Shown: positions 1 to 64,000 of the stretch, one piece after another
Layout of the letters: every line of letters begins with the position of its first letter
Numbering within the stretch: the first letter of the stretch is position 1
Source of the DNA: an uncultured Prevotellaceae bacterium
GTDB taxonomy: Bacteria > Bacteroidota > Bacteroidia > Bacteroidales > Bacteroidaceae
Length of the DNA stretch: 64,000 bases
Reading direction: 5' to 3'
Assembly (NCBI GenBank): GCA_900314655.1
Contig: OMWC01000005.1
Coordinates: 1 to 64,000 of the forward strand
The notes under the pieces: generated by a model
Databases searched by the model: none
Seen by the model: only the letters and a program-made list of their open reading frames with translations
Told to the model about the DNA's origin: nothing
Position numbers and translations under genes: made by a program

Positions 1-534
1 GGAACGGAGATCACCATCTGGACCAACCGCAACTTTGACAAGTTTGAGAGTTACAACGCCTCTCTGACAGCCTCGCCCAAGTTCGGTTTCTACAGTCCCA
101 CGCTGACCCTCAGTTACTGGCAGCAGAACTTCGATACCCAAGCATACGGCCTCGCCACGAAACGCAACGAACCTGAATGGCAGATAAACTTCCGCAACTG
201 GTTTACTATCGACAAGACAACAAAGGCTATGCTCTATCTGCATTATTCCACCAGCCACGACTACGGCTTTAACCACTATGCCCATGAGTTTAACATCAAC
301 GCCCGAGTACAGAAGACCTTCCTCAACGGCAACCTCACCATAGCCCTCTTTGCCAACGACATCTTCCGAAATCTCCGTGAACGTTGGACGGGCTACTATC
401 CCGTCACCACGATGGGCAAGGATGCCTATGTCTATACGCAGTACATCGGCGCATCCCTCACGTATAACTTCAACGCTACCCGAAGTAAGTACAAAGGTAC
501 GGGTGCTGGTAATGCGGAAAAGAACAGGCTCTAA
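1..534 (+). CDS. outer-membrane beta-barrel protein, C-terminal part
   Basis: The reading frame is open from the first base of the window, so only the last 177 codons are present and the start lies upstream. The translation alternates aromatic and polar residues in short strands separated by turns, for example LTLSYWQQNF, EWQINFRNWF and YIGASLTYNF. This is typical of the C-terminal barrel of TonB-dependent receptor-like proteins (OMP_b-brl family) of Bacteroidetes. The NDIF motif followed by a final strand and a basic tail fits the end of such barrels. The protein would sit in the outer membrane. The plug domain and ligand cannot be judged. A 116-codon gene begins 12 nt after the stop, so the two are probably co-transcribed. 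Confidence 0.75.
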   Translation, partial: GTEITIWTNRNFDKFESYNASLTASPKFGFYSPTLTLSYWQQNFDTQAYGLATKRNEPEWQINFRNWFTIDKTTKAMLYLHYSTSHDYGFNHYAHEFNINARVQKTFLNGNLTIALFANDIFRNLRERWTGYYPVTTMGKDAYVYTQYIGASLTYNFNATRSKYKGTGAGNAEKNRL

Positions 535-546
535 AACATCCCAACT

Positions 547-897
547 ATGCAGAACAATTTCCATTACATAAATCTCTCTTGGGCCGTGGTGGGCATTTGT
601 GAAAATGCTCGCCAGCCCCTCTTGTTTCATATCCCAGGCATCGACAAGGACGAGGCCGCAGCCGTAGAGCATTACGTCATCGGCTACATGGCCTTTTGGC
701 ACATCGCCTTTGTGGATGAGGACTGCCTCGTGCCCTGCAACGAAGACACGCTCCGCACCGAGGCCCGCCAGAAGATAGACCGCTACATCGCCGACCATCC
801 GCCAGTCGAGACCTTTCCCCGCTTCTACCTCGTCCTGCTCCGTCAGCCGATAGCCCCGATGGAAGCCGACGGCATGAGCCGCGTGTATCAGATGTGA
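547..897 (+). CDS. hypothetical protein, 116 aa
   Basis: I do not recognise the family. The product is soluble-looking, with no signal peptide or membrane segment, and is acidic in its middle. It contains HYVIGYMAFWHIAFVDEDC followed by a helical stretch and a proline-rich end. Codon use resembles the flanking barrel genes, and it starts 12 nt after the upstream barrel gene, which supports a real gene in the same transcription unit. A separate promoter for the next barrel gene begins about 40 nt after its stop. No function is proposed. Confidence 0.6.
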   Translation: MQNNFHYINLSWAVVGICENARQPLLFHIPGIDKDEAAAVEHYVIGYMAFWHIAFVDEDCLVPCNEDTLRTEARQKIDRYIADHPPVETFPRFYLVLLRQPIAPMEADGMSRVYQM

Positions 898-936
898 AAT
901 AGGTGAATGTCAGACAAATGTCAGGAAGAAAATTCG

Positions 937-965
937 TTTGTCAGGCATAAATGGCAGTACCTTTG
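937..965 (+). promoter_or_regulatory. Bacteroidetes-type promoter for the 979 barrel gene
   Basis: TTTG at 937-940 and TACCTTTG at 958-965 are separated by 17 nt and match the -33/-7 (TAnnTTTG) pattern of the Bacteroidetes housekeeping sigma factor, although the spacing is slightly short. The -7 box ends 13 nt before the ATG at 979, so the leader would be only a few nucleotides long. The promoter lies inside the longer open frame that begins at 907 and is a reason to prefer the 979 start. Confidence 0.55.
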
Positions 966-978
966 CACTCAAAAAAAC

Positions 979-3072
979 ATGAGACATCTTATGTTATTAA
1001 GTATGCTGACTGTTGGAATGATAGTTCAGGCACAAGAAGTAAAAGAGGGTGGTGCACTACAGGAAGTGACCATTCAAGGTTCTAAAATCGTACAACGGGT
1101 GGACGGGCAGACCATCTATCCCACACGCCAGCAGCTGGAGAGTTCCACGAATGGCTACTCGCTGTTGTCGAAACTGACGCTGCCCCATCTGCGAATTGAC
1201 CCCGTGATGCATACCATTACGGCTCTTTCTAATCTCGGCAGCGTGCAAGTACGCATCAACAACATCGTTGCCTCAAAAGAGGACTTGCTCGCGCTTGACA
1301 TAAAGGCCGTACAGCATATCGACTACATCGACAATCCAGGAGTCAGATATGGTGAGGGCATTGCCTACGTTGTCAACATCATCGTAAAGAAGCCAGTCAG
1401 CGGTTACGACATCGGTGCAGACCTGACGAATACGCTCACAGTTGTGAACGGTGATGAGACTGTCTTTGGGAAATTCAACTATGGAAAGAGCGAGTTAGGA
1501 GTGAACTACTCGCTGGGCTATCAAAACTTCAAGGGGACGGAATATGAAGAACAGGCTACATACGAACTGGAGTCAGGGGAGAAACGAAGCATTTTGCGTC
1601 AGCAATTAGATGGGCAAAACAAAAGTCTTAATCACAACATCCAACTCACCTATAGCCTGAGTGACTCCAACTATGTGTTCCAATCGAAACTCTCAGCCCG
1701 TCGCGACATTCAGCCCCACAGGTCGTGGACTAAGTTTGAGACCTACGAAGACCATTCCTCGTCCCGTACCTCATCGCCTGTGCTCGACCTCTATTTCCAT
1801 CGCGACTTCCGCCGTCATCAGTCTTTGACGGCCAATGCCGTGGGAACATATATCAAGACCGACAGCCATGCAGAACATAACGAGGGTGGCAGTTATGCCT
1901 ACAACGTGACAGGTAAGACCTATTCGCTCTGGACTGAGGCCATCTATGAGAACCGTCTGAAGCCCTTCACACTCTCCTTGGGTACTCAGTATGGGCAGAA
2001 ATATATTAATAATGTGTATTCGGGTGATGCCAATGCTAACAATTCCATGCGTTCATCAATGCTTTATTTCTTCGGGCAGTTGAAAGGTCGTCTTGGCAAA
2101 CTTGGCTATATGGGAGGACTGGGTGTGAGTACACGCTACTATCGGCAAGCAGAATGGAATGACCGTTTTCTGCTGTTCCGTCCTAAACTAACTGTTTCCT
2201 ATCCGTTGGCCAGGAACTTGAAGGCGAAATATGACTTCGAGATATCGCAGCACGTATCGCAGATTGCACTCGTCAGCGACGTTTCTGTCAAACAGAATGC
2301 AATGGAAACGTTGGTGGGTAATCCAGAGATTACCCCCAATCGCGTTACTTCGCACGATCTCCGTCTGACCTACTCCACCCCAAGAATCATGAGCGAGTTG
2401 CAAGGCTATTGGCGACTGAATGCCCACTGCAACATGGAGAAATACACCCGCAGGGACGGACATTTCTATCAGACACAGACTAACGGACGGAGCAGCGAGA
2501 GGCATCAAGTATGCTTGAATGGCCGAGTCGTGACGGACGAAGGCGAAGCCAATGCCGATAACGAATGCAGCTTCTTCTTCATCCAGAGCTATAACCGCTG
2601 GGAGGCTATACCAGAGCGTTTGTCCGTCACCCTCTATGGAGGCATCTACCGCTTCTTCAATTTCACGGACGACTATCGCCATACCTATACCGCATTCAAC
2701 GGTGGTGCCAGCGTCGAAGCCTATCTTGGCCGATGGACGCTGACTGCATACGCGGATAATGGCTGGAACTTCATGGAGGGCGAGCATCGTGGACATCAGG
2801 CCCCCGCATGGTATCTCACGGCTTCTTATCAGATGAAGAATATCACCCTATCCCTCTACGCCCAGCATCCCTTCTGTGCCCGTCCGCTTACCAATCAGAC
2901 GGAGGTGCTTAGCCGCTATATCCACAAGGAAGTATCGCAGCATAGTCGTGACTTCGGCAATATGCTGACACTCAACCTTACATGGCATCTCTCGTCTGGT
3001 CGCAAATATCGTGACATTCAGCGTAGCATGAATCATCGGGATACGGAAACAGGAATCCTACAAAGCAAATGA
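979..3072 (+). CDS. TonB-dependent receptor-like outer-membrane barrel protein
   Basis: The frame is open from an ATG at 907, but the ATG at 979 is preferred. It opens a clear signal peptide (MRHLMLLSMLTVGMIVQAQ) and follows a promoter that lies inside the longer frame. The mature protein of about 680 residues begins with a plug-like domain: a VTIQGSKIV box, repeated short strands and DNPGVRYGEGIAYVVNIIVK, as in plug domains of the OMP_b-brl_3 group. A long series of aromatic-rich barrel strands follows. There is no carboxypeptidase-like N-terminal extension, so it is not a classical SusC. It probably acts in the outer membrane in uptake or surface interaction; the ligand is unknown. It resembles the incomplete barrel gene at the window start, so the two may be paralogues in one locus. 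Confidence 0.75.
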   Translation: MRHLMLLSMLTVGMIVQAQEVKEGGALQEVTIQGSKIVQRVDGQTIYPTRQQLESSTNGYSLLSKLTLPHLRIDPVMHTITALSNLGSVQVRINNIVASKEDLLALDIKAVQHIDYIDNPGVRYGEGIAYVVNIIVKKPVSGYDIGADLTNTLTVVNGDETVFGKFNYGKSELGVNYSLGYQNFKGTEYEEQATYELESGEKRSILRQQLDGQNKSLNHNIQLTYSLSDSNYVFQSKLSARRDIQPHRSWTKFETYEDHSSSRTSSPVLDLYFHRDFRRHQSLTANAVGTYIKTDSHAEHNEGGSYAYNVTGKTYSLWTEAIYENRLKPFTLSLGTQYGQKYINNVYSGDANANNSMRSSMLYFFGQLKGRLGKLGYMGGLGVSTRYYRQAEWNDRFLLFRPKLTVSYPLARNLKAKYDFEISQHVSQIALVSDVSVKQNAMETLVGNPEITPNRVTSHDLRLTYSTPRIMSELQGYWRLNAHCNMEKYTRRDGHFYQTQTNGRSSERHQVCLNGRVVTDEGEANADNECSFFFIQSYNRWEAIPERLSVTLYGGIYRFFNFTDDYRHTYTAFNGGASVEAYLGRWTLTAYADNGWNFMEGEHRGHQAPAWYLTASYQMKNITLSLYAQHPFCARPLTNQTEVLSRYIHKEVSQHSRDFGNMLTLNLTWHLSSGRKYRDIQRSMNHRDTETGILQSK

Positions 3073-3266
3073 GAAAGGCTATCTTCATATTCATTGCCAT
3101 CATCCTCGTGGCTGCAAGCATCGACTGGATTCATTCTGGGATCACTTCAGTGCCTGTCCCCATGACCTACTCACCAAGTATGCCATTCCCCAGCGTCCGC
3201 ACACTCTTCGTCTGCGTTTCACACCACTTTAAAATCCTTCACTGTTTGCTTCAACCAATTGGTTGA
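3069..3266 (+). CDS. possible small membrane-anchored protein, perhaps frameshifted
   Basis: The ATG overlaps the stop of the upstream barrel gene (ATGA), which suggests translational coupling. The first 18 residues (MRKAIFIFIAIILVAASI) form a clear hydrophobic anchor or signal. After that this frame reads poorly. The +2 frame from about 3126 reads DSFWDHFSACPHDLLTKYAI and stops at a TAA near 3233, which looks more protein-like. A one-base error or a real frameshift near 3125 is therefore possible. The stop in the given frame lies in a perfect 16-nt palindrome, TCAACCAATTGGTTGA (3251-3266). Function unknown. Confidence 0.3.
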   Translation: MRKAIFIFIAIILVAASIDWIHSGITSVPVPMTYSPSMPFPSVRTLFVCVSHHFKILHCLLQPIG

Positions 3267-3297
3267 CAGGTGGTTGCAGTGAATAGTTTGCAAAAAG

Positions 3298-3332
3298 AAT
3301 GCTCACAGGGGTTCTGTTTCCCTGTGAGCATT
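3298..3332. terminator. hairpin terminator, 13-bp stem
   Basis: The arms AATGCTCACAGGG and CCCTGTGAGCATT pair perfectly around a 9-nt loop. The site lies between the rightward genes ending at 3266 and the leftward nuclease gene ending at 3369, where a bidirectional terminator is expected. No strong T run follows, so the mode of termination is uncertain. Confidence 0.6.
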
Positions 3333-3368
3333 GTCGTTCTCTATAATGGAGAAATTACACAACGATCT

Positions 3369-4529
3369 CTACAATAGTTTCTTCAACTCCTCAATGTCTG
3401 GTAGAGTCTTGCGTAACTCTTCAGGCATATCAGTAGTGGTTTTGTAGGTAGCTACTCCCATAGGCTTATTATAGTCACGGATGACAAACTCTACGAACTC
3501 ACGATTTGCTTCTTTGCAGAGAACGATTCCTATTGCAGAGTTCTCATGTGGCTTCTTTACTTTGGCATCAAGTATAGAAAGGTATCCCATCAACTGGCCC
3601 AGATAGGAAGTCTTGAACTCGCCAGTCTTCAGCTCAACGACTACAAGCGCATTCAACTCGCGATTGAAGAACAGCAAGTCAGGGAAATGTTCTACGCCGT
3701 AAACTTCTAAGTGATACTGATTACCAACAAAAGTAAAATCACGCCCAAAGGTCATGATGAACTGTTTGACATTCTCCACAATTTGTTGTTCCACCACTCT
3801 CTCGTCTACATCAATAGCTTGACGCTCTCCAATCTGTTCTACATTGATAAAGTCTAGCAGATAAGAATCTTTGAACATCATTACAGCTTTGCGAGCCAAT
3901 TCAGCTTGTGGAATTGTACTCTTGAAGTTACTGGGTATTGAGTCTCGATGATCATAGGCATTGGAGTTTATAAGCCGTATGACTTCCTTTTCAGTAAGGT
4001 TCTCTTCTGCAACACGATGTATATAATAATACTGAGCATCTAAATCTTTTACCCCTTCGATAATACGTATATGTTGTGTGAAAGGGACTCTAAAGAAGTC
4101 TTCAGCTGGAAAATTCTTGATTTCAGGAATTCGTATAGATTGGTAGATGTCTATTTCATGGTTTTGCAATTCGGCAATTGCGCTTGCCGATTTGTCAGAT
4201 TCCATTTCGACAAGTACACTTGCCGAATTATTTTCGTCGGTCGTGACCGATGAATTTGGGTCAAGCATTTGCCAATTCTCGTAGAACTTCCGCATATTTT
4301 TCATACTTGACGCAGAATACCCTTTTAATCCTGGAAGTTCTTTTCGTAATATCTGGCTGATAGACTCCAAGGCTCCAGTGCCCCAAACTCCCTTGCGCGT
4401 GTTCTGAGACACAAACTTGCCAATGCCGAAATAGACTGCCAACTGTATGCGGTTCACACCTTTAGCTGCTTCGTACTGCCCCTGCAAGATTGCCGTTTTT
4501 ATTATTTCAGCTGCAGGTCTGTATAACAA
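3369..4529 (-). CDS. yhcG: YhcG/DUF1016-family PD-(D/E)XK nuclease
   Basis: The N-terminal half matches the helical DUF1016 domain (GVWGTGALESISQILRKEL followed by GYSASSMKNMRKFYENW). The C-terminal half is the PD-(D/E)XK nuclease domain. Counting from the TTG at 4529, HFPDLLFF gives D284 and VVVELKTGEF gives E299 and K301. The family is cytoplasmic, widespread near mobile and defence genes, and thought to act on DNA. The only start in this frame is a TTG, with a stop just upstream. In another frame an ATG at 4546 reads MEENEICYTDLQLK and ends at a TAA after 14 codons. That peptide looks like the normal N-terminus of this family, so a one-base frameshift near 4505-4515 probably separates the true start from the rest. 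Whether it is a sequencing error, a phase-variable start or a decaying gene is open. Confidence 0.8.
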   Translation of the reverse strand: MLYRPAAEIIKTAILQGQYEAAKGVNRIQLAVYFGIGKFVSQNTRKGVWGTGALESISQILRKELPGLKGYSASSMKNMRKFYENWQMLDPNSSVTTDENNSASVLVEMESDKSASAIAELQNHEIDIYQSIRIPEIKNFPAEDFFRVPFTQHIRIIEGVKDLDAQYYYIHRVAEENLTEKEVIRLINSNAYDHRDSIPSNFKSTIPQAELARKAVMMFKDSYLLDFINVEQIGERQAIDVDERVVEQQIVENVKQFIMTFGRDFTFVGNQYHLEVYGVEHFPDLLFFNRELNALVVVELKTGEFKTSYLGQLMGYLSILDAKVKKPHENSAIGIVLCKEANREFVEFVIRDYNKPMGVATYKTTTDMPEELRKTLPDIEELKKLL

Positions 4530-4787
4530 ATTTCATTTTCTTCCATACTGCTATTCGTTTGTAAAGTTTATGCCTACAATCAAGATCGTCGAAATCATTG
4601 GCGTGATTCAAGGTTAGTATGTTTTTTGCGGATTTTGCCATTGAATTAGGTCGGAATGCTATTTGCTTCAACTATTTTGTCTTGGATTGTCAGGTTTTGA
4701 ATACAAAGGTAATGAAAAATATTGTAACCGCAGCAAGATGAAGTAATAAAATTTGTGGAATTTGAGTACGAATAACAAAAGTCGGAC

Positions 4788-4980
4788 TACAAACTAATTT
4801 ACTTTGTTCCTCAAATAAGCATTATTCGGAGGTCAATTAGACTTTAATTGAAGTACAAACTAATTTACTTTGTAGTCGCTATGATTGACTATCCAAATGA
4901 CATAGAAATACAAAGTCTAAATGTATCATTTACAAGACGTAACTCTATCATTTACGAAACGTAAGTGACACATTTACGAA
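4788..4980. repeat. short direct and tandem repeats in an AT-rich gap
   Basis: The gap 4547-4974 contains no gene. It holds two exact copies of the 20-mer TACAAACTAATTTACTTTGT (4788-4807 and 4854-4873), 66 nt apart. They are followed by tandem copies of TATCATTTACRARACGTAA (4924-4942 and 4946-4964) and a partial third copy ending near 4980. They lie immediately before the long direct repeat. They could be protein-binding sites or slippage products. The rest of the gap shows nothing I can name. Confidence 0.6.
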
Positions 4981-5063
4981 TGCACGATTGCAAGGCTCCC
5001 TCCCTAAACAGCACCCTCCCTAAGCAGGGAGGGCGGGGTGGGTCCCCCCCCCTTTTTTTAACC

Positions 5064-5118
5064 CTTCACCGTAACACCCTGTCATCAAACGAGTTACGCT
5101 GTACGGTGAAGTTTTTTT
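5064..5118 (+). terminator. conserved hairpin with T tract inside the left direct repeat
   Basis: CTTCACCGTA (5064-5073) pairs with TACGGTGAAG (5102-5111) and is followed by seven T residues, as in an intrinsic terminator on the + strand. The 28-nt loop is conserved in the second repeat copy and contains a second possible pairing, GTAAC with GTTAC. No rightward gene ends just upstream, so it may act as an attenuator or be part of a small structured RNA rather than a plain terminator. Confidence 0.55.
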
Positions 5119-5203
5119 ATTTGTTGCAACTCTTTAATAATACACTTCATACGTCCAGAAATGTATCATCAGTTAGCTCTCGAATCATTTATAGCGCAAA
5201 TAA

Positions 5204-5236
5204 TTTGGCTAATTGAGAATAAGTTAGTATTTTTGC
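5204..5236 (+). promoter_or_regulatory. housekeeping promoter of the caspase/sigma operon
   Basis: TTTG at 5204-5207 and TATTTTTG at 5229-5236, with a 21-nt spacer, fit the Bacteroidetes -33/-7 consensus well. Transcription would start near 5243, about 19 nt before the first ATG of the caspase gene. Constitutive expression of the protease, sigma and anti-sigma genes from this site would fit a poised sensing module. Confidence 0.65.
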
Positions 5237-5261
5237 TGTCAATAACCCATAAAATATTATT

Positions 5262-6149
5262 ATGATGATGTTCAGAAATAATATAATAATTGGAATTCTA
5301 CTGTTCCTATGTGCTTTGTCTGCCCAGAGCCAATCGAAGCGAGCTTTTTTAGTTGGCATCTCCAAATACACTTATCTCACTAAGTCATCTGATGATATTT
5401 GGTCAAATATTCATGGAGCTAATGATGTAGAGTTATTATCTTTAACGTTGAAGAAACAAAACTTTATTATCAAGAAAATAACAGATAAGGCAGCAACAGC
5501 AAAACAAATCAGAAAAGAACTGCCACGTTTTATTTCTTCCTGTCAACCAGGGGATATTGTTTATCTGCACTTTTCCTGTCATGGGCAGCCTGTGGAAGAC
5601 TTAAACGGTGATGAGGATGATGGTTGGGATGAAGCAATCGTTCCATTTGATGCCTTAAAGGTTTACCAAAAGAAAAAATATACAGGCGAGAATCATATCA
5701 TCGATGATGAATTAAATGGATATCTGCGCTCTCTTCGTACTAAAATAGGAGCAAAAGGATTTGTGTATGTAGTCATAGACGCTTGCCATGCCGGATCATC
5801 ATATAGAGGCGAAGAAGAGGATGGCGTCATTATTCGTGGAACCAACCGTGGTTTTACTTCAACAGGAAAACGGTTCGCTCCAAGGCTTGACAAGCGAGGT
5901 AAGATAAGAGTGGAAAAATCACCTTCAATGGCCAATATCTGCATACTTGAAGCTTGTAGGCCTTATCAGGTCAATAGCGAAATAAAGGAGAATGGTAAAT
6001 TCTATGGATCGCTGTCCTTTTACGTAGATAAGGTATTAAGGACAACGAAATTGGATAAAAAAATATCTTGGACAGAGAAGGTTGCTTCACTGATGAATAG
6101 AGATGCCCGGTTAGTTCGGCAAAACTTAGTCGTAGAATCCAGTCTATAA
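5262..6149 (+). CDS. secreted caspase-family (metacaspase-like, C14) protease
   Basis: The 295-aa product has a signal peptide (residues 1 to about 24, ending LCALSAQSQ) and then a caspase p20-like domain. It shows the strand RAFLVGISKY, the catalytic His in HFSCHGQ (H107) and the catalytic Cys in VIDACHAGSS (C175). The acidic loop GDEDDGWDEAIVPFD after the His is typical of metacaspases, which cut after basic residues. Length fits a single catalytic domain without a fused sensor. The signal peptide places it in the periplasm, which is unusual for a caspase-like enzyme. It is the first of four tightly spaced genes (9 nt to the sigma gene). A plausible substrate is the periplasmic domain of the anti-sigma-like protein two genes on, or the TPR-CHAT protein. 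Three ATGs in a row leave the exact start open by two codons. The domain call is firm; the role is inferred. Confidence 0.88.
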   Translation: MMMFRNNIIIGILLFLCALSAQSQSKRAFLVGISKYTYLTKSSDDIWSNIHGANDVELLSLTLKKQNFIIKKITDKAATAKQIRKELPRFISSCQPGDIVYLHFSCHGQPVEDLNGDEDDGWDEAIVPFDALKVYQKKKYTGENHIIDDELNGYLRSLRTKIGAKGFVYVVIDACHAGSSYRGEEEDGVIIRGTNRGFTSTGKRFAPRLDKRGKIRVEKSPSMANICILEACRPYQVNSEIKENGKFYGSLSFYVDKVLRTTKLDKKISWTEKVASLMNRDARLVRQNLVVESSL

Positions 6150-6158
6150 TAATTAATT

Positions 6159-6755
6159 ATGCTTAAAAGCTTACATAGGAATAAAGACGAGAAGGAAAAG
6201 AAACTCGAGAAATTTGCCAAAGAGCAATGGCAAAAGACGAGGTCTTTCTTAATTAGTCGCTATTCATTGTCAGAAGATGAATGTGCAGACGTATTCCAGG
6301 ATTCGCTTGTCATATTATGGAGAAACATAAACGAGAATAAAGTCGATTCAAAGGATTTAGGTTTATCTAGTTCTACTTATTTCATGACAATCTGTCGAAA
6401 CAAAACGATGGAACTACTAAGAAGCAAGAGCAAATATGTGACAACCCCGTACGAGATTAAACCCAGTAAAGATTTCCAAGTTTTTCAAGAAAACCAAGTT
6501 GAAAAGATTCTATCTTTAGAAGATGCCCATGAGAATATCCAAAAGGAGAAAGAAGCATTAGTAAGAGACATCGTAAAGAATCTCCCATCACCATGTAATG
6601 AATTGCTATGGGGGTACTATGGTGACGGTCACTCTATGAGAATGCTCGCAAAAATGTTTAACTATGCCAGCGAGAATGCGGTAAAAGTCACCAAACATCG
6701 TTGTTGTGAGAAATTCCGAGTAAGATACAGTGAAATGAGGAAATCGTTATTTTAA
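6159..6755 (+). CDS. ECF-type sigma-70 family sigma factor
   Basis: The 198-aa product has the two helical domains of group IV (ECF) sigma factors. Region 2 spans about residues 20-85 (LSEDECADVFQDSLVILWRN, then STYFMTICRNKTMELLRSK). Region 4 spans about 130-190 (VKNLPSPCNELLWGYYGDG, then a helix-turn-helix around MRMLAKMFNYASENAVKVTK). It lacks regions 1 and 3, as ECF factors do. It is cytoplasmic and directs RNA polymerase to alternative promoters. It begins 9 nt after the caspase gene and is followed after 13 nt by a single-span protein of anti-sigma layout. Three repeated bipartite sites downstream in the same island (9993, 10139, 11128) are candidate targets, since they carry an AAC-containing upstream box and lack the housekeeping -7 box. 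There is no housekeeping promoter directly before it, so it should be expressed with the caspase. Confidence 0.88.
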   Translation: MLKSLHRNKDEKEKKLEKFAKEQWQKTRSFLISRYSLSEDECADVFQDSLVILWRNINENKVDSKDLGLSSSTYFMTICRNKTMELLRSKSKYVTTPYEIKPSKDFQVFQENQVEKILSLEDAHENIQKEKEALVRDIVKNLPSPCNELLWGYYGDGHSMRMLAKMFNYASENAVKVTKHRCCEKFRVRYSEMRKSLF

Positions 6756-6768
6756 AACAAGGCACATT

Positions 6769-7476
6769 ATGACTGATACAGAGAATAACATACAAGAAAA
6801 GGAACTTCAAAATGATGAGCAAATCAGTCGTTTCATGCAAGGACTTATGGAGGCTGACGAAGAAACTGCTTTCCTGGAAGAACTGAAGAACAATGAAGAT
6901 TTGCGCAATCAGGCCATTGCACAAGCAAGACTTGTGAAAGGGATGAAACAGGTGGATGAAGAACTGAAAGATGCATTCCGACAGGCTGATAAGCAAACTA
7001 TAAGTAGAATTGCTAATGAGGTTGTTGGCGGTAAGAAGAAATCTGCTCATTGGCTTGCTATTGCGGCATCTATAGTATTCATCGTCTTCGTTGGCTTCAA
7101 GTCATACGACTACTATGATACGACCAGTATTGGTAGGGAATATGCTAACACATTCCCTACATCAACGATTATAAGAGGTGAAGCAAATACAGATGTTGAC
7201 ACAGAACTTACTATGTTATTTAATAATGTAGCAGAGGGTAAAGATTTAGATAGCACCACTTCCCGACTCAAAACGTTATGGGAACTATCAAAACAGGATA
7301 CCTATAATGACTATACCGATTATTCTCCATATATCGGGTGGAATCTTGCTGTTGGATATTTGCGTAATTATGAAAAAACTAAGGCACGTAGTGTTCTATC
7401 TGAAATGGAAACCATATATGATAATGAAACAATTACAGGAAAAAAAGTTAGAGAACTTATAAAGGCAATTGAATAG
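6769..7476 (+). CDS. single-span anti-sigma-like membrane protein
   Basis: The 235-aa product has an acidic helical N-terminal segment (ISRFMQGLMEADEETAFLEE, about residues 19-60). This resembles the cytoplasmic part of many Bacteroidetes anti-sigma factors, in which a short 'size of protein / cleavage' helix is followed by NNEDLR. One membrane span lies at about 94-110 (LAIAASIVFIVFVGF). Lysines GGKKK sit just before it, so by the positive-inside rule the N-terminus is cytoplasmic and residues 111-235 are periplasmic. The periplasmic part looks helical and TPR-like (WNLAVGYLRNYEKTKARSVL). I see no zinc-binding HxxxCxxC motif, so it is not a ZAS-type anti-sigma factor. Its place between the sigma gene and the TPR-CHAT gene, with 13-nt and 6-nt gaps, makes it the natural candidate to hold the sigma factor and to be released by proteolysis. 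That role is inference. Confidence 0.6.
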   Translation: MTDTENNIQEKELQNDEQISRFMQGLMEADEETAFLEELKNNEDLRNQAIAQARLVKGMKQVDEELKDAFRQADKQTISRIANEVVGGKKKSAHWLAIAASIVFIVFVGFKSYDYYDTTSIGREYANTFPTSTIIRGEANTDVDTELTMLFNNVAEGKDLDSTTSRLKTLWELSKQDTYNDYTDYSPYIGWNLAVGYLRNYEKTKARSVLSEMETIYDNETITGKKVRELIKAIE

Positions 7477-7482
7477 ATTACC

Positions 7483-9960
7483 ATGAGGCTTAGATTACTG
7501 TTTTTATTGATCGGATTATTATCATTAACACCATCATATTCGCAAAACGTCGAGTATGCTTCTGCTGATGAACTGATTCGTGACATTAAAAGTAGGAATT
7601 TTGAAAAGCCCATATCATATATGAGGCAGTATCTGGCTTCAGTAGAAAATGGTACTGAAGTGTTTCAAGATACTACATATATAGGCATGACAACCCTCTT
7701 AGCTTCAGCATATACTCAAAATAACCAAATACACGAGGCAGATACCTTGCTTGCACATGTCATTAATTACATGGAAAGAGCAGGAAAGAAGTCATCATTA
7801 GCATATTCTCTATTTGTTGCAAAAGGAGGTGTATTGAGTCTGTTGCACAATTACGATTTAGCTTCAGTTTACTTAAAATTAGCCCTTGAAATGGTAAATG
7901 AACAAGAAGGGGAAAAAGAGAACTACTCTGTTATTCTGAGTATGTTGGCTGTATGCTATATGGATATGAATGATTTAGAAGGAGCACGAAAAGAAATAGA
8001 AGAATCAATTGCCATCATTGACCAATCCACATCAAAGTTTTCTAAATCAAACAAAATTGCCGTTTATCAAAAAGCAGGAGCAATCTATAATGAATTGGGA
8101 CTCTTTGATAAAACAGAATACTTCACCAAGAAAGCTTATGATTTATCTATAGGAAATGATTTATATGTTTCCGAATTTATAAATGCTGCAAATAATCTTG
8201 CCATTTTCTATTTAAACAAAGGACGATATGCTGAGGCATTGAAGGTTTTACATCAAATGGAAAAGAAACCTTTGTCAGAGATAGAAAGAAGTAATGTTTA
8301 TAATAGCATCTTTCTTGCCAATTATTATTTGGACAATGAAGAGGAAACTGTTAAATATGCAGACCTCTGTAGTAATAGTTTGAAAGTTATTTCTTCAGAA
8401 CTGAATGCATCATTCCCAGGTATGACTACAGACAATATTTGGGAAAAGAATGCAATGCAGTTAAAGGTTAATATGGGAATTTTGGACAAATTTCATCATA
8501 ACGCTAAAGCAGTTGAAATGTGTTATGATAATTGTCTGTTCATTAAAAACCTTGCTTACGATGATATGGAAAAATTGCGGCAAGCATCACAAACTGATAG
8601 TACTATTAACAACTTGTTTTCAGAAATCAGGATTTTAAAATCAGAAAGATTTGCAGGCAACCATAACGTATATAAATTGTTAGAGGAAAAAGAGAAACTA
8701 TTAAAAGAGGCTTTGTTAGAAAAAACCAATAATAGTATATCGATTCCTACATGGCGAGATATAAAGCAGTCATTAAAGCATAATGAATGTGCAATAGAGT
8801 TTATACAATATGTAGGTTTTGAAAGGGCAAATACAGAAACAAAAGAACTCAAATATGCTGCACTCATACTAACACCAGAGATTGATAGCCCCATCTTCAT
8901 TGAACTATGTACATTCAAGCAACTGCATAATGTTATATTAAACGCATTGATAGAACAAGAGATTGGCTTAAACGGATTGTATGTTCAGGGGGAGAAGCAA
9001 ATTCTATATGACTTGATTTGGAAACAAATAGATGCCTATGTAAAAAACTCTAAGTCGGTTTACATTTCTCCAATTTTAGATATCCAAGGTGTCAATTTGG
9101 GCTTTATCCCTTGCCCTGATGGGAGTTATTTGAATGATAAGTATGATATTAGGATCGTAACATCCACAGCCAAGGTTTGTAAGCAAGAAAGGACTCGATT
9201 ATCTGATGCGTATGTTTATGGTGGGATTGAGTATACCAAAGGGAACCGTAATTCGAACCAATTGTCTTATAGAAGCATAGTAATTAACGAATTGTGCGAT
9301 TCTACACGGAAAGGTTTTGGTTTTCTGCGAGCATCTGGGTATGAAGCTGATCAGATTGCAAATGCCCTTCAAGAAAAAAGTATTGAGACAAATCTTATAA
9401 AAGGGTCTGCCGCAGATGAAGTTTCATTTAGAAAGATGGATGGGAATTCTCCATCTATTATTCATTTATCTACACATGGTTTCTACCTTGTAGGTTTTGA
9501 TAAATATTCTGAGTATTTTGACAAACTTTTACCCTATTCCATCAAAGATAATTCGATGCTCTTGTCTGGCATACTATTGGCAGATGCTAACTCAGCATTA
9601 AGACAACCTAACGAAAAGACACCGCTTAATGACGGAGTAATAACGGCAGAAGAAATAGCAATGTTAGATTTAAGAAATACAGAACTCGTAGTTTTATCTG
9701 CTTGCGAAACAGCTATTGGTGTAAATATGCAAGAGGGGTTTGGAGGTCTTGTGAGAGCATTCAAAAATGCTGGAGTGAAAAGCGTTTTGGCAAGTTTGTG
9801 GCAAGTACCTGATGATGCAACCGCAAAACTTATGATTTCTTTTTATAAGATATGGTTGTCTGGAACCGAGATGCATTTGGCTTTGAAAATGGCCCAAAAA
9901 GAAATTTCAAAGCTATATCCTGATCCATATTACTGGGCATCGTTTATCTTTCTGGATTGA
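7483..9960 (+). CDS. secreted TPR-CHAT protease (caspase/separase superfamily)
   Basis: The 825-aa product opens with a signal peptide (residues 1 to about 20, LLFLLIGLLSLTPSYSQ). A TPR-like helical array covers about residues 40-340, with repeats around ALEMVNEQEGEKENY, AVYQKAGAIYNELGLFDKTE and LNKGRYAEALKVL. A linker follows, and then a C-terminal CHAT domain at about 540-825. The catalytic pair is visible: IIHLSTHGFY gives H665 and VVLSACETAIG gives C741. The end DPYYWASFIFLD is the normal end of CHAT domains. CHAT proteases include separase relatives and Csx29 of type III-E CRISPR systems, which cuts Csx30 to free a sigma factor. Here the enzyme is predicted to be periplasmic and encoded 6 nt after an anti-sigma-like gene. 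The TPR array probably recognises a partner or activating ligand. It is the last gene of the operon; a candidate ECF promoter starts about 30 nt after its stop. Confidence 0.88.
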   Translation: MRLRLLFLLIGLLSLTPSYSQNVEYASADELIRDIKSRNFEKPISYMRQYLASVENGTEVFQDTTYIGMTTLLASAYTQNNQIHEADTLLAHVINYMERAGKKSSLAYSLFVAKGGVLSLLHNYDLASVYLKLALEMVNEQEGEKENYSVILSMLAVCYMDMNDLEGARKEIEESIAIIDQSTSKFSKSNKIAVYQKAGAIYNELGLFDKTEYFTKKAYDLSIGNDLYVSEFINAANNLAIFYLNKGRYAEALKVLHQMEKKPLSEIERSNVYNSIFLANYYLDNEEETVKYADLCSNSLKVISSELNASFPGMTTDNIWEKNAMQLKVNMGILDKFHHNAKAVEMCYDNCLFIKNLAYDDMEKLRQASQTDSTINNLFSEIRILKSERFAGNHNVYKLLEEKEKLLKEALLEKTNNSISIPTWRDIKQSLKHNECAIEFIQYVGFERANTETKELKYAALILTPEIDSPIFIELCTFKQLHNVILNALIEQEIGLNGLYVQGEKQILYDLIWKQIDAYVKNSKSVYISPILDIQGVNLGFIPCPDGSYLNDKYDIRIVTSTAKVCKQERTRLSDAYVYGGIEYTKGNRNSNQLSYRSIVINELCDSTRKGFGFLRASGYEADQIANALQEKSIETNLIKGSAADEVSFRKMDGNSPSIIHLSTHGFYLVGFDKYSEYFDKLLPYSIKDNSMLLSGILLADANSALRQPNEKTPLNDGVITAEEIAMLDLRNTELVVLSACETAIGVNMQEGFGGLVRAFKNAGVKSVLASLWQVPDDATAKLMISFYKIWLSGTEMHLALKMAQKEISKLYPDPYYWASFIFLD

Positions 9961-9992
9961 AACATTTATATTTTGAAATAAAGATGAGTCGT

Positions 9993-10030
9993 TAACCTTC
10001 TGCCTTTTATAGTCATAAAGGGTAGATAAC
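9993..10030 (+). promoter_or_regulatory. repeated bipartite site 1 (candidate ECF sigma promoter)
   Basis: TAACCTT (9993-9999), 13 nt, then TCATAAAGGGTAGATAACA (from 10013). The same architecture with the same 13-nt spacing occurs at two further sites in this island. There is no TAnnTTTG box here. It lies between the TPR-CHAT gene and the 60-aa membrane-protein gene, about 180 nt before the latter's ATG, so it would be the distal of two tandem promoters. The rest of the gap 9961-10208 shows no gene. Confidence 0.5.
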
Positions 10031-10138
10031 ATCATTATTTAATCACTTTCAAATATCCTGATTATAAGGTTACAAATACTTGTACTAAGGGCAGTCTGTT
10101 GAGAAACACGCTGCTTAAAAAAATTTTTTGTAACCCTG

Positions 10139-10177
10139 TTAACCTTTAACATCTTCCAATCATTAAAGGTAGATACA
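10139..10177 (+). promoter_or_regulatory. repeated bipartite site 2 (candidate ECF sigma promoter)
   Basis: TTAACCTT (10139-10146), 13 nt, then TCATTAAAGGTAGATACA (from 10160). The box-to-box distance is identical to the other two sites, and the downstream box differs from site 1 at two positions. The downstream box ends about 32 nt before the ATG of the 60-aa gene at 10209, a suitable distance for a promoter. An operator for a repressor is the main alternative. Confidence 0.55.
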
Positions 10178-10208
10178 ATCATTAATAACATTATTAAAAT
10201 TCAAAATT

Positions 10209-10391
10209 ATGGAATCATTATTTTTCTTAGTTATTGCAGTATCGTTGGCATACGCAGTAGGTTGCTGGGGTAGAACCCGCAAGATTGGTTTTGGACTCGC
10301 TTTTGTCCTTTCATTGGTTAATTTGCTCGTTGGCATTATTGCCGTAGCCTGTTCAAAGAAACTTGAAACAAATAATGATAAGGAGGAATAA
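10209..10391 (+). CDS. small two-span membrane protein, 60 aa
   Basis: Two hydrophobic segments (about residues 3-20 and 27-48) flank a short basic loop, GRTRK, and a charged tail, KKLETNNDKEE. The loop would be cytoplasmic or periplasmic depending on insertion; the basic residues favour inside. I do not recognise the family. It follows two tandem copies of the bipartite site and is separated by 3 nt from the next membrane-protein gene, so the two form an operon that the island's sigma factor could control. The small size and its position downstream of proteases make it a candidate membrane-acting effector or a stress-response component, but nothing in the sequence proves that. Confidence 0.6.
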   Translation: MESLFFLVIAVSLAYAVGCWGRTRKIGFGLAFVLSLVNLLVGIIAVACSKKLETNNDKEE

Positions 10392-10394
10392 GAC

Positions 10395-11009
10395 ATGAAA
10401 ACAGCGGGTTGGATATTCATCGTAATTGGTGTATTGGCATTCTTAGGTGCTGTATCTAAAGGTAACAGTGTGTTTGGACCTTTATTCTGGATAGGATTAG
10501 GTGGAACATTAATCTATCTGAAAAGAGAGAAGGAAGAAACAAGTAATGAGAAAAAGGTGGTTGTTACACCCAAACCTGAACCTCACGATACCCCTCAGGT
10601 AAAAGAAGATAAGCCTGTTCAGAATTATCAGGAGCAAAATGCACCTGTAACTTTTGAACAGAAGGAGGCTGCACTCTGCCTGATAGCATTCTTTGCTGGA
10701 TATAATGATGACCTTTCTACTAATGGTGATGCATATAAACTCTCATATCAGTCTGCCATATTCTTTGGAATTGGAAATTACGAAGAAACACTAACACAAG
10801 CTCTTCCCAAATATCAAGATGCAGATAAACTGATAGATATGGTTTTAACTATCAAAGAAAGGAGATCAAAAGAGTTCATTCTTCTTACCTGTTATGATCT
10901 TTCCAAGATATCGGGGAAGCCGGAAGCGTATGAGTTTTTATACAACATAGCTGATGAGATGGGCTATAATAAAGAGAAATTTCACAAACTAATTGACCTT
11001 TACAATTAG
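10395..11009 (+). CDS. two-span membrane protein with soluble helical C-domain, 204 aa
   Basis: Residues 3-23 and about 28-43 are hydrophobic. A Pro/Glu/Lys linker (about 48-85) follows, and then a helical domain at about 86-204. The end of that domain (DLSKISGKPEAYEFLYNIAD then KEKFHKLIDLY) faintly recalls TerB-like helical domains, though I would not assign it. The gene starts 3 nt after the 60-aa gene and ends before a strong hairpin terminator at 11058, which closes a two-gene operon. The product is predicted to be anchored in the inner membrane with the helical domain in the cytoplasm. Function unknown; control by the bipartite sites upstream is inferred. Confidence 0.6.
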   Translation: MKTAGWIFIVIGVLAFLGAVSKGNSVFGPLFWIGLGGTLIYLKREKEETSNEKKVVVTPKPEPHDTPQVKEDKPVQNYQEQNAPVTFEQKEAALCLIAFFAGYNDDLSTNGDAYKLSYQSAIFFGIGNYEETLTQALPKYQDADKLIDMVLTIKERRSKEFILLTCYDLSKISGKPEAYEFLYNIADEMGYNKEKFHKLIDLYN

Positions 11010-11057
11010 CAGCCTTGTATTGGAAGCCAAAAGAAAACAACATCTGTCTTATTACTG

Positions 11058-11091
11058 AAGAGATGATTTGTTTCACGACAAATCATCTCTT
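11058..11091. terminator. hairpin terminator, 14-bp perfect stem
   Basis: AAGAGATGATTTGT pairs perfectly with ACAAATCATCTCTT around a 6-nt loop, TTCACG, and is followed by TATTGTTAAATTTTGT. It lies 49 nt after the stop of the 204-aa gene and before the helicase promoter, so it separates the two transcription units. Confidence 0.75.
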
Positions 11092-11127
11092 TATTGTTAA
11101 ATTTTGTAAACTTTTCTTGTGATGATG

Positions 11128-11165
11128 TAACCTTCTTGCAGATTCTGTCATAAAGGATAGAAACA
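11128..11165 (+). promoter_or_regulatory. repeated bipartite site 3 (candidate ECF sigma promoter)
   Basis: GTAACCTT (ending 11134), 13 nt, then TCATAAAGGATAGAAACA (from 11148). The downstream box starts 35 nt before the helicase ATG at 11183. It shares both boxes and the exact spacing with the sites at 9993 and 10139. Its presence after a terminator and directly before a gene supports a promoter rather than a chance repeat. Confidence 0.55.
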
Positions 11166-11182
11166 AATAAACCAGAAATTAT

Positions 11183-13243
11183 ATGAAAAGTTTAAACATT
11201 CAATTCGACAAGAACAACATCGAACAGCAGAAAGCATTCGAATTAGTTGCAAACACCAACACATGCTTATTCATCACAGGTAAGGCAGGTACTGGTAAAA
11301 CTACATTCATCAAGCGCATTCGCCAAGAAGTCAAAAAGAACTTTCTGCTTTTGGCACCCACAGGTATTGCTGCCATTGCAGCTGGTGGGCAGACAATGCA
11401 CTCGTTCTTTGGATTCCCTTTGCAGGCAATGGGACCGCATACACACTTAGACGTATTACCAGATAAGAAAATGATTCTAAACCAAATAGATACAATTATC
11501 ATTGACGAAGCATCTATGGTGAGAAGTGATATGGTTGATGGCATGGATCGATACTTGAGAAAGGCTTTTAAGACAAACATGGCCTTTGGTGGGAAACAGG
11601 TAGTATTCGTAGGCGATCTGTTTCAGCTCCCTCCTGTAGTCAAGCCGGGTTCTGCCGATGCAGAAATGCTTTGCGACCTTTATGGCCCTGGCACTCCGTT
11701 CTTCTACAAGGCTTTCGTGTTGAAACGAATGAATCTGCCTAAAATTGAGTTCCAAAAAATTTATCGCCAAAGCGATATGGAATTCATTACCATTCTGAAT
11801 AAGATGCGCAATGGTGATATAACATCTGAAGATCTCGCTCTTCTAAACGAACATGTTGGCGCAGAGGAAAACAACAATGATTTTTCCGTAACACTGACCT
11901 CATTTAACTTTATGGCAGAAAAGATCAACGAGAAAAAACTGAATGAAATAAAGGAGGAGGAATACTTATATCAAGCTGAGATTAAGGATGATTTCAAGAA
12001 GAACGATGCCCCTGTTCCTGACGTTCTCAGACTGAAAGTTGGCGCACAGGTAATCTTCTGTCGCAACAATCCAAATTATGGTTATATGAATGGAACCATA
12101 GCAAAGATTACCGCTTTAGAGGAAGGCAAGATTATCGCAAAGCTTGAAAGCGGTGCTGAGATTGAGGTCGGCAAAGTCAGCTGGGAAAACATTCAGAGTC
12201 AATACAACCGTGATACTCGCAAAATGGAGTCTAAGGTAGTTGGTTCTTTCACCCAATACCCTATTAAGTTGGCTTGGGCTATCACCATTCACAAGTCACA
12301 AGGCATGACTTTCGACCGCATGCATTTCGATCTCTCAAGAGGCACATTCCAGGATGGACAGGCTTATGTGGCCATCAGCCGTATGAGATCGCTTGATGGA
12401 TTGACGTTGAGCCATCGCATTATGCCACATCACATCAAGCAGAATTCTGAAGTTCGAGCATTTGCCAATTCATTCAACGACGCTGCCATGATTGATGACG
12501 AACTGGAGATTGGCAAGATGGTGTATAAACATATGGCAAAGAAAGAATATGATTTGGCTGCTAAGGTATGTCTGAAACAGGTTATCGCAAAGGCAAAGCG
12601 CAATGATTTGAGAAACGCCGCTCTAATCGCCAAAAAGATGTTCGACATCATGCTTGACGACAAATGTTTGATGGGGATAACCGCCAACGTCGATCTGCTA
12701 AAAGATTGCAGCATGACCAGTAACTTTCTCAATGCTGTTTTCTGTTTGTACGGCAATCGTTACGAGGAAGCCATTGGCTATTCAAATATGGTGCTGAGCA
12801 GAAAGAATTGCTTGGAAGCTATGTTTATCAAAGGACGTGCACTGTTCGAGCTGGGGCAATACGATGAGGCATTCGATATGACTTATCTTATTACTAGCAT
12901 TTCTAAAGAGGCAGAAGAGAAGAAGGCCATCGATAAAAAACTTCTACTTTTTGAGGCTAGGGTTAACGATAGCATTGGCAATCCGAATATTTCTATTTGC
13001 AAGCAACTGATAGATATCTGTCCTGAATGTTTGGATGCCTATTGTCTTTTGAGGAAAGATGTGGTCAATAAATATAGTAAGACTTTAGAAGTTTCTGAAG
13101 ATGAAGAAGATACAGGTTTAGTAGTTTCATTTAACGACCCTTCTGTAACTGAAACCAAATTTAGGAAAATGCTTACTAAGGTAAACCCTTCCAATAAAGG
13201 ATATATCAAACTCAGAAGAAGAATCAGTAGAATTGCTGTGTAA
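11183..13243 (+). CDS. PIF1/RecD2-like superfamily 1 helicase with TPR-like tail
   Basis: The 686-aa product has a Walker A motif, GKAGTGKTT (residues 33-41), a Walker B-type IIIDEASM, a QL-x-P motif (GDLFQLPPVVKPG), and the SF1B motifs THIHKSQGMTFD-like (ITIHKSQGMTFDRM) and AYVAISRMRS. This arrangement is that of PIF1-like DNA helicases, cytoplasmic enzymes that unwind DNA 5' to 3'. After about residue 440 the sequence becomes helical with TPR-like units (MAKKEYDLAAKVCLKQ, GNRYEEAIGYSNMVL, LFELGQYDEAFDM). A tail of this kind is not part of minimal PIF1 proteins and also occurs in the TPR-CHAT protein of the same island. The gene follows bipartite site 3. A small membrane-protein gene starts 16 nt after its stop. 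It may be an effector or repair function of the island; this is inferred from context. Confidence 0.85.
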   Translation: MKSLNIQFDKNNIEQQKAFELVANTNTCLFITGKAGTGKTTFIKRIRQEVKKNFLLLAPTGIAAIAAGGQTMHSFFGFPLQAMGPHTHLDVLPDKKMILNQIDTIIIDEASMVRSDMVDGMDRYLRKAFKTNMAFGGKQVVFVGDLFQLPPVVKPGSADAEMLCDLYGPGTPFFYKAFVLKRMNLPKIEFQKIYRQSDMEFITILNKMRNGDITSEDLALLNEHVGAEENNNDFSVTLTSFNFMAEKINEKKLNEIKEEEYLYQAEIKDDFKKNDAPVPDVLRLKVGAQVIFCRNNPNYGYMNGTIAKITALEEGKIIAKLESGAEIEVGKVSWENIQSQYNRDTRKMESKVVGSFTQYPIKLAWAITIHKSQGMTFDRMHFDLSRGTFQDGQAYVAISRMRSLDGLTLSHRIMPHHIKQNSEVRAFANSFNDAAMIDDELEIGKMVYKHMAKKEYDLAAKVCLKQVIAKAKRNDLRNAALIAKKMFDIMLDDKCLMGITANVDLLKDCSMTSNFLNAVFCLYGNRYEEAIGYSNMVLSRKNCLEAMFIKGRALFELGQYDEAFDMTYLITSISKEAEEKKAIDKKLLLFEARVNDSIGNPNISICKQLIDICPECLDAYCLLRKDVVNKYSKTLEVSEDEEDTGLVVSFNDPSVTETKFRKMLTKVNPSNKGYIKLRRRISRIAV

Positions 13244-13259
13244 TATCAGATAAGTCAAA

Positions 13260-13562
13260 ATGGGTGGAAAAGATATATTGAACATCATAAGTACAGCAAT
13301 TATAGCATTAGTTACACCGTTTCTCCTAATGCTGATTGTATTTCCTGTTGGTCAAATGTATCTTCCTAATGAAAACATTGTCCTTACACCTGGTATTAGA
13401 ATGGTCTGTACTTCGATAATGGCTATAATTGACTATGCAATAGTATATATGTTTATAAAAGATGTATTAATTCAAAAAGGTATTATAATTCATTTGTTTT
13501 TTTTCTTTCTAATATTTATGTGGAGTATTTTGGTTGGAATAATATGGTATTTACTTATATAA
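13260..13562 (+). CDS. small three-span membrane protein, 100 aa
   Basis: Hydrophobic segments lie at about residues 8-30, 49-68 and 75-99. The last is very hydrophobic (FFFFLIFMWSILVGIIWYLL). There is no signal peptide or recognisable domain. It starts 16 nt after the helicase stop with no promoter between, so it is probably co-expressed with the helicase. The island thus encodes three small or short membrane proteins around one helicase. I do not know the family. Confidence 0.55.
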   Translation: MGGKDILNIISTAIIALVTPFLLMLIVFPVGQMYLPNENIVLTPGIRMVCTSIMAIIDYAIVYMFIKDVLIQKGIIIHLFFFFLIFMWSILVGIIWYLLI

Positions 13563-13626
13563 AATGATAGTGCGAAAGTCGGATGTAAATTTCTGAACGG
13601 GGTTCCCCGTTCACATAAGTGAAAAA

Positions 13627-13872
13627 CTTACGAATGCCCCCATTCGCAAAGCACCCTCCCTAAGCAGGGTGGGCGGGGTGGGTCCCCCCCCCTTTTTTTT
13701 ACCCTTCACCGTAACACCCTGTCATCAAACGAGTTATGCCGTACGGTGAAGTTTTTTTGTTTCCTGAAACACTTTGAAAATACCACTTCCATACATCCAA
13801 GAATGTATCATCATTCAGTTCTCAGAACATTTATAGCAAAAAAATTTTGGCCATTTGGAAATATGTTTGCAC
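13627..13872 (+). repeat. long direct repeat, right copy
   Basis: Second copy of the segment at 4975-5240, about 8.64 kb downstream in the same orientation. The core 13650-13757 is nearly identical. The distal part has diverged but keeps AATGTATCATC, TTATAGC and a TATGTTTG box (13862-13869). The matching -33 box is displaced by small deletions, so its promoter is probably weak. The rest of the gap 13563-13947 contains no gene. Confidence 0.8.
13704..13758 (+). terminator. conserved hairpin with T tract inside the right direct repeat
   Basis: CTTCACCGTA (13704-13713) pairs with TACGGTGAAG (13742-13751), followed by TTTTTTT. It is the counterpart of the hairpin at 5064. Here it lies 140 nt after the last rightward gene of the helicase unit and can serve as its terminator. 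The loop sequence is conserved apart from two substitutions; one of them changes the possible inner pair GTAAC/GTTAC to GTAAC/GTTAT, keeping a G-U pair. Confidence 0.6.
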
Positions 13873-13934
13873 TTTTGAGCCAAATGTAACCATAACGTAA
13901 TCACACTGTCAGCGCTGTTACCACTGATTATATG

Positions 13935-13942
13935 TAATTTTG
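13935..13942 (+). promoter_or_regulatory. TAnnTTTG box just before the TerC-like remnant
   Basis: TAATTTTG ends 5 nt before the ATG at 13948. No good TTTG box is seen about 20 nt upstream. If active it would give an essentially leaderless message. It is probably the original promoter of the truncated gene. Confidence 0.35.
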
Positions 13943-13947
13943 CACCC

Positions 13948-14112
13948 ATGAAATTAATGGAATTGCCCCTTTGGGCCTGGATTGTTTTCTATGTGTTAGT
14001 GTTGCTCATGCTCGTGGCCGACCTGAAGATGTTCGGCAAGAAAGGACAGCATGAGGTGCTCTCATTCTTCGCGACTACTATTTGGACGAAGCAGACTGAA
14101 AAGTTGGACTAA
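13948..14112 (+). pseudogene. terC: truncated TerC-like membrane protein, 54 aa
   Basis: Residues 5-36 (LPLWAWIVFYVLVLLMLVAD then MFGKKGQHEV) look like the first membrane span and the following basic segment of TerC/Alx-family proteins, in which HEV normally leads into KEA and a second span. Here the frame continues as LSFFATTIWTKQTEKLD and stops, so most of the protein is missing. The break lies about 190 bp to the right of the end of the long direct repeat, consistent with damage when the neighbouring DNA was inserted or deleted. The alternative is a genuine small one-span protein. The family match is from memory of the motif only. Confidence 0.5.
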
Positions 14113-14124
14113 ATAGAAAACCGT

Positions 14125-16560
14125 TTAATAGAAATATACGGCGTAGTCCTTGATGCTTCCGGGAGCGCCTTGCTCTGCGCGGGGGAGATACTCAAGAGCG
14201 GTGACGGTCTGCTCGCTGCCCAGGTCGATGACAAGCAGATGGGGCATTGCGGCCGAGCGCTCTGTCTGCCAATAAGTACTTTCCTGAAGGTCGAACACTT
14301 TGTCGCCCGTGTGATTGCCGTCATCGTTCTCGCTGTCGGCATACTTCGTGGACCAAGGCTCGCGCGAAAGCCGCTTGCCATCGGTGCCCTGCAGATAGAT
14401 TTCGGCAATGGCTGCCTGCGGTTTGCCGTCGTGGGTTGAGAGACATTGAATGGCCAGATAGCGGCCTTTCTGGGGAGAAGCGAAGCGGATGGTCTGCCAG
14501 CCATTGCCACTCGGCAGCTGTCCTTTGGCTGCGGGCGTACTGCTGTTCAGGTCGGGCTTGTCGCCGATGTTGTTGTGCTTGTTGCTCTTTTCCAGTTGCA
14601 GTTTGTTGAGTTCGGGCTTGTCTTGTCCCCATACGACGGGGTCTTTCGGCCCCAGAATGTCGAGGACGATGATTTCATTCTTGCCCTTTTTCAGCCAGCA
14701 ACCGGGCACGTAGAGCGTCTGCTGCGGACCGATGCTCCAGATACGTCCCATGGCATGACCGTTCACCCATACTTGTCCCTTGCCCCATGTCTCGAAGTTC
14801 AAGAAGGTATCGCCCACCTTTTTCAGGGTAAACTCGCCTTTGTAGTAACCGCCATCACTGAAAATAGTCTCGCGATACTTCATGTCATCGTGTCCCTGGC
14901 TCATCGCTTTCTTGATGGCTTCGTAGTCATCGCTCATGGTGATGATGCTCCAGTTCTTGAGGTTCCAGGTCATTTCATGGCCATCAATCTCAGCCTGCAG
15001 GAGCACTTCCTTGGTGATGCCCTTGAAGTCCTTGATGGCCCGTCCGAAATTGATGCGTCCCATGGCTTCCACCAGAATGTTGAGTGCCTGTCCTTTCTTT
15101 ACGGGTGGCAACACGATGGACTTTTCGTTCTTCACGCGGTCGATCTTTCCGATATACTTCCCGCCCAGATAGACCAGGGCAAAGTCGTGACAGTCGTTGA
15201 GGGTCAGCACGCTCTTCTCCGTCACTTCCGGTAGCGTCGTGGTATATTCTATCATACCCCATCCGCAGTCCATGTCTTCCATCGTGAGCACATCGCGGCT
15301 CTGGCGCTGAGCCGTCTGATAGTCGCTGATGCGCATCACCTTTTCCAGGGAGAACTTCGGAATGGTGATAATCGGTGCGGCAGGCTTGGGAATACTGGGC
15401 AAGACCCCCCTCCGACTCCCCCGAGGGGGAGAGTTTGTGTCGGCGTATTTCTGCATCATCTCGCGGAGTTCGTAGTATTTCGGTGTGGGCTGTCCGTATT
15501 CGTTGATGGGGGCGTCGTAGTCGTAGGAAGTCACGTCGGGGGCAAATCCCGGACTGTTGGCTCCTGCCCAATGGCCGAACGATGTGCCGCCGTGGGTCAT
15601 ATAGAGTGAGAAGGAGATGTTCTTGGAAAGCATTTCGTCCATGCCGTCCACCATGGCCTTGGCGGGACGCGTCTCATGGCGGGCTCCCCATTTGTCGAAC
15701 CATCCGCTCCAGAACTCAGAGCACATCAGCGGAGCATTGGGACGCAACTGCTTCAGGCGCTCGAACTGCTTGTCGATGTTGGCTCCGGTGCCAAAGTTCA
15801 TGGTCCATATCAGGTCGTCGAGTCCGTTCTTCGTAAAGTTACTGGCCCAGTCGCACTGGAAGAAAAGCAACCCACCCTCAGTCCCTCCCGAGGGGAGGGA
15901 GGCTTGATTACTCTTGCCGTTTAAGATATTTTTCCCTTGGGGAGAGAATGCTTCACGGACGATGTCGCGGATTTCCGAGATGTAGGCCTTGTCCTCACCA
16001 TACGAACCGTATTCGTTTTCCACCTGCACCATGATGATGGGGCCGCCGCGCTGGATGGTCAGCGGTGCAAGTTGTTCGCCCACTTTCTGTTCGAAGATTC
16101 TTACACGCTCCATGAAATAGGGATCCTGCTCGCGCAAACGGATGTCCTTCTTCTTGAGCAGCCACCATGGCAGTCCGCCCATTTCCCACTCGGCGCAGAC
16201 GTATGGACCGGGGCGCACGATGACGTACATGCCGTTTTTCTGTGCCAGACGGCAGAATTCTGCCACGTCGTTTTGGCCTGTGAAATCGAATTTTCCCTCC
16301 GCCTGTTCATGGATGTTCCAGAAAATGTAGATACACACGGCATTCATGCCCAGCGCCTTGCACATCTTGATGCGGTGGTCCCAATAGGGGCGTGGGATGC
16401 GCGGATAGTGGATTTCGGCAGCCTTCACCACGAATGGCTTGCCGTCGAGCAGGAAGGTCTTGTCGCCTGTGGTGAAGGTATGTGTGGATGGTTGGTGGCT
16501 CCTGGCCTGAAGGCTCAGTGAGGCCATCAATAAAAGGAATAATGTCAGTCTTTTTTTCAT
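14125..16560 (-). CDS. GH35 beta-galactosidase with C-terminal F5/8-type domain
   Basis: The frame is open from an ATG at 16584, but the start at 16560 gives a clean signal peptide (MKKRLTLFLLLMASLSLQA) and a 17-nt gap to the upstream gene. The TIM barrel shows GH35 motifs: KAAEIHYPRIPR, VIVRPGPYVCAEWE, the acid/base in VQVENEYGSYG (E183) and the nucleophile in MCSEFWSGWFDKWG (E282). Beta-sandwich domains follow, and the last 130 residues resemble an F5/8 type C (discoidin) carbohydrate-binding fold. It would remove terminal beta-galactose from pectin side chains in the periplasm or at the surface. Two in-frame palindromic elements interrupt it: ASLPSGGTEGGL at about residue 220-230, in the barrel, and SPPRGSRRGVLP at about 375-387, after the barrel. 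It ends the leftward group GH105-DUF2264-GH35. Confidence 0.9.
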   Translation of the reverse strand: MKKRLTLFLLLMASLSLQARSHQPSTHTFTTGDKTFLLDGKPFVVKAAEIHYPRIPRPYWDHRIKMCKALGMNAVCIYIFWNIHEQAEGKFDFTGQNDVAEFCRLAQKNGMYVIVRPGPYVCAEWEMGGLPWWLLKKKDIRLREQDPYFMERVRIFEQKVGEQLAPLTIQRGGPIIMVQVENEYGSYGEDKAYISEIRDIVREAFSPQGKNILNGKSNQASLPSGGTEGGLLFFQCDWASNFTKNGLDDLIWTMNFGTGANIDKQFERLKQLRPNAPLMCSEFWSGWFDKWGARHETRPAKAMVDGMDEMLSKNISFSLYMTHGGTSFGHWAGANSPGFAPDVTSYDYDAPINEYGQPTPKYYELREMMQKYADTNSPPRGSRRGVLPSIPKPAAPIITIPKFSLEKVMRISDYQTAQRQSRDVLTMEDMDCGWGMIEYTTTLPEVTEKSVLTLNDCHDFALVYLGGKYIGKIDRVKNEKSIVLPPVKKGQALNILVEAMGRINFGRAIKDFKGITKEVLLQAEIDGHEMTWNLKNWSIITMSDDYEAIKKAMSQGHDDMKYRETIFSDGGYYKGEFTLKKVGDTFLNFETWGKGQVWVNGHAMGRIWSIGPQQTLYVPGCWLKKGKNEIIVLDILGPKDPVVWGQDKPELNKLQLEKSNKHNNIGDKPDLNSSTPAAKGQLPSGNGWQTIRFASPQKGRYLAIQCLSTHDGKPQAAIAEIYLQGTDGKRLSREPWSTKYADSENDDGNHTGDKVFDLQESTYWQTERSAAMPHLLVIDLGSEQTVTALEYLPRAEQGAPGSIKDYAVYFY
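15401..15437. repeat. GC-rich palindromic element inside the GH35 gene
   Basis: CTCCCCCGAGGGGGAG at 15416-15431 is a perfect palindrome with C-rich and G-rich flanks. It is translated in frame as part of SPPRGSRRGVLP between the catalytic barrel and the sandwich domains. Confidence 0.7.
15871..15906. repeat. GC-rich palindromic element inside the GH35 gene
   Basis: TCCCTCCCGAGGGGAGGGA, with an upstream CCCACCCTCAG arm, is translated as ASLPSGGTEGGL in the catalytic-barrel region between FSPQGKNILNGK and LFFQCDW. Confidence 0.7.
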
Positions 16561-16577
16561 GTCGTCAAATGAATAAT

Positions 16578-17870
16578 TTACCATTTATCTTTTGTCTGTA
16601 TGGTGTCAGCCCAGCGGTGATCCTTGGGGAAAGGCTGCCCGCCCCATGCCTTCACCTGTGTCCACGGCTCTGCTGCATCCGTCCAGAAGGGATGGTCGGC
16701 AGGCAGGCCGAGCGGCATGAAGGCCAGCGTGGTCATATAGAGCGAACCGTTGTTGGTGTACCAGTCGGCCGTCTCGGGCTGGCTGCCGCAGAAGCCGATA
16801 GTCAGGTAACCGCCCTCGTTGAAATTCTGCTGCCCGTCGAACATACGGTGCATCACCTTGGTGAGCGCGGCGCGCACCTGTCCGTTATGCAACTCCTTGG
16901 GCAGCGTGCCGTACCATGCCATCAGGGCCAGCGGCTGCAGCGCGGCCAACCGGTAGGGGATGCTGCGCCCGAAGACGGGGAAAGTGCCTTCCGGCGAGAT
17001 GAACCGCTCCAGGATGATGGCCATCTTCTGGGCGCGGGGCAGTGCCCGGTCGTAATACTTCTTATAGTCAATGCGTGTGTTCATCCTGGCATCCTGCATG
17101 GCCTGCAGTGTCTCCAGATACATGGCATGGAACACGTAGCTGCTGTAGTAGTCGAAGGCAAACACAGGCCCGTCGGCATACCAGCCGTCGCCCACATACC
17201 ATTCTTCCACCTTGCGGCAGGCCGTGTTCACCCGGAACTCGTCGCAGGCCGCACGCCCGGCGGCCTTGGCGAGGAAACTCTCGATGACGGAGGAGAAAAG
17301 AAACCAGTTGGTGTAGGGCGGGTCTATCGTGCGCATTCCCTGAAACTCCTTGACGTAACGCTGCTTGGTCGTGCTGTCGAGCGGCATCCACAAGGCATCG
17401 TAACCACGGAGGAACGACTCCGCTATGTAGGCGGCGTCCACCAGATTCTGGCCTCCTATGCCCCAGCACAGATAGTCGGGACTGTCAGGATCCACTGCAT
17501 TCTTGTACGACTGCAAGGCCCACTGGCGCAGTTGCCTGCGCTGGCGGCCTTCCGCCGTGTCATCGTCGGGCAGCGACAGCCAGGGCGCGATGCCGGCCAT
17601 CAGTCGACCGAAGGTCTCCATGTAGGCCACTTTGCGGTTTCGGTTGTCGAACGATGGACTAAACTCCATCTGCATGTTCTTCTGCAGTTCTCCCTTGCTC
17701 ATGTTCTCCAGCACGGGTCGTGCCATCTTATCGGCCAGTTCACACCAATATTCGCGATCGGTCTGTACAGCCTTCTTGGCTTTCTTGGCCCCGGCTGAAA
17801 GGGGCAGCATCATGAAAAGGGAAAGTAGCATGATGCATCTCAGCAGTTTCCTTGCGGTCATTGTTTGCAT
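16578..17870 (-). CDS. DUF2264 protein, putative (alpha/alpha)6 glycosidase
   Basis: The 430-aa product has a signal peptide (about residues 1-27, LLSLFMMLPLSAGA) followed by a single domain typical of DUF2264. It shows YWCELADKMARPVLENMS, MEFSPSFDNRNRKVAYMETF, GRLMAGIAPWL, and a series of helices with TNWFLFSSVIESFLAK, WYVGDGWYADGP and FAFDYYSSYVFHAMY. The fold is an alpha/alpha toroid like that of GH88/GH105 enzymes, and members occur in pectin loci. The substrate is not known to me; uronic-acid oligosaccharides are likely from context. The gene is cotranscribed with GH35, 17 nt downstream. A gap of 250 bp filled with repeats separates it from GH105 upstream. Confidence 0.8.
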   Translation of the reverse strand: MQTMTARKLLRCIMLLSLFMMLPLSAGAKKAKKAVQTDREYWCELADKMARPVLENMSKGELQKNMQMEFSPSFDNRNRKVAYMETFGRLMAGIAPWLSLPDDDTAEGRQRRQLRQWALQSYKNAVDPDSPDYLCWGIGGQNLVDAAYIAESFLRGYDALWMPLDSTTKQRYVKEFQGMRTIDPPYTNWFLFSSVIESFLAKAAGRAACDEFRVNTACRKVEEWYVGDGWYADGPVFAFDYYSSYVFHAMYLETLQAMQDARMNTRIDYKKYYDRALPRAQKMAIILERFISPEGTFPVFGRSIPYRLAALQPLALMAWYGTLPKELHNGQVRAALTKVMHRMFDGQQNFNEGGYLTIGFCGSQPETADWYTNNGSLYMTTLAFMPLGLPADHPFWTDAAEPWTQVKAWGGQPFPKDHRWADTIQTKDKW

Positions 17871-17879
17871 ATTCTATTT

Positions 17880-18115
17880 TTTAAAGTACGAGGTTGGAAT
17901 TTTGAATTACGAAGTTGAGGTTTGATGTATGAAGTTGGAATTTGGAATTACGATGTGTCGCCTCTGGCGAGGTTGAAGGTTTAAGTACGAGGTTTGAAGT
18001 ACGAGGTTGGAATTTGGAAGTACGAAGTTATTTCGCCCTTCATCTTTCAACCTTCATCCTTCATCCATCACCCTCGCCGAAGGCGATACATCGTCCTTCG
18101 TCCTTCGTCCTTCGT
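17880..18115. repeat. tandem repeats within a nested inverted repeat
   Basis: The gap between the DUF2264 and GH105 genes is made of variants of TACGAGGTTGGAATTTGGAA and, on the right, of CTTCATCCTTC and TCGTCCTTCGTCC. CGATGTGTCGCCTCTGGCGAGG (17951-17972) is an inverted copy of 18072-18093 with about three mismatches, so the centre can form a long hairpin. No gene is supported here, although short frames exist. It lies in a transcribed region if GH105 and DUF2264 share an operon. Confidence 0.7.
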
Positions 18116-18120
18116 ACATC

Positions 18121-19239
18121 CTACTTCTTTCTCAGGTAGCGTTCATATTCGCAGGCGGCCAGCAGAAAAGCCCCTACGCCAAAGTTGGCCTCGCTGTTGG
18201 CATCGACCGTCTGTCCCGGAATGGCCCGTTCGCCGATGGGTTGCACATAGCCCACCTTGCCGCTCTTCTGCAGGGCTGTTTCAGTGAGGTATTTCCATGC
18301 CCGCTCGATGACCGGGGCAAACTCTTTCCTATCCAGACGTCCGTGATTGACTCCCCACAGCAGTCCGTAGCAGAAGAAAGCCGTTCCGCTGGTCTCGGGG
18401 CCCGGTGCGTGATTGGGGTCGAGCATGGAGCGCGTCCAGTAACCCTGTGGCTGCTGACATTTGGCCACGGCACGGGCCAACCGCGTGAACTTATGCACGA
18501 AGAACGGCTGGCGGATGTAGCTCTCGGGCATATCCTGCAGCACCTTAGCCAGACCGGCCAACACCCATCCGTCGCCTCGCGCCCAGAAGTCCTTCTTGCT
18601 GTTGGCTGATTTGTGCTTGGGATAGACATACTTGCCGTCGCGGAAGTAGAGTCCCGTTTCCTGGTCGAGCATGATGCTATCGCTATAGAGCAGGTTCTCG
18701 TAGAGCTTGTCAAGGTATTTCTCGTCGCCCGTGAGCCGGTACATCTTGGTCATCACCGGCATCACCATGTAGAGCGCATCAGCCCACCACCAATAGTCGT
18801 TAGCCTTGGAGTCGGCCTCATAGCCCATCACCTCCATGGCTCTTTTGATTTTTGACTCATCACCTAACAATACATAAAGGTCGATATACGTCTGGAAACA
18901 GATCTGCCAGTCCCCGAAGAGCACGTAGTCTTGCCCCTCGCCGTAGCGCTTGTATTTCCACTTGGCGGGATCTGCCTCCGTGGCACCCATCCACTGGTTG
19001 TGCTCAGCCCATCGGATGCTGTAGTCGAGCATCTGCTCGTCCTTCAGCAGCTTATAGACTTCCATGTTTCCCGTGTGATAGGCGGCATTATCCCAGAAAG
19101 ACCTCACCTCAGCCTTGTTGTTCTGTTGCCAGTAGGTGTTTACTCTCCTGACCAATTCTCTCACCTCGTTCGTTTTCCATGTCTTGGCCTGCAGTCCGAA
19201 TGCGGCGAGCAGGGCGAGCATCAGCAGCATCTTTTTCAT
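18121..19239 (-). CDS. GH105/GH88-type unsaturated uronyl (rhamnogalacturonyl) hydrolase
   Basis: The 372-aa product has a signal peptide (MKKMLLMLALLAAFGLQA) and a single (alpha/alpha)6 domain. Key motifs are YGEGQDYVLFGDWQICFQTY, YWWWADALYMVMPVMTKMY (the Asp of ADALYM is in the place of the catalytic Asp of the family) and FWARGDGWVLAGLAKVL. Enzymes of this kind remove the delta-4,5-unsaturated uronic acid left by pectin or rhamnogalacturonan lyases. This matches the lyase gene that starts divergently 182 bp away. It would act in the periplasm. It is the first gene of the leftward group with DUF2264 and GH35. GH105 is preferred over GH88 from the rhamnogalacturonan context. Confidence 0.85.
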   Translation of the reverse strand: MKKMLLMLALLAAFGLQAKTWKTNEVRELVRRVNTYWQQNNKAEVRSFWDNAAYHTGNMEVYKLLKDEQMLDYSIRWAEHNQWMGATEADPAKWKYKRYGEGQDYVLFGDWQICFQTYIDLYVLLGDESKIKRAMEVMGYEADSKANDYWWWADALYMVMPVMTKMYRLTGDEKYLDKLYENLLYSDSIMLDQETGLYFRDGKYVYPKHKSANSKKDFWARGDGWVLAGLAKVLQDMPESYIRQPFFVHKFTRLARAVAKCQQPQGYWTRSMLDPNHAPGPETSGTAFFCYGLLWGVNHGRLDRKEFAPVIERAWKYLTETALQKSGKVGYVQPIGERAIPGQTVDANSEANFGVGAFLLAACEYERYLRKK

Positions 19240-19391
19240 ACCTCGTAGCGTTTTCGTGAGTTTTTAAGTTTGTTAGTTAAAATAGGGTAGCCTATATATT
19301 ATAAACTGAACTACAGTCATTTTATTACAATGATGTTGTCCAATCTAGTGATTTCTCTCCTTAATACTATGCTGATTCCAAATATTTTATT

Positions 19392-19399
19392 ATTTTTGT
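19392..19399 (+). promoter_or_regulatory. TAnnTTTG box before the lyase gene
   Basis: TATTTTTG lies 22 nt before the ATG at 19422, in the gap between the divergent GH105 and lyase genes. A clear TTTG partner is not seen at the ideal distance. The remaining gap 19240-19391 shows no other feature that I can support. Confidence 0.45.
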
Positions 19400-19421
19400 G
19401 CCGTAAAAAAACAAACTACGT

Positions 19422-22400
19422 ATGAAAAAGAGTGTTAGGTGTTGGGTGATTGGTGTTGGGTGTTGGCTGATGGCGGTTGGTGCTTTTGGCCAAACGCCTT
19501 CGGCGCTGAACAGGAAGGAGTTTGCCAAGCATTGGGTGGTGGAGTCGGAATCGGCTGACTATCGGGTGACGTTCCGGGGCGATACGGCTGACATCGTCTC
19601 GCCAAAGGGACTGACGCTCTGGCGAAAGGAGAAGATGAAGGGGCGTGTCACGATAGAATATGATGCCTGCGTGGTGGTGGAGGAAAGTAGCAATGAACCC
19701 ACCAACCGGCTGAGCGACCTGAACTGCTTCTGGATGGCCAGTGACCCGAAATATCCCGACGATATCTTCCGCAGGATGAAGGAGCGCGGCGGCGTGTTCC
19801 TGAACAGCTATGCCCTGCGGCTCTACTATATGGGCTACGGCGGCAATCATAACTCGACCACGCGTTTCCGCCGATACGACGGCAATGAGGCTGCCATCAG
19901 CGACGCGGCAAAGCGTCCGGCCATCCTTCGGGAATATACCGACGAGGCGCATCTGCTGAAACCGAACCATTGGTATCATATCAGGCTGACGAGCGACGGT
20001 CATCGGGTGGCTTACTATATTGACGGAAAACGGCTGGTGGATTTCCGCGATGCGGAGCCTTACAGAGAGGGATGGTTCGGATTCCGCACCACGTTGTCGC
20101 ATACGCGCATCACGAATTTCAGCTATCGTTGCGAATCCTTGCAGCAGCAGAAAGCTCCGTTGCATTGGGTGGAAGACTCATCTCAGGCTCCCCAGGGAGG
20201 GAGGGCTGTGCCCGTAACTTTCGGCGTTCCCTTCGATGAAGGGGAAGTGACGGAAGGAACGGTGATGGCGCTGACGGATGCTTCGGGAAAGTCGGTGCCA
20301 ACGGATACCTGGCCTTTGGCTTACTGGCCCGACGGGTCGGTGAAATGGCTTGGGGCGGCGGCGACCCCCATTCGGCTCTCCCGTGAGGGAGAGTTGTTTC
20401 TTGCGGCTCAGAAAGGGCGTAAGAAAACCTCCCGTGTGGCGGCTCTCCAGATAACAGAAACGGCTTCGGGCCTGCGGGTGACGACCGATTCGCTCTCGGC
20501 GTTCATTCCAAAACAAGGCGCTTACTTGATGGATTCCCTCTTGTTGCAAAACCGAAAGGTGGCTGAACGATTGCGGTTGGTTTGCACCACGCAGAGCGAA
20601 CCCTATACAGAAACCACGCGGCAGGTCAGTTTCTCCGACTACCAGAGCGAGATCCGTTCGGTCATCGTGGAGCGGAAAGGCAATGTGAGCGCTGTAGTAA
20701 AGATTGAGGGCGTGCATGTATCTTCTCCCTCCCTCACAGGGAGGGATGGGGTGGGTCTCCTTCTCCCCTTCGTCGTCCGCCTCTATTTCTATCAGGGCAG
20801 CCGCGAGGTGAAGATGGTGCATTCGTTTGTGTTCGATGGCGATCAAAACCGTGACTTTATCCGGTCCTTGGGTGTGAAGATGGATGTTCCTCTGCGCGAC
20901 GAACTTTATAACCGCCATGTGGCTTTCTCAACCGGTCAGGGCGGCGTGTGGAGCGAGCCCGTGCAACCGCTCGACGGAAGGCGCGAACTGAGATTGCCGC
21001 TCCAACAGGCGGACTCAAACCGGCAGCCGCGTCCCGACGAGAGTCTGCCCGAGGATCATCGGGGACAGCTCACCGTTCAACAGCTACAGATGATGGGGCA
21101 GCGCGTGCCGCCCTACGAATCGTTCGACAAGAAGAACCAGACGCTGATAGACGAATGGGCTGCGTGGAATACCTACAGACTGTCGCAACGGTCGTCGGAA
21201 GGCTTCACCCTGCGCAAACGGGCCAACGACGATAATCCCTGGATTGGAACTTTCGACGGACGGAGGGCCGACGGTTATGCCTTTGTGGGCGATATGACCG
21301 GCGGAATGGGTTTGGCCTTGAAGGATTTCTGGCAGTCGTTCCCGTCGGCAATGGAGATATCGGGCACAAAGGGCGACAAGGCCACGCTGACGGCATGGCT
21401 CTGGAGTCCGGATGCTGAACCCATGGACTTGCGCCATTATGACAATGTGGCCCACGGATTGCTCTCCGCCTACGAGGATGTGCAGGAAGGAATGAGCACT
21501 CCCACGGGTATTGCCCGCACCTCCACCCTCATGTTGCTGCCTGCCGATGGCTATCACGGGAAACAGGCTTTTGCAGAGGATGCACGGCGGATGACGCACG
21601 GTGCGCTGCTGTTGCCCACACCCGAATACCTGCATCAGAAACAGGCCTTCGGCATCTGGAGTCTGCCCGACTCATCGAATGTTGAGCGCGCAAGGGTGGA
21701 AAAGCAGTTGAACGATTATATCGACTATTACCAGAAACAGATAGAGCAGCACCACTGGTACGGGTTCTGGAACTATGGCGACGTGATGCATACCTACGAT
21801 GCCGAGCGCCACGAGTGGCGTTACGACGTGGGCGGATTTGCCTGGGACAATACCGAACTGGCCAGCAACATGTGGCTCTGGTACAGTTTCCTGCGCACGG
21901 GAAGGGCCGACCTCTGGCAGATGGCTGAGGCCATGACCCGCCATACGGCCGAAGTGGATGTCTATCACTCAGGTCCCAACGCCATGCTGGGCACTCGTCA
22001 TAACGTGAGCCATTGGGGATGCGGTGCGAAGGAAGCCCGAATCTCGCAGGCAGCCTGGAACCGCTTCTATTATTATCTGACCGCCGACGAACGCACGGGC
22101 GACCTGATGACCGCCGTGAAAGATGCCGACCAGATGCTCTATACGCTCGATCCCATGCGACTGGCTCAGCCCCGCGGTGAATATCCCTGCACGGCTCCTG
22201 CCCGGCTGCGCATCGGGCCAGACTGGCTGGCCTATGCCGGCAACTGGATGACCCAGTGGGAACGAACGCGCGACAACCGCTATCGCGACAAGATCATAGC
22301 CGGCATGAAAAGCATTGCAGCATTGCCCCATCAGATGTTTACCGGGCCTTTGGCCTTAGGCTACGATCCCGCCACGGGCGTTATCACCACCGAATGCGAC

Positions 22401-22808
22401 ACGTCGTTGCTCTCCACCAATCATCTGATGACCATCATGGGCGGATTTGAAGTGATGAACGAAATGATGCGTATGATTGACGTGCCCGAATGGAATGCTG
22501 CATGGCTCGACCATGCAGCCCGCGACAAGGAAATGGCCCTGAAGGTGAGAAACAATCGTTTCCGCATCTCCCGTCTGCTGGCCTATGCCGCCTTCCATCA
22601 GCGTAATCAGCAGAAGGCAGACGAAGCATGGCGCGACATGCTGCGCGCCCCGGGTCGTAAGGACGATAAACGCTACGAAAACCGCCAGTTACTACCCCCC
22701 GAGGTTCCCATTCCTCAGGATGAGACAGAGATGATCAGCACCAACGGTGTCTCCACCTGGAGCCTTGATGCCATCTACATGCAGGAAGTCTGCCCGATGG
22801 GGGACTGA
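19422..22808 (+). CDS. PL26-like exo-rhamnogalacturonan lyase with N-terminal DUF6250-type domain
   Basis: The 1128-aa product has a signal peptide (MKKSVRCWVIGVGCWLMAVG) encoded by a GGTGTTGGG-type repeat. Residues about 30-245 resemble DUF6250, a laminin G-like sandwich (WYHIRLTSDGHRVAYYIDGK, EGWFGFRTTLSHTRI). From about 260 the sequence matches the PcRGLX/YetA-like family: PVTFGVPFDEGEV, WPLAYWPDGSVKWLGAA, a central region, then an alpha/alpha part with WYGFWNYGDVMHTYDAERHE, YDVGGFAWDNTELASNMWLW and RHNVSHWGCGAKEARIS. These enzymes cleave the rhamnogalacturonan-I backbone by beta-elimination from chain ends, giving the unsaturated product that GH105 takes. Three in-frame palindromic inserts occur at about residues 255, 316 and 435. 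It converges with a small membrane-protein gene whose stop is 1 nt away. Confidence 0.82.
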   Translation: MKKSVRCWVIGVGCWLMAVGAFGQTPSALNRKEFAKHWVVESESADYRVTFRGDTADIVSPKGLTLWRKEKMKGRVTIEYDACVVVEESSNEPTNRLSDLNCFWMASDPKYPDDIFRRMKERGGVFLNSYALRLYYMGYGGNHNSTTRFRRYDGNEAAISDAAKRPAILREYTDEAHLLKPNHWYHIRLTSDGHRVAYYIDGKRLVDFRDAEPYREGWFGFRTTLSHTRITNFSYRCESLQQQKAPLHWVEDSSQAPQGGRAVPVTFGVPFDEGEVTEGTVMALTDASGKSVPTDTWPLAYWPDGSVKWLGAAATPIRLSREGELFLAAQKGRKKTSRVAALQITETASGLRVTTDSLSAFIPKQGAYLMDSLLLQNRKVAERLRLVCTTQSEPYTETTRQVSFSDYQSEIRSVIVERKGNVSAVVKIEGVHVSSPSLTGRDGVGLLLPFVVRLYFYQGSREVKMVHSFVFDGDQNRDFIRSLGVKMDVPLRDELYNRHVAFSTGQGGVWSEPVQPLDGRRELRLPLQQADSNRQPRPDESLPEDHRGQLTVQQLQMMGQRVPPYESFDKKNQTLIDEWAAWNTYRLSQRSSEGFTLRKRANDDNPWIGTFDGRRADGYAFVGDMTGGMGLALKDFWQSFPSAMEISGTKGDKATLTAWLWSPDAEPMDLRHYDNVAHGLLSAYEDVQEGMSTPTGIARTSTLMLLPADGYHGKQAFAEDARRMTHGALLLPTPEYLHQKQAFGIWSLPDSSNVERARVEKQLNDYIDYYQKQIEQHHWYGFWNYGDVMHTYDAERHEWRYDVGGFAWDNTELASNMWLWYSFLRTGRADLWQMAEAMTRHTAEVDVYHSGPNAMLGTRHNVSHWGCGAKEARISQAAWNRFYYYLTADERTGDLMTAVKDADQMLYTLDPMRLAQPRGEYPCTAPARLRIGPDWLAYAGNWMTQWERTRDNRYRDKIIAGMKSIAALPHQMFTGPLALGYDPATGVITTECDTSLLSTNHLMTIMGGFEVMNEMMRMIDVPEWNAAWLDHAARDKEMALKVRNNRFRISRLLAYAAFHQRNQQKADEAWRDMLRAPGRKDDKRYENRQLLPPEVPIPQDETEMISTNGVSTWSLDAIYMQEVCPMGD
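19435..19482. repeat. GGTGTTGGG-type repeat coding for the lyase signal peptide
   Basis: GGTGTTGGGTGATTGGTG and following copies encode the hydrophobic core CWVIGVGCWLMAVG. The same word, on the other strand, encodes HPTPNTQHPTPN in the rhamnosidase gene at 41239. Confidence 0.6.
20181..20210. repeat. palindromic element inside the lyase gene (1)
   Basis: GGCTCCCCAGGGAGGGAGGG, translated as SQAPQGGRA, lies at the junction of the DUF6250-type domain and the lyase domain (about residue 255). Confidence 0.55.
20366..20397. repeat. palindromic element inside the lyase gene (2)
   Basis: CTCTCCCGTGAGGGAGAG (20376-20393) is a perfect inverted repeat, translated as RLSREGEL at about residue 318. 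Confidence 0.65.
20726..20758. repeat. palindromic element inside the lyase gene (3)
   Basis: TCCCTCCCTCACAGGGAGGG followed by ATGGGGTGGGTC is translated as SSPSLTGRDGVGL at about residues 435-447. The GGGTGGGTC flank is shared with the elements at 5011 and 38401. Confidence 0.7.
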
Positions 22809-22809
22809 G

Positions 22810-23193
22810 CTAAGGGGCTACCGAGTCGGTAACCTCCAGCAGCGAGTCTTCCATGATGATGTCTTCCTCGTTGAACTTGGGCGGGTGATGCTGGCCTGCT
22901 GCAACCATGATGATACATAGGAAACCGACGACCAGTGAGGCTATGATTCCGCAGAGGGTGCCGATGGCATGGCCCCACTGACGGGTGAACAGGGCAAAAA
23001 GGAGAAACAAACCCTGGAGAGCGATGAAGAATATGCCCAGAAGGATGAAGAAATAGAAGAAGCCTTCCCAATCGGAGAGGACTGCTACCACGGAGAGGAA
23101 GCTGCACGCTAAGGCTCCTGCCGTCGCCAGAAACCACCATTTCACCATTCGTGCGATGGCGCTTCTTTTTTCTTTTGGGGGTTCTTGTTCCAT
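22810..23193 (-). CDS. small membrane protein, 127 aa
   Basis: The product has three or four hydrophobic segments (about residues 20-38, 44-70 and 80-98), a basic N-terminus (KEKRSAIARMVKWW) and an acidic C-terminal tail (NEEDIIMEDSLLEVTDSVAP). There is no recognised domain. It is encoded 14 nt before the start of the leftward space shared with the regulator: the regulator's stop (23208) is just upstream, so the two are probably co-transcribed, regulator first. It converges with the lyase gene. A role in regulator function is possible but not supported by sequence. Confidence 0.6.
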   Translation of the reverse strand: MEQEPPKEKRSAIARMVKWWFLATAGALACSFLSVVAVLSDWEGFFYFFILLGIFFIALQGLFLLFALFTRQWGHAIGTLCGIIASLVVGFLCIIMVAAGQHHPPKFNEEDIIMEDSLLEVTDSVAP

Positions 23194-23207
23194 ATTTTAT
23201 TTAGAGG

Positions 23208-26200
23208 TTAAGGGTTAGAGTTCGAAGTGAAATCGTTGCGGTATTCCTTGGGCGTCTTTCCGTATTTCTGGCGGAAGCATTTCGTGAAGTAACCCGGGTC
23301 GCGGAAGCCTACGGCATAGGCTATCTCGGTGAAGTTCATGTCGGTGGTCTCCACGTAGTTGAGGGCTTTGGTCAGTCGGATTTCCTTCACCAGATCCACA
23401 GGGGCAAAGCCGGTGAGGCTCTTCAGTTTCTTGAAGAAGGGTGAACGTGAGAGGCCCATCTCTTCGGCCAGCGTGTTCACGTTGAAGTCCTCGTTCTGCA
23501 GGTTCTTCTCGATAATCTGGTGAACATTGCGCACGAATTCCAGGTCTTTCTGAATGAGGTGGGATTCGTAGGGGGGAACCCCTTCCAAACCTCCCCGAGG
23601 GGAGGCTTCCTGCTCTCCCCCTCGGGAGAGTTGGTGGGGGGGTATTACCATCTTGCGCTGGAAGATGCGCTGTTCCTCGAGCAACTGATTGATGCGCGCC
23701 TGTAGCAGTTCGCTTGAGAAGGGTTTGGTGATATAGGCGTTGGCACCGGTCGATATGGCCTGCGTATGGATTTCGTCGCCCTGTTTGGCAGTGAGGATGA
23801 TGACTGGTATGTGCGAAATGTTGAAGTCTTGGCGGATGCGCTTCAGCAGTTCCATGCCGTCCATCTTCGGCATCATCAGGTCGCTGACAATCAGGTCGGG
23901 GTGATACTGATACACTTTCTTCAGTCCTTCTTCGCCGTCGTGAGCCGTGAGCACCGTGTATTTATCCTGCAGTTGGAGACTCAGCATATGACAGAGGTCA
24001 ATGTTGTCTTCGATGAGGAGGAGGGTGGGTAAGACCTCCTCCAAACCTCCCCGAGGGGATGCTTTCTGCTCTCCCTCTCGGGGGAGTTGGTGGGGGATCG
24101 AGGGTTGGGGTTGGGCTCCCACATATTCCTCTATCTCATCGGCATTGAAATTCTCCTTCTCGATTGGGAGTTCGATGATGAAGGCGACACCTTTATCCAA
24201 GTTTTCAGCCCAGATATGTCCGTGGTGCATCAGCACGAACTCGCGACTTAGTGACAGCCCAATGCCTGTACCTGTTGAGGTGGTGTCGTCGCTGCGGTTT
24301 TCAGCCATGGCGAAGCGTTCGAAGATTTCCTCCAGTTTGTTCTCGGGAATGTTGGCTCCGTCATCTTCCACGCGGATAATAACCCCCTCCAAACCTCCCC
24401 GAGGGGAGGCTTTCTGCTCTCCCCCTCGGGGGAGTTGGTGGGGGGTTATCGACACGGTAATCGTGCCTCCCTCGCGGGTGTATTTGAAGGCGTTGTTGAT
24501 TAGGTTATTGATGACCACACCAATTTTCTGTCGGTCGCACCAGGCCATCACATGCTCATCGGGGAGAAGGAACTCATAGCTGATATCGCGTTCCTGCGCA
24601 TGGATGCGGTATTCCTGCCGGAAGGTTTCCAACAGTTCGTTAAGGTCGGTAAATGAGACGTGCATCTTCATCTTTCCGTTCTGTACCTTGCGGAAGTCGA
24701 GAATCTGGTTTACCAACTGCAGCATTTTCTTGGCATTGTTGTCGATGAGCGACAGATATTCCTTGCCCGAGGGTGACAGCCGTTCGTTTTTCTTGAGTTC
24801 CTCAATGGGACTCTTGATGAGGGTGAGTGGCGTGCGCAGTTCGTGGCTGATGTTGGTGAAGAAACGGATCTTCAGTTCCGCCAGGCGGTCGTTCACGTAG
24901 GTCTCATTTCGCATCTTGATCATATAGAGCACTAACCGGAAGGCTCCGTAGAGTAGGGCCAGCAGCAGCAGGGTGTAGATGATATAGGCCCACCACGAAG
25001 CCCACCAAGGTGGTAGAATCCGGATTTCGAGAATCCGTTCTGCTGCACCATTTCCCAGGGTCTTCACACGGAAAGTGTAGCGCCCTGGCGGCACATTGGC
25101 ATAAGAGGCCATGCGGTTCAGTCCGTTGGTATGCCACTGGTCTTCGTAACCGTCGAGGATATAGCTGTATGCCACTTGGTTTTGGTCGGTGAAGTTGAGC
25201 GAAGCGAACTCGATGGAGAACATGTTCTGGTTATGTTTCAGAACGATTTCCTTGGCATAGCGAACGGATCCATTATAGATGGCAGGCTGGAAATCGCTGA
25301 GCGGACGGTTATGTACGCGGAAGTCAACGATATAGATGGGATACTGACGATTGCTCTCGTTCATCACCACCTTGGGGTCGAAAGTCAGCACACCTTGCCG
25401 GCAAGCGATGAGGATGCGTCCGTCCTGTAGGCAGGCAACAGTGTTGTCCTCCACATTCACGACGGGGAATCCCGAATAGCGGTCGTAACTGCGGATGGAA
25501 GTATCTTCGTCGGGATTCAGACTGGCCAGTCCGTTCTCTGTGCAGATCCACAGGTGGTGCTGATGATCCTCGATGATACTGGACACGACATCTCCCGATA
25601 GACGTTCGGTAAATGGATAGTTCTTCAGTAGCGGACGGTGGGCCTGCTCGTCGTAGCCCTCCAACAGGTTCATGCCGCCGCCAAACATTCCGAGCCAGAT
25701 ACGTCCCTTGGAGTCTTTATAGAGTGAGAAGATGTCGTTATCCACCGTTCCTGCATCCTGCTGCTCGCGATAGATTTCGAAATGGATGTCCTGAGGCCTT
25801 TGGAACTGGCCTGAGAATGACATCAGTCCGTCGGTGGTTCCCACCCATAAGCGTCCGTTGGCATCTTCGGCGATGGAGCGCACGTTGAGGTAGAGTTCGT
25901 ATTTGGGGTAGTCTTTAAACTCGTTGTTGCGGTTGATAAACCGTGTTTCCCCATTTCGTTGCTCAATGAGATTCAGACCTCCGCCGAAGGTGCATGCCCA
26001 GATGCGGTGGTGCGAGTCCTCGAAGATGTAATAAACCCGGTCGTCGTTTAGCGAATAGGAATCGTTGGGATCATGGACGAAATGTTCAAGTGTGGAGTGT
26101 AGAGTGTAGAGTGTAGAGTTATGATTACCTTTTACTTTTATTATTCCATTCCCCTTTGTGCAGAACCAAAGATTGCCTTCATGATCCTCCATGATGTGAT

Positions 26201-27530
26201 AGACGTTGCCGATGTTCTGGATGCCTGTCGGCTTCACGGTCTGTGTCTTGGGGTCGATACAGAGCAGCATACCGTTACGGGTGCCTATCCAGAGGTCACC
26301 GTTCTTCTGCTGGTAGAGGGCGCGAATGCCTCGTGAGTCGCCTGTCTCATGTTCTTGTGAGAGAAGGTCGGGCATGAAAAAGGTGAAATGGGATGGTGTG
26401 AAATTCACCTTATAGACCCCGTTTGTGGTTGACGACATCCAGAGCAGTCCTTCGCTGTCAATGTCCAGATCGAAGAAGCGGAGAGCATTGACAGCCGTTG
26501 TAGAGAACGGACGCAGGTCGGCGACATTCTGCATCAGTTCCGTCTGATGGTCATAACGCCATACTTCACCGTTTTCGTGGAGGAAGAACAGTCCGTTTGT
26601 CCCAGCATCGCAGACCTTTCTCGAAGCAATCGTTTCGCCTTGTGGAATGGGGAAGCGCTGGAGCATGCCTGTCAGCGGATGCTGGCAGATGAGCGTCTGG
26701 GTGACACGGTTGAAGAACCACTGCCGCTGCTGTTTGTCTGTGAGGACCGGAATCTCCTGCGAAGTATAAGGGCTCACCGAACCGTTCTTGCAGTCTATCA
26801 CATAGGCTTCGCCCTCGTCGTTGCCTAGATAGATGTGGTTACCCGTGTGATAGTAATAGGTATAATGCTTGTCGGGTTTGATGAGCGACAGGTATTGGTT
26901 GCCCTTGGGACGTGGAACCACGTCCACTTTGAAGTCGGTGCCCAACCAGTAGAGATAGCGGTCATTGACGCCGAGGATATTGTGCTGCAACTTGAACGTT
27001 GCAGGGTCGATGGCCAGTGAACCGTCGAAGATGCGCTGAATCTTGATTTTTCCCTCCTTATCCACGTTGGCTTCATAAAGATTCTTGTTGCGGGTGAGCA
27101 GTAGCACGTGTCCGTTGGTGGCCTGCTGAATTTTGATGACCAGCATATTTTGGGAAATCTGCTTCAATTCATCGTAGATTTCGTGGAACAATTCATTTCG
27201 CTTGTCATAGAGGTAGAGGCGGTTATCTACATTACGAATCCACAGGTAGCCGTCGCCGTCTTCTACCATGGAGATTACTTTTCGGGGGGGGATGTCCGAC
27301 TCTTGGCGGCTACGGGTCACAAAGGGCGTAAACGTATCACCGTCAAAAGAGCACAGGCCGTACCACGTGCCAAACCAGAGAAAACCGTCCTTGCCTTTCA
27401 GCGAGCAATAGACAGTATTGCTGGGCAGCCCTTCTTCCAGCGTGTAGTGCTGTACTATCATACCATTCTGGGCATGGATGGGTAGCCAGCATGCCAGCAT
27501 GAAAATGAATGACAAGGCAATCTTCTTCAT
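23208..27530 (-). CDS. hybrid two-component regulator (HTCS) of the pectin locus
   Basis: The 1440-aa product has a signal peptide (about 1-20). Two Reg_prop beta-propellers follow (WFGTWYGLCSFDG, LWIGTRNGMLLCI, IWLGMFGGGMNLL, LWICTENGLASLN), then a Y_Y_Y domain (about 780-850), one membrane span (about 853-873), a HisKA domain with H896 (NISHELRTPL), a HATPase domain, a receiver with phospho-acceptor D1217 (LIVSDLMMPKMDG) and an AraC-type HTH at the end. Such proteins sense oligosaccharides in the periplasm and activate the adjacent SusC/SusD and enzyme genes. Four repeat-derived inserts are in frame: STLYTLHSTLEHF in the propeller (about 472) and three copies of PHQLPRGGEQKASPRGG. One of these lies in the HATPase domain between two strands (about 1029-1050), one between HATPase and receiver (about 1145), and one between receiver and HTH (about 1297). 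A TATCTTTG box at 27543-27536 lies only 5 nt before the ATG. The gene is divergent from susC. Confidence 0.95.
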   Translation of the reverse strand: MKKIALSFIFMLACWLPIHAQNGMIVQHYTLEEGLPSNTVYCSLKGKDGFLWFGTWYGLCSFDGDTFTPFVTRSRQESDIPPRKVISMVEDGDGYLWIRNVDNRLYLYDKRNELFHEIYDELKQISQNMLVIKIQQATNGHVLLLTRNKNLYEANVDKEGKIKIQRIFDGSLAIDPATFKLQHNILGVNDRYLYWLGTDFKVDVVPRPKGNQYLSLIKPDKHYTYYYHTGNHIYLGNDEGEAYVIDCKNGSVSPYTSQEIPVLTDKQQRQWFFNRVTQTLICQHPLTGMLQRFPIPQGETIASRKVCDAGTNGLFFLHENGEVWRYDHQTELMQNVADLRPFSTTAVNALRFFDLDIDSEGLLWMSSTTNGVYKVNFTPSHFTFFMPDLLSQEHETGDSRGIRALYQQKNGDLWIGTRNGMLLCIDPKTQTVKPTGIQNIGNVYHIMEDHEGNLWFCTKGNGIIKVKGNHNSTLYTLHSTLEHFVHDPNDSYSLNDDRVYYIFEDSHHRIWACTFGGGLNLIEQRNGETRFINRNNEFKDYPKYELYLNVRSIAEDANGRLWVGTTDGLMSFSGQFQRPQDIHFEIYREQQDAGTVDNDIFSLYKDSKGRIWLGMFGGGMNLLEGYDEQAHRPLLKNYPFTERLSGDVVSSIIEDHQHHLWICTENGLASLNPDEDTSIRSYDRYSGFPVVNVEDNTVACLQDGRILIACRQGVLTFDPKVVMNESNRQYPIYIVDFRVHNRPLSDFQPAIYNGSVRYAKEIVLKHNQNMFSIEFASLNFTDQNQVAYSYILDGYEDQWHTNGLNRMASYANVPPGRYTFRVKTLGNGAAERILEIRILPPWWASWWAYIIYTLLLLALLYGAFRLVLYMIKMRNETYVNDRLAELKIRFFTNISHELRTPLTLIKSPIEELKKNERLSPSGKEYLSLIDNNAKKMLQLVNQILDFRKVQNGKMKMHVSFTDLNELLETFRQEYRIHAQERDISYEFLLPDEHVMAWCDRQKIGVVINNLINNAFKYTREGGTITVSITPHQLPRGGEQKASPRGGLEGVIIRVEDDGANIPENKLEEIFERFAMAENRSDDTTSTGTGIGLSLSREFVLMHHGHIWAENLDKGVAFIIELPIEKENFNADEIEEYVGAQPQPSIPHQLPREGEQKASPRGGLEEVLPTLLLIEDNIDLCHMLSLQLQDKYTVLTAHDGEEGLKKVYQYHPDLIVSDLMMPKMDGMELLKRIRQDFNISHIPVIILTAKQGDEIHTQAISTGANAYITKPFSSELLQARINQLLEEQRIFQRKMVIPPHQLSRGGEQEASPRGGLEGVPPYESHLIQKDLEFVRNVHQIIEKNLQNEDFNVNTLAEEMGLSRSPFFKKLKSLTGFAPVDLVKEIRLTKALNYVETTDMNFTEIAYAVGFRDPGYFTKCFRQKYGKTPKEYRNDFTSNSNP
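23572..23645. repeat. 66-bp double palindrome in the HTCS gene, copy 1
   Basis: Two hairpins, CCTCCCCGAGGGGAGG and CTCCCCCTCGGGAGAG, are joined by CTTCCTG and flanked by CTTCCAAA and TTGGTGGGGG. It is translated as PHQLSRGGEQEASPRGGLEG in the receiver-HTH linker and nearly identical to copies 2 and 3. Confidence 0.8.
24026..24099. repeat. 66-bp double palindrome in the HTCS gene, copy 2
   Basis: Same architecture as the copy at 23572 with a few substitutions, translated as PHQLPREGEQKASPRGGLEE in the HATPase-receiver linker, next to the repetitive VGAQPQPSI. Confidence 0.8.
24380..24448. repeat. 66-bp double palindrome in the HTCS gene, copy 3
   Basis: Same architecture, translated as PHQLPRGGEQKASPRGGLEG. 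It sits inside the HATPase domain between TITVSIT and VIIRVEDDG, where related kinases have a short hairpin loop. Confidence 0.85.
26089..26120. repeat. CTCTACACT tandem repeat in the HTCS propeller
   Basis: Four near-exact units of AGTGTAGAG-type sequence are translated in frame as STLYTLHSTLEHF between propeller strands. Confidence 0.65.
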
Positions 27531-27741
27531 GGCTACAAAGATAATGCAAAATTTCGATTAAGCGAAAAGAAATCTAATATTATTTGGTTTTATTGAACTT
27601 GAAAAGACACAAGGTTAGTTGAAGATTTGATTTTTGTGGGATGATTTGTGCATTTTGATACAAAAAATGGTGACAAATTGTACATTTCTGCGTCTGTAAA
27701 ATATAGTGAACATCATTTTATACTAACCAAAACAAAAGAAC
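27531..27741. promoter_or_regulatory. divergent regulator/susC control region
   Basis: This 211-bp AT-rich gap separates the leftward regulator from rightward susC. A TATCTTTG box for the regulator lies at 27543-27536 on the - strand. For susC the best candidate is the imperfect TACATTTC at 27681 with TTTG at 27654, at wide spacing, which fits a promoter that depends on an activator. Binding sites for the regulator are expected here but I cannot mark them. Confidence 0.35.
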
Positions 27742-30700
27742 ATGAACAAATCTTTCAAGACCTATTTGGCTTGTGGTTTGGTAGCATCGTTGTTTGTGCC
27801 CGTCACAGCACTGGCCGACACGGCTATTCCCACCAGCGTGCCTGCCGAAGTTCAGCAGGCGAAGTCTATCAAAGGTAATGTAGTGGACGAGAATGGAGAA
27901 CCCCTGATCGGTGTCTCTATTAAAATCGTCGGAGCCAATGTCGGTGGCATCACTGACATTAACGGAAACTTTTCGGTGAGTAATGCCGAAGGTAAGCAAC
28001 TCCAGTTCTCCTATGCTGGTTACAAAACCCAGACGCTGGCTGCGCGCCCCGATATGAAAGTGGCGATGGAGCCCGACATGCAGGGCCTGGATGAAGTCGT
28101 GGTTATCGGTTTCGGTACCGTGAAGAAACGCGACCTGACAGGTTCTGTAGCACAGATTAAGAGTGAAGCTATTCTGCAGACTCCTACGAGCGATGTGGCT
28201 ACTGCGCTCCAAGGTCGTATCACGGGTCTGGATGTCAGTGGCGATGAGATGCGTATCCGTGGTAACCGTTCTATCAGCGGTAACAACGCACCGCTTGTTA
28301 TCATCGACGGTGTACAGGGTGGTTCGCTGAGCGATATCAACCCTGACGACGTTGAGAGCATTGACGTGTTGAAGGATGCTTCTTCTACGGCTATCTACGG
28401 TTCGCAGGGTGCCAATGGTGTAATTATCGTTACAACCAAAAAGGCTGAGGCTGGCCGATTCCTTGTCAGTTATAATGGAGATGTAACTGCAGCTTTCCGT
28501 GAGCAGCATCCCGACTATCGTTCGGGCCAGAACTATTATGATGCCCGTATGCTGGCCGCCAAGAATGCCGGCTCGTGGACCAGTTCTGCCGACGACCTGG
28601 CCGCTGTCTTCGGAGGCAGTCCTGAAGCCTATGCCGCTTATCAGGCCGGAGCATGGACCAACTATGAGGACCTGCTTCAGAAATCGACCACGTGGAGCAC
28701 TCGCCATACCGTCACCATGAGCGGTGGCAATGAGCGCACGCAGGCTCGTTTCAGCGTGGGTTATGCCAACAGGGGCAGCAAGTGGAAGGAGAGCGGCGGC
28801 AATGACCGCTACACACTCCGAGCCAGTATCGACCACAACATCCGCAAGTGGATCAACGGCGGTGTCACTTTCCAGCTGACTCACAATCGTTTTGAGCGTT
28901 CTCCGTATGAAGAGGCTTCCACAACTGATATGCAGCTCGGCTCTCCTTACGGCTACTATGATTACGATTCAAAGAAATATATCATCGGTACCGACCTGGT
29001 GGAGCGCCCGCTGGATGCCGGTGGCTATGTGAACCCGCTCATCAACACCTTCGGCGATGACCGCTACAAGCGTGAGGGCTATGGTACTAACGCAGTGGCC
29101 AACGGCTATCTCGACATTCATCCCATCGACGGACTGTCTTTGCGTACACAGTTTAATGCGCACATCACTAACTATTCCGATGGCCGCTTCACCGCAGGTA
29201 ATTCTGCCACACAGACCTACAACGGCACGAACCAAACTACGGCCTATGAAATCAAGTCCAACAGTCTCTATACGGAGTGGAACAACATCCTGACCTATCA
29301 GTTCAAGATGCTGCCCGAGGATCACCACCTCAGTGCTACCGCTCTGACCTCCTGGAACAAGCGTAAGTTCGACAATCTGGATGCCACCTCTATTGGCCAG
29401 ACGCTGGCCTCCAACCTCTGGTGGAACCTGGCTTCTAATGATGGCGGTGCAGGCCACCAGACTCACTCCAGCTATTACGAGCAGGAGCAGAGCTTCTCCT
29501 ATGCTTTCCGCGTCAACTACGACTGGAAGAGCCGCTACCTTTTCACGGCATCAGTTCGCCGCGACGGTGCTTCGCGTCTGGCCGAAGGCCATAAGTGGGA
29601 GACCTTCCCATCAGCAGCCGTTGCATGGCGCATCAGCGACGAGGCTTTCATGAAGGGCACCAAGTCATGGCTCGACGACCTGAAGATCCGCGCCACGTAT
29701 GGTGTCACGGGTAACTCGGGTATCCCCGTCTATGGCACGGCTTCGGGCGTGAAATACTATAATACCAAGCTCGGCTTCCAGGACACTAGCGTAGGCCGCT
29801 ACGAACTGGGTGTGCCCGATGGTGCCAACTATATTATCGGTAATAAAGACACGAAGTGGGAGATGTCCTATACATGGGATATCGGTTTCGATGCCATGCT
29901 GTTCAACAACCGCTTGAGCATCACCTTCGACTGGTATAACACGAAGACCAAGGACCTCATCATGGCCCGCAACCTGCCTACCACTTCTGGTAACGACGGT
30001 GCCTTCCAGACCTACACCAACATCGGCTCTACACGCAACCGCGGTTGGGAGTTGACCATCAACAGCCGCAACATCGTCACGAAGGATTTCCAGTGGAACT
30101 CCACGCTGTCACTTTCAGCCAACAGCGAGAAGATTCTTGAACTCTATGAGGGCAAGGAGCGCATCACGATGGGTAATAACACACCTGAGAATACAACTCT
30201 TCAGGTGGGGTATCCCGTCAAGTCATACTATACGTTCGACTACTTAGGTATCTGGCAGACCAGCGAGGCCGCAGAGGCTGCCAAGGTCTTCACCGATGAA
30301 AAGAAGACTACGCCTTTCAAGCCAGGTGACATCAAGGTACGCGATATCGATGGTGACGGATGGATCGACCAGAGCACCGACTACACCTATGTAGGCGCAC
30401 AGACGCCGAAATGGTTCGCTGGATTCAACAACGATTTCCGCTACAAGGATTTCGACCTGAATATCTATATCTATGCCCGTTGGGGACAGTGGGGAGATAA
30501 CCCGCTCTCCGCCTTCCAGCCCGGCAACGGTGGCAAATATACCACGATGGACTACTGGGTAGCAGGCACCAACGAGGGAGGATCATTCCCAGCCCTGATG
30601 CAGAACTACAACTTCTACGACTACAAGGGCTATACCGCTTATTGGTATTGCGAGCAGTCGTTTATCCGCCTCAAGCGCATCTCGTTAGGCTACACGCTGC

Positions 30701-30855
30701 CGCGCACGCTGTTAAGCCGCATGGGCATCGAGAAACTACGCGTCTATGCAACCGTCAACAATCCTTTCTGCTACGTTAAGAACGACTGGATGAAGCACTT
30801 CGACCCCGAAGGTCTGCAGCGCAGCATTACGTTTGGTCTGAATGTTAACTTTTAA
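27742..30855 (+). CDS. susC: SusC-family TonB-linked outer-membrane transporter
   Basis: The 1037-aa product has a signal peptide (about 1-25) and a carboxypeptidase-regulatory-like domain (IKGNVVDENGEPLIGVSIKI). The TonB box/plug region includes the diagnostic DEVVVIGFGTVKKRDLTGSV, NAPLVIIDGVQGG and SIDVLKDASSTAIYGSQGAN. A 22-strand barrel follows, ending SITFGLNVNF with a terminal Phe. SusC proteins import oligosaccharides of the locus substrate through the outer membrane with their SusD partner, encoded 3 nt downstream. Given the surrounding enzymes the cargo is probably a rhamnogalacturonan oligosaccharide. The regulator of the locus is transcribed divergently from the shared gap. Confidence 0.95.
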   Translation: MNKSFKTYLACGLVASLFVPVTALADTAIPTSVPAEVQQAKSIKGNVVDENGEPLIGVSIKIVGANVGGITDINGNFSVSNAEGKQLQFSYAGYKTQTLAARPDMKVAMEPDMQGLDEVVVIGFGTVKKRDLTGSVAQIKSEAILQTPTSDVATALQGRITGLDVSGDEMRIRGNRSISGNNAPLVIIDGVQGGSLSDINPDDVESIDVLKDASSTAIYGSQGANGVIIVTTKKAEAGRFLVSYNGDVTAAFREQHPDYRSGQNYYDARMLAAKNAGSWTSSADDLAAVFGGSPEAYAAYQAGAWTNYEDLLQKSTTWSTRHTVTMSGGNERTQARFSVGYANRGSKWKESGGNDRYTLRASIDHNIRKWINGGVTFQLTHNRFERSPYEEASTTDMQLGSPYGYYDYDSKKYIIGTDLVERPLDAGGYVNPLINTFGDDRYKREGYGTNAVANGYLDIHPIDGLSLRTQFNAHITNYSDGRFTAGNSATQTYNGTNQTTAYEIKSNSLYTEWNNILTYQFKMLPEDHHLSATALTSWNKRKFDNLDATSIGQTLASNLWWNLASNDGGAGHQTHSSYYEQEQSFSYAFRVNYDWKSRYLFTASVRRDGASRLAEGHKWETFPSAAVAWRISDEAFMKGTKSWLDDLKIRATYGVTGNSGIPVYGTASGVKYYNTKLGFQDTSVGRYELGVPDGANYIIGNKDTKWEMSYTWDIGFDAMLFNNRLSITFDWYNTKTKDLIMARNLPTTSGNDGAFQTYTNIGSTRNRGWELTINSRNIVTKDFQWNSTLSLSANSEKILELYEGKERITMGNNTPENTTLQVGYPVKSYYTFDYLGIWQTSEAAEAAKVFTDEKKTTPFKPGDIKVRDIDGDGWIDQSTDYTYVGAQTPKWFAGFNNDFRYKDFDLNIYIYARWGQWGDNPLSAFQPGNGGKYTTMDYWVAGTNEGGSFPALMQNYNFYDYKGYTAYWYCEQSFIRLKRISLGYTLPRTLLSRMGIEKLRVYATVNNPFCYVKNDWMKHFDPEGLQRSITFGLNVNF

Positions 30856-30858
30856 ACA

Positions 30859-32754
30859 ATGAAAATTATGAAATTATTCAATAAATATTTCGTTGGTACA
30901 CTTCTTGTAGGTGCTACCATGGGTCTTGCCTCGTGCGATCTCGACGAGTATAATCCTTCTTCGGAAAGCTCGGAGAACGTTTTCGCCACAGAACAGGGTA
31001 TTGAAGGACTCGTCAACCAGATGTACTACAATTTCCGGTGGAAATACTATGGACGTGAAGACCCCGTCCTCTACTTCGAAGGTGCTGGCGACATCTGGGC
31101 AAACATGCCTGACAAATATACCTATGGCATGCAGCTCACTCGTTTCGTTGACCTTCAAGGTGACCGTGGTCAGGTGAAAGGTGCATGGAACCGCGTGTAT
31201 GATATCGTCAACCTGGCTAACACTGTGCTCGACTATCTGCCCACGACGAAGAATCTTGCAGATGAAACACGCAACGACTTCGAGGGTGAGGCTCGCTTCA
31301 TGCGCAGTTATGCATATTGGTGGCTCGTAGAGTGGTTCGGCGACATTGAAATGCGTACCCACGGTACCGATCAGCCTACCTTTGCAGCCTATCGTACCGA
31401 TCGCAAGACCATTTACGACGAGGTCATCATCCCCGATGCCGAGGCTGCCGTCAAATTGCTCAAGGTAGAGCCTTACAAGGGAAACATCGGACGTGCTCAG
31501 AAGAAGGCAGCCTATGCCCTGCTGGCCCGTGTGGCTCTGGCTCGTGCTCAATATGAGACGGCTGGAAGTTCTGAGGCTCGTGATTTCTATCAGAAGGCTT
31601 ATGATGCTGCCAAGTATGTGATGGATAACCAAAATGCATTGGGTATCAAACTCTATAAAACATACGACGAGATTTGGCAGGCCAAAAACAACAAGTCGAA
31701 TACGGAGTACCTCTTCGTTGTGACCCACTCCAGCAACTCTACGCTCAACCCACAGTCAGGTAACCCCAACCGTCTGCATATGTATTGGTCTCCACGACTG
31801 CTCAACCGCTTCGGAAATACACAGACTGCCGATAACTGGGAGTATCCGCGTGAAAGTGTGTTGCTCTGTCCCACCTATTATCTGCTGAATCTCTACAAGG
31901 ATTGGGACCTGCGCTACGATGTCTTATTCCAGGAGGATTTCCCCACCAGTGCTGACAGTTACACTTGGACCGAAGAGGATGCTGTCAACCATTACCAGGC
32001 TCCCGCCTCTATCGTGGGAAAGACCATCACCAAGGGTCAGCTGGGATTGAAGGTCAGCCGTTTCCCCGTCACCGATGCCGAGCGTGAAGCTGCTGCCCAG
32101 AAAGGTTATGTGTTACTGGGTGCAAACAATATCTACGACCTGCGTCCAGGTAAGGTGACAAGTATGGGTGGAGCACGTATTCGTGATCTGAACAATGCCA
32201 ATGGCGACGACTATCCCTCTTCTGACTGGATTTATACCTCATTCCCGCGTTTCCGCAAGTATCGCATCTGGGACCGCGATCCCAAAGGCACCTTCCTGTT
32301 GACTGCTGCCAATGCACAGGTAGGTTTCGCCGATGTGCCCATTTTCCGATATGCAGAGATGCCGCTCATAGCTGCTGAGTGCCAGATTATGATGGGCAAC
32401 ACATCCGAGGCTGCCAATATCATCAACGACGAGGCAAAGGGCATCCGCACTAGTCGTATTCTGAAGCCCGGCCATGATGCCAGCGAGATGAAGGTAAAGG
32501 CAGGTGATATGACCATCGAGTGGATTCTCGAGGAGCGTGCCCGCGAACTCTGTGGTGAGTGGCTGCGCTGGTTCGACCTGAAGCGTACCCATAAGATGGT
32601 TGAGTATTTCAAAGGACACAATCCCGCCATGCGTGGTGACGATCCTGTTGATGAGCACAACTACTTATGGCCTATCCCGACAGACTTCCTCGACAAGATT
32701 GAAAACGGTGTGGAATTCGGTCAGAATCCCGGCTACAACCCCTACACCAAGTAA
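30859..32754 (+). CDS. susD: SusD-family surface glycan-binding lipoprotein
   Basis: The 631-aa product begins with a lipoprotein signal, and the lipobox GLASC gives the lipidated Cys at residue 26. The start of the mature chain (DLDEYNPSSESSENVFATEQ) and the TPR-rich body with ARFMRSYAYWWLVEWFGDI, the AYALLARVALARAQYE helix and the C-terminal IEWILEERARELCGEWLRWF followed by LKRT are classical SusD (SusD-like 3 and RagB/SusD) features. It sits on the outer-membrane surface capping SusC. It begins 3 nt after susC; an ATG three codons further in (30868) is an alternative start. An 18-bp hairpin directly after the stop ends the unit. Confidence 0.95.
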   Translation: MKIMKLFNKYFVGTLLVGATMGLASCDLDEYNPSSESSENVFATEQGIEGLVNQMYYNFRWKYYGREDPVLYFEGAGDIWANMPDKYTYGMQLTRFVDLQGDRGQVKGAWNRVYDIVNLANTVLDYLPTTKNLADETRNDFEGEARFMRSYAYWWLVEWFGDIEMRTHGTDQPTFAAYRTDRKTIYDEVIIPDAEAAVKLLKVEPYKGNIGRAQKKAAYALLARVALARAQYETAGSSEARDFYQKAYDAAKYVMDNQNALGIKLYKTYDEIWQAKNNKSNTEYLFVVTHSSNSTLNPQSGNPNRLHMYWSPRLLNRFGNTQTADNWEYPRESVLLCPTYYLLNLYKDWDLRYDVLFQEDFPTSADSYTWTEEDAVNHYQAPASIVGKTITKGQLGLKVSRFPVTDAEREAAAQKGYVLLGANNIYDLRPGKVTSMGGARIRDLNNANGDDYPSSDWIYTSFPRFRKYRIWDRDPKGTFLLTAANAQVGFADVPIFRYAEMPLIAAECQIMMGNTSEAANIINDEAKGIRTSRILKPGHDASEMKVKAGDMTIEWILEERARELCGEWLRWFDLKRTHKMVEYFKGHNPAMRGDDPVDEHNYLWPIPTDFLDKIENGVEFGQNPGYNPYTK

Positions 32755-32793
32755 TAATAATTGAGCCCGCCGATTGGCGGGCTCAATTATTAT
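32754..32793. terminator. bidirectional hairpin terminator, 18-bp stem
   Basis: AATAATTGAGCCCGCC pairs with GGCGGGCTCAATTATT around the loop GATT, with A-rich and T-rich sides, so it can terminate both the rightward susD message and the leftward GH3 message (stop at 32802). The first stem base is the last base of the susD stop codon. Confidence 0.9.
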
Positions 32794-32801
32794 ATAATCG
32801 G

Positions 32802-35282
32802 CTATATATTAGCTTCCTCCCAGACCTTCGTCTGCGAGCAGTTGATGCTCTGTTGTAGCGAGCCTACGCGCAGCAGGAACTCACCCTCTTCCAGCATCCA
32901 GCGTCCGTCGGCACCTACGAAAGCCATGCTCTTGGCAGGTAGCCGGAAGGTGACGGTCTCTGTCTGACCGGGCTGTAGCTCCACCTTCGTGAAGTCGCGC
33001 AGACGTTTGTTGTCGGGAACAATTGATGCCACGAGGTCGCTGGTATAGAGCAGCACAGCCTCTTTGCCTGCACGGCTGCCGGTGTTCTTCACATCCACTG
33101 TTATGGTAAGCTCATCGTCGGCGCTGAACGCAGTCTTATCCACCTTCAGGTTGCTGTATTCGAATGTGGTATAGCTCAGTCCGTAGCCGAATGGCCACAG
33201 CAGGCTGACCTTGGCGTCGTAGTTGTAGGCGCCGGCCATGGTGCCCACCTCCTCGCTCACCTTATAGTCATAAGTGTTCAGCGAATTGATTTCACGCGGA
33301 TAGGTGTATGGCATCTTTGCCGAGAAGTTGGAATCGCCTGCCAGCAGGTTAGCCAATGCATCGGCGCCATAGTTTCCAGGAATCAGGATATTGACCACGG
33401 CCTTGGCCAGCGGCTCAATGTCGGTGATGAGACGTGGACGGCCCTCGTTGAGCACCAGGATTACAGGCTTGCCTGTCTTTGCAAGCTGCTTCACCAGGTC
33501 ACGCTGGTTCTCGGAGAGCCACAGGTCAGTCAGGTTGCCGGGTGTCTCGGTGTAGGAGTTCTCGCCGATGCAGGCGATGATGATGTCGGCCTGAGTGGCG
33601 GCATTGACGGCCTTTTCTATCTGCGGTTCATTCTCTTGGTAGTAGGCGCCGTCTTCCTTATAGGTGACACCCTGTTCGAGGATGATGTTCTCATGTCCGT
33701 ATTTGTTGCAGAGGGCTTCGTAAATAGTGTTGTACTTCGCAGCCAGGTCTTCAGCATTATTGCCTTGCCATGTGTAGCTCCATCCGCCATGCAGGCAGCG
33801 CATCTGGTTGGCATTGGGACCAGTCAACAAAATCTTCTTTCCTTTGGCTAGCGGCAGGATGCCACCCTCGTTCTTCAGCAGAATCTCTGACTCTTCGGCG
33901 GCTTGCAATGATTTCTGGGCAAACTCATCTGAGCCGAACTTCTCATAACCTTTTCCTCCGGTGTTGGGCTTCTCAAACAAATTGAGACGGTATTTCACGC
34001 GCAGGATGCGGCGCACGGCATCATCGATGCGTTCCATACTTACTTTGCCTTCTTGCACTAATTCTTTCAGCAGTATGCAGAATTCCACACTATAGGGATC
34101 CATTGACATGTCGATACCGGCATTGATGGCTATGCGGATGGCGTCTTTCTTGTCTTTTGCCACATGCTCACGCGAGAAGAGGTTGTTGATGTCGGCCCAG
34201 TCGGTGACCAACATACCATCCCATTGCAGGTCTTCCTTCAGCCATTTGGTGAGATATTCGTAGCTGGCATGCACGGGCACGCCGTTGATGGAAGCCGAGT
34301 TGACCATCATGGTCAGCGTGCCGGCCAGGGCAGCTGCCTTGAAGGGCTCGAAGTATTTCTCACGCAGCATCTGCGGTGAAATATAGGCCGGTGTGCGGTC
34401 TTTACCTGTCCATGGAGCGCCATAGGCAAAATAGTGCTTGGTGCTGGTGGCCACGTGATAGGGACCGAGGTGGTTTGGATCGTCGCCCTGATAGCCTTTG
34501 ATTTCGGCCTCCACCATGCGAGCATTGACGATGGCATCCTCGCCGAAGCTTTCCCAGATGCGAGCCCATCGCGGATCACGACCGAGGTCAACTACGGGAT
34601 TGTATACCCAAGGGCAGTTTCCGGCACGGCTTTCGTAAGCGGTAATCTCAGCACCTGTGCGGGCCAGTTCTGTATTGAACGTAGCGGCTAAGTTGATGGG
34701 TTGCGGGAACAACGTGCCTCCCTGCGTATAAGTGACGCCGTGGTTGTGGTCCAGTCCGTAGATGTCGGGGATGCCGATATGCTTCATCGACTTCTGCTGT
34801 ATCAGCCGGATCCACTTCTGCCACTGTTCGACGGTGGGGGCGCAGGTGCCTGGCGCATTGAGGATGGAACCCACTTTCCATTTCGAAATGAGCGTGTCGA
34901 GCATCTGCTCGTTCAGTTTCCACACGCGCTTCGTGTCGCCCTGGTAGATGTCGACGGGATAGTTGCCCAACCGGTCGATGATCTGCTGGTCGGTCTTCTT
35001 GAGCAGCGCCTCTATCTCTTTGGGTGGTGCACCATACTGCTGGAGCACCGAGCGCACCTTCTCGCGGTCCACCTTGGCATTCTCCATCGTCATCTTGCCC
35101 ATCACGTCGAGGTTCAGTTCCAGCATCTGTCCGATTTTCTCGTCGAGCGTCATCTTTGAGAGCGTCTTCTCAATCTTAGCCTCCAGCGCAGCATCGCGCG
35201 GAATGGCCGGTTTGCTGTACGATTGGCCGTTCGCCGCCACGGCAGCAAAAGCCACAGTCATAGATAAAAGGATTCTTTTCAT
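32802..35282 (-). CDS. GH3 beta-glycosidase
   Basis: The 826-aa product has a signal peptide ([20 protein letters not shown]). The GH3 N-terminal barrel shows [52 protein letters not shown] and the nucleophile Asp in MLVTDWADI. The C-terminal alpha/beta sandwich shows [20 protein letters not shown] and [15 protein letters not shown], and a fibronectin type III-like end has [13 protein letters not shown]. It would hydrolyse terminal beta-glycosides (glucose or xylose) in the periplasm. In a pectin locus it may act on side-chain or contaminating glucan. It is the last gene of the leftward block but has its own good promoter at 35334-35365 and is separated from GH2 by a large inverted repeat, so it may be expressed independently. 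It has no palindromic insert. Confidence 0.92.
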
Positions 35283-35333
35283 ATAAAGTTATATTTTTAG
35301 GTTTTTAATATAAGTCGGTCGATAAATCGGCCA

Positions 35334-35365
35334 CAAATATACGACAAAATGAGCGAACATCCAAA
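35334..35365 (-). promoter_or_regulatory. Bacteroidetes-type promoter of the GH3 gene
   Basis: On the - strand TTTG (35365-35362), 20 nt, TATATTTG (35341-35334) is an ideal -33/-7 pair. Transcription would begin near 35327, about 45 nt before the GH3 ATG. Confidence 0.7.
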
Positions 35366-35457
35366 AATATTTCCATTCTCTTCCATAAATCCCTCCTTTT
35401 ATGGGGGTATATTTCCCACTTGGAAATAATCATTAATAGAGGGACTGTTGATAGACA

Positions 35458-35552
35458 TTATTCATTCACCACAGAAGCACGGAGTTAAAGTATATGTTAG
35501 TGTTAACGTTATCTTTATCGTTAACAACCGTGTCTCTGTGGTGAATGAATAA
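35458..35552. repeat. 95-bp inverted repeat between GH2 and GH3 genes
   Basis: TTATTCATTCACCACAGA (35458 on) pairs over 25 bp with 35528-35552 (TCTGTGGTGAATGAATAA), with two mismatches. Inside it GTTAACG (35502) pairs with CGTTAAC (35519). The ends and size recall a miniature insertion-type element or a large terminator after GH2. The rest of the gap 35283-35457 holds the GH3 promoter and nothing else I can name. Confidence 0.7.
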
Positions 35553-35561
35553 AAGTTGCTT

Positions 35562-38360
35562 TTATTGTATGCCGAAGTCTTTCTGCTGCTGTTCCACTTC
35601 CTGGAGGGTGCGGCGCTTTTCTTCCTCGGACATGGGAGCCCAACCTTGATTCTCCTGAGGGGAGGGGTTCTTCAAATCCCCATTCTTTCGGGAGGGGTCT
35701 GGCTTTTCTTTGTAGCACATCTTGCCCTCGTAGGGGATGCTCTCTATGGTAAGGGTATCGGCGGCGGGGGCGTAGGTGGCAGGCCATTGCGAACGGGCGG
35801 TGATGGTGATCTTTCCGGCGCGGTTGGTGCTCTGCACGAGGATGGGCGCTGAGCCCCATTCTACGGCACGCGGATTGGCGGCGATGCTCTCGTCGCCAAT
35901 GATGTGGCCTTCGCCCTCGACGGTGAACGCAATCTGGTCTTTGGCCAGACGGCGCACGTTGCCGTTATCGTCGGTAATCTCGGCCACGACCACGATGAAG
36001 TCGGAGCCATCGGCCACGAGCTTCTTGCCCATCTCGTCGGCATAGAGGCGAATCTTAGTGGAGCGGCGCGAAGGCATCTTTTTCTCCTTGACTACCACCT
36101 TGCCGTCGACGATGCCTTCGGCCAGCAGCGATACGTGTTGCCAGTCGCGCTTTTTATAACTGTATTCGCGGGCTTCCCAGAAATCCCAGAAGTGGGGGAA
36201 CACCACGGGCGCATTGGGCAGCCCGTTGGGATCGTGCACTACAGGGAGCGTCATCTGCCGGTCACCTTCGAGGAAGGAGAGGCGCACGCTGTCGCAATTG
36301 GAGAACACCACCACGTCTTGGTCGGAGAAAGGCGTCATTTCGTTAGCGATAAAGAGAACCCACCCCTGCCCCTCCCGAAGGGAGGGGTTGTTTAAATCCC
36401 CATCCCTTCGGGAGGGGGGTAGGGGGTGGGTCTGACTCCTGAACATTTCGAAGGCATATTTCTTCTGGCGGAAAGCATCGTAGATGCCACCGAAATAGGG
36501 ATCGGGATGATAGCCACGCTGATGATCGAAGGGATGCCATTGGCAACCGCCGATGAACTGCCGCTGGCCGTGGCGCATCGTGCCGTAGGTGTCGGCCAAC
36601 GAGAGGGCTGCTGTGAGCATAGGCTTTTCGCCCCATCCGCGGGCAGCACGGTTCAGACAGTTGTGTGCATACCAGTCGTCAACCATCTCACCGAACTCGC
36701 GGGTGAAGATACATTTGTTGGGGAGCGGCTCGGTCTGCGGCTTGACGGTAACGGTGGGTTGCTGCGAACCTTTAGTTGCCACGGGGCCGGTCACGTCGTC
36801 AGGCCATCCGTAGAGCACGTCGTAGTTGTCTTTCACACCTGCAGAATTCATATCAGCAGCAGCCACGGGGCGTCCGGGGTAGGGGAACTCGTCGCGCGTA
36901 ATCTGCAAGGCTTTCAGGGCGAAGTCCTCGGGATAGCGTGTCTCGTTAAGGATGGGTTCCCACATCAGCACGGAAGGATGGTTGCGGTCGCGGCGGATAA
37001 TCTGGCGGGTATTCTCGTGAACCAGTTCTGCCCAGTAGGTGTCTTTGTTCCAGTATTGCCAGCCGGGTGTGGGCACAATGATGAAGATGCCCAGTTCGTC
37101 GAGCGCATCCATGAACGACGGATCCTGCGGATAGTGGGCTGCGCGGATGATGTTCATGCCGGCATCCTTCAGTCGGCGGGCATCGCGCCATTGCTGGCTG
37201 TTGGGCATGGCATTACCCACGAGGGCAAAATCCTGATGGCGGTTCCCGCCAATCAACTGTCCGTAGGGCTTGCCGTTGAGCCAGAAACCGTCCTTGCCGC
37301 GGAACTCCGCCTTGCGGATTCCCATGCGGATGAGGCCGCCGTCACGCTCCCCTTTCATCCCCCCTTGGGTGGAAACTGTTATTTCCACATTATATAGGTA
37401 GGGGTCTTCGGGGCTCCACAGGTGTGGGTTCTTGAGTGTGGTGCTCAGAATGGCAGTTTTGTCCTCACCGTTCTTGAGTGAAAGTTTCTGTTTTATTGTC
37501 TTAACGAGCTTGCCTTCAGCCGTCTTAATCTTAGCCACCACCTCTGTAGTAACAGCTCCCTCCCTAAGCCGGGAGGGCTGGGGTGAGTCTTCTCTCTTTA
37601 CATTCACGTTAATAAACACTTCGGCACTCTTCTCCGAGATTTTGTCGTAGTGCAGGAAGATGCCGCCACCGGCCACCTGGTTCATTTCGTTGGCATCAGT
37701 GATATGAACGGGAGAGGTGCCGATGAGCCATACATCGCGGTACATACCCCCATGATAGGCAAAGTCGAGCTGTGTCTGTTTCTTTCCCGGTGGGTAACTT
37801 TTGTCATCGCTGTTGTCAGCTTTTACGGCAATCAGACAGGTGTCACCAGCCTGGAAGTTCAGGTCGTTGCCTGTGAGATGAACGGTGATGGGGAGGTAGC
37901 CACCGAGATGTTTCTGCACGAGGATACCGTTGACATACACCTCCTGCTTTCCCATGATGGCTTCGAAATAGACCGTTATGTCCTTGCCCTTCATGTCGGC
38001 GGGCACAGTGAAATGCTTCCGATACCATACTACGCCCTGATAGTTGCGGCAACCGCTGGCTTCGCTGGGCACAAGCATGGCCGTATGGGGCGCACAGACC
38101 ACTTCCCATTCCTTGTCGTTGAAGGATTTGGCTTCGGCTCCCTGCACGTCGCCGCGGTGGAAGCGCCATCCCTGATTGAAATTATAGATGACACGCCCGC
38201 TGCCTTCCAGAGGAAACAGACCGGCTACAGAATTGTCTGCAAATGCAGACAAAGAAGAAAACAAGAGGAAGAAAAAGAGGCTCAATCCCCTACAAACCCT
38301 CCCCCGGCCCCTCCCTAAATGGAGGGGAGTAGATACTTTTGTTATATTTTGTTGTTTCAT
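35562..38360 (-). CDS. GH2 beta-glycosidase (galactosidase/glucuronidase type)
   Basis: The 932-aa product has a signal peptide whose basic part is lengthened by a palindromic element (STPLHLGRGRGRVC, residues 10-23) before the hydrophobic core FFFLLFSSLSAFA. The GH2 sandwich domains show NQGWRFHRGDV, VWYRKHFTVP and YHGGMYRDVWLI. The barrel shows GGNRHQDFALVG, MNIIRAAHYPQDPSFMDALD, a probable acid/base in MWEPILNETRYP and a probable nucleophile in FTREFGEM. C-terminal domains follow. It would release beta-linked galactose or glucuronic acid from pectin side chains. Further in-frame inserts are PQPSRLREGA (about 258-269), HPLPPSRRDGDLNNPSLRE (about 643-668) and PDPSRKNGDLKNPSPQE near the C-terminus (about 886-908). 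The substrate cannot be fixed. The 82-nt gap to GH78 upstream is itself largely such an element. Confidence 0.88.
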   Translation of the reverse strand: MKQQNITKVSTPLHLGRGRGRVCRGLSLFFFLLFSSLSAFADNSVAGLFPLEGSGRVIYNFNQGWRFHRGDVQGAEAKSFNDKEWEVVCAPHTAMLVPSEASGCRNYQGVVWYRKHFTVPADMKGKDITVYFEAIMGKQEVYVNGILVQKHLGGYLPITVHLTGNDLNFQAGDTCLIAVKADNSDDKSYPPGKKQTQLDFAYHGGMYRDVWLIGTSPVHITDANEMNQVAGGGIFLHYDKISEKSAEVFINVNVKREDSPQPSRLREGAVTTEVVAKIKTAEGKLVKTIKQKLSLKNGEDKTAILSTTLKNPHLWSPEDPYLYNVEITVSTQGGMKGERDGGLIRMGIRKAEFRGKDGFWLNGKPYGQLIGGNRHQDFALVGNAMPNSQQWRDARRLKDAGMNIIRAAHYPQDPSFMDALDELGIFIIVPTPGWQYWNKDTYWAELVHENTRQIIRRDRNHPSVLMWEPILNETRYPEDFALKALQITRDEFPYPGRPVAAADMNSAGVKDNYDVLYGWPDDVTGPVATKGSQQPTVTVKPQTEPLPNKCIFTREFGEMVDDWYAHNCLNRAARGWGEKPMLTAALSLADTYGTMRHGQRQFIGGCQWHPFDHQRGYHPDPYFGGIYDAFRQKKYAFEMFRSQTHPLPPSRRDGDLNNPSLREGQGWVLFIANEMTPFSDQDVVVFSNCDSVRLSFLEGDRQMTLPVVHDPNGLPNAPVVFPHFWDFWEAREYSYKKRDWQHVSLLAEGIVDGKVVVKEKKMPSRRSTKIRLYADEMGKKLVADGSDFIVVVAEITDDNGNVRRLAKDQIAFTVEGEGHIIGDESIAANPRAVEWGSAPILVQSTNRAGKITITARSQWPATYAPAADTLTIESIPYEGKMCYKEKPDPSRKNGDLKNPSPQENQGWAPMSEEEKRRTLQEVEQQQKDFGIQ
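35637..35704. repeat. double palindromic element near the GH2 C-terminus
   Basis: Hairpins around TCTCCTGAGGGGAGGGG and CCCCATTCTTTCGGGAGGGG, joined by TTCTTCAAAT, are translated as PDPSRKNGDLKNPSPQE. Same layout as the element at 36356. Confidence 0.7.
36356..36434. repeat. double palindromic element inside the GH2 gene
   Basis: CCCCTCCCGAAGGGAGGGG and CCCATCCCTTCGGGAGGGG, joined by TTGTTTAAATC, are translated as HPLPPSRRDGDLNNPSLRE after the barrel domain. Confidence 0.75.
37554..37590. repeat. single palindromic element inside the GH2 gene
   Basis: GCTCCCTCCCTAAGCCGGGA, then GGGCTGGGGTGAGTC, is translated as PQPSRLREGA in the second sandwich domain. It is the same type as the intergenic copy at 38401. 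Confidence 0.75.
38293..38331. repeat. palindromic element in the GH2 signal-peptide region
   Basis: CCCTCCCCCGGCCCCTCCCT followed by AAATGGAGGGGAGTAG encodes STPLHLGRGRGRVC, lengthening the basic n-region of the signal peptide. Confidence 0.65.
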
Positions 38361-38400
38361 ATATAATAATTTTTATTTTTTATTTCATTTAAAAGTAATT

Positions 38401-38436
38401 GCTCCCTCCCTAAGCAGGGAGGGCTGGGGTGGGTCT
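38401..38436. repeat. intergenic palindromic element between GH78 and GH2
   Basis: GCTCCCTCCCTAAGCAGGGA, then GGGCTGGGGTGGGTC, occupies about half of the 82-nt gap. It is the reverse complement of the copy inside the esterase gene at 46905, and its first 20 bases are almost those of the long direct repeats at 5011 and 13651. Confidence 0.8.
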
Positions 38437-38442
38437 TGGTCT

Positions 38443-41400
38443 TTAGGGGAGGATCTCCACATGTTTAACCCTTTCCCTTCTCCAAGTATAAACCACATGG
38501 ATGTGGCCGTCTTTGGTCTGGATAATTGATGGGTAGCTATACTGGCTGATGGGCGAATCCTCTAAGGTCATCCAGTGCTCCCAATGGATGCCGTCCTTCG
38601 ACTTGAGCAGGGCCAGCGGGGTGCGTGCACCTTTCTCTTTGTCGGGTTCAATGGGCCAGTGGTTGCAGATCATTGCAAACGACCCGTCTTGTAGAGTAAC
38701 GGCATCCAGGCCTGAATTATTGTTTGGCGTATCAATCAATTGGAGTTTGCTCCAGGTTTCTCCGTTGTCGCTGCTGTAGGTGATGCCGACGTGGCGGCTG
38801 CGGGTGCGGCAGACTGCCTGCAGACGACCATCGGGCAGGAAGATGATGGAGGGCTGTATGGCTTTCACGCCTTCGTCGGCTTCCACGAAGGGTGAGCGTT
38901 TCCACGTCTTGCCCATATCGTCGGAGTATTCGAAGTAGAGTTTCCAGCCGTCGCGCTCATCACTCGTAGGAGCAATCAGGCGGCCTTTCGAAAGAACGGG
39001 CTTGTTCTTGACGGGGCCATAGATGCCGTCAGGCAGTGGTTCGCGCTGGCTCCACGTCTTGCCACCGTCCTTCGAACGGCATACCCATCCTTTCCAGCCG
39101 GCCACATTGGGACCAATCTTGAAATAGAGCTGCAGCTCACCCCCGGGCACTTGATAGAGTACGGGATTCCAGCAAGCCTCGCGGTAGTTGTTGCCGATGG
39201 CTGCTTCACCGCGGTTGGTCTTCCATGAAGCCCACTCGGGAATCGGCATGAACTTACCCTTGAAGGCCGGTTTCTGGGGAGTTACCACCTGACTGACTTT
39301 ACCTTCAGGGTTCGGTTTGAGGGGTTTCAGTTCCACGCCGTCGGCAACCATCTGCGGAGCCGTCCACGTCTTGCTGCCTTTGGGCTTGCGGCTCACCCAG
39401 ATGCTTACATCGGGGTTGCGCTCTTTGGTGCCGCCGAAATAGGTGGCCACGAGGTCACCTTTCGTGGTTTCCACGATGGAAGCGGAATGGCACTGGGGGA
39501 AGTCGGCTTCCTCGTAGAGCCATTCGTCGGCGAGGATTTTTCCAGCAGTGGGACCGCTGGACGCCTGACTGGCTTTAGCATTCATCATGGCGATGCGGTC
39601 GGGGGCTGACTCGTTGAGGTCGTAGCTGCCGGAACCGAGGGTTTTCTTGGTGCCGTCGGGGAGATAGAGGGTAGCTTCGGTGTTGGCCGGAATCTCCACA
39701 TGCCAGAGCAGCCGGCCCTGCTCTTTCTTCCACTGGCTGACAATCGTGCCATAGATACTTTGGTAGGAAGCACGGATGTTGTTCATCTCGGGAACGGAAA
39801 AATCGGGCTTCAGGGTGATATGACGGAACCCGTCGGTGCTCTGGATTCCGGCCACATCCTCATAGAGCCATGAGATGAGGTCGCCCAGAAGCATCACGTG
39901 GTTGCCGGAGTTCATCTTCGGCGAGGCAGTGTCGCCGTTCCAGAGTTCCCAGATGGTGGTGGCGCCCTTCTCGGCCATATAGCCCCACGAGGGGTAACTC
40001 TTGTTGGTGGCCAGGTGCCAGGCCACGTCTGAGCGTCCCATATCGGTCAGTCCGTGCATCAGCCAACTGATGCCGATGACGCCGCAGGACACATGTCCAC
40101 CGTTGTCGGTGATGATGTTCTTGATGATATTCTTCTCCACCTCCTGCTTCACGTAGTCATCGTCAATCATTCCGAAAGTAAGCGGCAGCAGGTTGGCCGT
40201 CACTGTGTTGTTGCCGTAGAAAGTGCTGTCGGGATAGAGGATATGTCCGGGCACGGTAGTCGTTCCGCGCTTCACGGTCAGGAACTTCTTGTTGAAGGCC
40301 TCTTTGGTCAGTGCGGCTTCGTCAGTGAATTGCTGGGCATCAGCAGTGAGTCCCTGCTTCCGGGCAAAGTCAGCCATCATCCGGTTGATTCTGTAATAGT
40401 AGGCCGTGGCGATAAGCGTTCCGTCGGTAACGCGGGCGGGGTCTTCACTATGGATGAGTTCTTCCCTTTCGGGCGGCACACACCAGTCACCGTATTTGTC
40501 GCGGGGCATCAGTCCGTCCTGTTGGTATTGGTATTTCAGATGCTCAAGCCAGCGTTTCACGTCGGGGTAGAACTTGCGCATGGGCTGTTCGTCGCCATAT
40601 TGGCGAATCATCATGTCGAGGGCCATCGGCAGGGCAGCAGGCCAGGTCACGTTGTCAGAATAGTAGTTCCAGAACGCGGGAGCCACATCAGGGATGCATC
40701 CGTCCTCGCGCTGTGCCTCGGTGATGTCGCGTGCCCATTTGGCATAGAGCGTATTGTTGTCGAAGAGGAATGCTTCGCCATAGCAGCCGCGGGTGCGGTC
40801 GCCGAGCCACGGCTGGCGTTCGTCGCGCTGCGGACAGTCAACGGGCAGTCCTTTATAGTTGGCCAGCACACCCCAGTAGGCATTGTGGAACACCTTCTGA
40901 AGAATGGTGTCGGTGGTCTCGAAGGTGCCTGTGGAGGGGATGGCATCCGAAACTATTTCGGCGATAAAATCGCCGGGTAAGGGACGGGACCTCAAGCCCT
41001 TGATTTCTGCGTAGCGGCCTCCGTGATAGACGAAGGTGGGATGCCACCAGGTGTTGTTTTCCTTGCCGTCGGCGATATAGCGGTCGGTGCTCAGGGCATG
41101 GCGGAAATTCTCGCGCCAGAGATTACCGTCGGCATCTAGTTTCTCGGCGTAGCGGATGGTGATGGTGTCACCGGCTTTGGTTCCGTTGAGGCGGAGACTG
41201 AGCCATCCGGCAAAATTCTGTCCGAAATCCACGATAACGGTTGATGGGTGTTGGGTGTTGGGTGTTGGGTGTTGGGTGATAGTTTTGGGCTGAAGTGTTT
41301 TCACCACTTTCATGTTGGGACTCATCGCTCCGCGTAGGGTGCCCAGGGGAATGGCCACGCGTTCGGCTTTCTCCCATCGGGAGTCGTCGAAGCCCGGCTT

Positions 41401-42339
41401 CGTCCAGTCAGTGAGTGCCTTGGTGGCATCGTAGATTTCACCGTCGTACTCATTGTTTGAGCGGATGGCACCGTCGGCATTGATCTTCCATTTATCAGAA
41501 GAAGAGATCACTTTGCGTGTGCCGTCGGTGTATTCGATGATGAGGTTCAGGCGCAGTTTAGGATATCCGAAGTTGGCTATCTTGTAGGGCTTCTTCTTCT
41601 GCTGCATGGTGTAGTAGCGGCCATTGCCGAGTACAACGGAAAGGCATACCGTCTTCGCCCCATCGGGGGATAAGAGGGAGGTCACATCGTAAGCATTGTA
41701 GAGCACGGTCTTACGGTAGTCGGTGGGGGCGGGAGCGAGTACGTCGTCACCCACTTTCTGCCCATTGATGAAAGCCTCATACATGCCCAGTCCGCTCACG
41801 TAGAGCGTAGCCTGGCAGATAGGTTCCTTGCCGGTTTCAAATTCGGTGCGCAGGTAGCGGGCAGAGAGTTGTGAGTGTTCCTCTTCCTTGTCCCAGGCAT
41901 TGGCATGATCCATGCCTATCCACTGGCCCTGCCAGTCGGACTCGTTGAGCAGTCCTATATTGAACATCGCCACGTTGCTCCATTCCGATTTGCCTTTGTT
42001 GGTCTCAACGCTGATGCGCCAGTAGCCCCGGGTGTTGCTCCGGAGCTGTCGGCCTTCATAGCGGACCCACTGCGACTGGCTGCTCTTCACGTTGGCATCC
42101 CAGAGGTCGCCCTCGCAGCGTTCAGCCTTTTCGGGCGTGGAAGCCACGATGATATGATAGGCCGTCTGCATCACGCCTTGTGCATCGGCGACGATTTGCC
42201 ATCCAAAACGCGGCGTCGGTGTGTCGAGACTCATCGGCGATTCCAGTCGTTCGGTGCGCAGGTTGGTCACCGTGACTTTGGCTTCTAGGTTAACTAGAAA
42301 AACTAGAAAAACTAGAAAAACTAGGGATATTCTCTTCAT
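38443..42339 (-). CDS. GH78 alpha-L-rhamnosidase fused to a sialidase-like BNR domain
   Basis: The 1298-aa product has a signal peptide whose core LVFLVFLVFLV comes from a CTAGTTTTT tandem repeat. Residues about 20-900 are a complete alpha-L-rhamnosidase: N-terminal sandwich domains (TNLRTERLESPMSLDTPTPR, LYVSGLGMYEAFINGQKVGD), then an alpha/alpha barrel with LPVDCPQRDERQPWLGD, where the Asp/Glu of DERQ are the expected catalytic region, and EKGATTIWELWNGD. After about residue 935 a second module begins, DEWLYEEADFPQCHSASIVE. It has Asp-box motifs (SKDGGKTWSQ, SDDMGKTWKR, SSDNGETWSK) of a six-bladed BNR/sialidase-like propeller. Rhamnose removal from rhamnogalacturonan is expected for the first module; the second may be a hydrolase of unknown substrate. 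An HPTPNTQHP insert lies near residue 355. Its ATG overlaps the GH140 stop by one base. Confidence 0.88.
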   Translation of the reverse strand: MKRISLVFLVFLVFLVNLEAKVTVTNLRTERLESPMSLDTPTPRFGWQIVADAQGVMQTAYHIIVASTPEKAERCEGDLWDANVKSSQSQWVRYEGRQLRSNTRGYWRISVETNKGKSEWSNVAMFNIGLLNESDWQGQWIGMDHANAWDKEEEHSQLSARYLRTEFETGKEPICQATLYVSGLGMYEAFINGQKVGDDVLAPAPTDYRKTVLYNAYDVTSLLSPDGAKTVCLSVVLGNGRYYTMQQKKKPYKIANFGYPKLRLNLIIEYTDGTRKVISSSDKWKINADGAIRSNNEYDGEIYDATKALTDWTKPGFDDSRWEKAERVAIPLGTLRGAMSPNMKVVKTLQPKTITQHPTPNTQHPSTVIVDFGQNFAGWLSLRLNGTKAGDTITIRYAEKLDADGNLWRENFRHALSTDRYIADGKENNTWWHPTFVYHGGRYAEIKGLRSRPLPGDFIAEIVSDAIPSTGTFETTDTILQKVFHNAYWGVLANYKGLPVDCPQRDERQPWLGDRTRGCYGEAFLFDNNTLYAKWARDITEAQREDGCIPDVAPAFWNYYSDNVTWPAALPMALDMMIRQYGDEQPMRKFYPDVKRWLEHLKYQYQQDGLMPRDKYGDWCVPPEREELIHSEDPARVTDGTLIATAYYYRINRMMADFARKQGLTADAQQFTDEAALTKEAFNKKFLTVKRGTTTVPGHILYPDSTFYGNNTVTANLLPLTFGMIDDDYVKQEVEKNIIKNIITDNGGHVSCGVIGISWLMHGLTDMGRSDVAWHLATNKSYPSWGYMAEKGATTIWELWNGDTASPKMNSGNHVMLLGDLISWLYEDVAGIQSTDGFRHITLKPDFSVPEMNNIRASYQSIYGTIVSQWKKEQGRLLWHVEIPANTEATLYLPDGTKKTLGSGSYDLNESAPDRIAMMNAKASQASSGPTAGKILADEWLYEEADFPQCHSASIVETTKGDLVATYFGGTKERNPDVSIWVSRKPKGSKTWTAPQMVADGVELKPLKPNPEGKVSQVVTPQKPAFKGKFMPIPEWASWKTNRGEAAIGNNYREACWNPVLYQVPGGELQLYFKIGPNVAGWKGWVCRSKDGGKTWSQREPLPDGIYGPVKNKPVLSKGRLIAPTSDERDGWKLYFEYSDDMGKTWKRSPFVEADEGVKAIQPSIIFLPDGRLQAVCRTRSRHVGITYSSDNGETWSKLQLIDTPNNNSGLDAVTLQDGSFAMICNHWPIEPDKEKGARTPLALLKSKDGIHWEHWMTLEDSPISQYSYPSIIQTKDGHIHVVYTWRRERVKHVEILP
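41239..41281. repeat. GGTGTTGGGT tandem repeat inside the GH78 gene
   Basis: About four perfect units of GGTGTTGGGT are read on the - strand as TQHPTPNTQHPST between LQPK and VIVDFGQNFAG. The same word forms the signal peptide of the lyase at 19435. Confidence 0.75.
42285..42325. repeat. CTAGAAAAA tandem repeat coding for the GH78 signal peptide
   Basis: Four copies of ACTAGAAAA with a 9-10 bp period encode, on the - strand, LVFLVFLVFLV. A variant CTAGA repeat lies in the GH43-type gene at 50641. Confidence 0.75.
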
Positions 42340-43757
42340 TATTCTTTCGGGGTTAGGGCGGTGGCAGTCTTATTGAGATAATTCTTCTGGGCATCCACGG
42401 CGATGAATACGCGGTCGGAGCCACGGAGGTAGGCACCGTCGTTGGCAAACTCCGTTACCTTGGAATCGTATTCGCCGAGGTATTTCAGGCTGCCGTCCGA
42501 CGGGTTCATCACCCATACGTTCTTCTTCTGTCCGCTGATTTTGGTCAGGTCGAGCTGCATGGGTTTTCCGCTGTAGTTGTAAACGAGCAGGTAGTCGTTG
42601 CCGCGAGTGGCAATGTTGCGGTCGTATCGCTCACCGTTTTGTCCGGCAATGACGCTCTGGTCGGCAATACGCTCTTCAAAGGGGAAGGCGAGGATGAGCC
42701 ATTTCAGATATTTCATCTGGTTATAGCCAGGATCTTTCATGGCATCCCACCAGGGTTTCTCGGCACCGAAACTTGCCAGGAGTCCGGGTTTAATGAACTG
42801 CATAATGCTGTTGTGGCCATAGGTGTGACCGAAACAGCCGGCAAAGACTGCCCAGTAAGCATAGCGGCGCACGTCGTAGTCCATCCAGCGGGGAGCGGTG
42901 AAGTCATGAAGTCCCTGCGGGATATCCTCGTAGGAAGGCTCGCCGTCGATGACGGGTTTCACCTCGTTGCCTTCCCAGGTAAGGTCCACATAGCGCCAGT
43001 TGTCTTCCTCGGTATTGTCCTTGATGGTGTAGTCGCCGTCGCCATTGCGCTGTCCGTAACGGCGGTGTCCGCTCTGGAACATGTGGAAATCCATCCATTC
43101 ACGGTCGGCAAACCAACGGGCAGAGGTGGTTCGTCCACGGGGATGGAAGGTCATCACGTGGTTGGGATCAGCCTTGCGGATAGCCCGTGCCAGTGCGTCC
43201 CATGAGGCAGTACCCTTGTCGCCGAGAATATCGCCGCCAATCATCCAGATGATGTTGGGCTTGTTCTTGTAGCGTTCGCCGAGAAACTTGCCATATTTCG
43301 TGGCCTTTTCGGGTGTCATCTTACTGATTTGCGAACCCCAGATGCAGTCCATGGCGATATAGATGCCCTGCGAAGCGGCGAAGTCCACGATATAGTCGAG
43401 ATGCTCCCAGTAGCCGTATTGGTCTTTGCGGGAGAATTTCTGCATGTCGAAACTCTCGTCGTTGGCCTGCATGCCATAGATATTGAAGGTGGGAATGGCG
43501 TTCAGAACCTGTATCTGTTCCACGTTATAGCCAGCCTCGCGCTCCTTGGTGAGATAGTATTCCACCTCGTCGCGCGTAAGGCGTTCGGGCAGCAGCCATG
43601 AGGTGTTGCCCAGCCAGAAGAAGGGTGTGCCGTTGGCATAGACGAGATAACGGTGATTGTCACTGACCTTGAGGCGGCCGTTGTTCCAGGGTTGGGCGGC
43701 TTGGGTTGCTGTGATACAGCAACATACTAGACAAAGGGTGAGGATGTACTTTTTCAT
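42339..43757 (-). CDS. GH140-type glycosidase (apiosidase-like)
   Basis: The 472-aa product has a signal peptide (MKKYILTLCLVCCCITATQA). A DUF4038-type TIM barrel follows: LVYANGTPFFWLGNTSWLL, RDEVEYYLTKEREAGYNVEQ, NIIWMIGGDILGD and KPVIDGEPSYEDIP. A C-terminal sandwich domain reads DYLLVYNYSGKPMQLDL. The catalytic pair is expected at D176 (GGDILG) and E273 (DGEPSYE). Their 97-residue spacing is the one I recall for BT1012 (D187/E284), the apiosidase that acts on rhamnogalacturonan-II side chains. This enzyme class is a strong hint that the locus reaches RG-II. It follows GH95 by 12 nt and overlaps GH78 by one base, so the three are translated from one message. Confidence 0.88.
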   Translation of the reverse strand: MKKYILTLCLVCCCITATQAAQPWNNGRLKVSDNHRYLVYANGTPFFWLGNTSWLLPERLTRDEVEYYLTKEREAGYNVEQIQVLNAIPTFNIYGMQANDESFDMQKFSRKDQYGYWEHLDYIVDFAASQGIYIAMDCIWGSQISKMTPEKATKYGKFLGERYKNKPNIIWMIGGDILGDKGTASWDALARAIRKADPNHVMTFHPRGRTTSARWFADREWMDFHMFQSGHRRYGQRNGDGDYTIKDNTEEDNWRYVDLTWEGNEVKPVIDGEPSYEDIPQGLHDFTAPRWMDYDVRRYAYWAVFAGCFGHTYGHNSIMQFIKPGLLASFGAEKPWWDAMKDPGYNQMKYLKWLILAFPFEERIADQSVIAGQNGERYDRNIATRGNDYLLVYNYSGKPMQLDLTKISGQKKNVWVMNPSDGSLKYLGEYDSKVTEFANDGAYLRGSDRVFIAVDAQKNYLNKTATALTPKE

Positions 43758-43769
43758 ATCTTTTGTTTT

Positions 43770-46178
43770 TTATTTGGCGTTAAGGGTGATGGTCTGACCT
43801 TTCTTGGTCTTGATGGTATAGAGGTAATAGTTGCCTGCTTTTTTCCCGTTTCGTTTCAGCGGTGTAGCGGTGCGGATGGTCAGTTTGCCGCCGTTCATAC
43901 TCTTGACGACAGCCTTCTGCAGACGGTTGCCGCTCCAGTTCATGCTGACCTCAAAACCGCCACGGGCTCGCAGTCCGCTGATGCTGCCCTCTTTCCACAC
44001 GTCTGGCAGTGCAGGCAGCAGGTGGAGAATGAATGATCCGTCGTTGTAGGTCTCATGGCTCTGCAGCAGCATCTCGGCAATACCTGCGGTACATCCGAAA
44101 TTACCGTCAATCTGGAAAGGCGGATGGGCGTCAAACATATTGGGATAGGTGCCGCCGTGCTGTTTTGTGGTACCGAAGATCAGGAAGGTGTCGGCCGTCA
44201 GCGTCAGCTGGTCCTGAATCAGTTTATAGGCATGGTTGCCATCGAAGAGCCGCGCCCAGGAACATACTTTCCATCCCATTGACCAGCCTGTGGACACATC
44301 ACCGCGATGCTGGAGCGACACTTTGGCTGCCTCGAAGAGCTCGGGCGTGCGCGAAGCCGTAATCTGATTGGAGGGATAGAGGCCGTAGAGATGAGAGAAA
44401 TGGCGGTGGTCGTCCTTGGGATCATCCACATCGTCGAGCCATTCCTGCAACTGTCCCCAGCTGCCCACCTTCATGGGCGGCAACTGCGGCAACTGCTCCC
44501 GGATGGTCTGCAGCAGTGGATTGCTGTCACCGAGCACCTTGGCTGCCTGCAACACCTCGGTGAAGAGTTCGGTCACAATCTGGTTGTCCATCGTCACACC
44601 GGCATCGAGCGGCGACTTGCGCCCCTTGCCGCCATGTTCGGGAGATTCTCCCGGGCAGATGACAAGATAACCCAACCGCGGGTGTTTCACCAAGGTCTGC
44701 GTATAGAAACGGGCAGCTTCGAGCATGATGGGATAGGCCTCACGCAGGAATTCCTTGTCGCCCGAGTATAGATAATGTTCCCACAGATGGCGGCAGATCC
44801 AGCCGCTGCCCGTTGACCACAGACCGCTGGGGGAACGGTCAACGGGGCCGGTGATGCGCCATTGGTCGGTGTTGTGATGCAATACCCAACCGTCGGCACC
44901 ATACATGTCCTTGGCCGTCTGACGGCCTGTCTCGCTGATTTCACGAATCAGGCGGAACAGCGGGCCGTTCATCTCCGTCAGGTTACACACTTCCGAAGGC
45001 CAGTAGTTCATCTCCAGATTGATGTTCGTGGTGTATTTCGAATCCCATGAGGGCAGCATCTTCTCGTTCCAGATGCCTTGCAGATTGGCGGGATTGATGT
45101 TGTCGGGCTGCGACGAGCAGATGAGCAGGTAGCGGCCAAACTGGAAATAGGTAGCCACAAGGTGATTGTCGGGCATCCCTTTTTGCTTGGTGGCAGCAAA
45201 CTGTTCGATGCGCTTGCTGGTGGGCATGCCAGCATATTGGTCTTTGCCAAGGTCGATACGCACACGGTCGTAATACCGATGATACAATTCCTCGTGCTGT
45301 TTCTTCAGTTGTTCGTAGCCCTTTCCGGTGGCATCGTGCAGGCGCTGGCGCGACTGCGCTTCCTCATCGCCCGTGATATCCTTGTAGTTGACCACATTGG
45401 TGCCGACGGTGACATAGAGGGTGGCCTCGTCGGCAGCCTTCACGGAGAGCTGGCCGTCAGCCTGGCTGGATTGTCCGCCCTTCGTCTGTACCGTCATGCG
45501 ACCCTGAAAGCGAACCTTTCCCTTCAGGTTCTCATGCTTGGCAGTGACACCCGTCAGCGTAGCTTCTTTCCCTTCGCCGCCAACGAGCACATCCGCATGG
45601 GGCGTATTGAAAGAAGCCGTGAATGAAATCATGCCCGGACTGGAGGCCGTCAGGTGGATGGTAATCACCTTGCTGCCCAGCGGGGCAAGCATCTCGCGCT
45701 CATACTGCACGCCGTCAACGGTATAACGCACCACCGAACGCGCATTGTCGAGGTCGAGCAGACGCTCATAGCCTGTATAGTCGGCATGGCCGGGCATGGC
45801 AATCCACAGGTCGCCGAAGGGCTGAAAGGGCATGCCGCAGTTCTGACCGGCACCCAGCGGCATCACCTTCTCGTTGGCCAGCAGCTCGGCTTCCTTGTAT
45901 TTCCCTTCGAAAATCAGTTGCCTGACCTTTGGCAGGTTTTCTTTGGCTGCCGGGTTACACACCTGGTTGGGTTGTCCGGCCCAGATGGTTTCTTCGTTTA
46001 ATTGTATCCGTTCCACGGCAGGTGTGCCAAACACCATACCGCCCATGGTGCCGTTGCCGATGGGCAATGCCTGTGTCCAGGTCATGGCTGGACGGTCGTA
46101 CCATAATTGGTGCGTGTTTTCCGCAACGATAGGCAGGCTGCAGAGCCATGCCATCAAGATGATGATATGTCTTCTCAT
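43770..46178 (-). CDS. GH95 alpha-L-fucosidase/alpha-L-galactosidase
   Basis: The 802-aa product has a signal peptide (about 1-20) and the full GH95 layout. An N-terminal sandwich shows [20 protein letters not shown] and [13 protein letters not shown]. An (alpha/alpha)6 barrel shows [51 protein letters not shown] and [20 protein letters not shown]. The Asn/Asp of HNTDQW and the Glu of GESPE occupy the places of the known active-site residues. The family includes alpha-1,2-L-fucosidases and alpha-L-galactosidases; RG-II and rhamnogalacturonan contain both sugars. Its ATG overlaps the stop of the upstream esterase by 4 nt (ATGA), which couples translation. There is no palindromic insert. Confidence 0.92.
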
Positions 46179-47527
46179 TTTCTTTTGGGTGTAAATCTGA
46201 GGGTGTTTTCGTCTTCGAGGGTTACTTTCGTTTCGTCCAACTGACTCTCGTCGAGTCCGAAGGTATCGATAAAGAAACGATAGACGGCCTGGCGCTTGTT
46301 CTTTCCGAAATCGTGGCGCTCATTGGGCAGATGCACGTTCTTCACCTTGTCCTGTGCTCCATAGAATCCATAGACGCGCTGCAGATAGGGGTATTCACTC
46401 ACGGGAGTCTCTGAAGTCCAGTCGCCGCCGTCGCTGACCACCATCATGGGTTTCGGTGCAAATGCGGCAGCCAGTTCGGGGTTGCAGGTGCCGCCGCCGC
46501 TGAGCATAATGGGGATGCCGCTCTCGCAGGGACATCCGCCATCGAACCATGCTGCCATGCTGACCACGGGACAAGCCGCCGTGTAACGGTCATCGAGCAG
46601 CGAGAGCAGAACGGTCTGACTGCCACCACCGGAACCTCCATTCACGGCCACGCGGCTTTTATCTACGTCTTTCCGCTTCAGCATCTCGTCCAGGATGCGG
46701 ATGCCATGGAGAGTCTGCATCACGTGAGCTTTCGGGGTGTGATGGGCTTCCGTGCCCACTTCGTCCTCCGATTCGCCCCATCCCCAAATATCATAGGTGA
46801 CGCAGATGGCTCCCATGCGGGCCAAGGTGGACAGGCGGCGTTGCAGATCTTCGTTGTAGCGGCCTTTATTCCAGTGGCCGATGGGGCAGATGATAAGAGG
46901 GAAAGACCCACCCCGGCCCTCCCTGCTTAGGGAGGGAGTTATATTCTTTTTCCCTTTGGGGATGTAGATGCTGCCTTTGATGGTGTGATTGTTTACCGTC
47001 GGAAGGTTGAAATTCTGAACACTATAGCCGTCGTGCTTGCGTGTCTTGCCTAACTGCATCTTGGATTTCTGGGCGCGCGACTGTTCCAGCAGCGGGTCAA
47101 TGCCCAGGCGCTGGCGCACTTCACGGCGGAGCGAATCCTTGCGGGCTTCCCATTGTGCCTTATTATTGTATAAGGTGTTGAGGTAGGCAATGAGTTTCTT
47201 TCCGTCCTCGGGCTTACGGCGTGGATATTCGTAGGGCTTGATTTTCCAGAGTCCCTTGCCCTGATCCCAAGGCACGAAGTCGAAGGGAGCACAGAGGTTC
47301 TTCAGCGTTTCTTCTACGGAATAGGGCCGTATGCGGAAGTCGGCATAGGGGAGTTTCAGTCCCGTGGTGTCCACATTATACTTCAGCCGGATGCCGAACT
47401 GCTTCTGCACATCTTCAAACACATCGCTCAGCGAACGCGTGAACTGCGTTTCGTAACTCTGGGCATTTACAGCCAGAGGCGAGAGAATGAAGAATGCTGC
47501 CCCGAGCAACTTCACTCTTATCCTCAT
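46175..47527 (-). CDS. alpha/beta-hydrolase esterase with STN-like N-terminal domain
   Basis: The frame is open from 47563, but the ATG at 47527 follows a purine-rich ribosome site (GGGAGAAAGGA) and opens a signal peptide ([20 protein letters not shown]). Residues about 23-100 ([39 protein letters not shown]) look like the STN/DUF4974 domain usually found in TonB receptors and FecR proteins, an odd partner for an enzyme. The rest is an acetylxylan-esterase-type hydrolase: [15 protein letters not shown], the nucleophile Ser in [15 protein letters not shown], an Asp in VVSDGGDW and a His in PNERHDFG. It probably removes acetyl or methyl esters from pectin side chains. An in-frame palindromic insert reads [12 protein letters not shown] at about residue 197-208. 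Confidence 0.8.
46905..46942. repeat. palindromic element inside the esterase gene
   Basis: GACCCACCCCGGCCCTCCCT, then GCTTAGGGAGGGAG, is nearly the exact reverse complement of the intergenic element at 38401. It is translated as [12 protein letters not shown] just before the strand [11 protein letters not shown]. Confidence 0.8.
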
Positions 47528-47576
47528 GATTCCTTTCTCCCTTTTATGTTCTTTTTGTTCCATATTTCTTGGTTTT

Positions 47577-47634
47577 CAATCGTTATAACGTCATAACGAA
47601 AATTCTTCACTCTTCACTCTTCACTCTTCACTTA
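47577..47634. repeat. CGTTATAACG and CTTCACT repeats between esterase and GH43-type genes
   Basis: TCGTTATAACGTCATAACGA is followed by about four units of CTTCACT. The TGA stop of the GH43-type gene lies inside the repeat. A related CGTTATAACG motif lies at 52069 in the next gap of the same operon. Confidence 0.65.
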
Positions 47635-50600
47635 AAGAACTCCAGCCTTCCAATATCTTTCCTGTTTGCCACGGCCTTGCCGTCGATCATCAGCGTGAGT
47701 CCCTGGCCTTGGTGATAGTGTTGTCCGTCGCGGTCCCAGATGATGGTGAGCGTCTGGCCGTGATAGCGGATGCCGTCGAGACAGAAGTAATCCCACGTGC
47801 CGGCAGGAACCAGCGGATTGACGACTATCTTGCCGTCCTCCTGCGGACGAAGGCCGGCCAGACCCGTGATGACCAGGTCGGCAAAGGTGGAATGGTTGTA
47901 ATAGCGCGAACGCTCGCGGTCGCCCATCAGCCAGTAGCCGGTCGTCTCGTCGAGATATTCGCCGATATAAGGTTTGCCACGCATGTGCTGCGACTGGGCG
48001 TAGAGGTTTATTTCCTTGAAAAAGGTCGAAGCATCGATAACGGGAGTCGAGGTTCCCTGGTTCAGGTAATTGGCCAGGGCGGTCAGCGTCTGACTCGTAG
48101 CAAAGGGCCAGATGGCTCCGTCCCATTCGCAGGTGCCTGTTCCATGGGAGCGGAACTGCGGATGGCGGCGCTCGGCTGTGGTCAGTCCGTAGGGGGCGCT
48201 GAAGCCTTTTTCGTCGGTCAGCTGCTGCCAGGCTACGTCATATTGGGCCTTGTCCGTCTGCTTTTCAAAGAGATCGCAATACCAGGGCATATAGCCGATG
48301 GCCTCGCGCACCTGGGCCGAAGTGTCGCCGCGGAGCGTTTCGAAGAACTGATGGTCTTTGTTCCAGAGCTTTTCCTCGATGAGGCGCAGCTGCTGTTTGT
48401 AGTCGCTGTCGTATGTCGCAGCCTGTTGCTGGCGGTTTTCCATGAGCAAAATCTTTGATAATGCCTTGGCGTTGGCGGCCATATACGAGTTGATGGTCGG
48501 ACGGGCATACTGCTTCTTGCGTCCGCCGCTGATGCTTTCCTCCATGCCGTCCTGCACGTCGCCCTGCCAGTAGAGGCCGTTCGCCAGTCGGTTCGTGCTC
48601 TTCCAGCGGGCATATTCCTCTTCCATCCGTGGACGGAGTGTGAGCAGGAACGTCGTGTCGCCCTGCACCTTGAAGGCCTCATAGATGGCGTGCGGGTTCC
48701 AGCTGGAGAATTTATTCATCTTCGTCATGGCCTGTCCGTTGTTGCCGTAGTACCATGTGCGCAGTATCTGGTGCAAGTAAGTGGTGTCGCGCAGCCAGCG
48801 GGTTTCCATCACGTGATGACCGATGGCACAGGCAATGAGGTTGTAGCGGTCGGCGTAGGAACGGGGAACCAAGAATTCGGTCATGCCCCAGCCTGCAGGT
48901 GTGCGCTTCAGGTGCTTGCGCAGCGACCACCAGCGGAAGTAGTAAATGTCGTTGAAATCCTTGTCGGGACAGTCGAACATCGGAACGTTCTCGGCCATCC
49001 AGTTGGCGGCATCCTCGTTGGTGATGTCGGGCAGCGGGGCTTTCCGCTCTTCCTTGTCGAGGGCATAGAAAGCTTTCTCGTCAGCCGCAAAGCGGTCGGC
49101 ATAGGCTGGCAGGACGTCGGTGGTGAGCACGGCAGGCTGTCCTGCTGCGGTATTGCGCACATCCAGACAGTTGTGCTGGTTCATAAACATGTTGCCGCCA
49201 TGACGGGCCACAGTCGGTGCATCGCTGCCATGGAGGGGGAATGTGCCGTCGGCCATCGGTCTGCTGACCACATTGGCGATATGATAACCGGCTGCAGGGT
49301 CGAGTTCATCGGCACGCGGCATATCGAAATCCTGATCGGCAGGCGTCTCGTTGTTGGGCTCCGAGAAGATTTTTCCTGTGCGGAACACGATGCGCGTGAT
49401 GGCTTCCACGGGCGTATCAAACTGCCGTTCGCTCACTTTCTTGCCATCGACGAAATAGACGGCGCGGTGCTGATTGGTGGAAAGCAATGCCTTGATGTGG
49501 TATTTCACGCCCATCTCATATTTTTTCACAAGGGTGCCGTAGCGGGCGCCGCCCTTCACGCGGATGGCTCCTGCTGAATCAACGACGATGCGCGAGCAAA
49601 CGTTGCCGCCGTTGTCCATGAACTCGATGTCGAATTCTCCTTTGTCATCCTGGTCCATCATCAGGTCGAACTCCACTTCCAGTTCCTTTGTGGCAGGGAT
49701 CACACGTTCGGCCTTGGCATAGTCGTAGGGGTCGCAGTCGTAGAGATTCAGCCATCCGTTCTTTAGGAAGATATGGCACAGACTGGGTATATAGAGGTTC
49801 CAGTTGGTCAGGCTACTGACGGAACCGAGATTGAAGGTCCAGTTGTTTGATTCGCTCACCGTTTCGTTGTTCTTGAACTCTCCGCCGGCATGCGTCGTAG
49901 CGTTCAGACGTACTGGAACGGGGATGCGCGACACCCAGATGTCTTCTTTGTTCGTGCTGTAGGTCACCCAGAGGTTGCCGTCTTTCGGTGTTCCGTTGCC
50001 CTCCTGGATGCCGCGCACATATTGCGGTCCGTAGCTCTTGAACTGTCCGCCATGACGCAAAGGCACCACGTCACCGTGAACCAGCGAGAGCGTGTTGTAT
50101 TCCAATCCGTCGCTGCTGAGGCTGATGGCCAGTGGCCAGCGGTATTCTGCCGGGTTATAGACCGTGGCGTAGGAACCGTCGCTCAGCCGTTGTCCCCATA
50201 TCTTGGCGTTGCTGTTCACCAGTCCGGGAGCCCTGTAGGCAGGCTCGCGCCAGGTGTTGCCGCCGTCGGCAGAGATGGATGTCAGCGCATGTTTCCATAA
50301 GCCCACCTTGCGGCCGTCGGCCAGGGTATAGCCGCTGAAAGCCTTCAGGGGTGACTTGAAGGGCAGGATATCGTCGCCGCGGTCGCTCTCTTCCGCCCAT
50401 TGCATGCGTTGCATCGGGTCGGCTATCAGGGCATCGACGGCCTTCACGAACTGCTTGTCCTTGGCTTTCTTATAGTAGGGATAATCCGTGTTTTTCTCGT
50501 TGAAACCATGGTTGTAGTGGATGAAATAGATGGGACCGAACGAGCCGTCCTTCTTGATTTCGCGCACCACACGCCCGATGCCGTTACCGTCGTTGGGGTC

Positions 50601-51974
50601 GTCCTTCATCGTCTGGCAGATGCCATAGTAGCCGATGGCTAAGAGTCTAGAATCTCTAGATTTTCTAGAATTTCTAGATTCTTGAGAATATACATACCAG
50701 CCTACCCGCTGGTGCATCACGGCTTTCAGGTTGTGGGCCGGGGGTAGGGTGGAACCCTCCTTACAGAAGCCTTCGGGCACCTGGTATTCGGGAAACAGCT
50801 CCACGGGTTTGCTCCACGTATAGCCGTCTTCAGAGGTCTGGAGCATGGTCTTTCCCGGTGCTTCGTGCTCATGGCGGGGGTCGGTCAGGTAGTGCATATA
50901 GAACCGTCCGTTCCAGTAGGCCATCATGGGCTGGTGGTTATAGGTCCAGGGCCGCTCACCGCGCAGCGTCTGAATGTTGTGCACACCGACGGTGGGCTGC
51001 ATTCCGCCGTCGTGGCGTTCTGGTCGGGCAATGGCCGTTCCCGTATAGTGTACGCAGTCGCGGTTATACTTTTTCAGGTTCTCCACCAGTTGCTCGTCGG
51101 CCATGAATACCGTGCCGTGCTTATGCCCGAGGGGGAAGCGCACGCTGCCCGTCTGGTCCTGGAAGGTCTTGAAGTCCTTCGTGCGATGGGCTCCGTAGAT
51201 TTTGTGGCGGTATGAGTCGTAGTAGATGTAGTACCAGTCGCCCACCTTTGCCGTGGAGGGACCTTCGGTAAACTGCTCCGTGAAGGGTTCCGATGCTGCC
51301 GACCACGGGCCGTAGGGACTCTTCGCAAAAGCCACCTTGATGTTGCGCATGGGGCGCGTATTGTCTTTCACCACCATCACGTAGTCCTGGTTTCCGCGCT
51401 TCACGAGCGTCGCATCGATAGCCGAGAAGCCCGGTTCGTAGAACAGCTGCGTCTGCGAGAACTTGCGGAAGTCCTTCGTGGTCATATAGTAGAGCCGGTG
51501 GTTGTTCTTGTGCTCCTCCTGTCCGTCGGGGAAACGTCCCGGCACACACGATGCCCAGATGATGAGATACTGCCGTTTCACGTCGTCGTAGAACAGTTCC
51601 GGTGCCCAGGTGTTCACCGTCGTGGTGTCCATTCCGGTCTCGATAAACCGTTGGGGAGTCCAGTGGATCAGGTCTTTGGATGAAGCATATCCGAAGCCCA
51701 GGTCACCGCGCCACGAGCTGGTCCACACCAGATGGAACGTGCCGTCGGGACCCTTCACGATGCTGGGGTCGCGCATCACTTTCTGCTTGCCCACCTTCGG
51801 ACGCAGGAACACGCCCTGAATGCTGTCCCATCGGATGCCGTCGTAGCTGTAGATAAACCGCAGTCCCTCGGTGGCTGGTTCATGAAACGATGTGCTGACA
51901 TAGATGTCTTTTGCCAGCAGCGTTGGATTGAAAAGTGTTAGTGTTGCAAAGAATAATAGAAAAAGCCTTTTCAT
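47628..51974 (-). CDS. giant fusion: GH43-like module plus (alpha/alpha)6 glycosidase module
   Basis: The 1448-aa product has a signal peptide (MKRLFLLFFATLTLFNPTLL). Residues about 25-320 form a GH43-like five-bladed propeller with the expected acids in MRDPSIVKGPDG, SAIDATLVK and FTEGPSTAK. Residues about 335-720 form a second propeller-like module (YNHQPMMAYWNGRFYMHYLT, TSISADGGNTWREPAYRAPG). About 760-890 is a laminin-G/DUF1080-like sandwich (VEFDLMMDQDDKGEFDIEF). About 900-1380 is an alpha/alpha barrel of the MGH1/GH63-like type (GWGMTEFLVPRSYADRYN, WNPHAIYEAFKVQGDTTFLL, GTGTCEWDGAIWPFATSQTL). The second and third parts may correspond to the GH143-GH142 RG-II enzymes, which would make this a fusion of functions that are separate in Bacteroides; this is from memory. 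An SRNSRKSRDSR insert derives from a CTAGA repeat at 50641. The start codon lies in a 14-bp hairpin arm. Confidence 0.75.
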   Translation of the reverse strand: MKRLFLLFFATLTLFNPTLLAKDIYVSTSFHEPATEGLRFIYSYDGIRWDSIQGVFLRPKVGKQKVMRDPSIVKGPDGTFHLVWTSSWRGDLGFGYASSKDLIHWTPQRFIETGMDTTTVNTWAPELFYDDVKRQYLIIWASCVPGRFPDGQEEHKNNHRLYYMTTKDFRKFSQTQLFYEPGFSAIDATLVKRGNQDYVMVVKDNTRPMRNIKVAFAKSPYGPWSAASEPFTEQFTEGPSTAKVGDWYYIYYDSYRHKIYGAHRTKDFKTFQDQTGSVRFPLGHKHGTVFMADEQLVENLKKYNRDCVHYTGTAIARPERHDGGMQPTVGVHNIQTLRGERPWTYNHQPMMAYWNGRFYMHYLTDPRHEHEAPGKTMLQTSEDGYTWSKPVELFPEYQVPEGFCKEGSTLPPAHNLKAVMHQRVGWYVYSQESRNSRKSRDSRLLAIGYYGICQTMKDDPNDGNGIGRVVREIKKDGSFGPIYFIHYNHGFNEKNTDYPYYKKAKDKQFVKAVDALIADPMQRMQWAEESDRGDDILPFKSPLKAFSGYTLADGRKVGLWKHALTSISADGGNTWREPAYRAPGLVNSNAKIWGQRLSDGSYATVYNPAEYRWPLAISLSSDGLEYNTLSLVHGDVVPLRHGGQFKSYGPQYVRGIQEGNGTPKDGNLWVTYSTNKEDIWVSRIPVPVRLNATTHAGGEFKNNETVSESNNWTFNLGSVSSLTNWNLYIPSLCHIFLKNGWLNLYDCDPYDYAKAERVIPATKELEVEFDLMMDQDDKGEFDIEFMDNGGNVCSRIVVDSAGAIRVKGGARYGTLVKKYEMGVKYHIKALLSTNQHRAVYFVDGKKVSERQFDTPVEAITRIVFRTGKIFSEPNNETPADQDFDMPRADELDPAAGYHIANVVSRPMADGTFPLHGSDAPTVARHGGNMFMNQHNCLDVRNTAAGQPAVLTTDVLPAYADRFAADEKAFYALDKEERKAPLPDITNEDAANWMAENVPMFDCPDKDFNDIYYFRWWSLRKHLKRTPAGWGMTEFLVPRSYADRYNLIACAIGHHVMETRWLRDTTYLHQILRTWYYGNNGQAMTKMNKFSSWNPHAIYEAFKVQGDTTFLLTLRPRMEEEYARWKSTNRLANGLYWQGDVQDGMEESISGGRKKQYARPTINSYMAANAKALSKILLMENRQQQAATYDSDYKQQLRLIEEKLWNKDHQFFETLRGDTSAQVREAIGYMPWYCDLFEKQTDKAQYDVAWQQLTDEKGFSAPYGLTTAERRHPQFRSHGTGTCEWDGAIWPFATSQTLTALANYLNQGTSTPVIDASTFFKEINLYAQSQHMRGKPYIGEYLDETTGYWLMGDRERSRYYNHSTFADLVITGLAGLRPQEDGKIVVNPLVPAGTWDYFCLDGIRYHGQTLTIIWDRDGQHYHQGQGLTLMIDGKAVANRKDIGRLEFFK
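50641..50690. repeat. TCTAGAATT tandem repeat inside the GH43-type gene
   Basis: Four diverged units (TCTAGAATC, TCTAGATTT, TCTAGAATT, TCTAGATTC) are read in frame as SQESRNSRKSRDSRLLA between VGWYVY and IGYYG, at about residues 430-446. Confidence 0.75.
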
Positions 51975-52018
51975 ATCGACGTCTTTATTTACATTTAAGA
52001 CGCAATGAAAAGGCTTTT
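51961..52018 (-). promoter_or_regulatory. hairpin that includes the start codon of the GH43-type gene
   Basis: On the - strand AAAAGCCTTTTCAT pairs perfectly over 14 bp with ATGAAAAGGCTTTT, which is the start codon and following codons of the gene. Inside, CGTCTT (52002-51997 side) pairs with AAGACG around an 11-nt loop. The message could hide the start codon. The copy may have arisen by inverted duplication of the gene start. Confidence 0.6.
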
Positions 52019-52044
52019 GTAATCATTATTAGCCTCGACCAATA

Positions 52045-52126
52045 TCGTTTTACGATATAACGTTATCACGTTATAACGAATTATCCGCAAGTCCTCCCTA
52101 ATCAGGGAGGATTTAGGTGGGTCGCA
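52045..52126. repeat. CGTTATAACG repeats and palindromic element after the PfkB gene
   Basis: TTACGATATAACGTTATCAC and CGTTATAACGAA are followed by GTCCTCCCTAATCAGGGAGG, then ATTTAGGTGGGTC. The last codons and TAA stop of the kinase gene (MRPT and stop) are supplied by the GGTGGGTC arm of the element. Confidence 0.65.
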
Positions 52127-53081
52127 TTTTTTCCCCGAACTCCTTGCTGATATAATTGTTCAGGCTCTTGCAGCATTCGGCGCTGAAGCGCTGGCCGCAA
52201 CCGATGAGCAAGTCCCACTGTTCTTCCGTCAGGCCGCGCTCTATCACCTCGCGCGTGATGCCGTATTTCATCATGCCATACACCAGTCCAGCATTGAAGT
52301 TGTCGCCCGCACCGATGGTGCTCACCACCTGAATGTCCGATGGAATGGGGTAGTTTTTGCTGATTCCGCCCATTCCCGACGTTACGTCGCCTACCCGTGG
52401 CCTTTCAGCGCGCAGCTCGATGGGCCGCGAACCCTGCGTATAGATAAACTTCTTGCAGTAGAAAGAAATCTCCGCCCGATACACCTTGTCGGCATCATCC
52501 TTCTTGTACATCACCTCGAAATCCTCATGCGAGCCGCGCACGATGTCGGCCAGTTCCAGGTTCTCCAGGATGTTGGGCGTCAGTTTCATCACCTCGTTCT
52601 TGTGCGACGGGCGGAAGTTCACGTCGTAATACAGGATGGCCCCTTTCTGGCGCGCATAGTCCAGAAAGCCCTTCACCTGCGGGCGGATCACCGGATTGAT
52701 GGCAAAATAGGAACCGAACATCACGATGTCATCCTTCTGCACGTCGGGCATCACGAAGTCCAGCTGGTCGTGCGGATGATCCTTATAGAACAGATATTCC
52801 GCGTCGTTCTGCTCGTTGAGGAAGGCCAGCGACAGCGGCGACTTCGAATCCGGGAACACATTGATGTATTCGGCCCCCACGCCGTTCTCTTTCAGGAACG
52901 AGATAATCATCTCGCCCACGCGGTCGTTGCCCGTCTCGCTGATAAACTGTGCCGGAACGCCGGCGCGTCCCAGTGAAATCATGGCATTATAGGTGCTGCC
53001 TCCCGGCACGGCGCCGATAGGCTGGTTATTCTTGAAGATGATGTCGAGCACCGTCTCTCCGATTCCGATTACTTTTCTCAT
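52113..53081 (-). CDS. PfkB-family sugar kinase (fructokinase-like)
   Basis: The 322-aa product has no signal peptide and is cytoplasmic. Motifs of the PfkB/ribokinase family are present: the N-terminal GETVLDIIFKNNQPIGAVPG, GGSTYNAMISLGRAGV, and the C-terminal signature STIGAGDNFNAGLVYGMM with the catalytic Asp in GAGD. The length is normal. It would phosphorylate a free hexose or keto-sugar released from the imported oligosaccharides; 2-keto-3-deoxy-sugar kinase is a possible alternative to fructokinase. It is the first complete gene of the leftward glycosidase block and lies only 21 nt after the RhuM fragment, whose promoter may drive it. The last residues and stop lie in a palindromic element. 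Confidence 0.88.
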   Translation of the reverse strand: MRKVIGIGETVLDIIFKNNQPIGAVPGGSTYNAMISLGRAGVPAQFISETGNDRVGEMIISFLKENGVGAEYINVFPDSKSPLSLAFLNEQNDAEYLFYKDHPHDQLDFVMPDVQKDDIVMFGSYFAINPVIRPQVKGFLDYARQKGAILYYDVNFRPSHKNEVMKLTPNILENLELADIVRGSHEDFEVMYKKDDADKVYRAEISFYCKKFIYTQGSRPIELRAERPRVGDVTSGMGGISKNYPIPSDIQVVSTIGAGDNFNAGLVYGMMKYGITREVIERGLTEEQWDLLIGCGQRFSAECCKSLNNYISKEFGEKMRPT

Positions 53082-53102
53082 GCTATTTTTATTTAATTTT
53101 TT

Positions 53103-53450
53103 TCATCTATATTCATGCAACCGCTGCGTAGCCCAGCGGCGGAACCTTACCGCAATGGGTGACTGCACACGATAGCCCAAGGCGATAATTACATCAAGAT
53201 TATAGTGCAAAACTTGGTAGTTCTTGCCATCTGCAGCAGTTGTTCGGAATTTCCGAACAACTGCATCTTGTTCCAGTTCCTTGTCTGCAAAGATGTTTGT
53301 CAGATGCTCACTGATGTTCGATTTACTCGATTGGTAAATCTCCACCAGTTGCGCCTGAGTCAGCCACACATCCTCATCGGCAAAGCGCACATTCACGCTC
53401 ACCCTGCCGTTTTCATCCTTATACAGTATCAGTTTGTTCTCCTTGTCCAT
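53103..53450 (-). pseudogene. rhuM: RhuM-family protein, N-terminal fragment
   Basis: The 115 codons match the N-terminal DNA-binding-like domain of RhuM virulence-type proteins: LYKDENGRVSVNVRFADEDV, WLTQAQLVEIYQSSKSNISE, RKFRTTAADGKNYQVLHYNL and GYRVQSPIAVRFRRWATQRL. Full-length members are about 300 residues or more and continue after LHEY. Here the frame ends LHEYR followed by a stop. The C-terminal part is missing, and a sugar-kinase gene begins 21 nt later, so this looks like a gene cut by rearrangement. Its promoter remains intact upstream. Confidence 0.75.
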
Positions 53451-53470
53451 TTTGCATCTTTTGCTAAGTG

Positions 53471-53504
53471 CAAAAATACAAATATTTTTTCACAAACCAA
53501 CAAA
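53471..53504 (-). promoter_or_regulatory. promoter before the RhuM fragment, possibly driving PfkB and the glycosidase block
   Basis: On the - strand TTTG (53504-53501) and TATTTTTG (53478-53471) are separated by 22 nt. The -7 box ends 20 nt before the fragment's ATG. No other good promoter is seen before the PfkB gene. Confidence 0.5.
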
Positions 53505-53618
53505 TCCGGAGACTTTTTATCCGATAAATTCCACCAGCAAACCCTTAATCGGGTATCGGGAAATGAGGAAAAGGGGAATTCTTTTCAAAAAATCTTTATA
53601 TTTCCAATCATAAAGCGA

Positions 53619-53648
53619 GGGCTGCCGCGCTTCACAGCGGAGCAGCCC
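53619..53648. terminator. GC-rich hairpin after the P5-like gene
   Basis: GGGCTGCCGC and GCGGAGCAGCCC form a stem with a 2-nt bulge around GCTTCACA. It lies 50 nt past the stop of the leftward gene at 53698. There is no T run, so it may be a rho-assisted terminator or an element end. The rest of the gap 53451-53697 has only the RhuM promoter. Confidence 0.5.
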
Positions 53649-53697
53649 CTATTCAACATGAATGAAAAAACGCCTGATATCAGAATTAAATTCTTTC

Positions 53698-54135
53698 CTA
53701 TTTATAACGGAAAGCCAACTCCCATGCCCTGCCGATTACCCCGTAATCTACCCACTGGCCGCACTCCACGAGTATCATCTTATTGATGATGGTCTTCCAG
53801 ATTTCACGGCCTTTGTCGGGAGCCTCCAGATCTTCATCGGGCAGGATGTCGGCCTTCATGGCCACGTAGTTGACGTACTGATTGGTCTGATTACCCCTCT
53901 CCGTCGGTGGACACCAGCGGTTGATAATCTGCCGGAGAGTGTGCAGCCGATGCTTATACCAGTAGGTTCGCAGGATGCGGAAAGCCGCACGGATGCCATA
54001 CTCCATGGTTTCGAACTGTAGGAACCTCGGGTCGTTCTGCTCCAAGCATGTTCCTTGCCACTTGGCGCCGCTTCGCTCGATATTGAGCGGATTATTGTTG
54101 CGTATCCCACGCGCTATCTTCTTGTTATTCTTCAT
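53698..54135 (-). CDS. phage structural protein P5-like (lysozyme-fold) protein
   Basis: The 145-aa product begins NNKKIARGIRNNNPLNIERS and continues WQGTCLEQNDPRFLQFETME, YGIRAAFRILRTYWYKHRLH and RQIINRWCPPTERGNQTNQY. This is the pattern of the 'structural protein P5' family found in Bacteroidetes prophages and mobile elements, which is probably a peptidoglycan-degrading domain. There is no signal peptide, so release would need a holin or lysis. It is the last gene of a leftward mobile-element operon and follows the primase-helicase gene by 57 nt. Confidence 0.75.
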   Translation of the reverse strand: MKNNKKIARGIRNNNPLNIERSGAKWQGTCLEQNDPRFLQFETMEYGIRAAFRILRTYWYKHRLHTLRQIINRWCPPTERGNQTNQYVNYVAMKADILPDEDLEAPDKGREIWKTIINKMILVECGQWVDYGVIGRAWELAFRYK

Positions 54136-54192
54136 TTATCTTTCTTCTTTAATCCTTATTCTTTATTCTTTATTCCATATATCTCTCACAAG

Positions 54193-56724
54193 TCATTTCT
54201 CAAGAATTTTAATCAGTTTACGATACTTCCCGCGGTCAATGCGCTCGATAACGCCTTGCTTATACCAATCCGAGCACAGATTTGCGGAACGCTTCACCTG
54301 ACAGTCGAGAGCTTTGCTCACGTCTTGCACCGTAAACTCCTTGGGCAGACTGTTGAACGCCTCCATGTTCTTCGTCAAGCGCATCACCTGTCCCACTCTC
54401 TGCGCGCCTTCCAGACTGTCGCTCACCAGCTTGCCGAAATAGTAGAGTTGCGACTCGAAGATGTAATCGGCCAGAAGAAGGGCCAGCTCTATCGACGAGA
54501 ACTTGAGGTTCAGCTTCCCTGATTCCTCAAAGGAGTCCAGCGAGTTCATGATGGCATCCACGGCAGCCAGACGGACGGCTATCAGCGGCGGACGCTTGCG
54601 GAAGTAGTCACCCAGGCGGTCATCGTCGAGCGAGAGGGCGAAGGCCTTCTGCTGCCCCCAATAATAGAGGGCATCGGCGAAGGAGGTCTGCTTCCCCAGA
54701 CGGTCTTGCCAACGCCTGGGAACACTGACCTGCTGCTCCAGATTCACGTCCCATCCGCAGCGCAGCAGGCGGTGGCCTACGGTGCGTAGCCAGTCGGAGT
54801 CCTTATCCGTCCGTCGGCGTGCCTGCCGCTTCATCATCTCGTAGCGCTGGCCATACTGTACACCCATAATCAGACGTGTGGGCAGTCCGTCGAGGCAATT
54901 CCTGGAGGTGATTTTCTTTTGCAGGGCATCGGGCGTACCCGTCACCACGAAGTTGAAGAATGCCGGAACGAGACCGTTTCTCGTCATCGCAGAGCGGCTT
55001 TCGGAACCCGTCAGTTCGCAGTCGAACGATTTCTTGTCGAAATCCTGCGAAGAGTTCCACGAGTTCTTCTCGTAGTTGATTTTCGATGAGAGTTCGCTCT
55101 CGAAGTTGTAGCAAGCCACCTGCCGCTGCTCCGAGCCGAAACTGTTCTTGGCGTCCATGCAGCGCTCCAGCTTCTGCTTCAGCGTGCAGTCCGTGGGCAG
55201 GTAGCGGATGGGGAAATGCTTCTCTTCGGGTATGTCGTCCTTCTTGGCCTTGGCCATCGAGAGCCGCTTCATCTCGGCCTGATAGTTCTCTTCGGCCTTA
55301 CGTCCGCGGGCATCCTCCTGTCGGAGCGGTTCCATAATCAGGCGGTCCAGTTCGCGATAGTCGCCCTTTCCCGTTCCGGCATCGCCGATGATGTAGGTCA
55401 TGAAGGTCAGCGCGAGGTCTGAGCCGTCGTACCAATTTCGCAGACGGCATCCCGATAGAAGCGTGCCGAACATGGTGCCTGCCACCAGTATTCCGTTAAG
55501 ACGAGAGTACCTTGGCAGAACGGCGCACACGGGCCGCCATACGGGGCTTTCAAACCAAGGAGCGAAATCGTCGGCCCATTTTTCGTAATCCCATTCAGCC
55601 GCTTGGTCAATGCCCTTGTTGCCTGACCGTATGCCCTCTGCCTTTCCTTCTCCCGACAGGGTGATACCCATACCTTGAAGGAAGGCCACGAGCCGTCGGG
55701 GGATGGCTGCATATCGTCGCGCACCGATAGCCGAGCCAGCACACTGCCGTCGCTCCTGCTCCGGAAGTCCGTAATCAGGAGTGACCCTGACCACCATGTC
55801 CTCGCTGAAATCGCAGATGTAGCGCATGCATTGCTGCACCAGCGCATAATAGCAGGCGTTACGCTCGCCGACAGCCGGAAGGTGCCCATACTCGGCGCGT
55901 AGCCAAGAGTCTGCAATAGTCGCGTATGGCACGCCGTGATAGGAAGCCCCTTCAGCCCCCTCCAAACCTCCCCCCTGGGGGAGGCTTTCTGTGAGGTTGG
56001 AGCTTCCCCCCAGGGGGGGAGTGAGGGGGGCTCCTTTTCTATACGTTTCTCCATATTCTTTTTCAAATGCTTCATTGTCATAATTCAAAAGGTTTTCAAG
56101 TTCAACATAAAGAATGTCTGCGCGTGTGCAACCGTAGGAGAGCCTTGTGGCATCCTTACAGGCTTCGTCGAGTTTCACGCTTAGCTCTTTGGCAAGCCAT
56201 TGCTGATTGTCAGCAAGATTGCCGCGTTCGGGGTCGGCCTTGAATACCAGTCTCAGGCCTCTGCCCGACGGAGTGATATGCGCAAAGAGGATACCGAATT
56301 GCTTGCAGAAAGCGTCGGCATAGCCTTCACCCTTCGAAGCATCTGACGGCCATTTCTTAGCCCATCCCTCGAAAATCTCCCTCGGGTTTTTCACTCCGTC
56401 AATATCCAGCATACAGAGTCCGTTGAGTCTGACAAACTCCGACTTTCGCCATGCGGCCATGCAAGGCTTGCCACAGATCATCTTTTCTGACTTCGTGATT
56501 TCCCCTGCTGAGAACACCCACGCGGGCAGTTTCTTCTTCAGTTTTGCCTTCAGTTCATGAAAATATTTCTTTTCCTTTTCTCCCTGTGCCAGTTCCATGC
56601 TGTTGGCAGCAGCATGGATTTGGCGGATCGTATCCTCGACAAACGGATTGTCTATCACTTGCAGGAAGTTTTCCCTTGTTGCCGGTAGGCAGTAAGAATT
56701 GATTTTCTGTTGGATGTAAAACAT
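54193..56724 (-). CDS. mobile-element primase-helicase-like protein (BT4734 N-domain plus DUF3987)
   Basis: The 843-aa product starts with a BT4734/VirE-N-like domain (about 30-230) with LCMLDIDGVKN and FGILFAHITPSGRGLRLVFK, a primase-polymerase-type fold. After about residue 350 comes a DUF3987 ATPase/helicase-like domain: VLPRYSRLNGILVAGTMFGT, the P-loop-like YIIGDAGTGKGDYRELDRLI, and a helical C-terminal region. Such proteins are common in Bacteroidales prophages and integrative elements and probably serve their replication. Between the two domains an in-frame double palindrome encodes APLTPPLGGSSNLTESLPQG (about 231-256). Its start overlaps the upstream 166-aa gene by 70 nt. No integrase is visible nearby. 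Confidence 0.82.
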   Translation of the reverse strand: MFYIQQKINSYCLPATRENFLQVIDNPFVEDTIRQIHAAANSMELAQGEKEKKYFHELKAKLKKKLPAWVFSAGEITKSEKMICGKPCMAAWRKSEFVRLNGLCMLDIDGVKNPREIFEGWAKKWPSDASKGEGYADAFCKQFGILFAHITPSGRGLRLVFKADPERGNLADNQQWLAKELSVKLDEACKDATRLSYGCTRADILYVELENLLNYDNEAFEKEYGETYRKGAPLTPPLGGSSNLTESLPQGGGLEGAEGASYHGVPYATIADSWLRAEYGHLPAVGERNACYYALVQQCMRYICDFSEDMVVRVTPDYGLPEQERRQCAGSAIGARRYAAIPRRLVAFLQGMGITLSGEGKAEGIRSGNKGIDQAAEWDYEKWADDFAPWFESPVWRPVCAVLPRYSRLNGILVAGTMFGTLLSGCRLRNWYDGSDLALTFMTYIIGDAGTGKGDYRELDRLIMEPLRQEDARGRKAEENYQAEMKRLSMAKAKKDDIPEEKHFPIRYLPTDCTLKQKLERCMDAKNSFGSEQRQVACYNFESELSSKINYEKNSWNSSQDFDKKSFDCELTGSESRSAMTRNGLVPAFFNFVVTGTPDALQKKITSRNCLDGLPTRLIMGVQYGQRYEMMKRQARRRTDKDSDWLRTVGHRLLRCGWDVNLEQQVSVPRRWQDRLGKQTSFADALYYWGQQKAFALSLDDDRLGDYFRKRPPLIAVRLAAVDAIMNSLDSFEESGKLNLKFSSIELALLLADYIFESQLYYFGKLVSDSLEGAQRVGQVMRLTKNMEAFNSLPKEFTVQDVSKALDCQVKRSANLCSDWYKQGVIERIDRGKYRKLIKILEK
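55954..56034. repeat. double palindromic element inside the primase-helicase gene
   Basis: Hairpins around CCTCCCCCCTGGGGGAGG and CTTCCCCCCAGGGGGGGAG, linked by TTTCTGTGAGGT, are translated as APLTPPLGGSSNLTESLPQG between the two domains. Confidence 0.8.
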
Positions 56725-57155
56725 TGGTTCAATGGTGCGCCGATTATAGTGTATGCCCAGTCGGCAGGGCTGTAGGGATGTTCGTTATCGAGGGCAATTT
56801 CCGCGAAGATGCGTACTTTATGCTCCTTCTTGTCGAGATAGACAGCGAGGCCGTCGCGCTTCATGAGCGGCTTCGTCCGTGGTTCGCGGGGCAGCTGCGG
56901 CTCCAGTTCTCGGGTCAGCGTCTCGAAGTCCTTCAGCATGTCGCCCACAGGGTCGAGCGCATTCATCGGAGCCATCAGGTGTGCCACATAGTTCGACTCC
57001 TTCTCGCCGTTCGTCTGGTAGAACTTCGACGCTCCGGAGCGCTTCACATTTCGTTGCGAGGGTTCCCCCTTGCCGCACGGGCGGAACTCTATCGAGTCGT
57101 CCTCGTAGATGGTTGCCGTTCCGCGTCCGTGCCATTTTTCTTTAGGTTGTGCCAT
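56655..57155 (-). CDS. mobile-element hypothetical protein, 166 aa
   Basis: I do not recognise a named domain. The N-terminal part is basic and polar (MAQPKEKWHGRGTATIYEDD then RNVKRSGASKFYQTNGEKES). The middle and end (LAVYLDKKEHKVRIFAEIAL, NEHPYSPADWAYTIIGAP) look like a compact alpha/beta unit. It has no signal peptide. It overlaps both neighbours (by 14 nt upstream and 70 nt downstream), as in tightly packed phage-type operons. It often seems to travel with the BT4734-type gene, but that statement is from general experience only. Confidence 0.6.
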   Translation of the reverse strand: MAQPKEKWHGRGTATIYEDDSIEFRPCGKGEPSQRNVKRSGASKFYQTNGEKESNYVAHLMAPMNALDPVGDMLKDFETLTRELEPQLPREPRTKPLMKRDGLAVYLDKKEHKVRIFAEIALDNEHPYSPADWAYTIIGAPLNQCFTSNRKSILTAYRQQGKTSCK

Positions 57156-57396
57156 GATATTTTTTGGTGTTAGGTGATGGGTGATGGTGGTTACTCTTTT
57201 TCCGTTTCGGAATCGGCTTGTAGTAAGCCGGAGTCCCTTCTTCGCGTTCCCACGAAGTGCAGGCCACGCCCGAACAGATTCTTTTGTGGAAGAAGCACAG
57301 GGGGCAGTGCCCCTGGTTCCGCTTCACCTCCATCCGTTGGCCGTCGAGTTCCACGACGTCGCCAATCCGCGCTTCTTGAAATAAATACGTACTCAT
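57142..57396 (-). CDS. small Cys-rich, probably zinc-binding protein, 84 aa
   Basis: The sequence contains CPLCFFHKRICSGVAC, with four cysteines in CxxC-x6-C-x4-C spacing that could bind zinc. The N-terminus (ARIGDVVELDGQRMEVKRNQ) is strand-rich. The C-terminal tail (KKSNHHHPSPNTKKYHGTT) comes from a TTGGTGTTAGGTGATGGGTG repeat, related to the repeat in the GH78 and lyase genes, so the true family end may be near PKRKK. It overlaps the next gene by 14 nt. Function unknown; mobile-element context. Confidence 0.55.
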   Translation of the reverse strand: MSTYLFQEARIGDVVELDGQRMEVKRNQGHCPLCFFHKRICSGVACTSWEREEGTPAYYKPIPKRKKSNHHHPSPNTKKYHGTT

Positions 57397-57402
57397 AATA
57401 AT

Positions 57403-57467
57403 GTTTCAAGTTTCAGGTTTCAAGTCTCAAAACCTCCCCTCCCCAAGGGGAGGGGTCGGGGGAGAGG
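57403..57467. repeat. TTTCAAGTTTCAGG repeat and palindromic element
   Basis: TTTCAAGTTTCAGGTTTCAA is followed by AACCTCCCCTCCCCAAGGGG and AGGGGTCGGGGG. It fills the 72-nt gap between the 84-aa and 93-aa genes without coding. Confidence 0.7.
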
Positions 57468-57468
57468 C

Positions 57469-57750
57469 TTATACGATTCGATCAATATAAATTTGGTTTT
57501 CATGTCCTACGGTACCGTCCTGACGATCGAACGTGCGGTGAGAGATATGGCATTGCACATGGTGCAACGTGTTGGTGTCCAGCGGTTGCAAAGCCTGAGC
57601 CAGCGACCCCGTGGCCTGTGCGTGGAAGGTGTCGATACCGTCCGAGAGCACAAAGTCCATGAAGTGGAACACGGTAGGCTGTCCGTCCTTGCCTGTGTAT
57701 TGGCGCTGCGAGTGAGCACCCTGCGAAATAATTGAAACGAGTTTTTCCAT
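57469..57750 (-). CDS. mobile-element hypothetical protein, 93 aa
   Basis: A short soluble protein with alternating strands (EKLVSIISQGAHSQRQYTG, TVFHFMDFVLSDGIDTFHAQ, TLHHVQCHISHRTFDR). This could be a small OB-like or barrel fold, but I cannot name it. It starts 5 nt after the stop of the Rha-type regulator gene, so it belongs to the same leftward operon. A single-strand DNA-binding role would fit the neighbours but is not shown by motifs. Confidence 0.5.
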   Translation of the reverse strand: MEKLVSIISQGAHSQRQYTGKDGQPTVFHFMDFVLSDGIDTFHAQATGSLAQALQPLDTNTLHHVQCHISHRTFDRQDGTVGHENQIYIDRIV

Positions 57751-57755
57751 TGTCT

Positions 57756-58469
57756 TTAATCTTGTTTAAACAGTTGATGAATAAATTGTTTTCCTTTCTC
57801 CGTCCATACCAGATAGGTACGAGTGCGGACAGTTCCGAAGAGATCGCGATGAGTGTGTGTGCGGCAGGTAGCCAGTCCACGGCGGGCATACGGAGCATAA
57901 AGCATATACTGCCCGCTCTGCTCGTAGATGATGCTGTCCTGAAGCAGCCGCGTAGTCAGGTCGTGAACGGTCATTCCCAAGCCCTTCGCCACTTGCGTCA
58001 TCGTCAGGCAGTCCACCGAGTCGAGCACCTCATCCACATAGTCGGCTTTCGGCTGGAGATTGGCTATAAGCTGTTCTTTTTCCTCTACTTCTTTTTTTAG
58101 GATTATCGCAGCGCGGCACATGATTTCAAGGTCGGTCATCGGTCGCATTTCCTTTGCTAGCCTTTCCTCTTCCAGTTGCTTCCAACGTAGCACCAGTTTT
58201 GCGCGCGCTTCATCATTAAACTTTGTTGCAACATACAGACACTCGGTCTTTGTCAGAGAGTAACAGGGAACATTCCTCGTTCCACCGTTCGGTTGAACCA
58301 CCTCTCGGGATGTCAGCGCAAAATTGCGCCCACATATTTTCTTCCAGGCTGGTTCCATGTTCCGGATAGCTTTCATCACATCTTTGTGCTGCTTACCCGT
58401 CACTTCAGCAATCTCCAGCGAAGTCATCCGCTGCTCGCCATCATCACGATTTTTAATTAAATCAATCAT
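57756..58469 (-). CDS. Rha-family phage regulator with antirepressor-type C-domain
   Basis: The 237-aa product has a Rha N-terminal domain: MTSLEIAEVTGKQHKDVMKA, IRNMEPAWKKICGRNFALTS, PCYSLTKTECLYVATKFNDE and KLVLRWKQLEEERL. A C-terminal part with VDCLTMTQVAKGLGMTVHDL and RDLFGTVRTRTYLVWTEKGK resembles the KilA-C/phage antirepressor domain. Such proteins regulate prophage or phage-like element genes by binding DNA. It is probably the controlling gene of this remnant. The frame is open from 58469, but the first 15 codons may be extra, and the ATG at residue 16 (MTSLEI) is a plausible alternative start. Confidence 0.82.
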   Translation of the reverse strand: MIDLIKNRDDGEQRMTSLEIAEVTGKQHKDVMKAIRNMEPAWKKICGRNFALTSREVVQPNGGTRNVPCYSLTKTECLYVATKFNDEARAKLVLRWKQLEEERLAKEMRPMTDLEIMCRAAIILKKEVEEKEQLIANLQPKADYVDEVLDSVDCLTMTQVAKGLGMTVHDLTTRLLQDSIIYEQSGQYMLYAPYARRGLATCRTHTHRDLFGTVRTRTYLVWTEKGKQFIHQLFKQD

Positions 58470-58644
58470 ATGCTGTTTCTTTTTGGGGGTTATTACCGCT
58501 CGGAAGGAGGGACGTCCTTTCTCCCCGATTGGTTTCTGAGCGCGAAATTAGATTGTTTTCAGGAGAGTGAAAAGAATAATAGAGTGGAGGTACGGGAAAT
58601 GAAACGGGATTTGCGGATCATTCACGGAAAATAGCACGGTTTTT

Positions 58645-59091
58645 CTATTCTCCCTTTGTGTAGGCGCTCAAAAAACGTTTGGCAACGTTAATTCTCCTGA
58701 TAGTCCTCCCGGGATCGTTGGTGTCCGTGAACTTCCAGTCTGGAAATCGCCCGTCGATTTTCTTATATGTTTCATCGATGGTAGTGCAGCCGGGCAAATC
58801 CTCCACGCCCATCTCTTTTAGGAACAGACGGAAGGATCTTGTAGATTCATATCTGCCCAAGCCTTTCACGTGCCCCTTATCTATAAGCTTATAGATGTAC
58901 GCGTAGTCACCTTTACGCTTTATAACGCCCTCCTCATTCAGGATGCGGAGCGCAAGCCGTGCCCGTTCGAACACGTCCACATGCTCGTCGTCCACTTGTT
59001 TCTCACTTGCAACCTTGTCGCCAAGTTGCGATACCAGTTCTCTGTACAGTGGCACTCTTTCGTCTGCCACGTTGATTACTATTTGCTTCAT
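58645..59091 (-). CDS. mobile-element hypothetical protein, about 148 aa
   Basis: The frame is open from 59121, but MKQIVINVADERVPLYRELV at 59091 looks like the natural start. The product is basic and helical. The middle (ARLALRILNEEGVIKRKGDY) may be a winged-helix unit, and the end (IDETYKKIDGRFPDWKFTDT, TIRRINVAKRFLSAY) is typical of small proteins in Bacteroidales mobile elements. I do not recognise a family. It is transcribed leftwards, 175 nt before the Rha-type gene. The gap 58470-58644 shows nothing else that I can support. Confidence 0.55.
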   Translation of the reverse strand: MKQIVINVADERVPLYRELVSQLGDKVASEKQVDDEHVDVFERARLALRILNEEGVIKRKGDYAYIYKLIDKGHVKGLGRYESTRSFRLFLKEMGVEDLPGCTTIDETYKKIDGRFPDWKFTDTNDPGRTIRRINVAKRFLSAYTKGE

Positions 59092-59121
59092 AGCCGAATG
59101 TTTTTGTGAGTGAGAAAGCAT

Positions 59122-59384
59122 CGAATACGCGTCGTTTAACTCATGAGACTTCTCCGCTCACCACTCGGGTGAAACATTTGTTGAGGTTTACCTCGTAACG
59201 ATATGTAATAGTCTTTTGGTTGCGCTCACATTTTGAATTCCCTGTTAAAGAATCTAAAATGTCAAACAATAAAAGACCCACAAAGGGAAATACATCCGAT
59301 TGTGGGTACAAAAGTATAATAAATAAAATTGAGAATCAAGGTGTAGCGGACTACCATATTACGGGTAGTACCCTAAGTAGTGGG
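59122..59384. other. AT-rich gap without a supported gene
   Basis: The sequence contains a weak 72-codon frame on + (59220-59438) that overlaps the end of the 449-aa gene. A short hairpin AGTAG-TGGG-CTACT followed by T residues at 59376-59390 overlaps the last codons of that leftward gene. No clear promoter is seen. Confidence 0.3.
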
Positions 59385-60734
59385 CTACTTTTTGGGGGTT
59401 GGTTTTCTCTCTACCTGTTTTCTTATCTCTGCGGCTAAGTTAGGCATTGCTTCTTCGAAAATCCTTGCCACAGTTTCTATGTCATTTTTTCTGAAACCAC
59501 CTTTTCTTATTTCAGAATCTACAGAGGTTTCTTCATAGCCAGAAATTGCTGTAATTATAGGCACTAACTTTTTTTTAACAGGTATTGGTCCGTCTTTGAT
59601 TGAAGCTACCGTATAAATAAGAAGACACATTTGAGCTTTTGTAAAACACTTATTACTGGCTCCTTTAAATGCGATTTCTCCTGTACCATCAGTCACGCTT
59701 GTTTCCATCAAAGCCGATTCATATAAACTGTGCCATTTGTCGATTTCTTCAACACGTTTTTTGTCACGCTCTTCGGCTTTTTTAGTCTTTTCTTCTGCTT
59801 GTTCTTTCAATGAAGCATTCTCTTCTTTCAACTGAGAGATTTCTTGCTTCAATCCATCTATCTGCTCCTCATATTTTTGTTTTAATTCTTCATCTTGTTT
59901 TGATGAACGAGATTCCATTTCTTGCTCGAATAATTCATTTTGTATTTCCTCTTCTATTTCTTCTTGCCTTTTATATTCTTCTATCAATTCTTTTTTGCTT
60001 AACAACTCACCTTTATCCACCAGATGGTGTTTTAAAATACCAATTTGTTGACTTAGTTCCCAATTGATCGAATAGTCGCTCGAATGAAAACTATCATCTA
60101 TATTAACAATTAGAGAGATTTGGCTATTAATATCTTTTCCTAGAATCCTAATAACACGTATAATATCATTAATATTGTATTTGTTAGTAATAAGACCCCA
60201 ATTAACACGACCTTTAAATGTATTGTACCTTAACAACTCATTATGTATATCCATTATTTTAAAATGGTCGCAAGAAATTGTAGTGGTAGGACTGATAAAC
60301 ATCAAATGGGTTTCCATAGCTATTCCTGAGGCCTTTGCCTCCTTTAACCTGTCGAAGTCGCTGATTAAAGAATCTACGGCCTTTTCAACATGACTGGGCA
60401 AATCTATTGTGCAGGATAGATAAAACTTAACCATTCTCAAGATGACCGCAACAATAGAATCGTCATTCCATTGCATGCTATAATAATCAATCCACGAATG
60501 AGTGTGCAGGGTGAAACGATCGTCCAATATAATTATCGTCGACAGATAATTAGCGTCATTAAACATTGTCAGTATTAACTTCTCTTTATCCCAACCAATG
60601 GGAACAGTAAATGACTGGCTTATCAGATAATCATATAAAATGCCGTCTACCGATAATTGGTCATCAATATCATAGTCATCAATCGATTCTTTATGTAAAA
60701 AAATCAACTCCTGTGGCAACTTGGTTAAATCCAT
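59385..60734 (-). CDS. coiled-coil hypothetical protein, 449 aa
   Basis: The N-terminal 230 residues form an AT-coded globular part that I do not recognise (LILTMFNDANYLSTIIILDD, HFKIMDIHNELLRYNTFKGR). About residues 245-345 are a long, highly charged coiled coil (EEIEEEIQNELFEQEMESRS, QKYEEQIDGLKQEISQLKEE). The last 90 residues (KCFTKAQMCLLIYTVASIKD, EIRKGGFRKNDIETVARIFE) resemble a small domain found at the end of some Bacteroidales mobile-element proteins. Codon use is AT-rich, unlike the pectin locus. It lies 46 nt after the restriction-modification gene, on the same strand. It could be a partner of that enzyme or an independent cargo gene. Confidence 0.6.
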   Translation of the reverse strand: MDLTKLPQELIFLHKESIDDYDIDDQLSVDGILYDYLISQSFTVPIGWDKEKLILTMFNDANYLSTIIILDDRFTLHTHSWIDYYSMQWNDDSIVAVILRMVKFYLSCTIDLPSHVEKAVDSLISDFDRLKEAKASGIAMETHLMFISPTTTISCDHFKIMDIHNELLRYNTFKGRVNWGLITNKYNINDIIRVIRILGKDINSQISLIVNIDDSFHSSDYSINWELSQQIGILKHHLVDKGELLSKKELIEEYKRQEEIEEEIQNELFEQEMESRSSKQDEELKQKYEEQIDGLKQEISQLKEENASLKEQAEEKTKKAEERDKKRVEEIDKWHSLYESALMETSVTDGTGEIAFKGASNKCFTKAQMCLLIYTVASIKDGPIPVKKKLVPIITAISGYEETSVDSEIRKGGFRKNDIETVARIFEEAMPNLAAEIRKQVERKPTPKK

Positions 60735-60780
60735 ATTGTTGTTTTGTTTACTTTAAATATTCAAATAACTCTGTTAAACT

Positions 60781-63700
60781 TTACATTGACTCTACAATTT
60801 TGATTTCATCTTCCGTCAGCCCATACAGCTGATAGACGCGCTGGTCTATTTCGCGGTCGGTCTGGGCAATCTGTTCCGAGAGCTGCTGGCAGTCGTTGCG
60901 GTATTGGTTGAAGTAGTCTTCCCATTCGTCTTGCTGCGCGAGCGAGAGGTTAATCTTCTGCTTCTTCAGCTCAGCCACGAAGGCCTTGAATTCCAGCTGG
61001 TCGAATGTCTGCAACGCCGTCGTTATCTTCACGCCCTCGAAGTTTTCCGAAAGGCGGCGCAGGAAACGAGCGCGCTTCTCCTGCAATTGCTTATGAAGGG
61101 ATAAAATCGTGTCGGCGAGAGAGAATAAAGCGTCATCTTCGCTAATATTAGGAATAGGTATTTTGCCAAAATACTTCCATATCAGTTGATAGCCATTCTG
61201 AATTTGGGAGCAGAACTTCGTTATCAGCCACCAGCCCATACGAGAATTGAAAATGGCAAGCAACGCCTTGCACTCAGTTGGGATAAACCACATAGAATTG
61301 TTTGAATAGAATCCCTCCGTGTCGTAAATAAAACAAGGCTTTACTTGGAATGCTTGATACATTATCTTAGACTTGGCAAACTGATTGTAATAATCGCATG
61401 CTCGTAACTCCCACCAAAAATCTCCCTTGTCTGTTCTTTTCCTGCCCTTTTCAGCAAATGGTTCCAGCCATTCAGCTATTGAAGGATATTCTGCCTTTAG
61501 ATAGTTCCATGCATCAGCTTCATTATCGAACGTCTGCTCCCTTTGTGTCCAGCCTTTCTCAAACAAAATGAGATAGCTGACAGCTTCTGGCTTTCCGTAT
61601 GGAGTGATATTCCGTCCTTGCAAGAAAGGATAGATTCTTTCTTTGGCTCTTTCGTCCTCAGAGACGATTCTTTGGTATGTATTGGCATCAATAAGGAAAG
61701 CCTCTGAAAGTCCTGTTAATACACCTCTGTATGCTTCACCTCCGATAAAGTCTCTGAGAGTTTGATGACAAGACGAAAGGCGTTCCAGCATAGCATTTTC
61801 TTTTTGAGATGAGATAACCCATGTGTCGCTGGTGAATTGCGAAAGGTCAAACACCTCTTCCATGTTCTTTACATTCTGAATAAAATCTTGTGCATCAGCT
61901 GCTTTAAGAACAGACACACACATTTGTTTGGCTGGTTCGGAATTACGTCCAATGAATATGCAGGGATAGGTGGTAGCGCCTTCGAATATTTGTATATCGC
62001 CAAAATCGATTAGTCTTTCCAATCGTTTACTCAAGAAATATGCTCTCAGTTCTTTGCCATAGCCTGCCTGTAGCCACTTATTAGGCATTATGTAGGAAAC
62101 AATCCCATTAGGTTTAGAAAGTTGGAAACCCTTTTCAACAAATACACAATATAAGTCTCCTCTTTTATTATATGTCCAATATCCAACCTTTTGCAATTGG
62201 TTGGAAGTATCGAGTATGCTTTCAAGATGCACATACGGCGGATTACCAATCACGACATCGAATCCTCCGCGCTCGAACACTTTGGGGAACTGCTCCTGCC
62301 AGTTGAAGGCTTTGTCGCCTGCAACGGCGGGGTCGCTGATGAGCGAGTTGCCGCACTTGATGTTCTGGTTCAGCGAGTTCAGTTTGCGATGGGGCTTGGC
62401 GGTGCGCAGCCAGAGGGCTAGCTGGGCAATCTCCACGCTCTCCTCGTTGATGTCAACGCCGTAGAGGTTGTTCTCCAAGATGCTGTTTTCCACATCTTGG
62501 AACTGGATGGAATATCCCGACACCTTGGTCTCCATCTCGTCGATGAGCTTGTGCTCGTCCATCAGGAAACGGAGGGCGGCATTGAGGAAGGCGCCACTAC
62601 CACAGGCGGGGTCGAGGATGGTGATTTGCAAGAGCCATTCGCGGTATTGCTGCAACTGGTCGAGCAGGCGCTTCTTGGTCTGCATCTGGCGGCGTTGGTC
62701 GGAGAAATATTCTTCTTCAACGATGCCAAATTGCTGTTTCTTCTCAGCACAGAGCCGTCCCACGGTATTCTCCACGATGTACTTCGTAATATACTGAGGA
62801 GTATAGAACACGCCGTCTTGCTTGCGCTTGGAGAGCCTCTCCCCCAGCCCCTCCCCCATAGGGAGGGGAGCCGATGCCGATTGTATCTGTTGCGTCACCT
62901 CTTCAATCTCCGAAAGCGAGTTCTCGAAGATATGGCCGAGGATGTTCACGTCCACATCGCTCTCGAAGTCGTATTCCGAAAGCTTCCGGCAATGCTCAGC
63001 CAGCAGGTCATCAGAAATCGTAATATTATCGAGCACCTCGTCGGGCTTGAACAATCCGCCGTTATAGGCGAATATCTCGTATTTCTTACCCTTGAAGCCC
63101 GTATTCATATAGCCGAAATACTTCTTCAAACGGTCGTAGAACGGGCGGTATTCGTCCATCTCCTTCAGTTGTTCCCATTGGTCGATAATCTGCACCATCG
63201 AGTTGGGCGGCAGCAGACCGCAATCCTCTGCGAAGAAGATGAAGAGCAGGCGGTCGAGCAGCTTCTGAGTCTTCTTGAAGAGCAACAGCTGCCACTCCTT
63301 CTCGTCCTCGCCTTCGGCGACGGGATTATTCTTCAGGATATCGGTAAAGAGTGCGCGCTTGAACTGCGAGTAGTCACGATAAAGCGCTTTGGTAATCTGG
63401 TCTTCTGAGGACACCGATTCGCCTTTCATCTGCAAGGCAACGCCTTTGGCCACCTGCTGCCATGCCAGGCAGAGGTAGAGCTCGCGGAATTCGTCTTCGG
63501 TAAGCGTGAACAGATTCCACTCTCGGTATTCCACGGCGTTATCAATGTAGAGGCGCAGCTTCTCGAAGTTGGAAATCACCACAAGCCAGCATTGAGGATG
63601 CTGGCTCTTGTAGTTGAAGGCCTGCGGCTCCACTTTCGAGAGGTCGGTGGTCTTATGGTCTTTCAGCTCTATCACGCCAATCACCTTACCGTCGAGCTGG

Positions 63701-63978
63701 ATGGCCCCATCGGCTTTCTTCGAGTTGGTCTCGTTCTTCTTCTCGGTGATGAGGTTATAGTCGGGCGAGGGGTTGAGCGTGTAGCCCAGTATCTTCACGA
63801 ACAGTTCGCGGAGAAACCCCTCCTGAAACTGCTCTTCCTTCGATTGCAGTATGTTCTGCTGGATGTCCTTGTTCAGGAAATATTGCTGGAACGCCTCCCA
63901 AGGCTGGTTGGTGATTTCCTTGGGTAGCGCCTGCTTGTATTTATTGACTATTGTTTTCTGGAATAGCATAGTTGACAA
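60781..63978 (-). CDS. type IIG (Eco57I-like) restriction-modification enzyme
   Basis: The 1065-aa product combines three parts. First is an N-terminal PD-(D/E)XK-type nuclease domain (about 60-120: YTLNPSPDYNLITEKKNETN, KADGAIQLDGKVIGVIELKD). Next is a helical linker and a gamma-type N6-adenine methyltransferase with motif I DPACGSGAFL (from D456) and motif IV NPPY (N579). Last is a target-recognition region (about 720-950, SKIMYQAFQVKPCFIYDTEG, FCSQIQNGYQLIWKYFGKIP) and a helical end. Single-chain enzymes of this kind cut and methylate DNA and often defend against phages. An in-frame palindromic element encodes APLPMGEGLGERL (about 370-382), between the helical region and RKQDGVFYTPQYITKYIV. 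The start at 63978 is the first ATG, close to the window end, and the sequence before it is noncoding for 19 nt only. Confidence 0.88.
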   Translation of the reverse strand: MSTMLFQKTIVNKYKQALPKEITNQPWEAFQQYFLNKDIQQNILQSKEEQFQEGFLRELFVKILGYTLNPSPDYNLITEKKNETNSKKADGAIQLDGKVIGVIELKDHKTTDLSKVEPQAFNYKSQHPQCWLVVISNFEKLRLYIDNAVEYREWNLFTLTEDEFRELYLCLAWQQVAKGVALQMKGESVSSEDQITKALYRDYSQFKRALFTDILKNNPVAEGEDEKEWQLLLFKKTQKLLDRLLFIFFAEDCGLLPPNSMVQIIDQWEQLKEMDEYRPFYDRLKKYFGYMNTGFKGKKYEIFAYNGGLFKPDEVLDNITISDDLLAEHCRKLSEYDFESDVDVNILGHIFENSLSEIEEVTQQIQSASAPLPMGEGLGERLSKRKQDGVFYTPQYITKYIVENTVGRLCAEKKQQFGIVEEEYFSDQRRQMQTKKRLLDQLQQYREWLLQITILDPACGSGAFLNAALRFLMDEHKLIDEMETKVSGYSIQFQDVENSILENNLYGVDINEESVEIAQLALWLRTAKPHRKLNSLNQNIKCGNSLISDPAVAGDKAFNWQEQFPKVFERGGFDVVIGNPPYVHLESILDTSNQLQKVGYWTYNKRGDLYCVFVEKGFQLSKPNGIVSYIMPNKWLQAGYGKELRAYFLSKRLERLIDFGDIQIFEGATTYPCIFIGRNSEPAKQMCVSVLKAADAQDFIQNVKNMEEVFDLSQFTSDTWVISSQKENAMLERLSSCHQTLRDFIGGEAYRGVLTGLSEAFLIDANTYQRIVSEDERAKERIYPFLQGRNITPYGKPEAVSYLILFEKGWTQREQTFDNEADAWNYLKAEYPSIAEWLEPFAEKGRKRTDKGDFWWELRACDYYNQFAKSKIMYQAFQVKPCFIYDTEGFYSNNSMWFIPTECKALLAIFNSRMGWWLITKFCSQIQNGYQLIWKYFGKIPIPNISEDDALFSLADTILSLHKQLQEKRARFLRRLSENFEGVKITTALQTFDQLEFKAFVAELKKQKINLSLAQQDEWEDYFNQYRNDCQQLSEQIAQTDREIDQRVYQLYGLTEDEIKIVESM
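62831..62873. repeat. palindromic element inside the restriction-modification gene
   Basis: GAGCCTCTCCCCCAGCCCCT, then CCCCCATAGGGAGGGGAG, is translated as APLPMGEGLGERL just before the methyltransferase domain. Confidence 0.75.
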
Positions 63979-64000
63979 GATTCTAAGTTAAGTGCAAAGA

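Follow-up and report, generated by a model that had tools for sequence, protein, structure and literature searches.

We report that gut and rumen Bacteroidota carry a gene cassette in which one or two caspase-like proteases, predicted to be exported, are kept beside an anti-sigma-like membrane protein, the putative brake on an ECF sigma factor. The arrangement probably allows cutting of this brake outside the membrane to turn genes on, sometimes including phage-defense genes, and would constitute a new way for bacteria to signal across the membrane. Literature searches gave no published description of the gene set, although they covered open-licence papers only.

A conserved four-gene cassette

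The analyzed window is a stretch of 64,000 nucleotides from an uncultured Prevotellaceae bacterium (GCA_900314655.1, contig OMWC01000005.1). It carries four genes separated by gaps of 9, 13 and 6 nt: a metacaspase-like protease (CASP), an ECF sigma factor (SIG), a one-span anti-sigma-like protein (ANTI) and a TPR-CHAT protease (CHAT). The initial annotation described this cassette, with signal peptides and intact catalytic pairs on both proteases, and its observation is confirmed here. ANTI passes no Pfam or NCBIfam cut-off.

Features of the cassette, with positions in the 64,000-nt window
Feature	Position	Strand	Description	Support
Promoter-like site	5204..5235	+	TTTG-N20-TAttTTTG (Bacteroidetes -33/-7 type), upstream of the cassette	Direct pattern match
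CASP	5262..6149	+	Metacaspase-like (C14) protease, predicted secreted, 295 aa	Peptidase_C14 4.3e-17; profile matches to MCA1 (1.1e-20) and MCA2 (4e-15) in the PDB
CASP H107	5580-5582	+	Catalytic His	80/80 homologues
CASP C175	5784-5786	+	Catalytic Cys	79/80 homologues plus one X
CASP R192-G193	5835-5840	+	Possible self-processing site	Invariant in 80 homologues
SIG	6159..6755	+	ECF sigma factor, 198 aa	Sigma70-ECF TIGR02937 1e-14; profile matches to SigW, RpoE and SigH structures
ANTI	6769..7476	+	One-span anti-sigma-like protein, 235 aa: predicted cytoplasmic helical domain (aa 2-87), membrane helix (from about aa 93), linker (126-140), TPR-like periplasmic domain (141-234)	AF2 model pLDDT 85.9, pTM 0.60; C-terminal part matches TPR folds, best Z 10.3
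ANTI R136-G137	7174..7179	+	Candidate cleavage site in the periplasmic linker	R in 85/89, K in 2; next residue G in 71, S in 12; 0.33 bit entropy among variable neighbors; median 27 aa after the span
CHAT	7483..9960	+	TPR-CHAT protease, predicted secreted, 825 aa	Pfam CHAT 2e-46 plus TPRs; AF2 model of aa 431-825 pLDDT 86.9, pTM 0.89; nearest folds Csx29 (Z 26), separase (Z 25), DdvA (Z 19)
CHAT H665	9475-9477	+	Catalytic His	65/65 homologues
CHAT C741	9703-9705	+	Catalytic Cys	64/65 homologues plus one X

The cassette is not a chance cluster. The genome has a single caspase and a single CHAT homolog detectable with cassette queries, and both lie in this cassette. Among 61 caspase-anchored Bacteroidales loci with 3.5 kb on both sides, 52 also hold SIG, ANTI and CHAT. 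The distribution is nonetheless patchy, since 44/295 Bacteroidales genomes have any relative of the caspase, and some loci have CASP, with or without CHAT, but no sigma gene (loci L040, L043, L109, L117-L119 and L134). Distance matrices of CASP, SIG and ANTI agree with one another (Mantel r 0.82-0.89), while the agreement with CHAT is weaker (0.37-0.45), in a comparison made without a species-tree control.

To test the pairing without relying on the caspase, we examined 20 further Bacteroidota genomes chosen by ANTI alone. In these, 39 of 47 ANTI genes have a CHAT gene within 9 kb, compared with 0.61 expected, and 40 of 46 CHAT genes have ANTI within 9 kb. Of 30 ANTI genomes, the two without CHAT are G742, which has a caspase-family gene nearby (locus L265), and G778, which has no recognizable sigma gene beside ANTI. 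The core unit is therefore SIG-ANTI-CHAT, and CASP is a Bacteroidales addition.

Predicted topology and a candidate cleavage site

Using a heuristic of our own rather than SignalP, we found an N-terminal signal-type hydrophobic stretch in 80/83 CASP and 74/82 CHAT proteins, but in 0/67 SIG and 0/69 ANTI proteins. A membrane span is present in 89/89 ANTI proteins, and ANTI is predicted to be N-in/C-out, with a net charge of +3.2 before the span against 0 after it, in 81 of 89 members. In caspase-less relatives, CHAT carries a C-terminal membrane helix with a basic tail, which puts the protease at the outer face of the inner membrane.

The linker of ANTI is variable except for one nearly invariant Arg-Gly, a candidate cleavage site. 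Metacaspases cut after Arg or Lys, and separase, the CHAT relative, cuts after Arg; the nearest folds also include Arg-gingipain. The CASP family keeps the acidic residue of the D-x-C motif (D173) and D55 in 80/80 homologs. The conserved Arg could however be structural: it also persists where no protease gene is adjacent (loci L169, L171 and L259-L262). We also looked for a correlated P2 residue between the Arg-Gly of CASP and that of ANTI and did not find one (9/69 identical).

The N-terminal domain of ANTI is only weakly related to known anti-sigma domains, with zf-HC2 matches in 5/61 members (best 5.8e-4). The model shows four N-terminal helices with a low-confidence link before the fourth, and comparison of the model with the PDB, which barely tested this domain, found only TPR folds for the C-terminal half.

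A cassette-specific promoter element and defense-type cargo

In Prevotella-type loci, a cassette-specific promoter element precedes both CASP and CHAT genes. This element, CTTTTATAC-N-AAAAGGTAAC, precedes CASP in 23/68 loci and the opposite-strand CHAT in 10/30 loci, both in 7, compared with 0.05% in shuffled sequences. Genome-wide in 13 genomes, about 23 of 33 hits by our count lie at the cassette. That SIG reads this element is inferred. The Prevotella-type GGTAAC element is absent from the window, whose cassette has a housekeeping-type promoter pattern, so that feedback is unsupported for this very locus. A variable slot repeatedly holds defense-type genes (AbiH, SIR2 and Lit-type U49), although such cargo is found in a minority of loci.

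A proposed transmembrane switch and its alternatives

We propose, with a probability of roughly 0.6, that the cassette is a transmembrane sigma-factor switch gated by caspase-fold proteases. What the computation establishes is that SIG is encoded next to ANTI, a single-span protein with a cytoplasmic helical N-domain and a periplasmic TPR-like C-domain, and that ANTI is genomically paired with a periplasmic TPR-CHAT protease across Bacteroidota, and in Bacteroidales also with a secreted metacaspase. The mechanism itself, including binding and inhibition of SIG by ANTI, the specificity and activity of the proteases, cleavage of ANTI and which protease would perform it, is inferred from sequence and predicted structure alone. 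In this view, ANTI holds SIG at the inner membrane at rest. A stimulus in the envelope, perhaps sensed by the TPR regions, would activate CHAT and/or CASP, which would cut the linker of ANTI after the conserved Arg. As for RseA, further proteolysis would then free SIG, which would transcribe the cassette itself (positive feedback) and linked effector genes. In a subset of loci these are defense-type genes, making phage or another envelope-sensed attack a plausible input.

The initial annotation had suggested that periplasmic proteases may cut the outer part of a membrane anti-sigma factor in a CRISPR-independent design, an interpretation that our analysis supports in part. Three findings named beforehand as fatal to it were looked for and not obtained: homologous loci do not regularly lack the sigma or anti-sigma-like gene, the C-terminus of ANTI is not predicted to be cytoplasmic, and the signal sequences of both proteases are conserved. 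The Arg-Gly in the linker, the tight ANTI-CHAT pairing even without a caspase and the membrane anchoring of CHAT in caspase-less relatives also fit this reading. However, the caspase is not essential to the design, and the design is less isolated than the annotation had assumed, since DdvA of Myxococcus is a transmembrane anti-sigma factor that itself carries a CHAT domain.

A less likely possibility is that the proteases are outputs rather than inputs, with SIG and ANTI responding to another signal, for example a ligand of the ANTI TPR domain, and switching on CASP and CHAT as exported effectors that attack something else. The promoter element shared by CASP and CHAT genes in Prevotella-type loci, the presence of defense-type cargo in the same units and the fact that ECF factors commonly control their own operon are consistent with this view, but it does not explain the near-invariant Arg-Gly in an otherwise variable linker, nor the almost one-to-one pairing of ANTI with a CHAT anchored at the inner membrane next to it. 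The two views can both hold in a feedback loop.

It is more doubtful that CHAT acts without proteolysis as the sensory partner of ANTI, as a split version of the DdvA layout in which the Arg is a structural residue of the linker. ANTI and CHAT both have TPR-like regions that could bind each other, and DdvA carries the anti-sigma factor and CHAT in one chain, but the retention of the catalytic His and Cys in CHAT and CASP would be unexpected if activity were dispensable. Least likely, and already disfavored, is that the proteases and the sigma/anti-sigma pair are independent neighbors traveling together on a mobile or defense island: variable defense-type cargo in and beside the cassette and the patchy distribution point this way, but tight gaps, recurrence across loci, pairing of ANTI and CHAT across divergent families and several times per genome, and correlated divergence go beyond hitch-hiking.

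A broader reading remains tentative: a Bacteroidota-wide signaling family in which periplasmic caspase-fold proteases (CHAT, and in Bacteroidales a CHAT-metacaspase pair acting as a small cascade) would cut a membrane anti-sigma factor after one conserved Arg to switch on an ECF regulon that includes abortive-infection and other phage-defense genes. This would be an extracytoplasmic bacterial caspase pathway that senses attack at the envelope.

A published survey found class I anti-sigma domains beside only 6% of Bacteroidetes ECF factors and left open how the rest are controlled (PMC7406223). The ANTI family, found in 177/393 Bacteroidales genomes at E 1e-3 and in 75/296 genomes sampled from the phylum at E 1e-8, may fill part of that gap. 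If the cut is real, it gives bacterial caspases a defined job in signaling outside the cytoplasm, places the Csx29/Csx30/sigma logic in a wider CRISPR-independent setting with DdvA as a fused relative, and yields one-residue predictions (R136 of ANTI, C175 of CASP and C741 of CHAT).

Relation to known systems

The cassette is reminiscent of the type III-E CRISPR protease module, which also combines a TPR-CHAT protease (Csx29), a sigma inhibitor (Csx30) and an ECF-type sigma factor (CASP-sigma) in one locus, and in which, in the published model, protease cleavage of the inhibitor relieves the sigma factor (PMC10028731). The CHAT model aligns over aa 431-825 to Csx29 419-747, across about 300 residues, consistent with a TPR-CHAT protease with two caspase-like halves. 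Csx29 is cytoplasmic and activated by Cas7-11/RNA, whereas here both proteases are predicted to be exported, the inhibitor-like protein spans the membrane and a second protease is present. No RAMP/Cas family was found in the genome, in a search of limited sensitivity (a PF00656 search made in the same way missed the window caspase, which scores 63 bits, a filter artefact, so negatives from such family searches were not relied on), and none was seen among the window genes. No Csx29 or Csx30 family model matched CHAT or ANTI in NCBIfam, although the coverage of these families in the library searched is uncertain. SIG matched NF041236 at 1.7e-7, but only at 31 bits against a cut-off of 100, and a relation to CASP-sigma was set aside because general ECF models score higher.

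In DdvS/DdvA of Myxococcus xanthus, where DdvS controls an antiphage island (PMC12288465), the CHAT domain and the anti-sigma factor form one chain; here they are separate proteins, with a caspase added. Both have a CHAT fold predicted on the periplasmic side and linked to an ECF sigma factor. The CHAT sequence profile found DdvA only at E 0.018, so that the relation rests on structure. No HxxxCxxC zinc motif was found in 61 ANTI N-domains. As in class I (ASDI) anti-sigma factors, the cognate ECF gene is adjacent, SIG preceding ANTI in nearly all loci, and there is one membrane span.

Regulated proteolysis of membrane anti-sigma factors, as for RseA/DegS and RsiW, likewise involves a one-span anti-sigma factor and an ECF sigma factor inside, with a first cut outside, as we propose here; DegS is a serine protease, while the candidate first cutters here are caspase-fold cysteine proteases. 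In the ECF54 group, CHAT-domain proteins lie in the gene neighborhood of ECF factors and proteolysis has been proposed (PMC8999054), but these are proposed to act without an anti-sigma factor, whereas here an anti-sigma-like gene is nearly always present. Finally, CASP matches the C14 metacaspases MCA1 and MCA2 by profile and keeps the dyad and the D-x-C motif, but is a single-domain, predicted secreted protein in an operon with a sigma factor.

A conserved four-gene cassette

We confirm the observation made in the initial annotation: the four genes are where it placed them, separated by gaps of 9, 13 and 6 nt. CASP is a C14 caspase (4.3e-17), SIG an ECF sigma factor (TIGR02937, 1e-14), ANTI an anti-sigma-like protein with one membrane span and no family match above cut-off, and CHAT a TPR-CHAT protein (2e-46). 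The genome holds one caspase match and one CHAT match to the cassette queries, both in this cassette, so their neighbourhood is not a matter of abundance. It also carries a second SIG-ANTI-like pair on contig C40 (locus L188), with K-G instead of R-G and no protease beside it. Other features of the window and of related loci are listed in the table below.

A scan of named Bacteroidales genomes anchored on the caspase alignment gave 80 loci and, with sequence from other sampled genomes, 83 distinct caspase loci, of which 67 encode SIG and ANTI, 73 encode CHAT, and 64 encode all of them. Among the 61 loci with at least 3.5 kb on both sides, CHAT is present in 59, SIG and ANTI in 52, and all in 52. 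Gene order varies: CASP-SIG-ANTI-CHAT as in the window, CHAT-CASP-SIG-ANTI, SIG-ANTI-cargo-CHAT-CASP, or CASP-SIG-ANTI with CHAT on the other strand. Sigma-less loci exist (L040, L043, L109, L117-L119 and L134). In one genome (G300), CASP-CHAT-CHAT and SIG-ANTI lie on different contigs, while in another (G476) they appear, from indirect evidence, to lie about 10-20 kb apart on one contig (loci L118 and L169). Without a species tree as a control, pairwise distances of CASP, SIG and ANTI agree closely (Mantel r 0.82-0.89), those of CHAT less so (0.37-0.45). We also identified a diverged version (L058) comprising a sigma-like protein of 290 aa, a 379-aa one-span TPR protein, a 298-aa protein, a two-span caspase of 349 aa, a five-span protein of 339 aa and a CHAT protein of 882 aa.

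Coordinates of features in the window and in related Bacteroidales loci
Sequence	Position	Strand	Feature
Window	3369-4529	-	YhcG/DUF1016-type PDDEXK nuclease (Pfam YhcG_C 4.7e-46; PADLOC candidate PDC-S02), directly upstream of the cassette on the other strand
Window	5204-5235		TTTG-N20-TAnnTTTG, upstream of the cassette
Window	10209-11009		Two small genes (60 and 204 aa, membrane segment near the N-terminus) downstream of CHAT; no family match above cut-off
Window	57759-63969		Region suggestive of a prophage remnant or defence island, from the two genes below
Window	57759-58469		Rha/KilAC antirepressor gene
Window	60784-63969		Eco57I/MmeI-like restriction-modification methylase
L096	6705-8850		Example of the divergent operon upstream of CASP in L090-L130
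L120	14040-15275		Example of the 412-423 aa genes divergent to CHAT

Topology, catalytic residues and a candidate cleavage site

A signal-type N-terminus, as judged by a hydrophobicity heuristic, is present in 80/83 CASP and 74/82 CHAT proteins, and in no SIG or ANTI. All 89 ANTI homologues have a span, with a net charge of +3.2 before and 0 after it, and 81/89 follow the positive-inside rule. The catalytic residues are retained in both proteases: H107 in 80/80 and C175 in 79/80 CASP sequences (the remaining one being an X), and H665 in 65/65 and C741 in 64/65 CHAT sequences (again with one X). The caspase profile matches metacaspases in the PDB (MCA1 1.1e-20, MCA2 4e-15), and D173 (D-x-C) and D55 are invariant. 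It is established for the metacaspase family that such acids are used to bind Arg/Lys.

One residue stands out in the predicted periplasmic linker of ANTI: Arg136, which is R in 85 and K in 2 of 89 homologues, is followed by Gly in 71 or Ser in 12, and lies 23-42 (median 27) residues after the span among neighbours of 2-3 bits entropy. In the AF2 model (pLDDT 85.9, pTM 0.60), it lies in a coil between the membrane helix and a confident TPR-like domain. CASP itself has an invariant Arg-Gly (80/80) 17 residues after its catalytic Cys, where many caspases process themselves; in the window the two read VIIRGT and TIIRGE. We found no correlated P2 residue, so the likeness is limited to Arg-Gly.

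The SIG-ANTI-CHAT unit is older than the caspase

The ANTI profile finds relatives in 177 of 393 Bacteroidales genomes (E 1e-3) and in 75 of 296 genomes sampled from the phylum (E 1e-8). Around 20 top hits outside Bacteroidales, SIG precedes ANTI in nearly all, and the Arg-Gly (or Arg-Ser) is kept. With ANTI as the only criterion, 39 of 47 ANTI genes in 20 genomes have a CHAT gene within 9 kb, when compared with 0.61 expected under random placement, and 40 of 46 CHAT genes have an ANTI gene within 9 kb. Of 30 ANTI genomes, two lack CHAT: G778, whose ANTI has lost a recognisable sigma gene, and G742, where SIG-ANTI (L265) is followed on the other strand by a PKD/laminin-G protein, a TPR protein, a protein kinase and a caspase-family gene, with no CHAT of this family detectable in the genome. 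In the caspase-less loci, CHAT carries a C-terminal membrane helix with a basic tail and mostly a signal sequence, which puts the protease, as predicted from sequence, in the periplasm at the inner membrane.

A cassette-specific promoter element and variable cargo

In Prevotella-type loci, an element CTTTTATAC-N-AAAAGGTAAC lies about 45-50 nt before CASP (23/68 upstream regions) and before CHAT on the other strand (10/30), and in both positions for seven loci, while shuffles give 0.05%. Before CASP it is followed by TAnnTTTG at a fixed 22 nt in 18 of 23 cases. A looser pattern searched in 13 whole genomes gave 33 hits, about 23 of them at the cassette by our count of positions, and a strict form occurs only at the cassette in the genomes where it is found. 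SIG as the reader of this element is the simplest inference. The window lacks the element and has instead the TTTG-N20-TAnnTTTG pattern listed in the table. Two neighbouring units share the element: in L090-L130, a divergent operon upstream of CASP encodes a 180-aa one-span protein, a 187-aa protein and a DUF4407 four-span protein, of unknown function; in L090, L091, L105, L110 and L120, a gene divergent to CHAT encodes a protein with a weak exonuclease VII large-subunit-like region and a C-terminal membrane helix.

Genes inside or directly joined to the cassette include AbiH (L006, L076), SIR2_2 (L096, L115), DUF2971 (L066, L087), Schlafen AlbA (L083), Lit-type Peptidase_U49 (L136, L137), DUF3800 (L070, L130), DUF3990 (L131, L138), PARG (L062) and SocA (L115). 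By phmmer, these families account for 15 of 41 genes in this slot and 2 of 714 other genes in the loci, one of the two being next to a core gene. As the families were chosen from the slot, only their recurrence and near-absence elsewhere count. The window itself has no such insert.

A proposed sigma-factor switch and its relation to known systems

The interpretation put forward in the initial annotation, in which periplasmic proteases may cut the outer part of a membrane anti-sigma factor to switch on a response, is supported in part. Our analysis shows by computation the gene set, its co-conservation, the topology, the intact catalytic dyads, the conserved Arg-Gly and, in one clade, a cassette-specific shared promoter element. 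That ANTI inhibits SIG, that CHAT and/or CASP cut after R136, that SIG is thereby released, that the circuit feeds back on itself, that TPR domains sense the stimulus and that the cassette plays a role in defence are all inferred. The main alternative is that the proteases are only outputs of the sigma factor, although both views can hold in one loop.

Taken together, the cassette is real, conserved, directly testable and apparently undescribed in the literature that we could search, while the principle inferred for it, regulated proteolysis of a membrane anti-sigma factor, is already known. The CHAT model (aa 431-825, pLDDT 86.9) is nearest to Csx29 (Z 26), separase (Z 25), DdvA (Z 19) and gingipains (Z 18-19). 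Csx29 cleaves Csx30, which inhibits CASP-sigma (PMC10028731). ECF54 has CHAT neighbours without an anti-sigma factor (PMC8999054). DdvA is a transmembrane anti-sigma factor that contains a CHAT domain, and its partner DdvS controls an antiphage island; DdvA can be read as the fused form of the ANTI-CHAT pair seen here. The cassette, judged by family searches of limited sensitivity, does not appear to be a member of the III-E system and, by its layout, is not DdvA-type, but it would work like both if the inferred cut is real.

Follow-up and report, generated by a model that had tools for sequence, protein, structure and literature searches.

How a single sensor-regulator gene came to carry three look-alike in-frame inserts, one of them within the ATP-binding domain of its kinase, is the question raised by this locus in the window (the whole stretch of DNA that was analyzed, 64 kb in length). 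The gene encodes a 1440-aa hybrid regulator with propeller, Y_Y_Y, HisKA, HATPase, receiver and AraC-type domains, and the three inserts to which an earlier note had drawn attention are real. Each is a 66- to 69-bp copy of a dispersed palindromic repeat of approximately 66 bp, for which we coined the label REP-A (REP-B and REP-C are likewise our own labels for other C-rich palindromes), and the three share one reading frame of this minus-strand gene, their peptides being variants of TPHQLPRGGEQKASPRGGLEGV. The earlier description of the copies as near-identical applies well to two of them: compared with copy 23577, the first along the plus strand, identity amounts to 94% for copy 24381 and 83% for copy 24033. 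An assembly collapse or expansion at these repeats is unlikely, since repeat inserts occupy these three sites in a sister genome that was assembled separately, and REP-A is also present at site 3 in a third species.

Coordinates of the regulator gene, its repeat copies and other features discussed in the text (window positions unless residues are indicated)
Feature	Position	Strand	Context	Basis
Host gene	23208..27530	-	1440-aa hybrid two-component system regulator	Pfam: Reg_prop, Y_Y_Y, HisKA, HATPase_c, Response_reg, HTH_18/AraC
REP-A copy, site 1	24381..24449	-	HATPase beta-hairpin; peptide PHQLSRGGEQEASPRGG	
REP-A copy, site 2	24033..24101	-	HATPase-receiver linker; peptide PHQLPREGEQKASPRGG	
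REP-A copy, site 3	23577..23645	-	receiver-HTH linker; peptide PHQLPRGGEQKASPRGG	
Left-half hairpin, site 1	24394..24409	.	equivalents 23590-23605, 24046-24061 at other sites	hairpin scan
Right-half hairpin, site 1	24417..24435	.	equivalents 23613-23630, 24069-24086 at other sites	hairpin scan
(TCTACAC)n heptamer array, same regulator gene	26089..26119	-	in frame, NSTLYTLHSTLEH; C-rich palindrome in that loop in sister species	
Half-element	15404..15433	-	in frame, 819-aa beta-galactosidase-like ORF	
Half-element	55956..55991	-	in frame, 843-aa ORF	
Insert in LigA	residues 179-200		adenylation domain, 88-352	Pfam
Insert in exonuclease VII large subunit	residues 207-228		domain, 136-446	Pfam
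Insert in MFS domain	residues 206-229		domain, 31-385	Pfam
Insert in HAD domain	residues 116-138		domain, 6-195	Pfam
Insert in NAGLU domain	residues 404-428		domain, 116-456	Pfam
Insert in ArgC-type NAD domain	residues 114-138		domain, 14-154	Pfam
Insert in LacZ TIM barrel	residues 688-710		domain, 420-754	Pfam

The earlier placement of the second and third inserts in linkers held up, as did that of the first, which is flanked by two strands of the HATPase fold. This first insert lies inside the HATPase_c domain (residues 999-1124), and its position there is agreed upon by predicted structures and by an alignment with solved kinases, in which the gap falls at the same place. The HisKA-HATPase segment (243 aa; 11 sequences) was modeled. 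With the insert, two strands (residues 144-153 and 169-177 of the segment; mean pLDDT, 72.8) enclose residues 157-167, which are part of the insert and have a pLDDT of <50; in the natural insert-free orthologue L128, the same two strands (144-151 and 157-163; mean pLDDT, 79.1) are connected by a joint of about five residues. In the models, insert 1 thus prolongs, as a low-confidence loop, the turn of a beta-hairpin ahead of the G1 box.

As had been noted before, each copy contains two short hairpins: REP-A is built from two inverted REP-like halves, each of which forms one, and the ends of a copy are themselves inverted repeats (AACCCCC/GGGGGTT). The best DNA fold of each copy is one long hairpin, which beats 200 out of 200 shuffles (z, -3.3 to -4.8). 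REP-A has its paired inverted halves and whole-element hairpin in common with REPINs and its terminal inverted repeats in common with MITEs. It also occurs in the form of half-elements, and where both halves are present they are separated by a variable spacer. A search of the window against Rfam at gathering thresholds gave zero matches, and, judged by eye, REP-A halves showed no GT[AG]G foot of the kind found in canonical REPs; neither a target-site duplication nor a related autonomous IS was seen by eye for REP-A, clean empty sites being few, and a transposase for REP-A was not found in this analysis. That the element is open in all six frames was rejected as an adaptation, as this is unremarkable at its composition and was shared by 954 of 2000 shuffles. 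A simple scan counted 24 C-rich hairpins of this kind in the window; 20 block-shuffled windows averaged 1.1 and never exceeded 3, and the hairpins are therefore not a product of chance. Nineteen of these 24 lie inside ORFs, which cover 83% of the window (with the gene list picked from ORFs); these hairpins show no avoidance of genes there. Two further palindromes in the window deserve mention. A C-rich one at 62848-62870 (SAPLPMGEGLGERL) lies in frame within a restriction-methylase-like gene of 1065 aa, and a 134-base unit headed by a REP-B palindrome occurs twice in intergenic DNA (5010-5143 and 13650-13783; 92% identical).

With copy 24381..24449 as the query, 42 REP-A matches (E ≤ 0.001) were found on many of the 64 contigs of the 3.5-Mb source genome, which is of a rumen Prevotella type, and 41 in the sister genome G363, next to 0 to 10 in eleven other genomes with a relative of the regulator. 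At E ≤ 1e-12, a match was present in 20 of the 398 genomes of the genus that were examined, in a patchy distribution. Viral contigs were rejected as the source: the REP-A core occurred there only once (L210 4578-4652, from the 145-kb contig IMGVR_UViG_3300032030_000015, in frame in a 176-aa ORF), and the REP-B core was absent from the viral contigs searched. Copy 24381 is no closer to its neighbors in the regulator gene (94% and 95% identity) than to copies on other contigs (97% and 95%). Between this genome and its sister, orthologous elements had 416 of 469 bases in common and their flanks 2824 of 3211 (p = 0.70), a comparison that rests on the pooled total of seven sites, three of which were clearly and two slightly more alike than their flanks and two less so.

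The regulator is far from the only protein to contain the repeat. For the REP-A copy set, which was limited to matches spanning 55 or more bases of the query (counted as last minus first aligned base), coding position was assessed on the basis of codon usage over 180 bases of each flank, excluding the element and disallowing stops. This strict test was passed by 33 of 55 entries (19 of 32 from this genome and 14 of 23 from G363) and failed by 22, with two L112 entries left out as duplicates of a region already represented. It is a conservative test, as two failing copies in acyltransferase genes nonetheless lie inside Pfam matches, and at least 19 of the 32 copies examined in this genome are coding by its standard. 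A Pfam match (E ≤ 1e-5) was obtained for 18 of the 20 host ORFs scanned, and inserts sit within the matched domains of unrelated enzymes, acyltransferases among them, and even of LigA, the DNA ligase that is essential in bacteria. In a beta-galactosidase gene (L022 1410-4649 and L112), about seven in-frame repeat-like stretches were observed; the G363 copy of the beta-galactosidase has an 11-base direct duplication, at which there is either a frame shift or an assembly error.

Comparison with relatives revealed both occupied and empty versions of these loops. At all 19 REP-A sites aligned to G363, the length difference was a multiple of three (non-zero at 14), although these sites are not a random sample, the G363 stretches having been chosen for a nearby REP-A or for matching a locus, and 6 of the 19 failed the strict coding test in the source genome. 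Among 17 aligned regulators, only those of the source genome and G363 have an insert at site 1; the 15 other homologues have a short loop there, and orthologues at 45 to 60% identity show this loop to be an ordinary one. In closer relatives, the picture is more varied. At site 1, where the source genome has REP-A, L126 (RUG249) has REP-A with a different right half and L127 (RGIG2694) a related hybrid, and there is no insert in L128 (RUG12994), nor more than a short loop in L129. At site 2, the source genome has REP-A, both L126 and L127 have a different palindrome in pairs, and L128 has a linker of ordinary, acidic sequence. At site 3, finally, REP-A is shared by the source genome and L128, L126 has a heptamer array and L127 the third palindrome, REP-C. 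At a fourth site of the regulator, near residue 482, the source genome carries a heptamer array and L126 a palindrome, and near residue 190 a half-palindrome in L127 corresponds to ordinary residues in the others, with little change in length. The same kind of difference between species was found in the 1298-aa and 462-aa genes of the region; no such repeat difference was seen among the compared species in its SusC-like, SusD-like, GH3, 472-aa and 802-aa genes. To judge from the aligned sequences, the cases in the regulator and in the 1298-aa and 462-aa genes resemble an overwriting of loop DNA more than they do a clean insertion.

Heptamer arrays with differing units were found at three places in the window (41245-41278, 47604-47632 and, in the regulator, 26089-26119). 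The unit of the array at 47604 matches many places in G363, and heptamer arrays therefore are dispersed families as well. Separately, (GTGTTGG)n heptamers encode the signal-peptide cores of two secreted enzymes (CWVIGVGCW and LGVGCWVLGV; window positions 19432-19482 and, on the minus strand, L022 ~4550-4649), a simple repeat here serving as a hydrophobic leader.

The explanation that we consider probable is that REP-A is a non-autonomous repeat, similar to REPINs or to the palindromic elements (RPEs) of Rickettsia, which is tolerated in the form of disordered loops, with unrelated families turning over at the same sites. A REPIN- or MITE-like element, presumably mobilized in trans by past transposition, would have landed within genes as well as between them. 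Copies that broke the frame or the fold would have been purged by purifying selection, leaving those that are in frame and in exposed loops, where each might add some 22 Pro/Gly/Arg-rich residues as a flexible and probably neutral loop without breaking the protein. Such loops would subsequently turn over, with REP-A, REP-B, REP-C and heptamer arrays taking each other's place at matching positions between sister species, for which insertion plus deletion, recombination between repeats and repair are candidate routes. Counting against this explanation is that several loops show overwriting in place of lengthening, which simple insertion does not predict.

The paired halves and their fold into one long hairpin would also suit a classical REPIN, moved by a resident RAYT, i.e., a Y1 transposase of the IS200/IS605 type. 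Indeed, there are three Y1_Tnp matches in the source genome, two of them above the cut-off, and the NHLH and YIHQNP motifs of a 179-aa gene fit a subclass of Bacteroidetes RAYTs that is described as having atypical palindromes (PMC6006769); the same source reports atypical structures for subclass 2.6 and GT[AG]G as the canonical REP foot (PMC6006769). However, none of the three Y1 loci has a REP-A match, and the flanks of those on L010 and L009 hold other palindromes. Moreover, none of the seven Y1_Tnp candidates in the REP-A-rich genome G363 reaches an E value of 0.001, and the 179-aa RAYT is present in only 4 of 35 genomes searched, including one (G007) that itself lacks a REP-A match. Unlike in REPIN/RAYT systems, no cognate RAYT flanked by REP-A was found in the source genome or G363, and we regard this alternative as unlikely. 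A Y1 transposase as the current driver is likewise unsupported, given a sister without a Pfam Y1_Tnp match and source Y1 genes flanked by other palindromes. The Y1 genes in question (L010 1110-1850 and L009 390-1690) have flanking palindromes of their own (CAGCCGAATTTGCAATTCGGCTG and CACAGGGGGTCTGTCCCCCTGTG, respectively).

A second alternative, which we judge to be very unlikely, is that selection favored the inserted peptides for some function, such as that of flexible linkers tuning signaling or of surface loops. Consistent with this, 14 of 23 sites use the frame encoding TPHQLPRGGEQKASPRGGLEGV (p = 2e-6) and 19 of 23 share one orientation (p = 0.003), counted over the few sites that remained when only coding copies were used, 5 of the 33 were dropped for want of the anchor motif and the other 28 were merged by orthology. 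The bias to one frame and one orientation is real by count; hydropathy as a cause of the frame bias was not significant (rho = -0.35, p = 0.50). On the other hand, the hosts are unrelated enzymes, and the very same loops are empty or contain unrelated peptides in close relatives. Finally, local duplication within the regulator gene, either recent or with the copies held uniform by gene conversion, as the earlier note had it, is hardly credible: the three copies do share one gene and are 83 to 94% alike, but dozens of equally similar copies exist elsewhere, across contigs and species, different repeats occupy the regulator sites in sister species, and orthologous copies diverge, overall, as their flanks do.

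Returning to the reading of REP-A as a tolerated repeat, protein-coding palindromes as such are already known, the closest known systems being RPEs and intragenic GTAG/CGTC REPs. RPEs are short dispersed palindromes of ~150 bp that lie in frame in unrelated protein genes, the hosts of which look functional (PMC10969869). Like RPEs so described, REP-A is dispersed and palindromic and is found in frame in intact ORFs of many unrelated genes (by the strict count given above); unlike them, it measures ~66 bp, resides in Bacteroidota and occupies loops at which unrelated repeat families replace one another. GTAG/CGTC REPs have been found in several species as monomers and dimers inside the ORFs of known proteins but are mostly intergenic (PMC3733652), whereas in the window 19 of 24 hairpins are in ORFs and the GTAG tag was not seen by eye. 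In-frame segments that are short and vary from genome to genome at a given locus have been described in E. coli and S. aureus (PMC2884548); in contrast to those, the segments at REP-A sites belong to dispersed repeat families. By analogy, REP-A appears to work like an RPE. In the literature searched, outside which most subscription papers fell, neither a spread of coding palindromes through the genes of a Prevotella-type genome nor a mutual replacement of palindromes and heptamer arrays within shared loops was reported; within that literature, the clade of the host and the exchange between repeat families look new.

We speculate, with considerable doubt, that a still active process in this clade might overwrite protein surface loops with repeat cassettes, exchanging unrelated palindromes and heptamer arrays within shared codon stretches and always in multiples of three, and that repeat DNA might constitute a shared stock of loops for essential enzymes and sensors. 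Bacterial repeats are usually regarded as intergenic, whereas here coding DNA, that of DNA ligase included, is as open to them as intergenic DNA. In annotation and structure work, the peptides that such repeats encode risk being taken for functional insertions. Sister species show a single loop in its occupied, its swapped and its empty state, and therefore the absorption of selfish or repeat DNA by proteins, as well as the process of exchange, can be tested gene by gene; the aspect most worth following is the exchange of unrelated repeats within shared loops.
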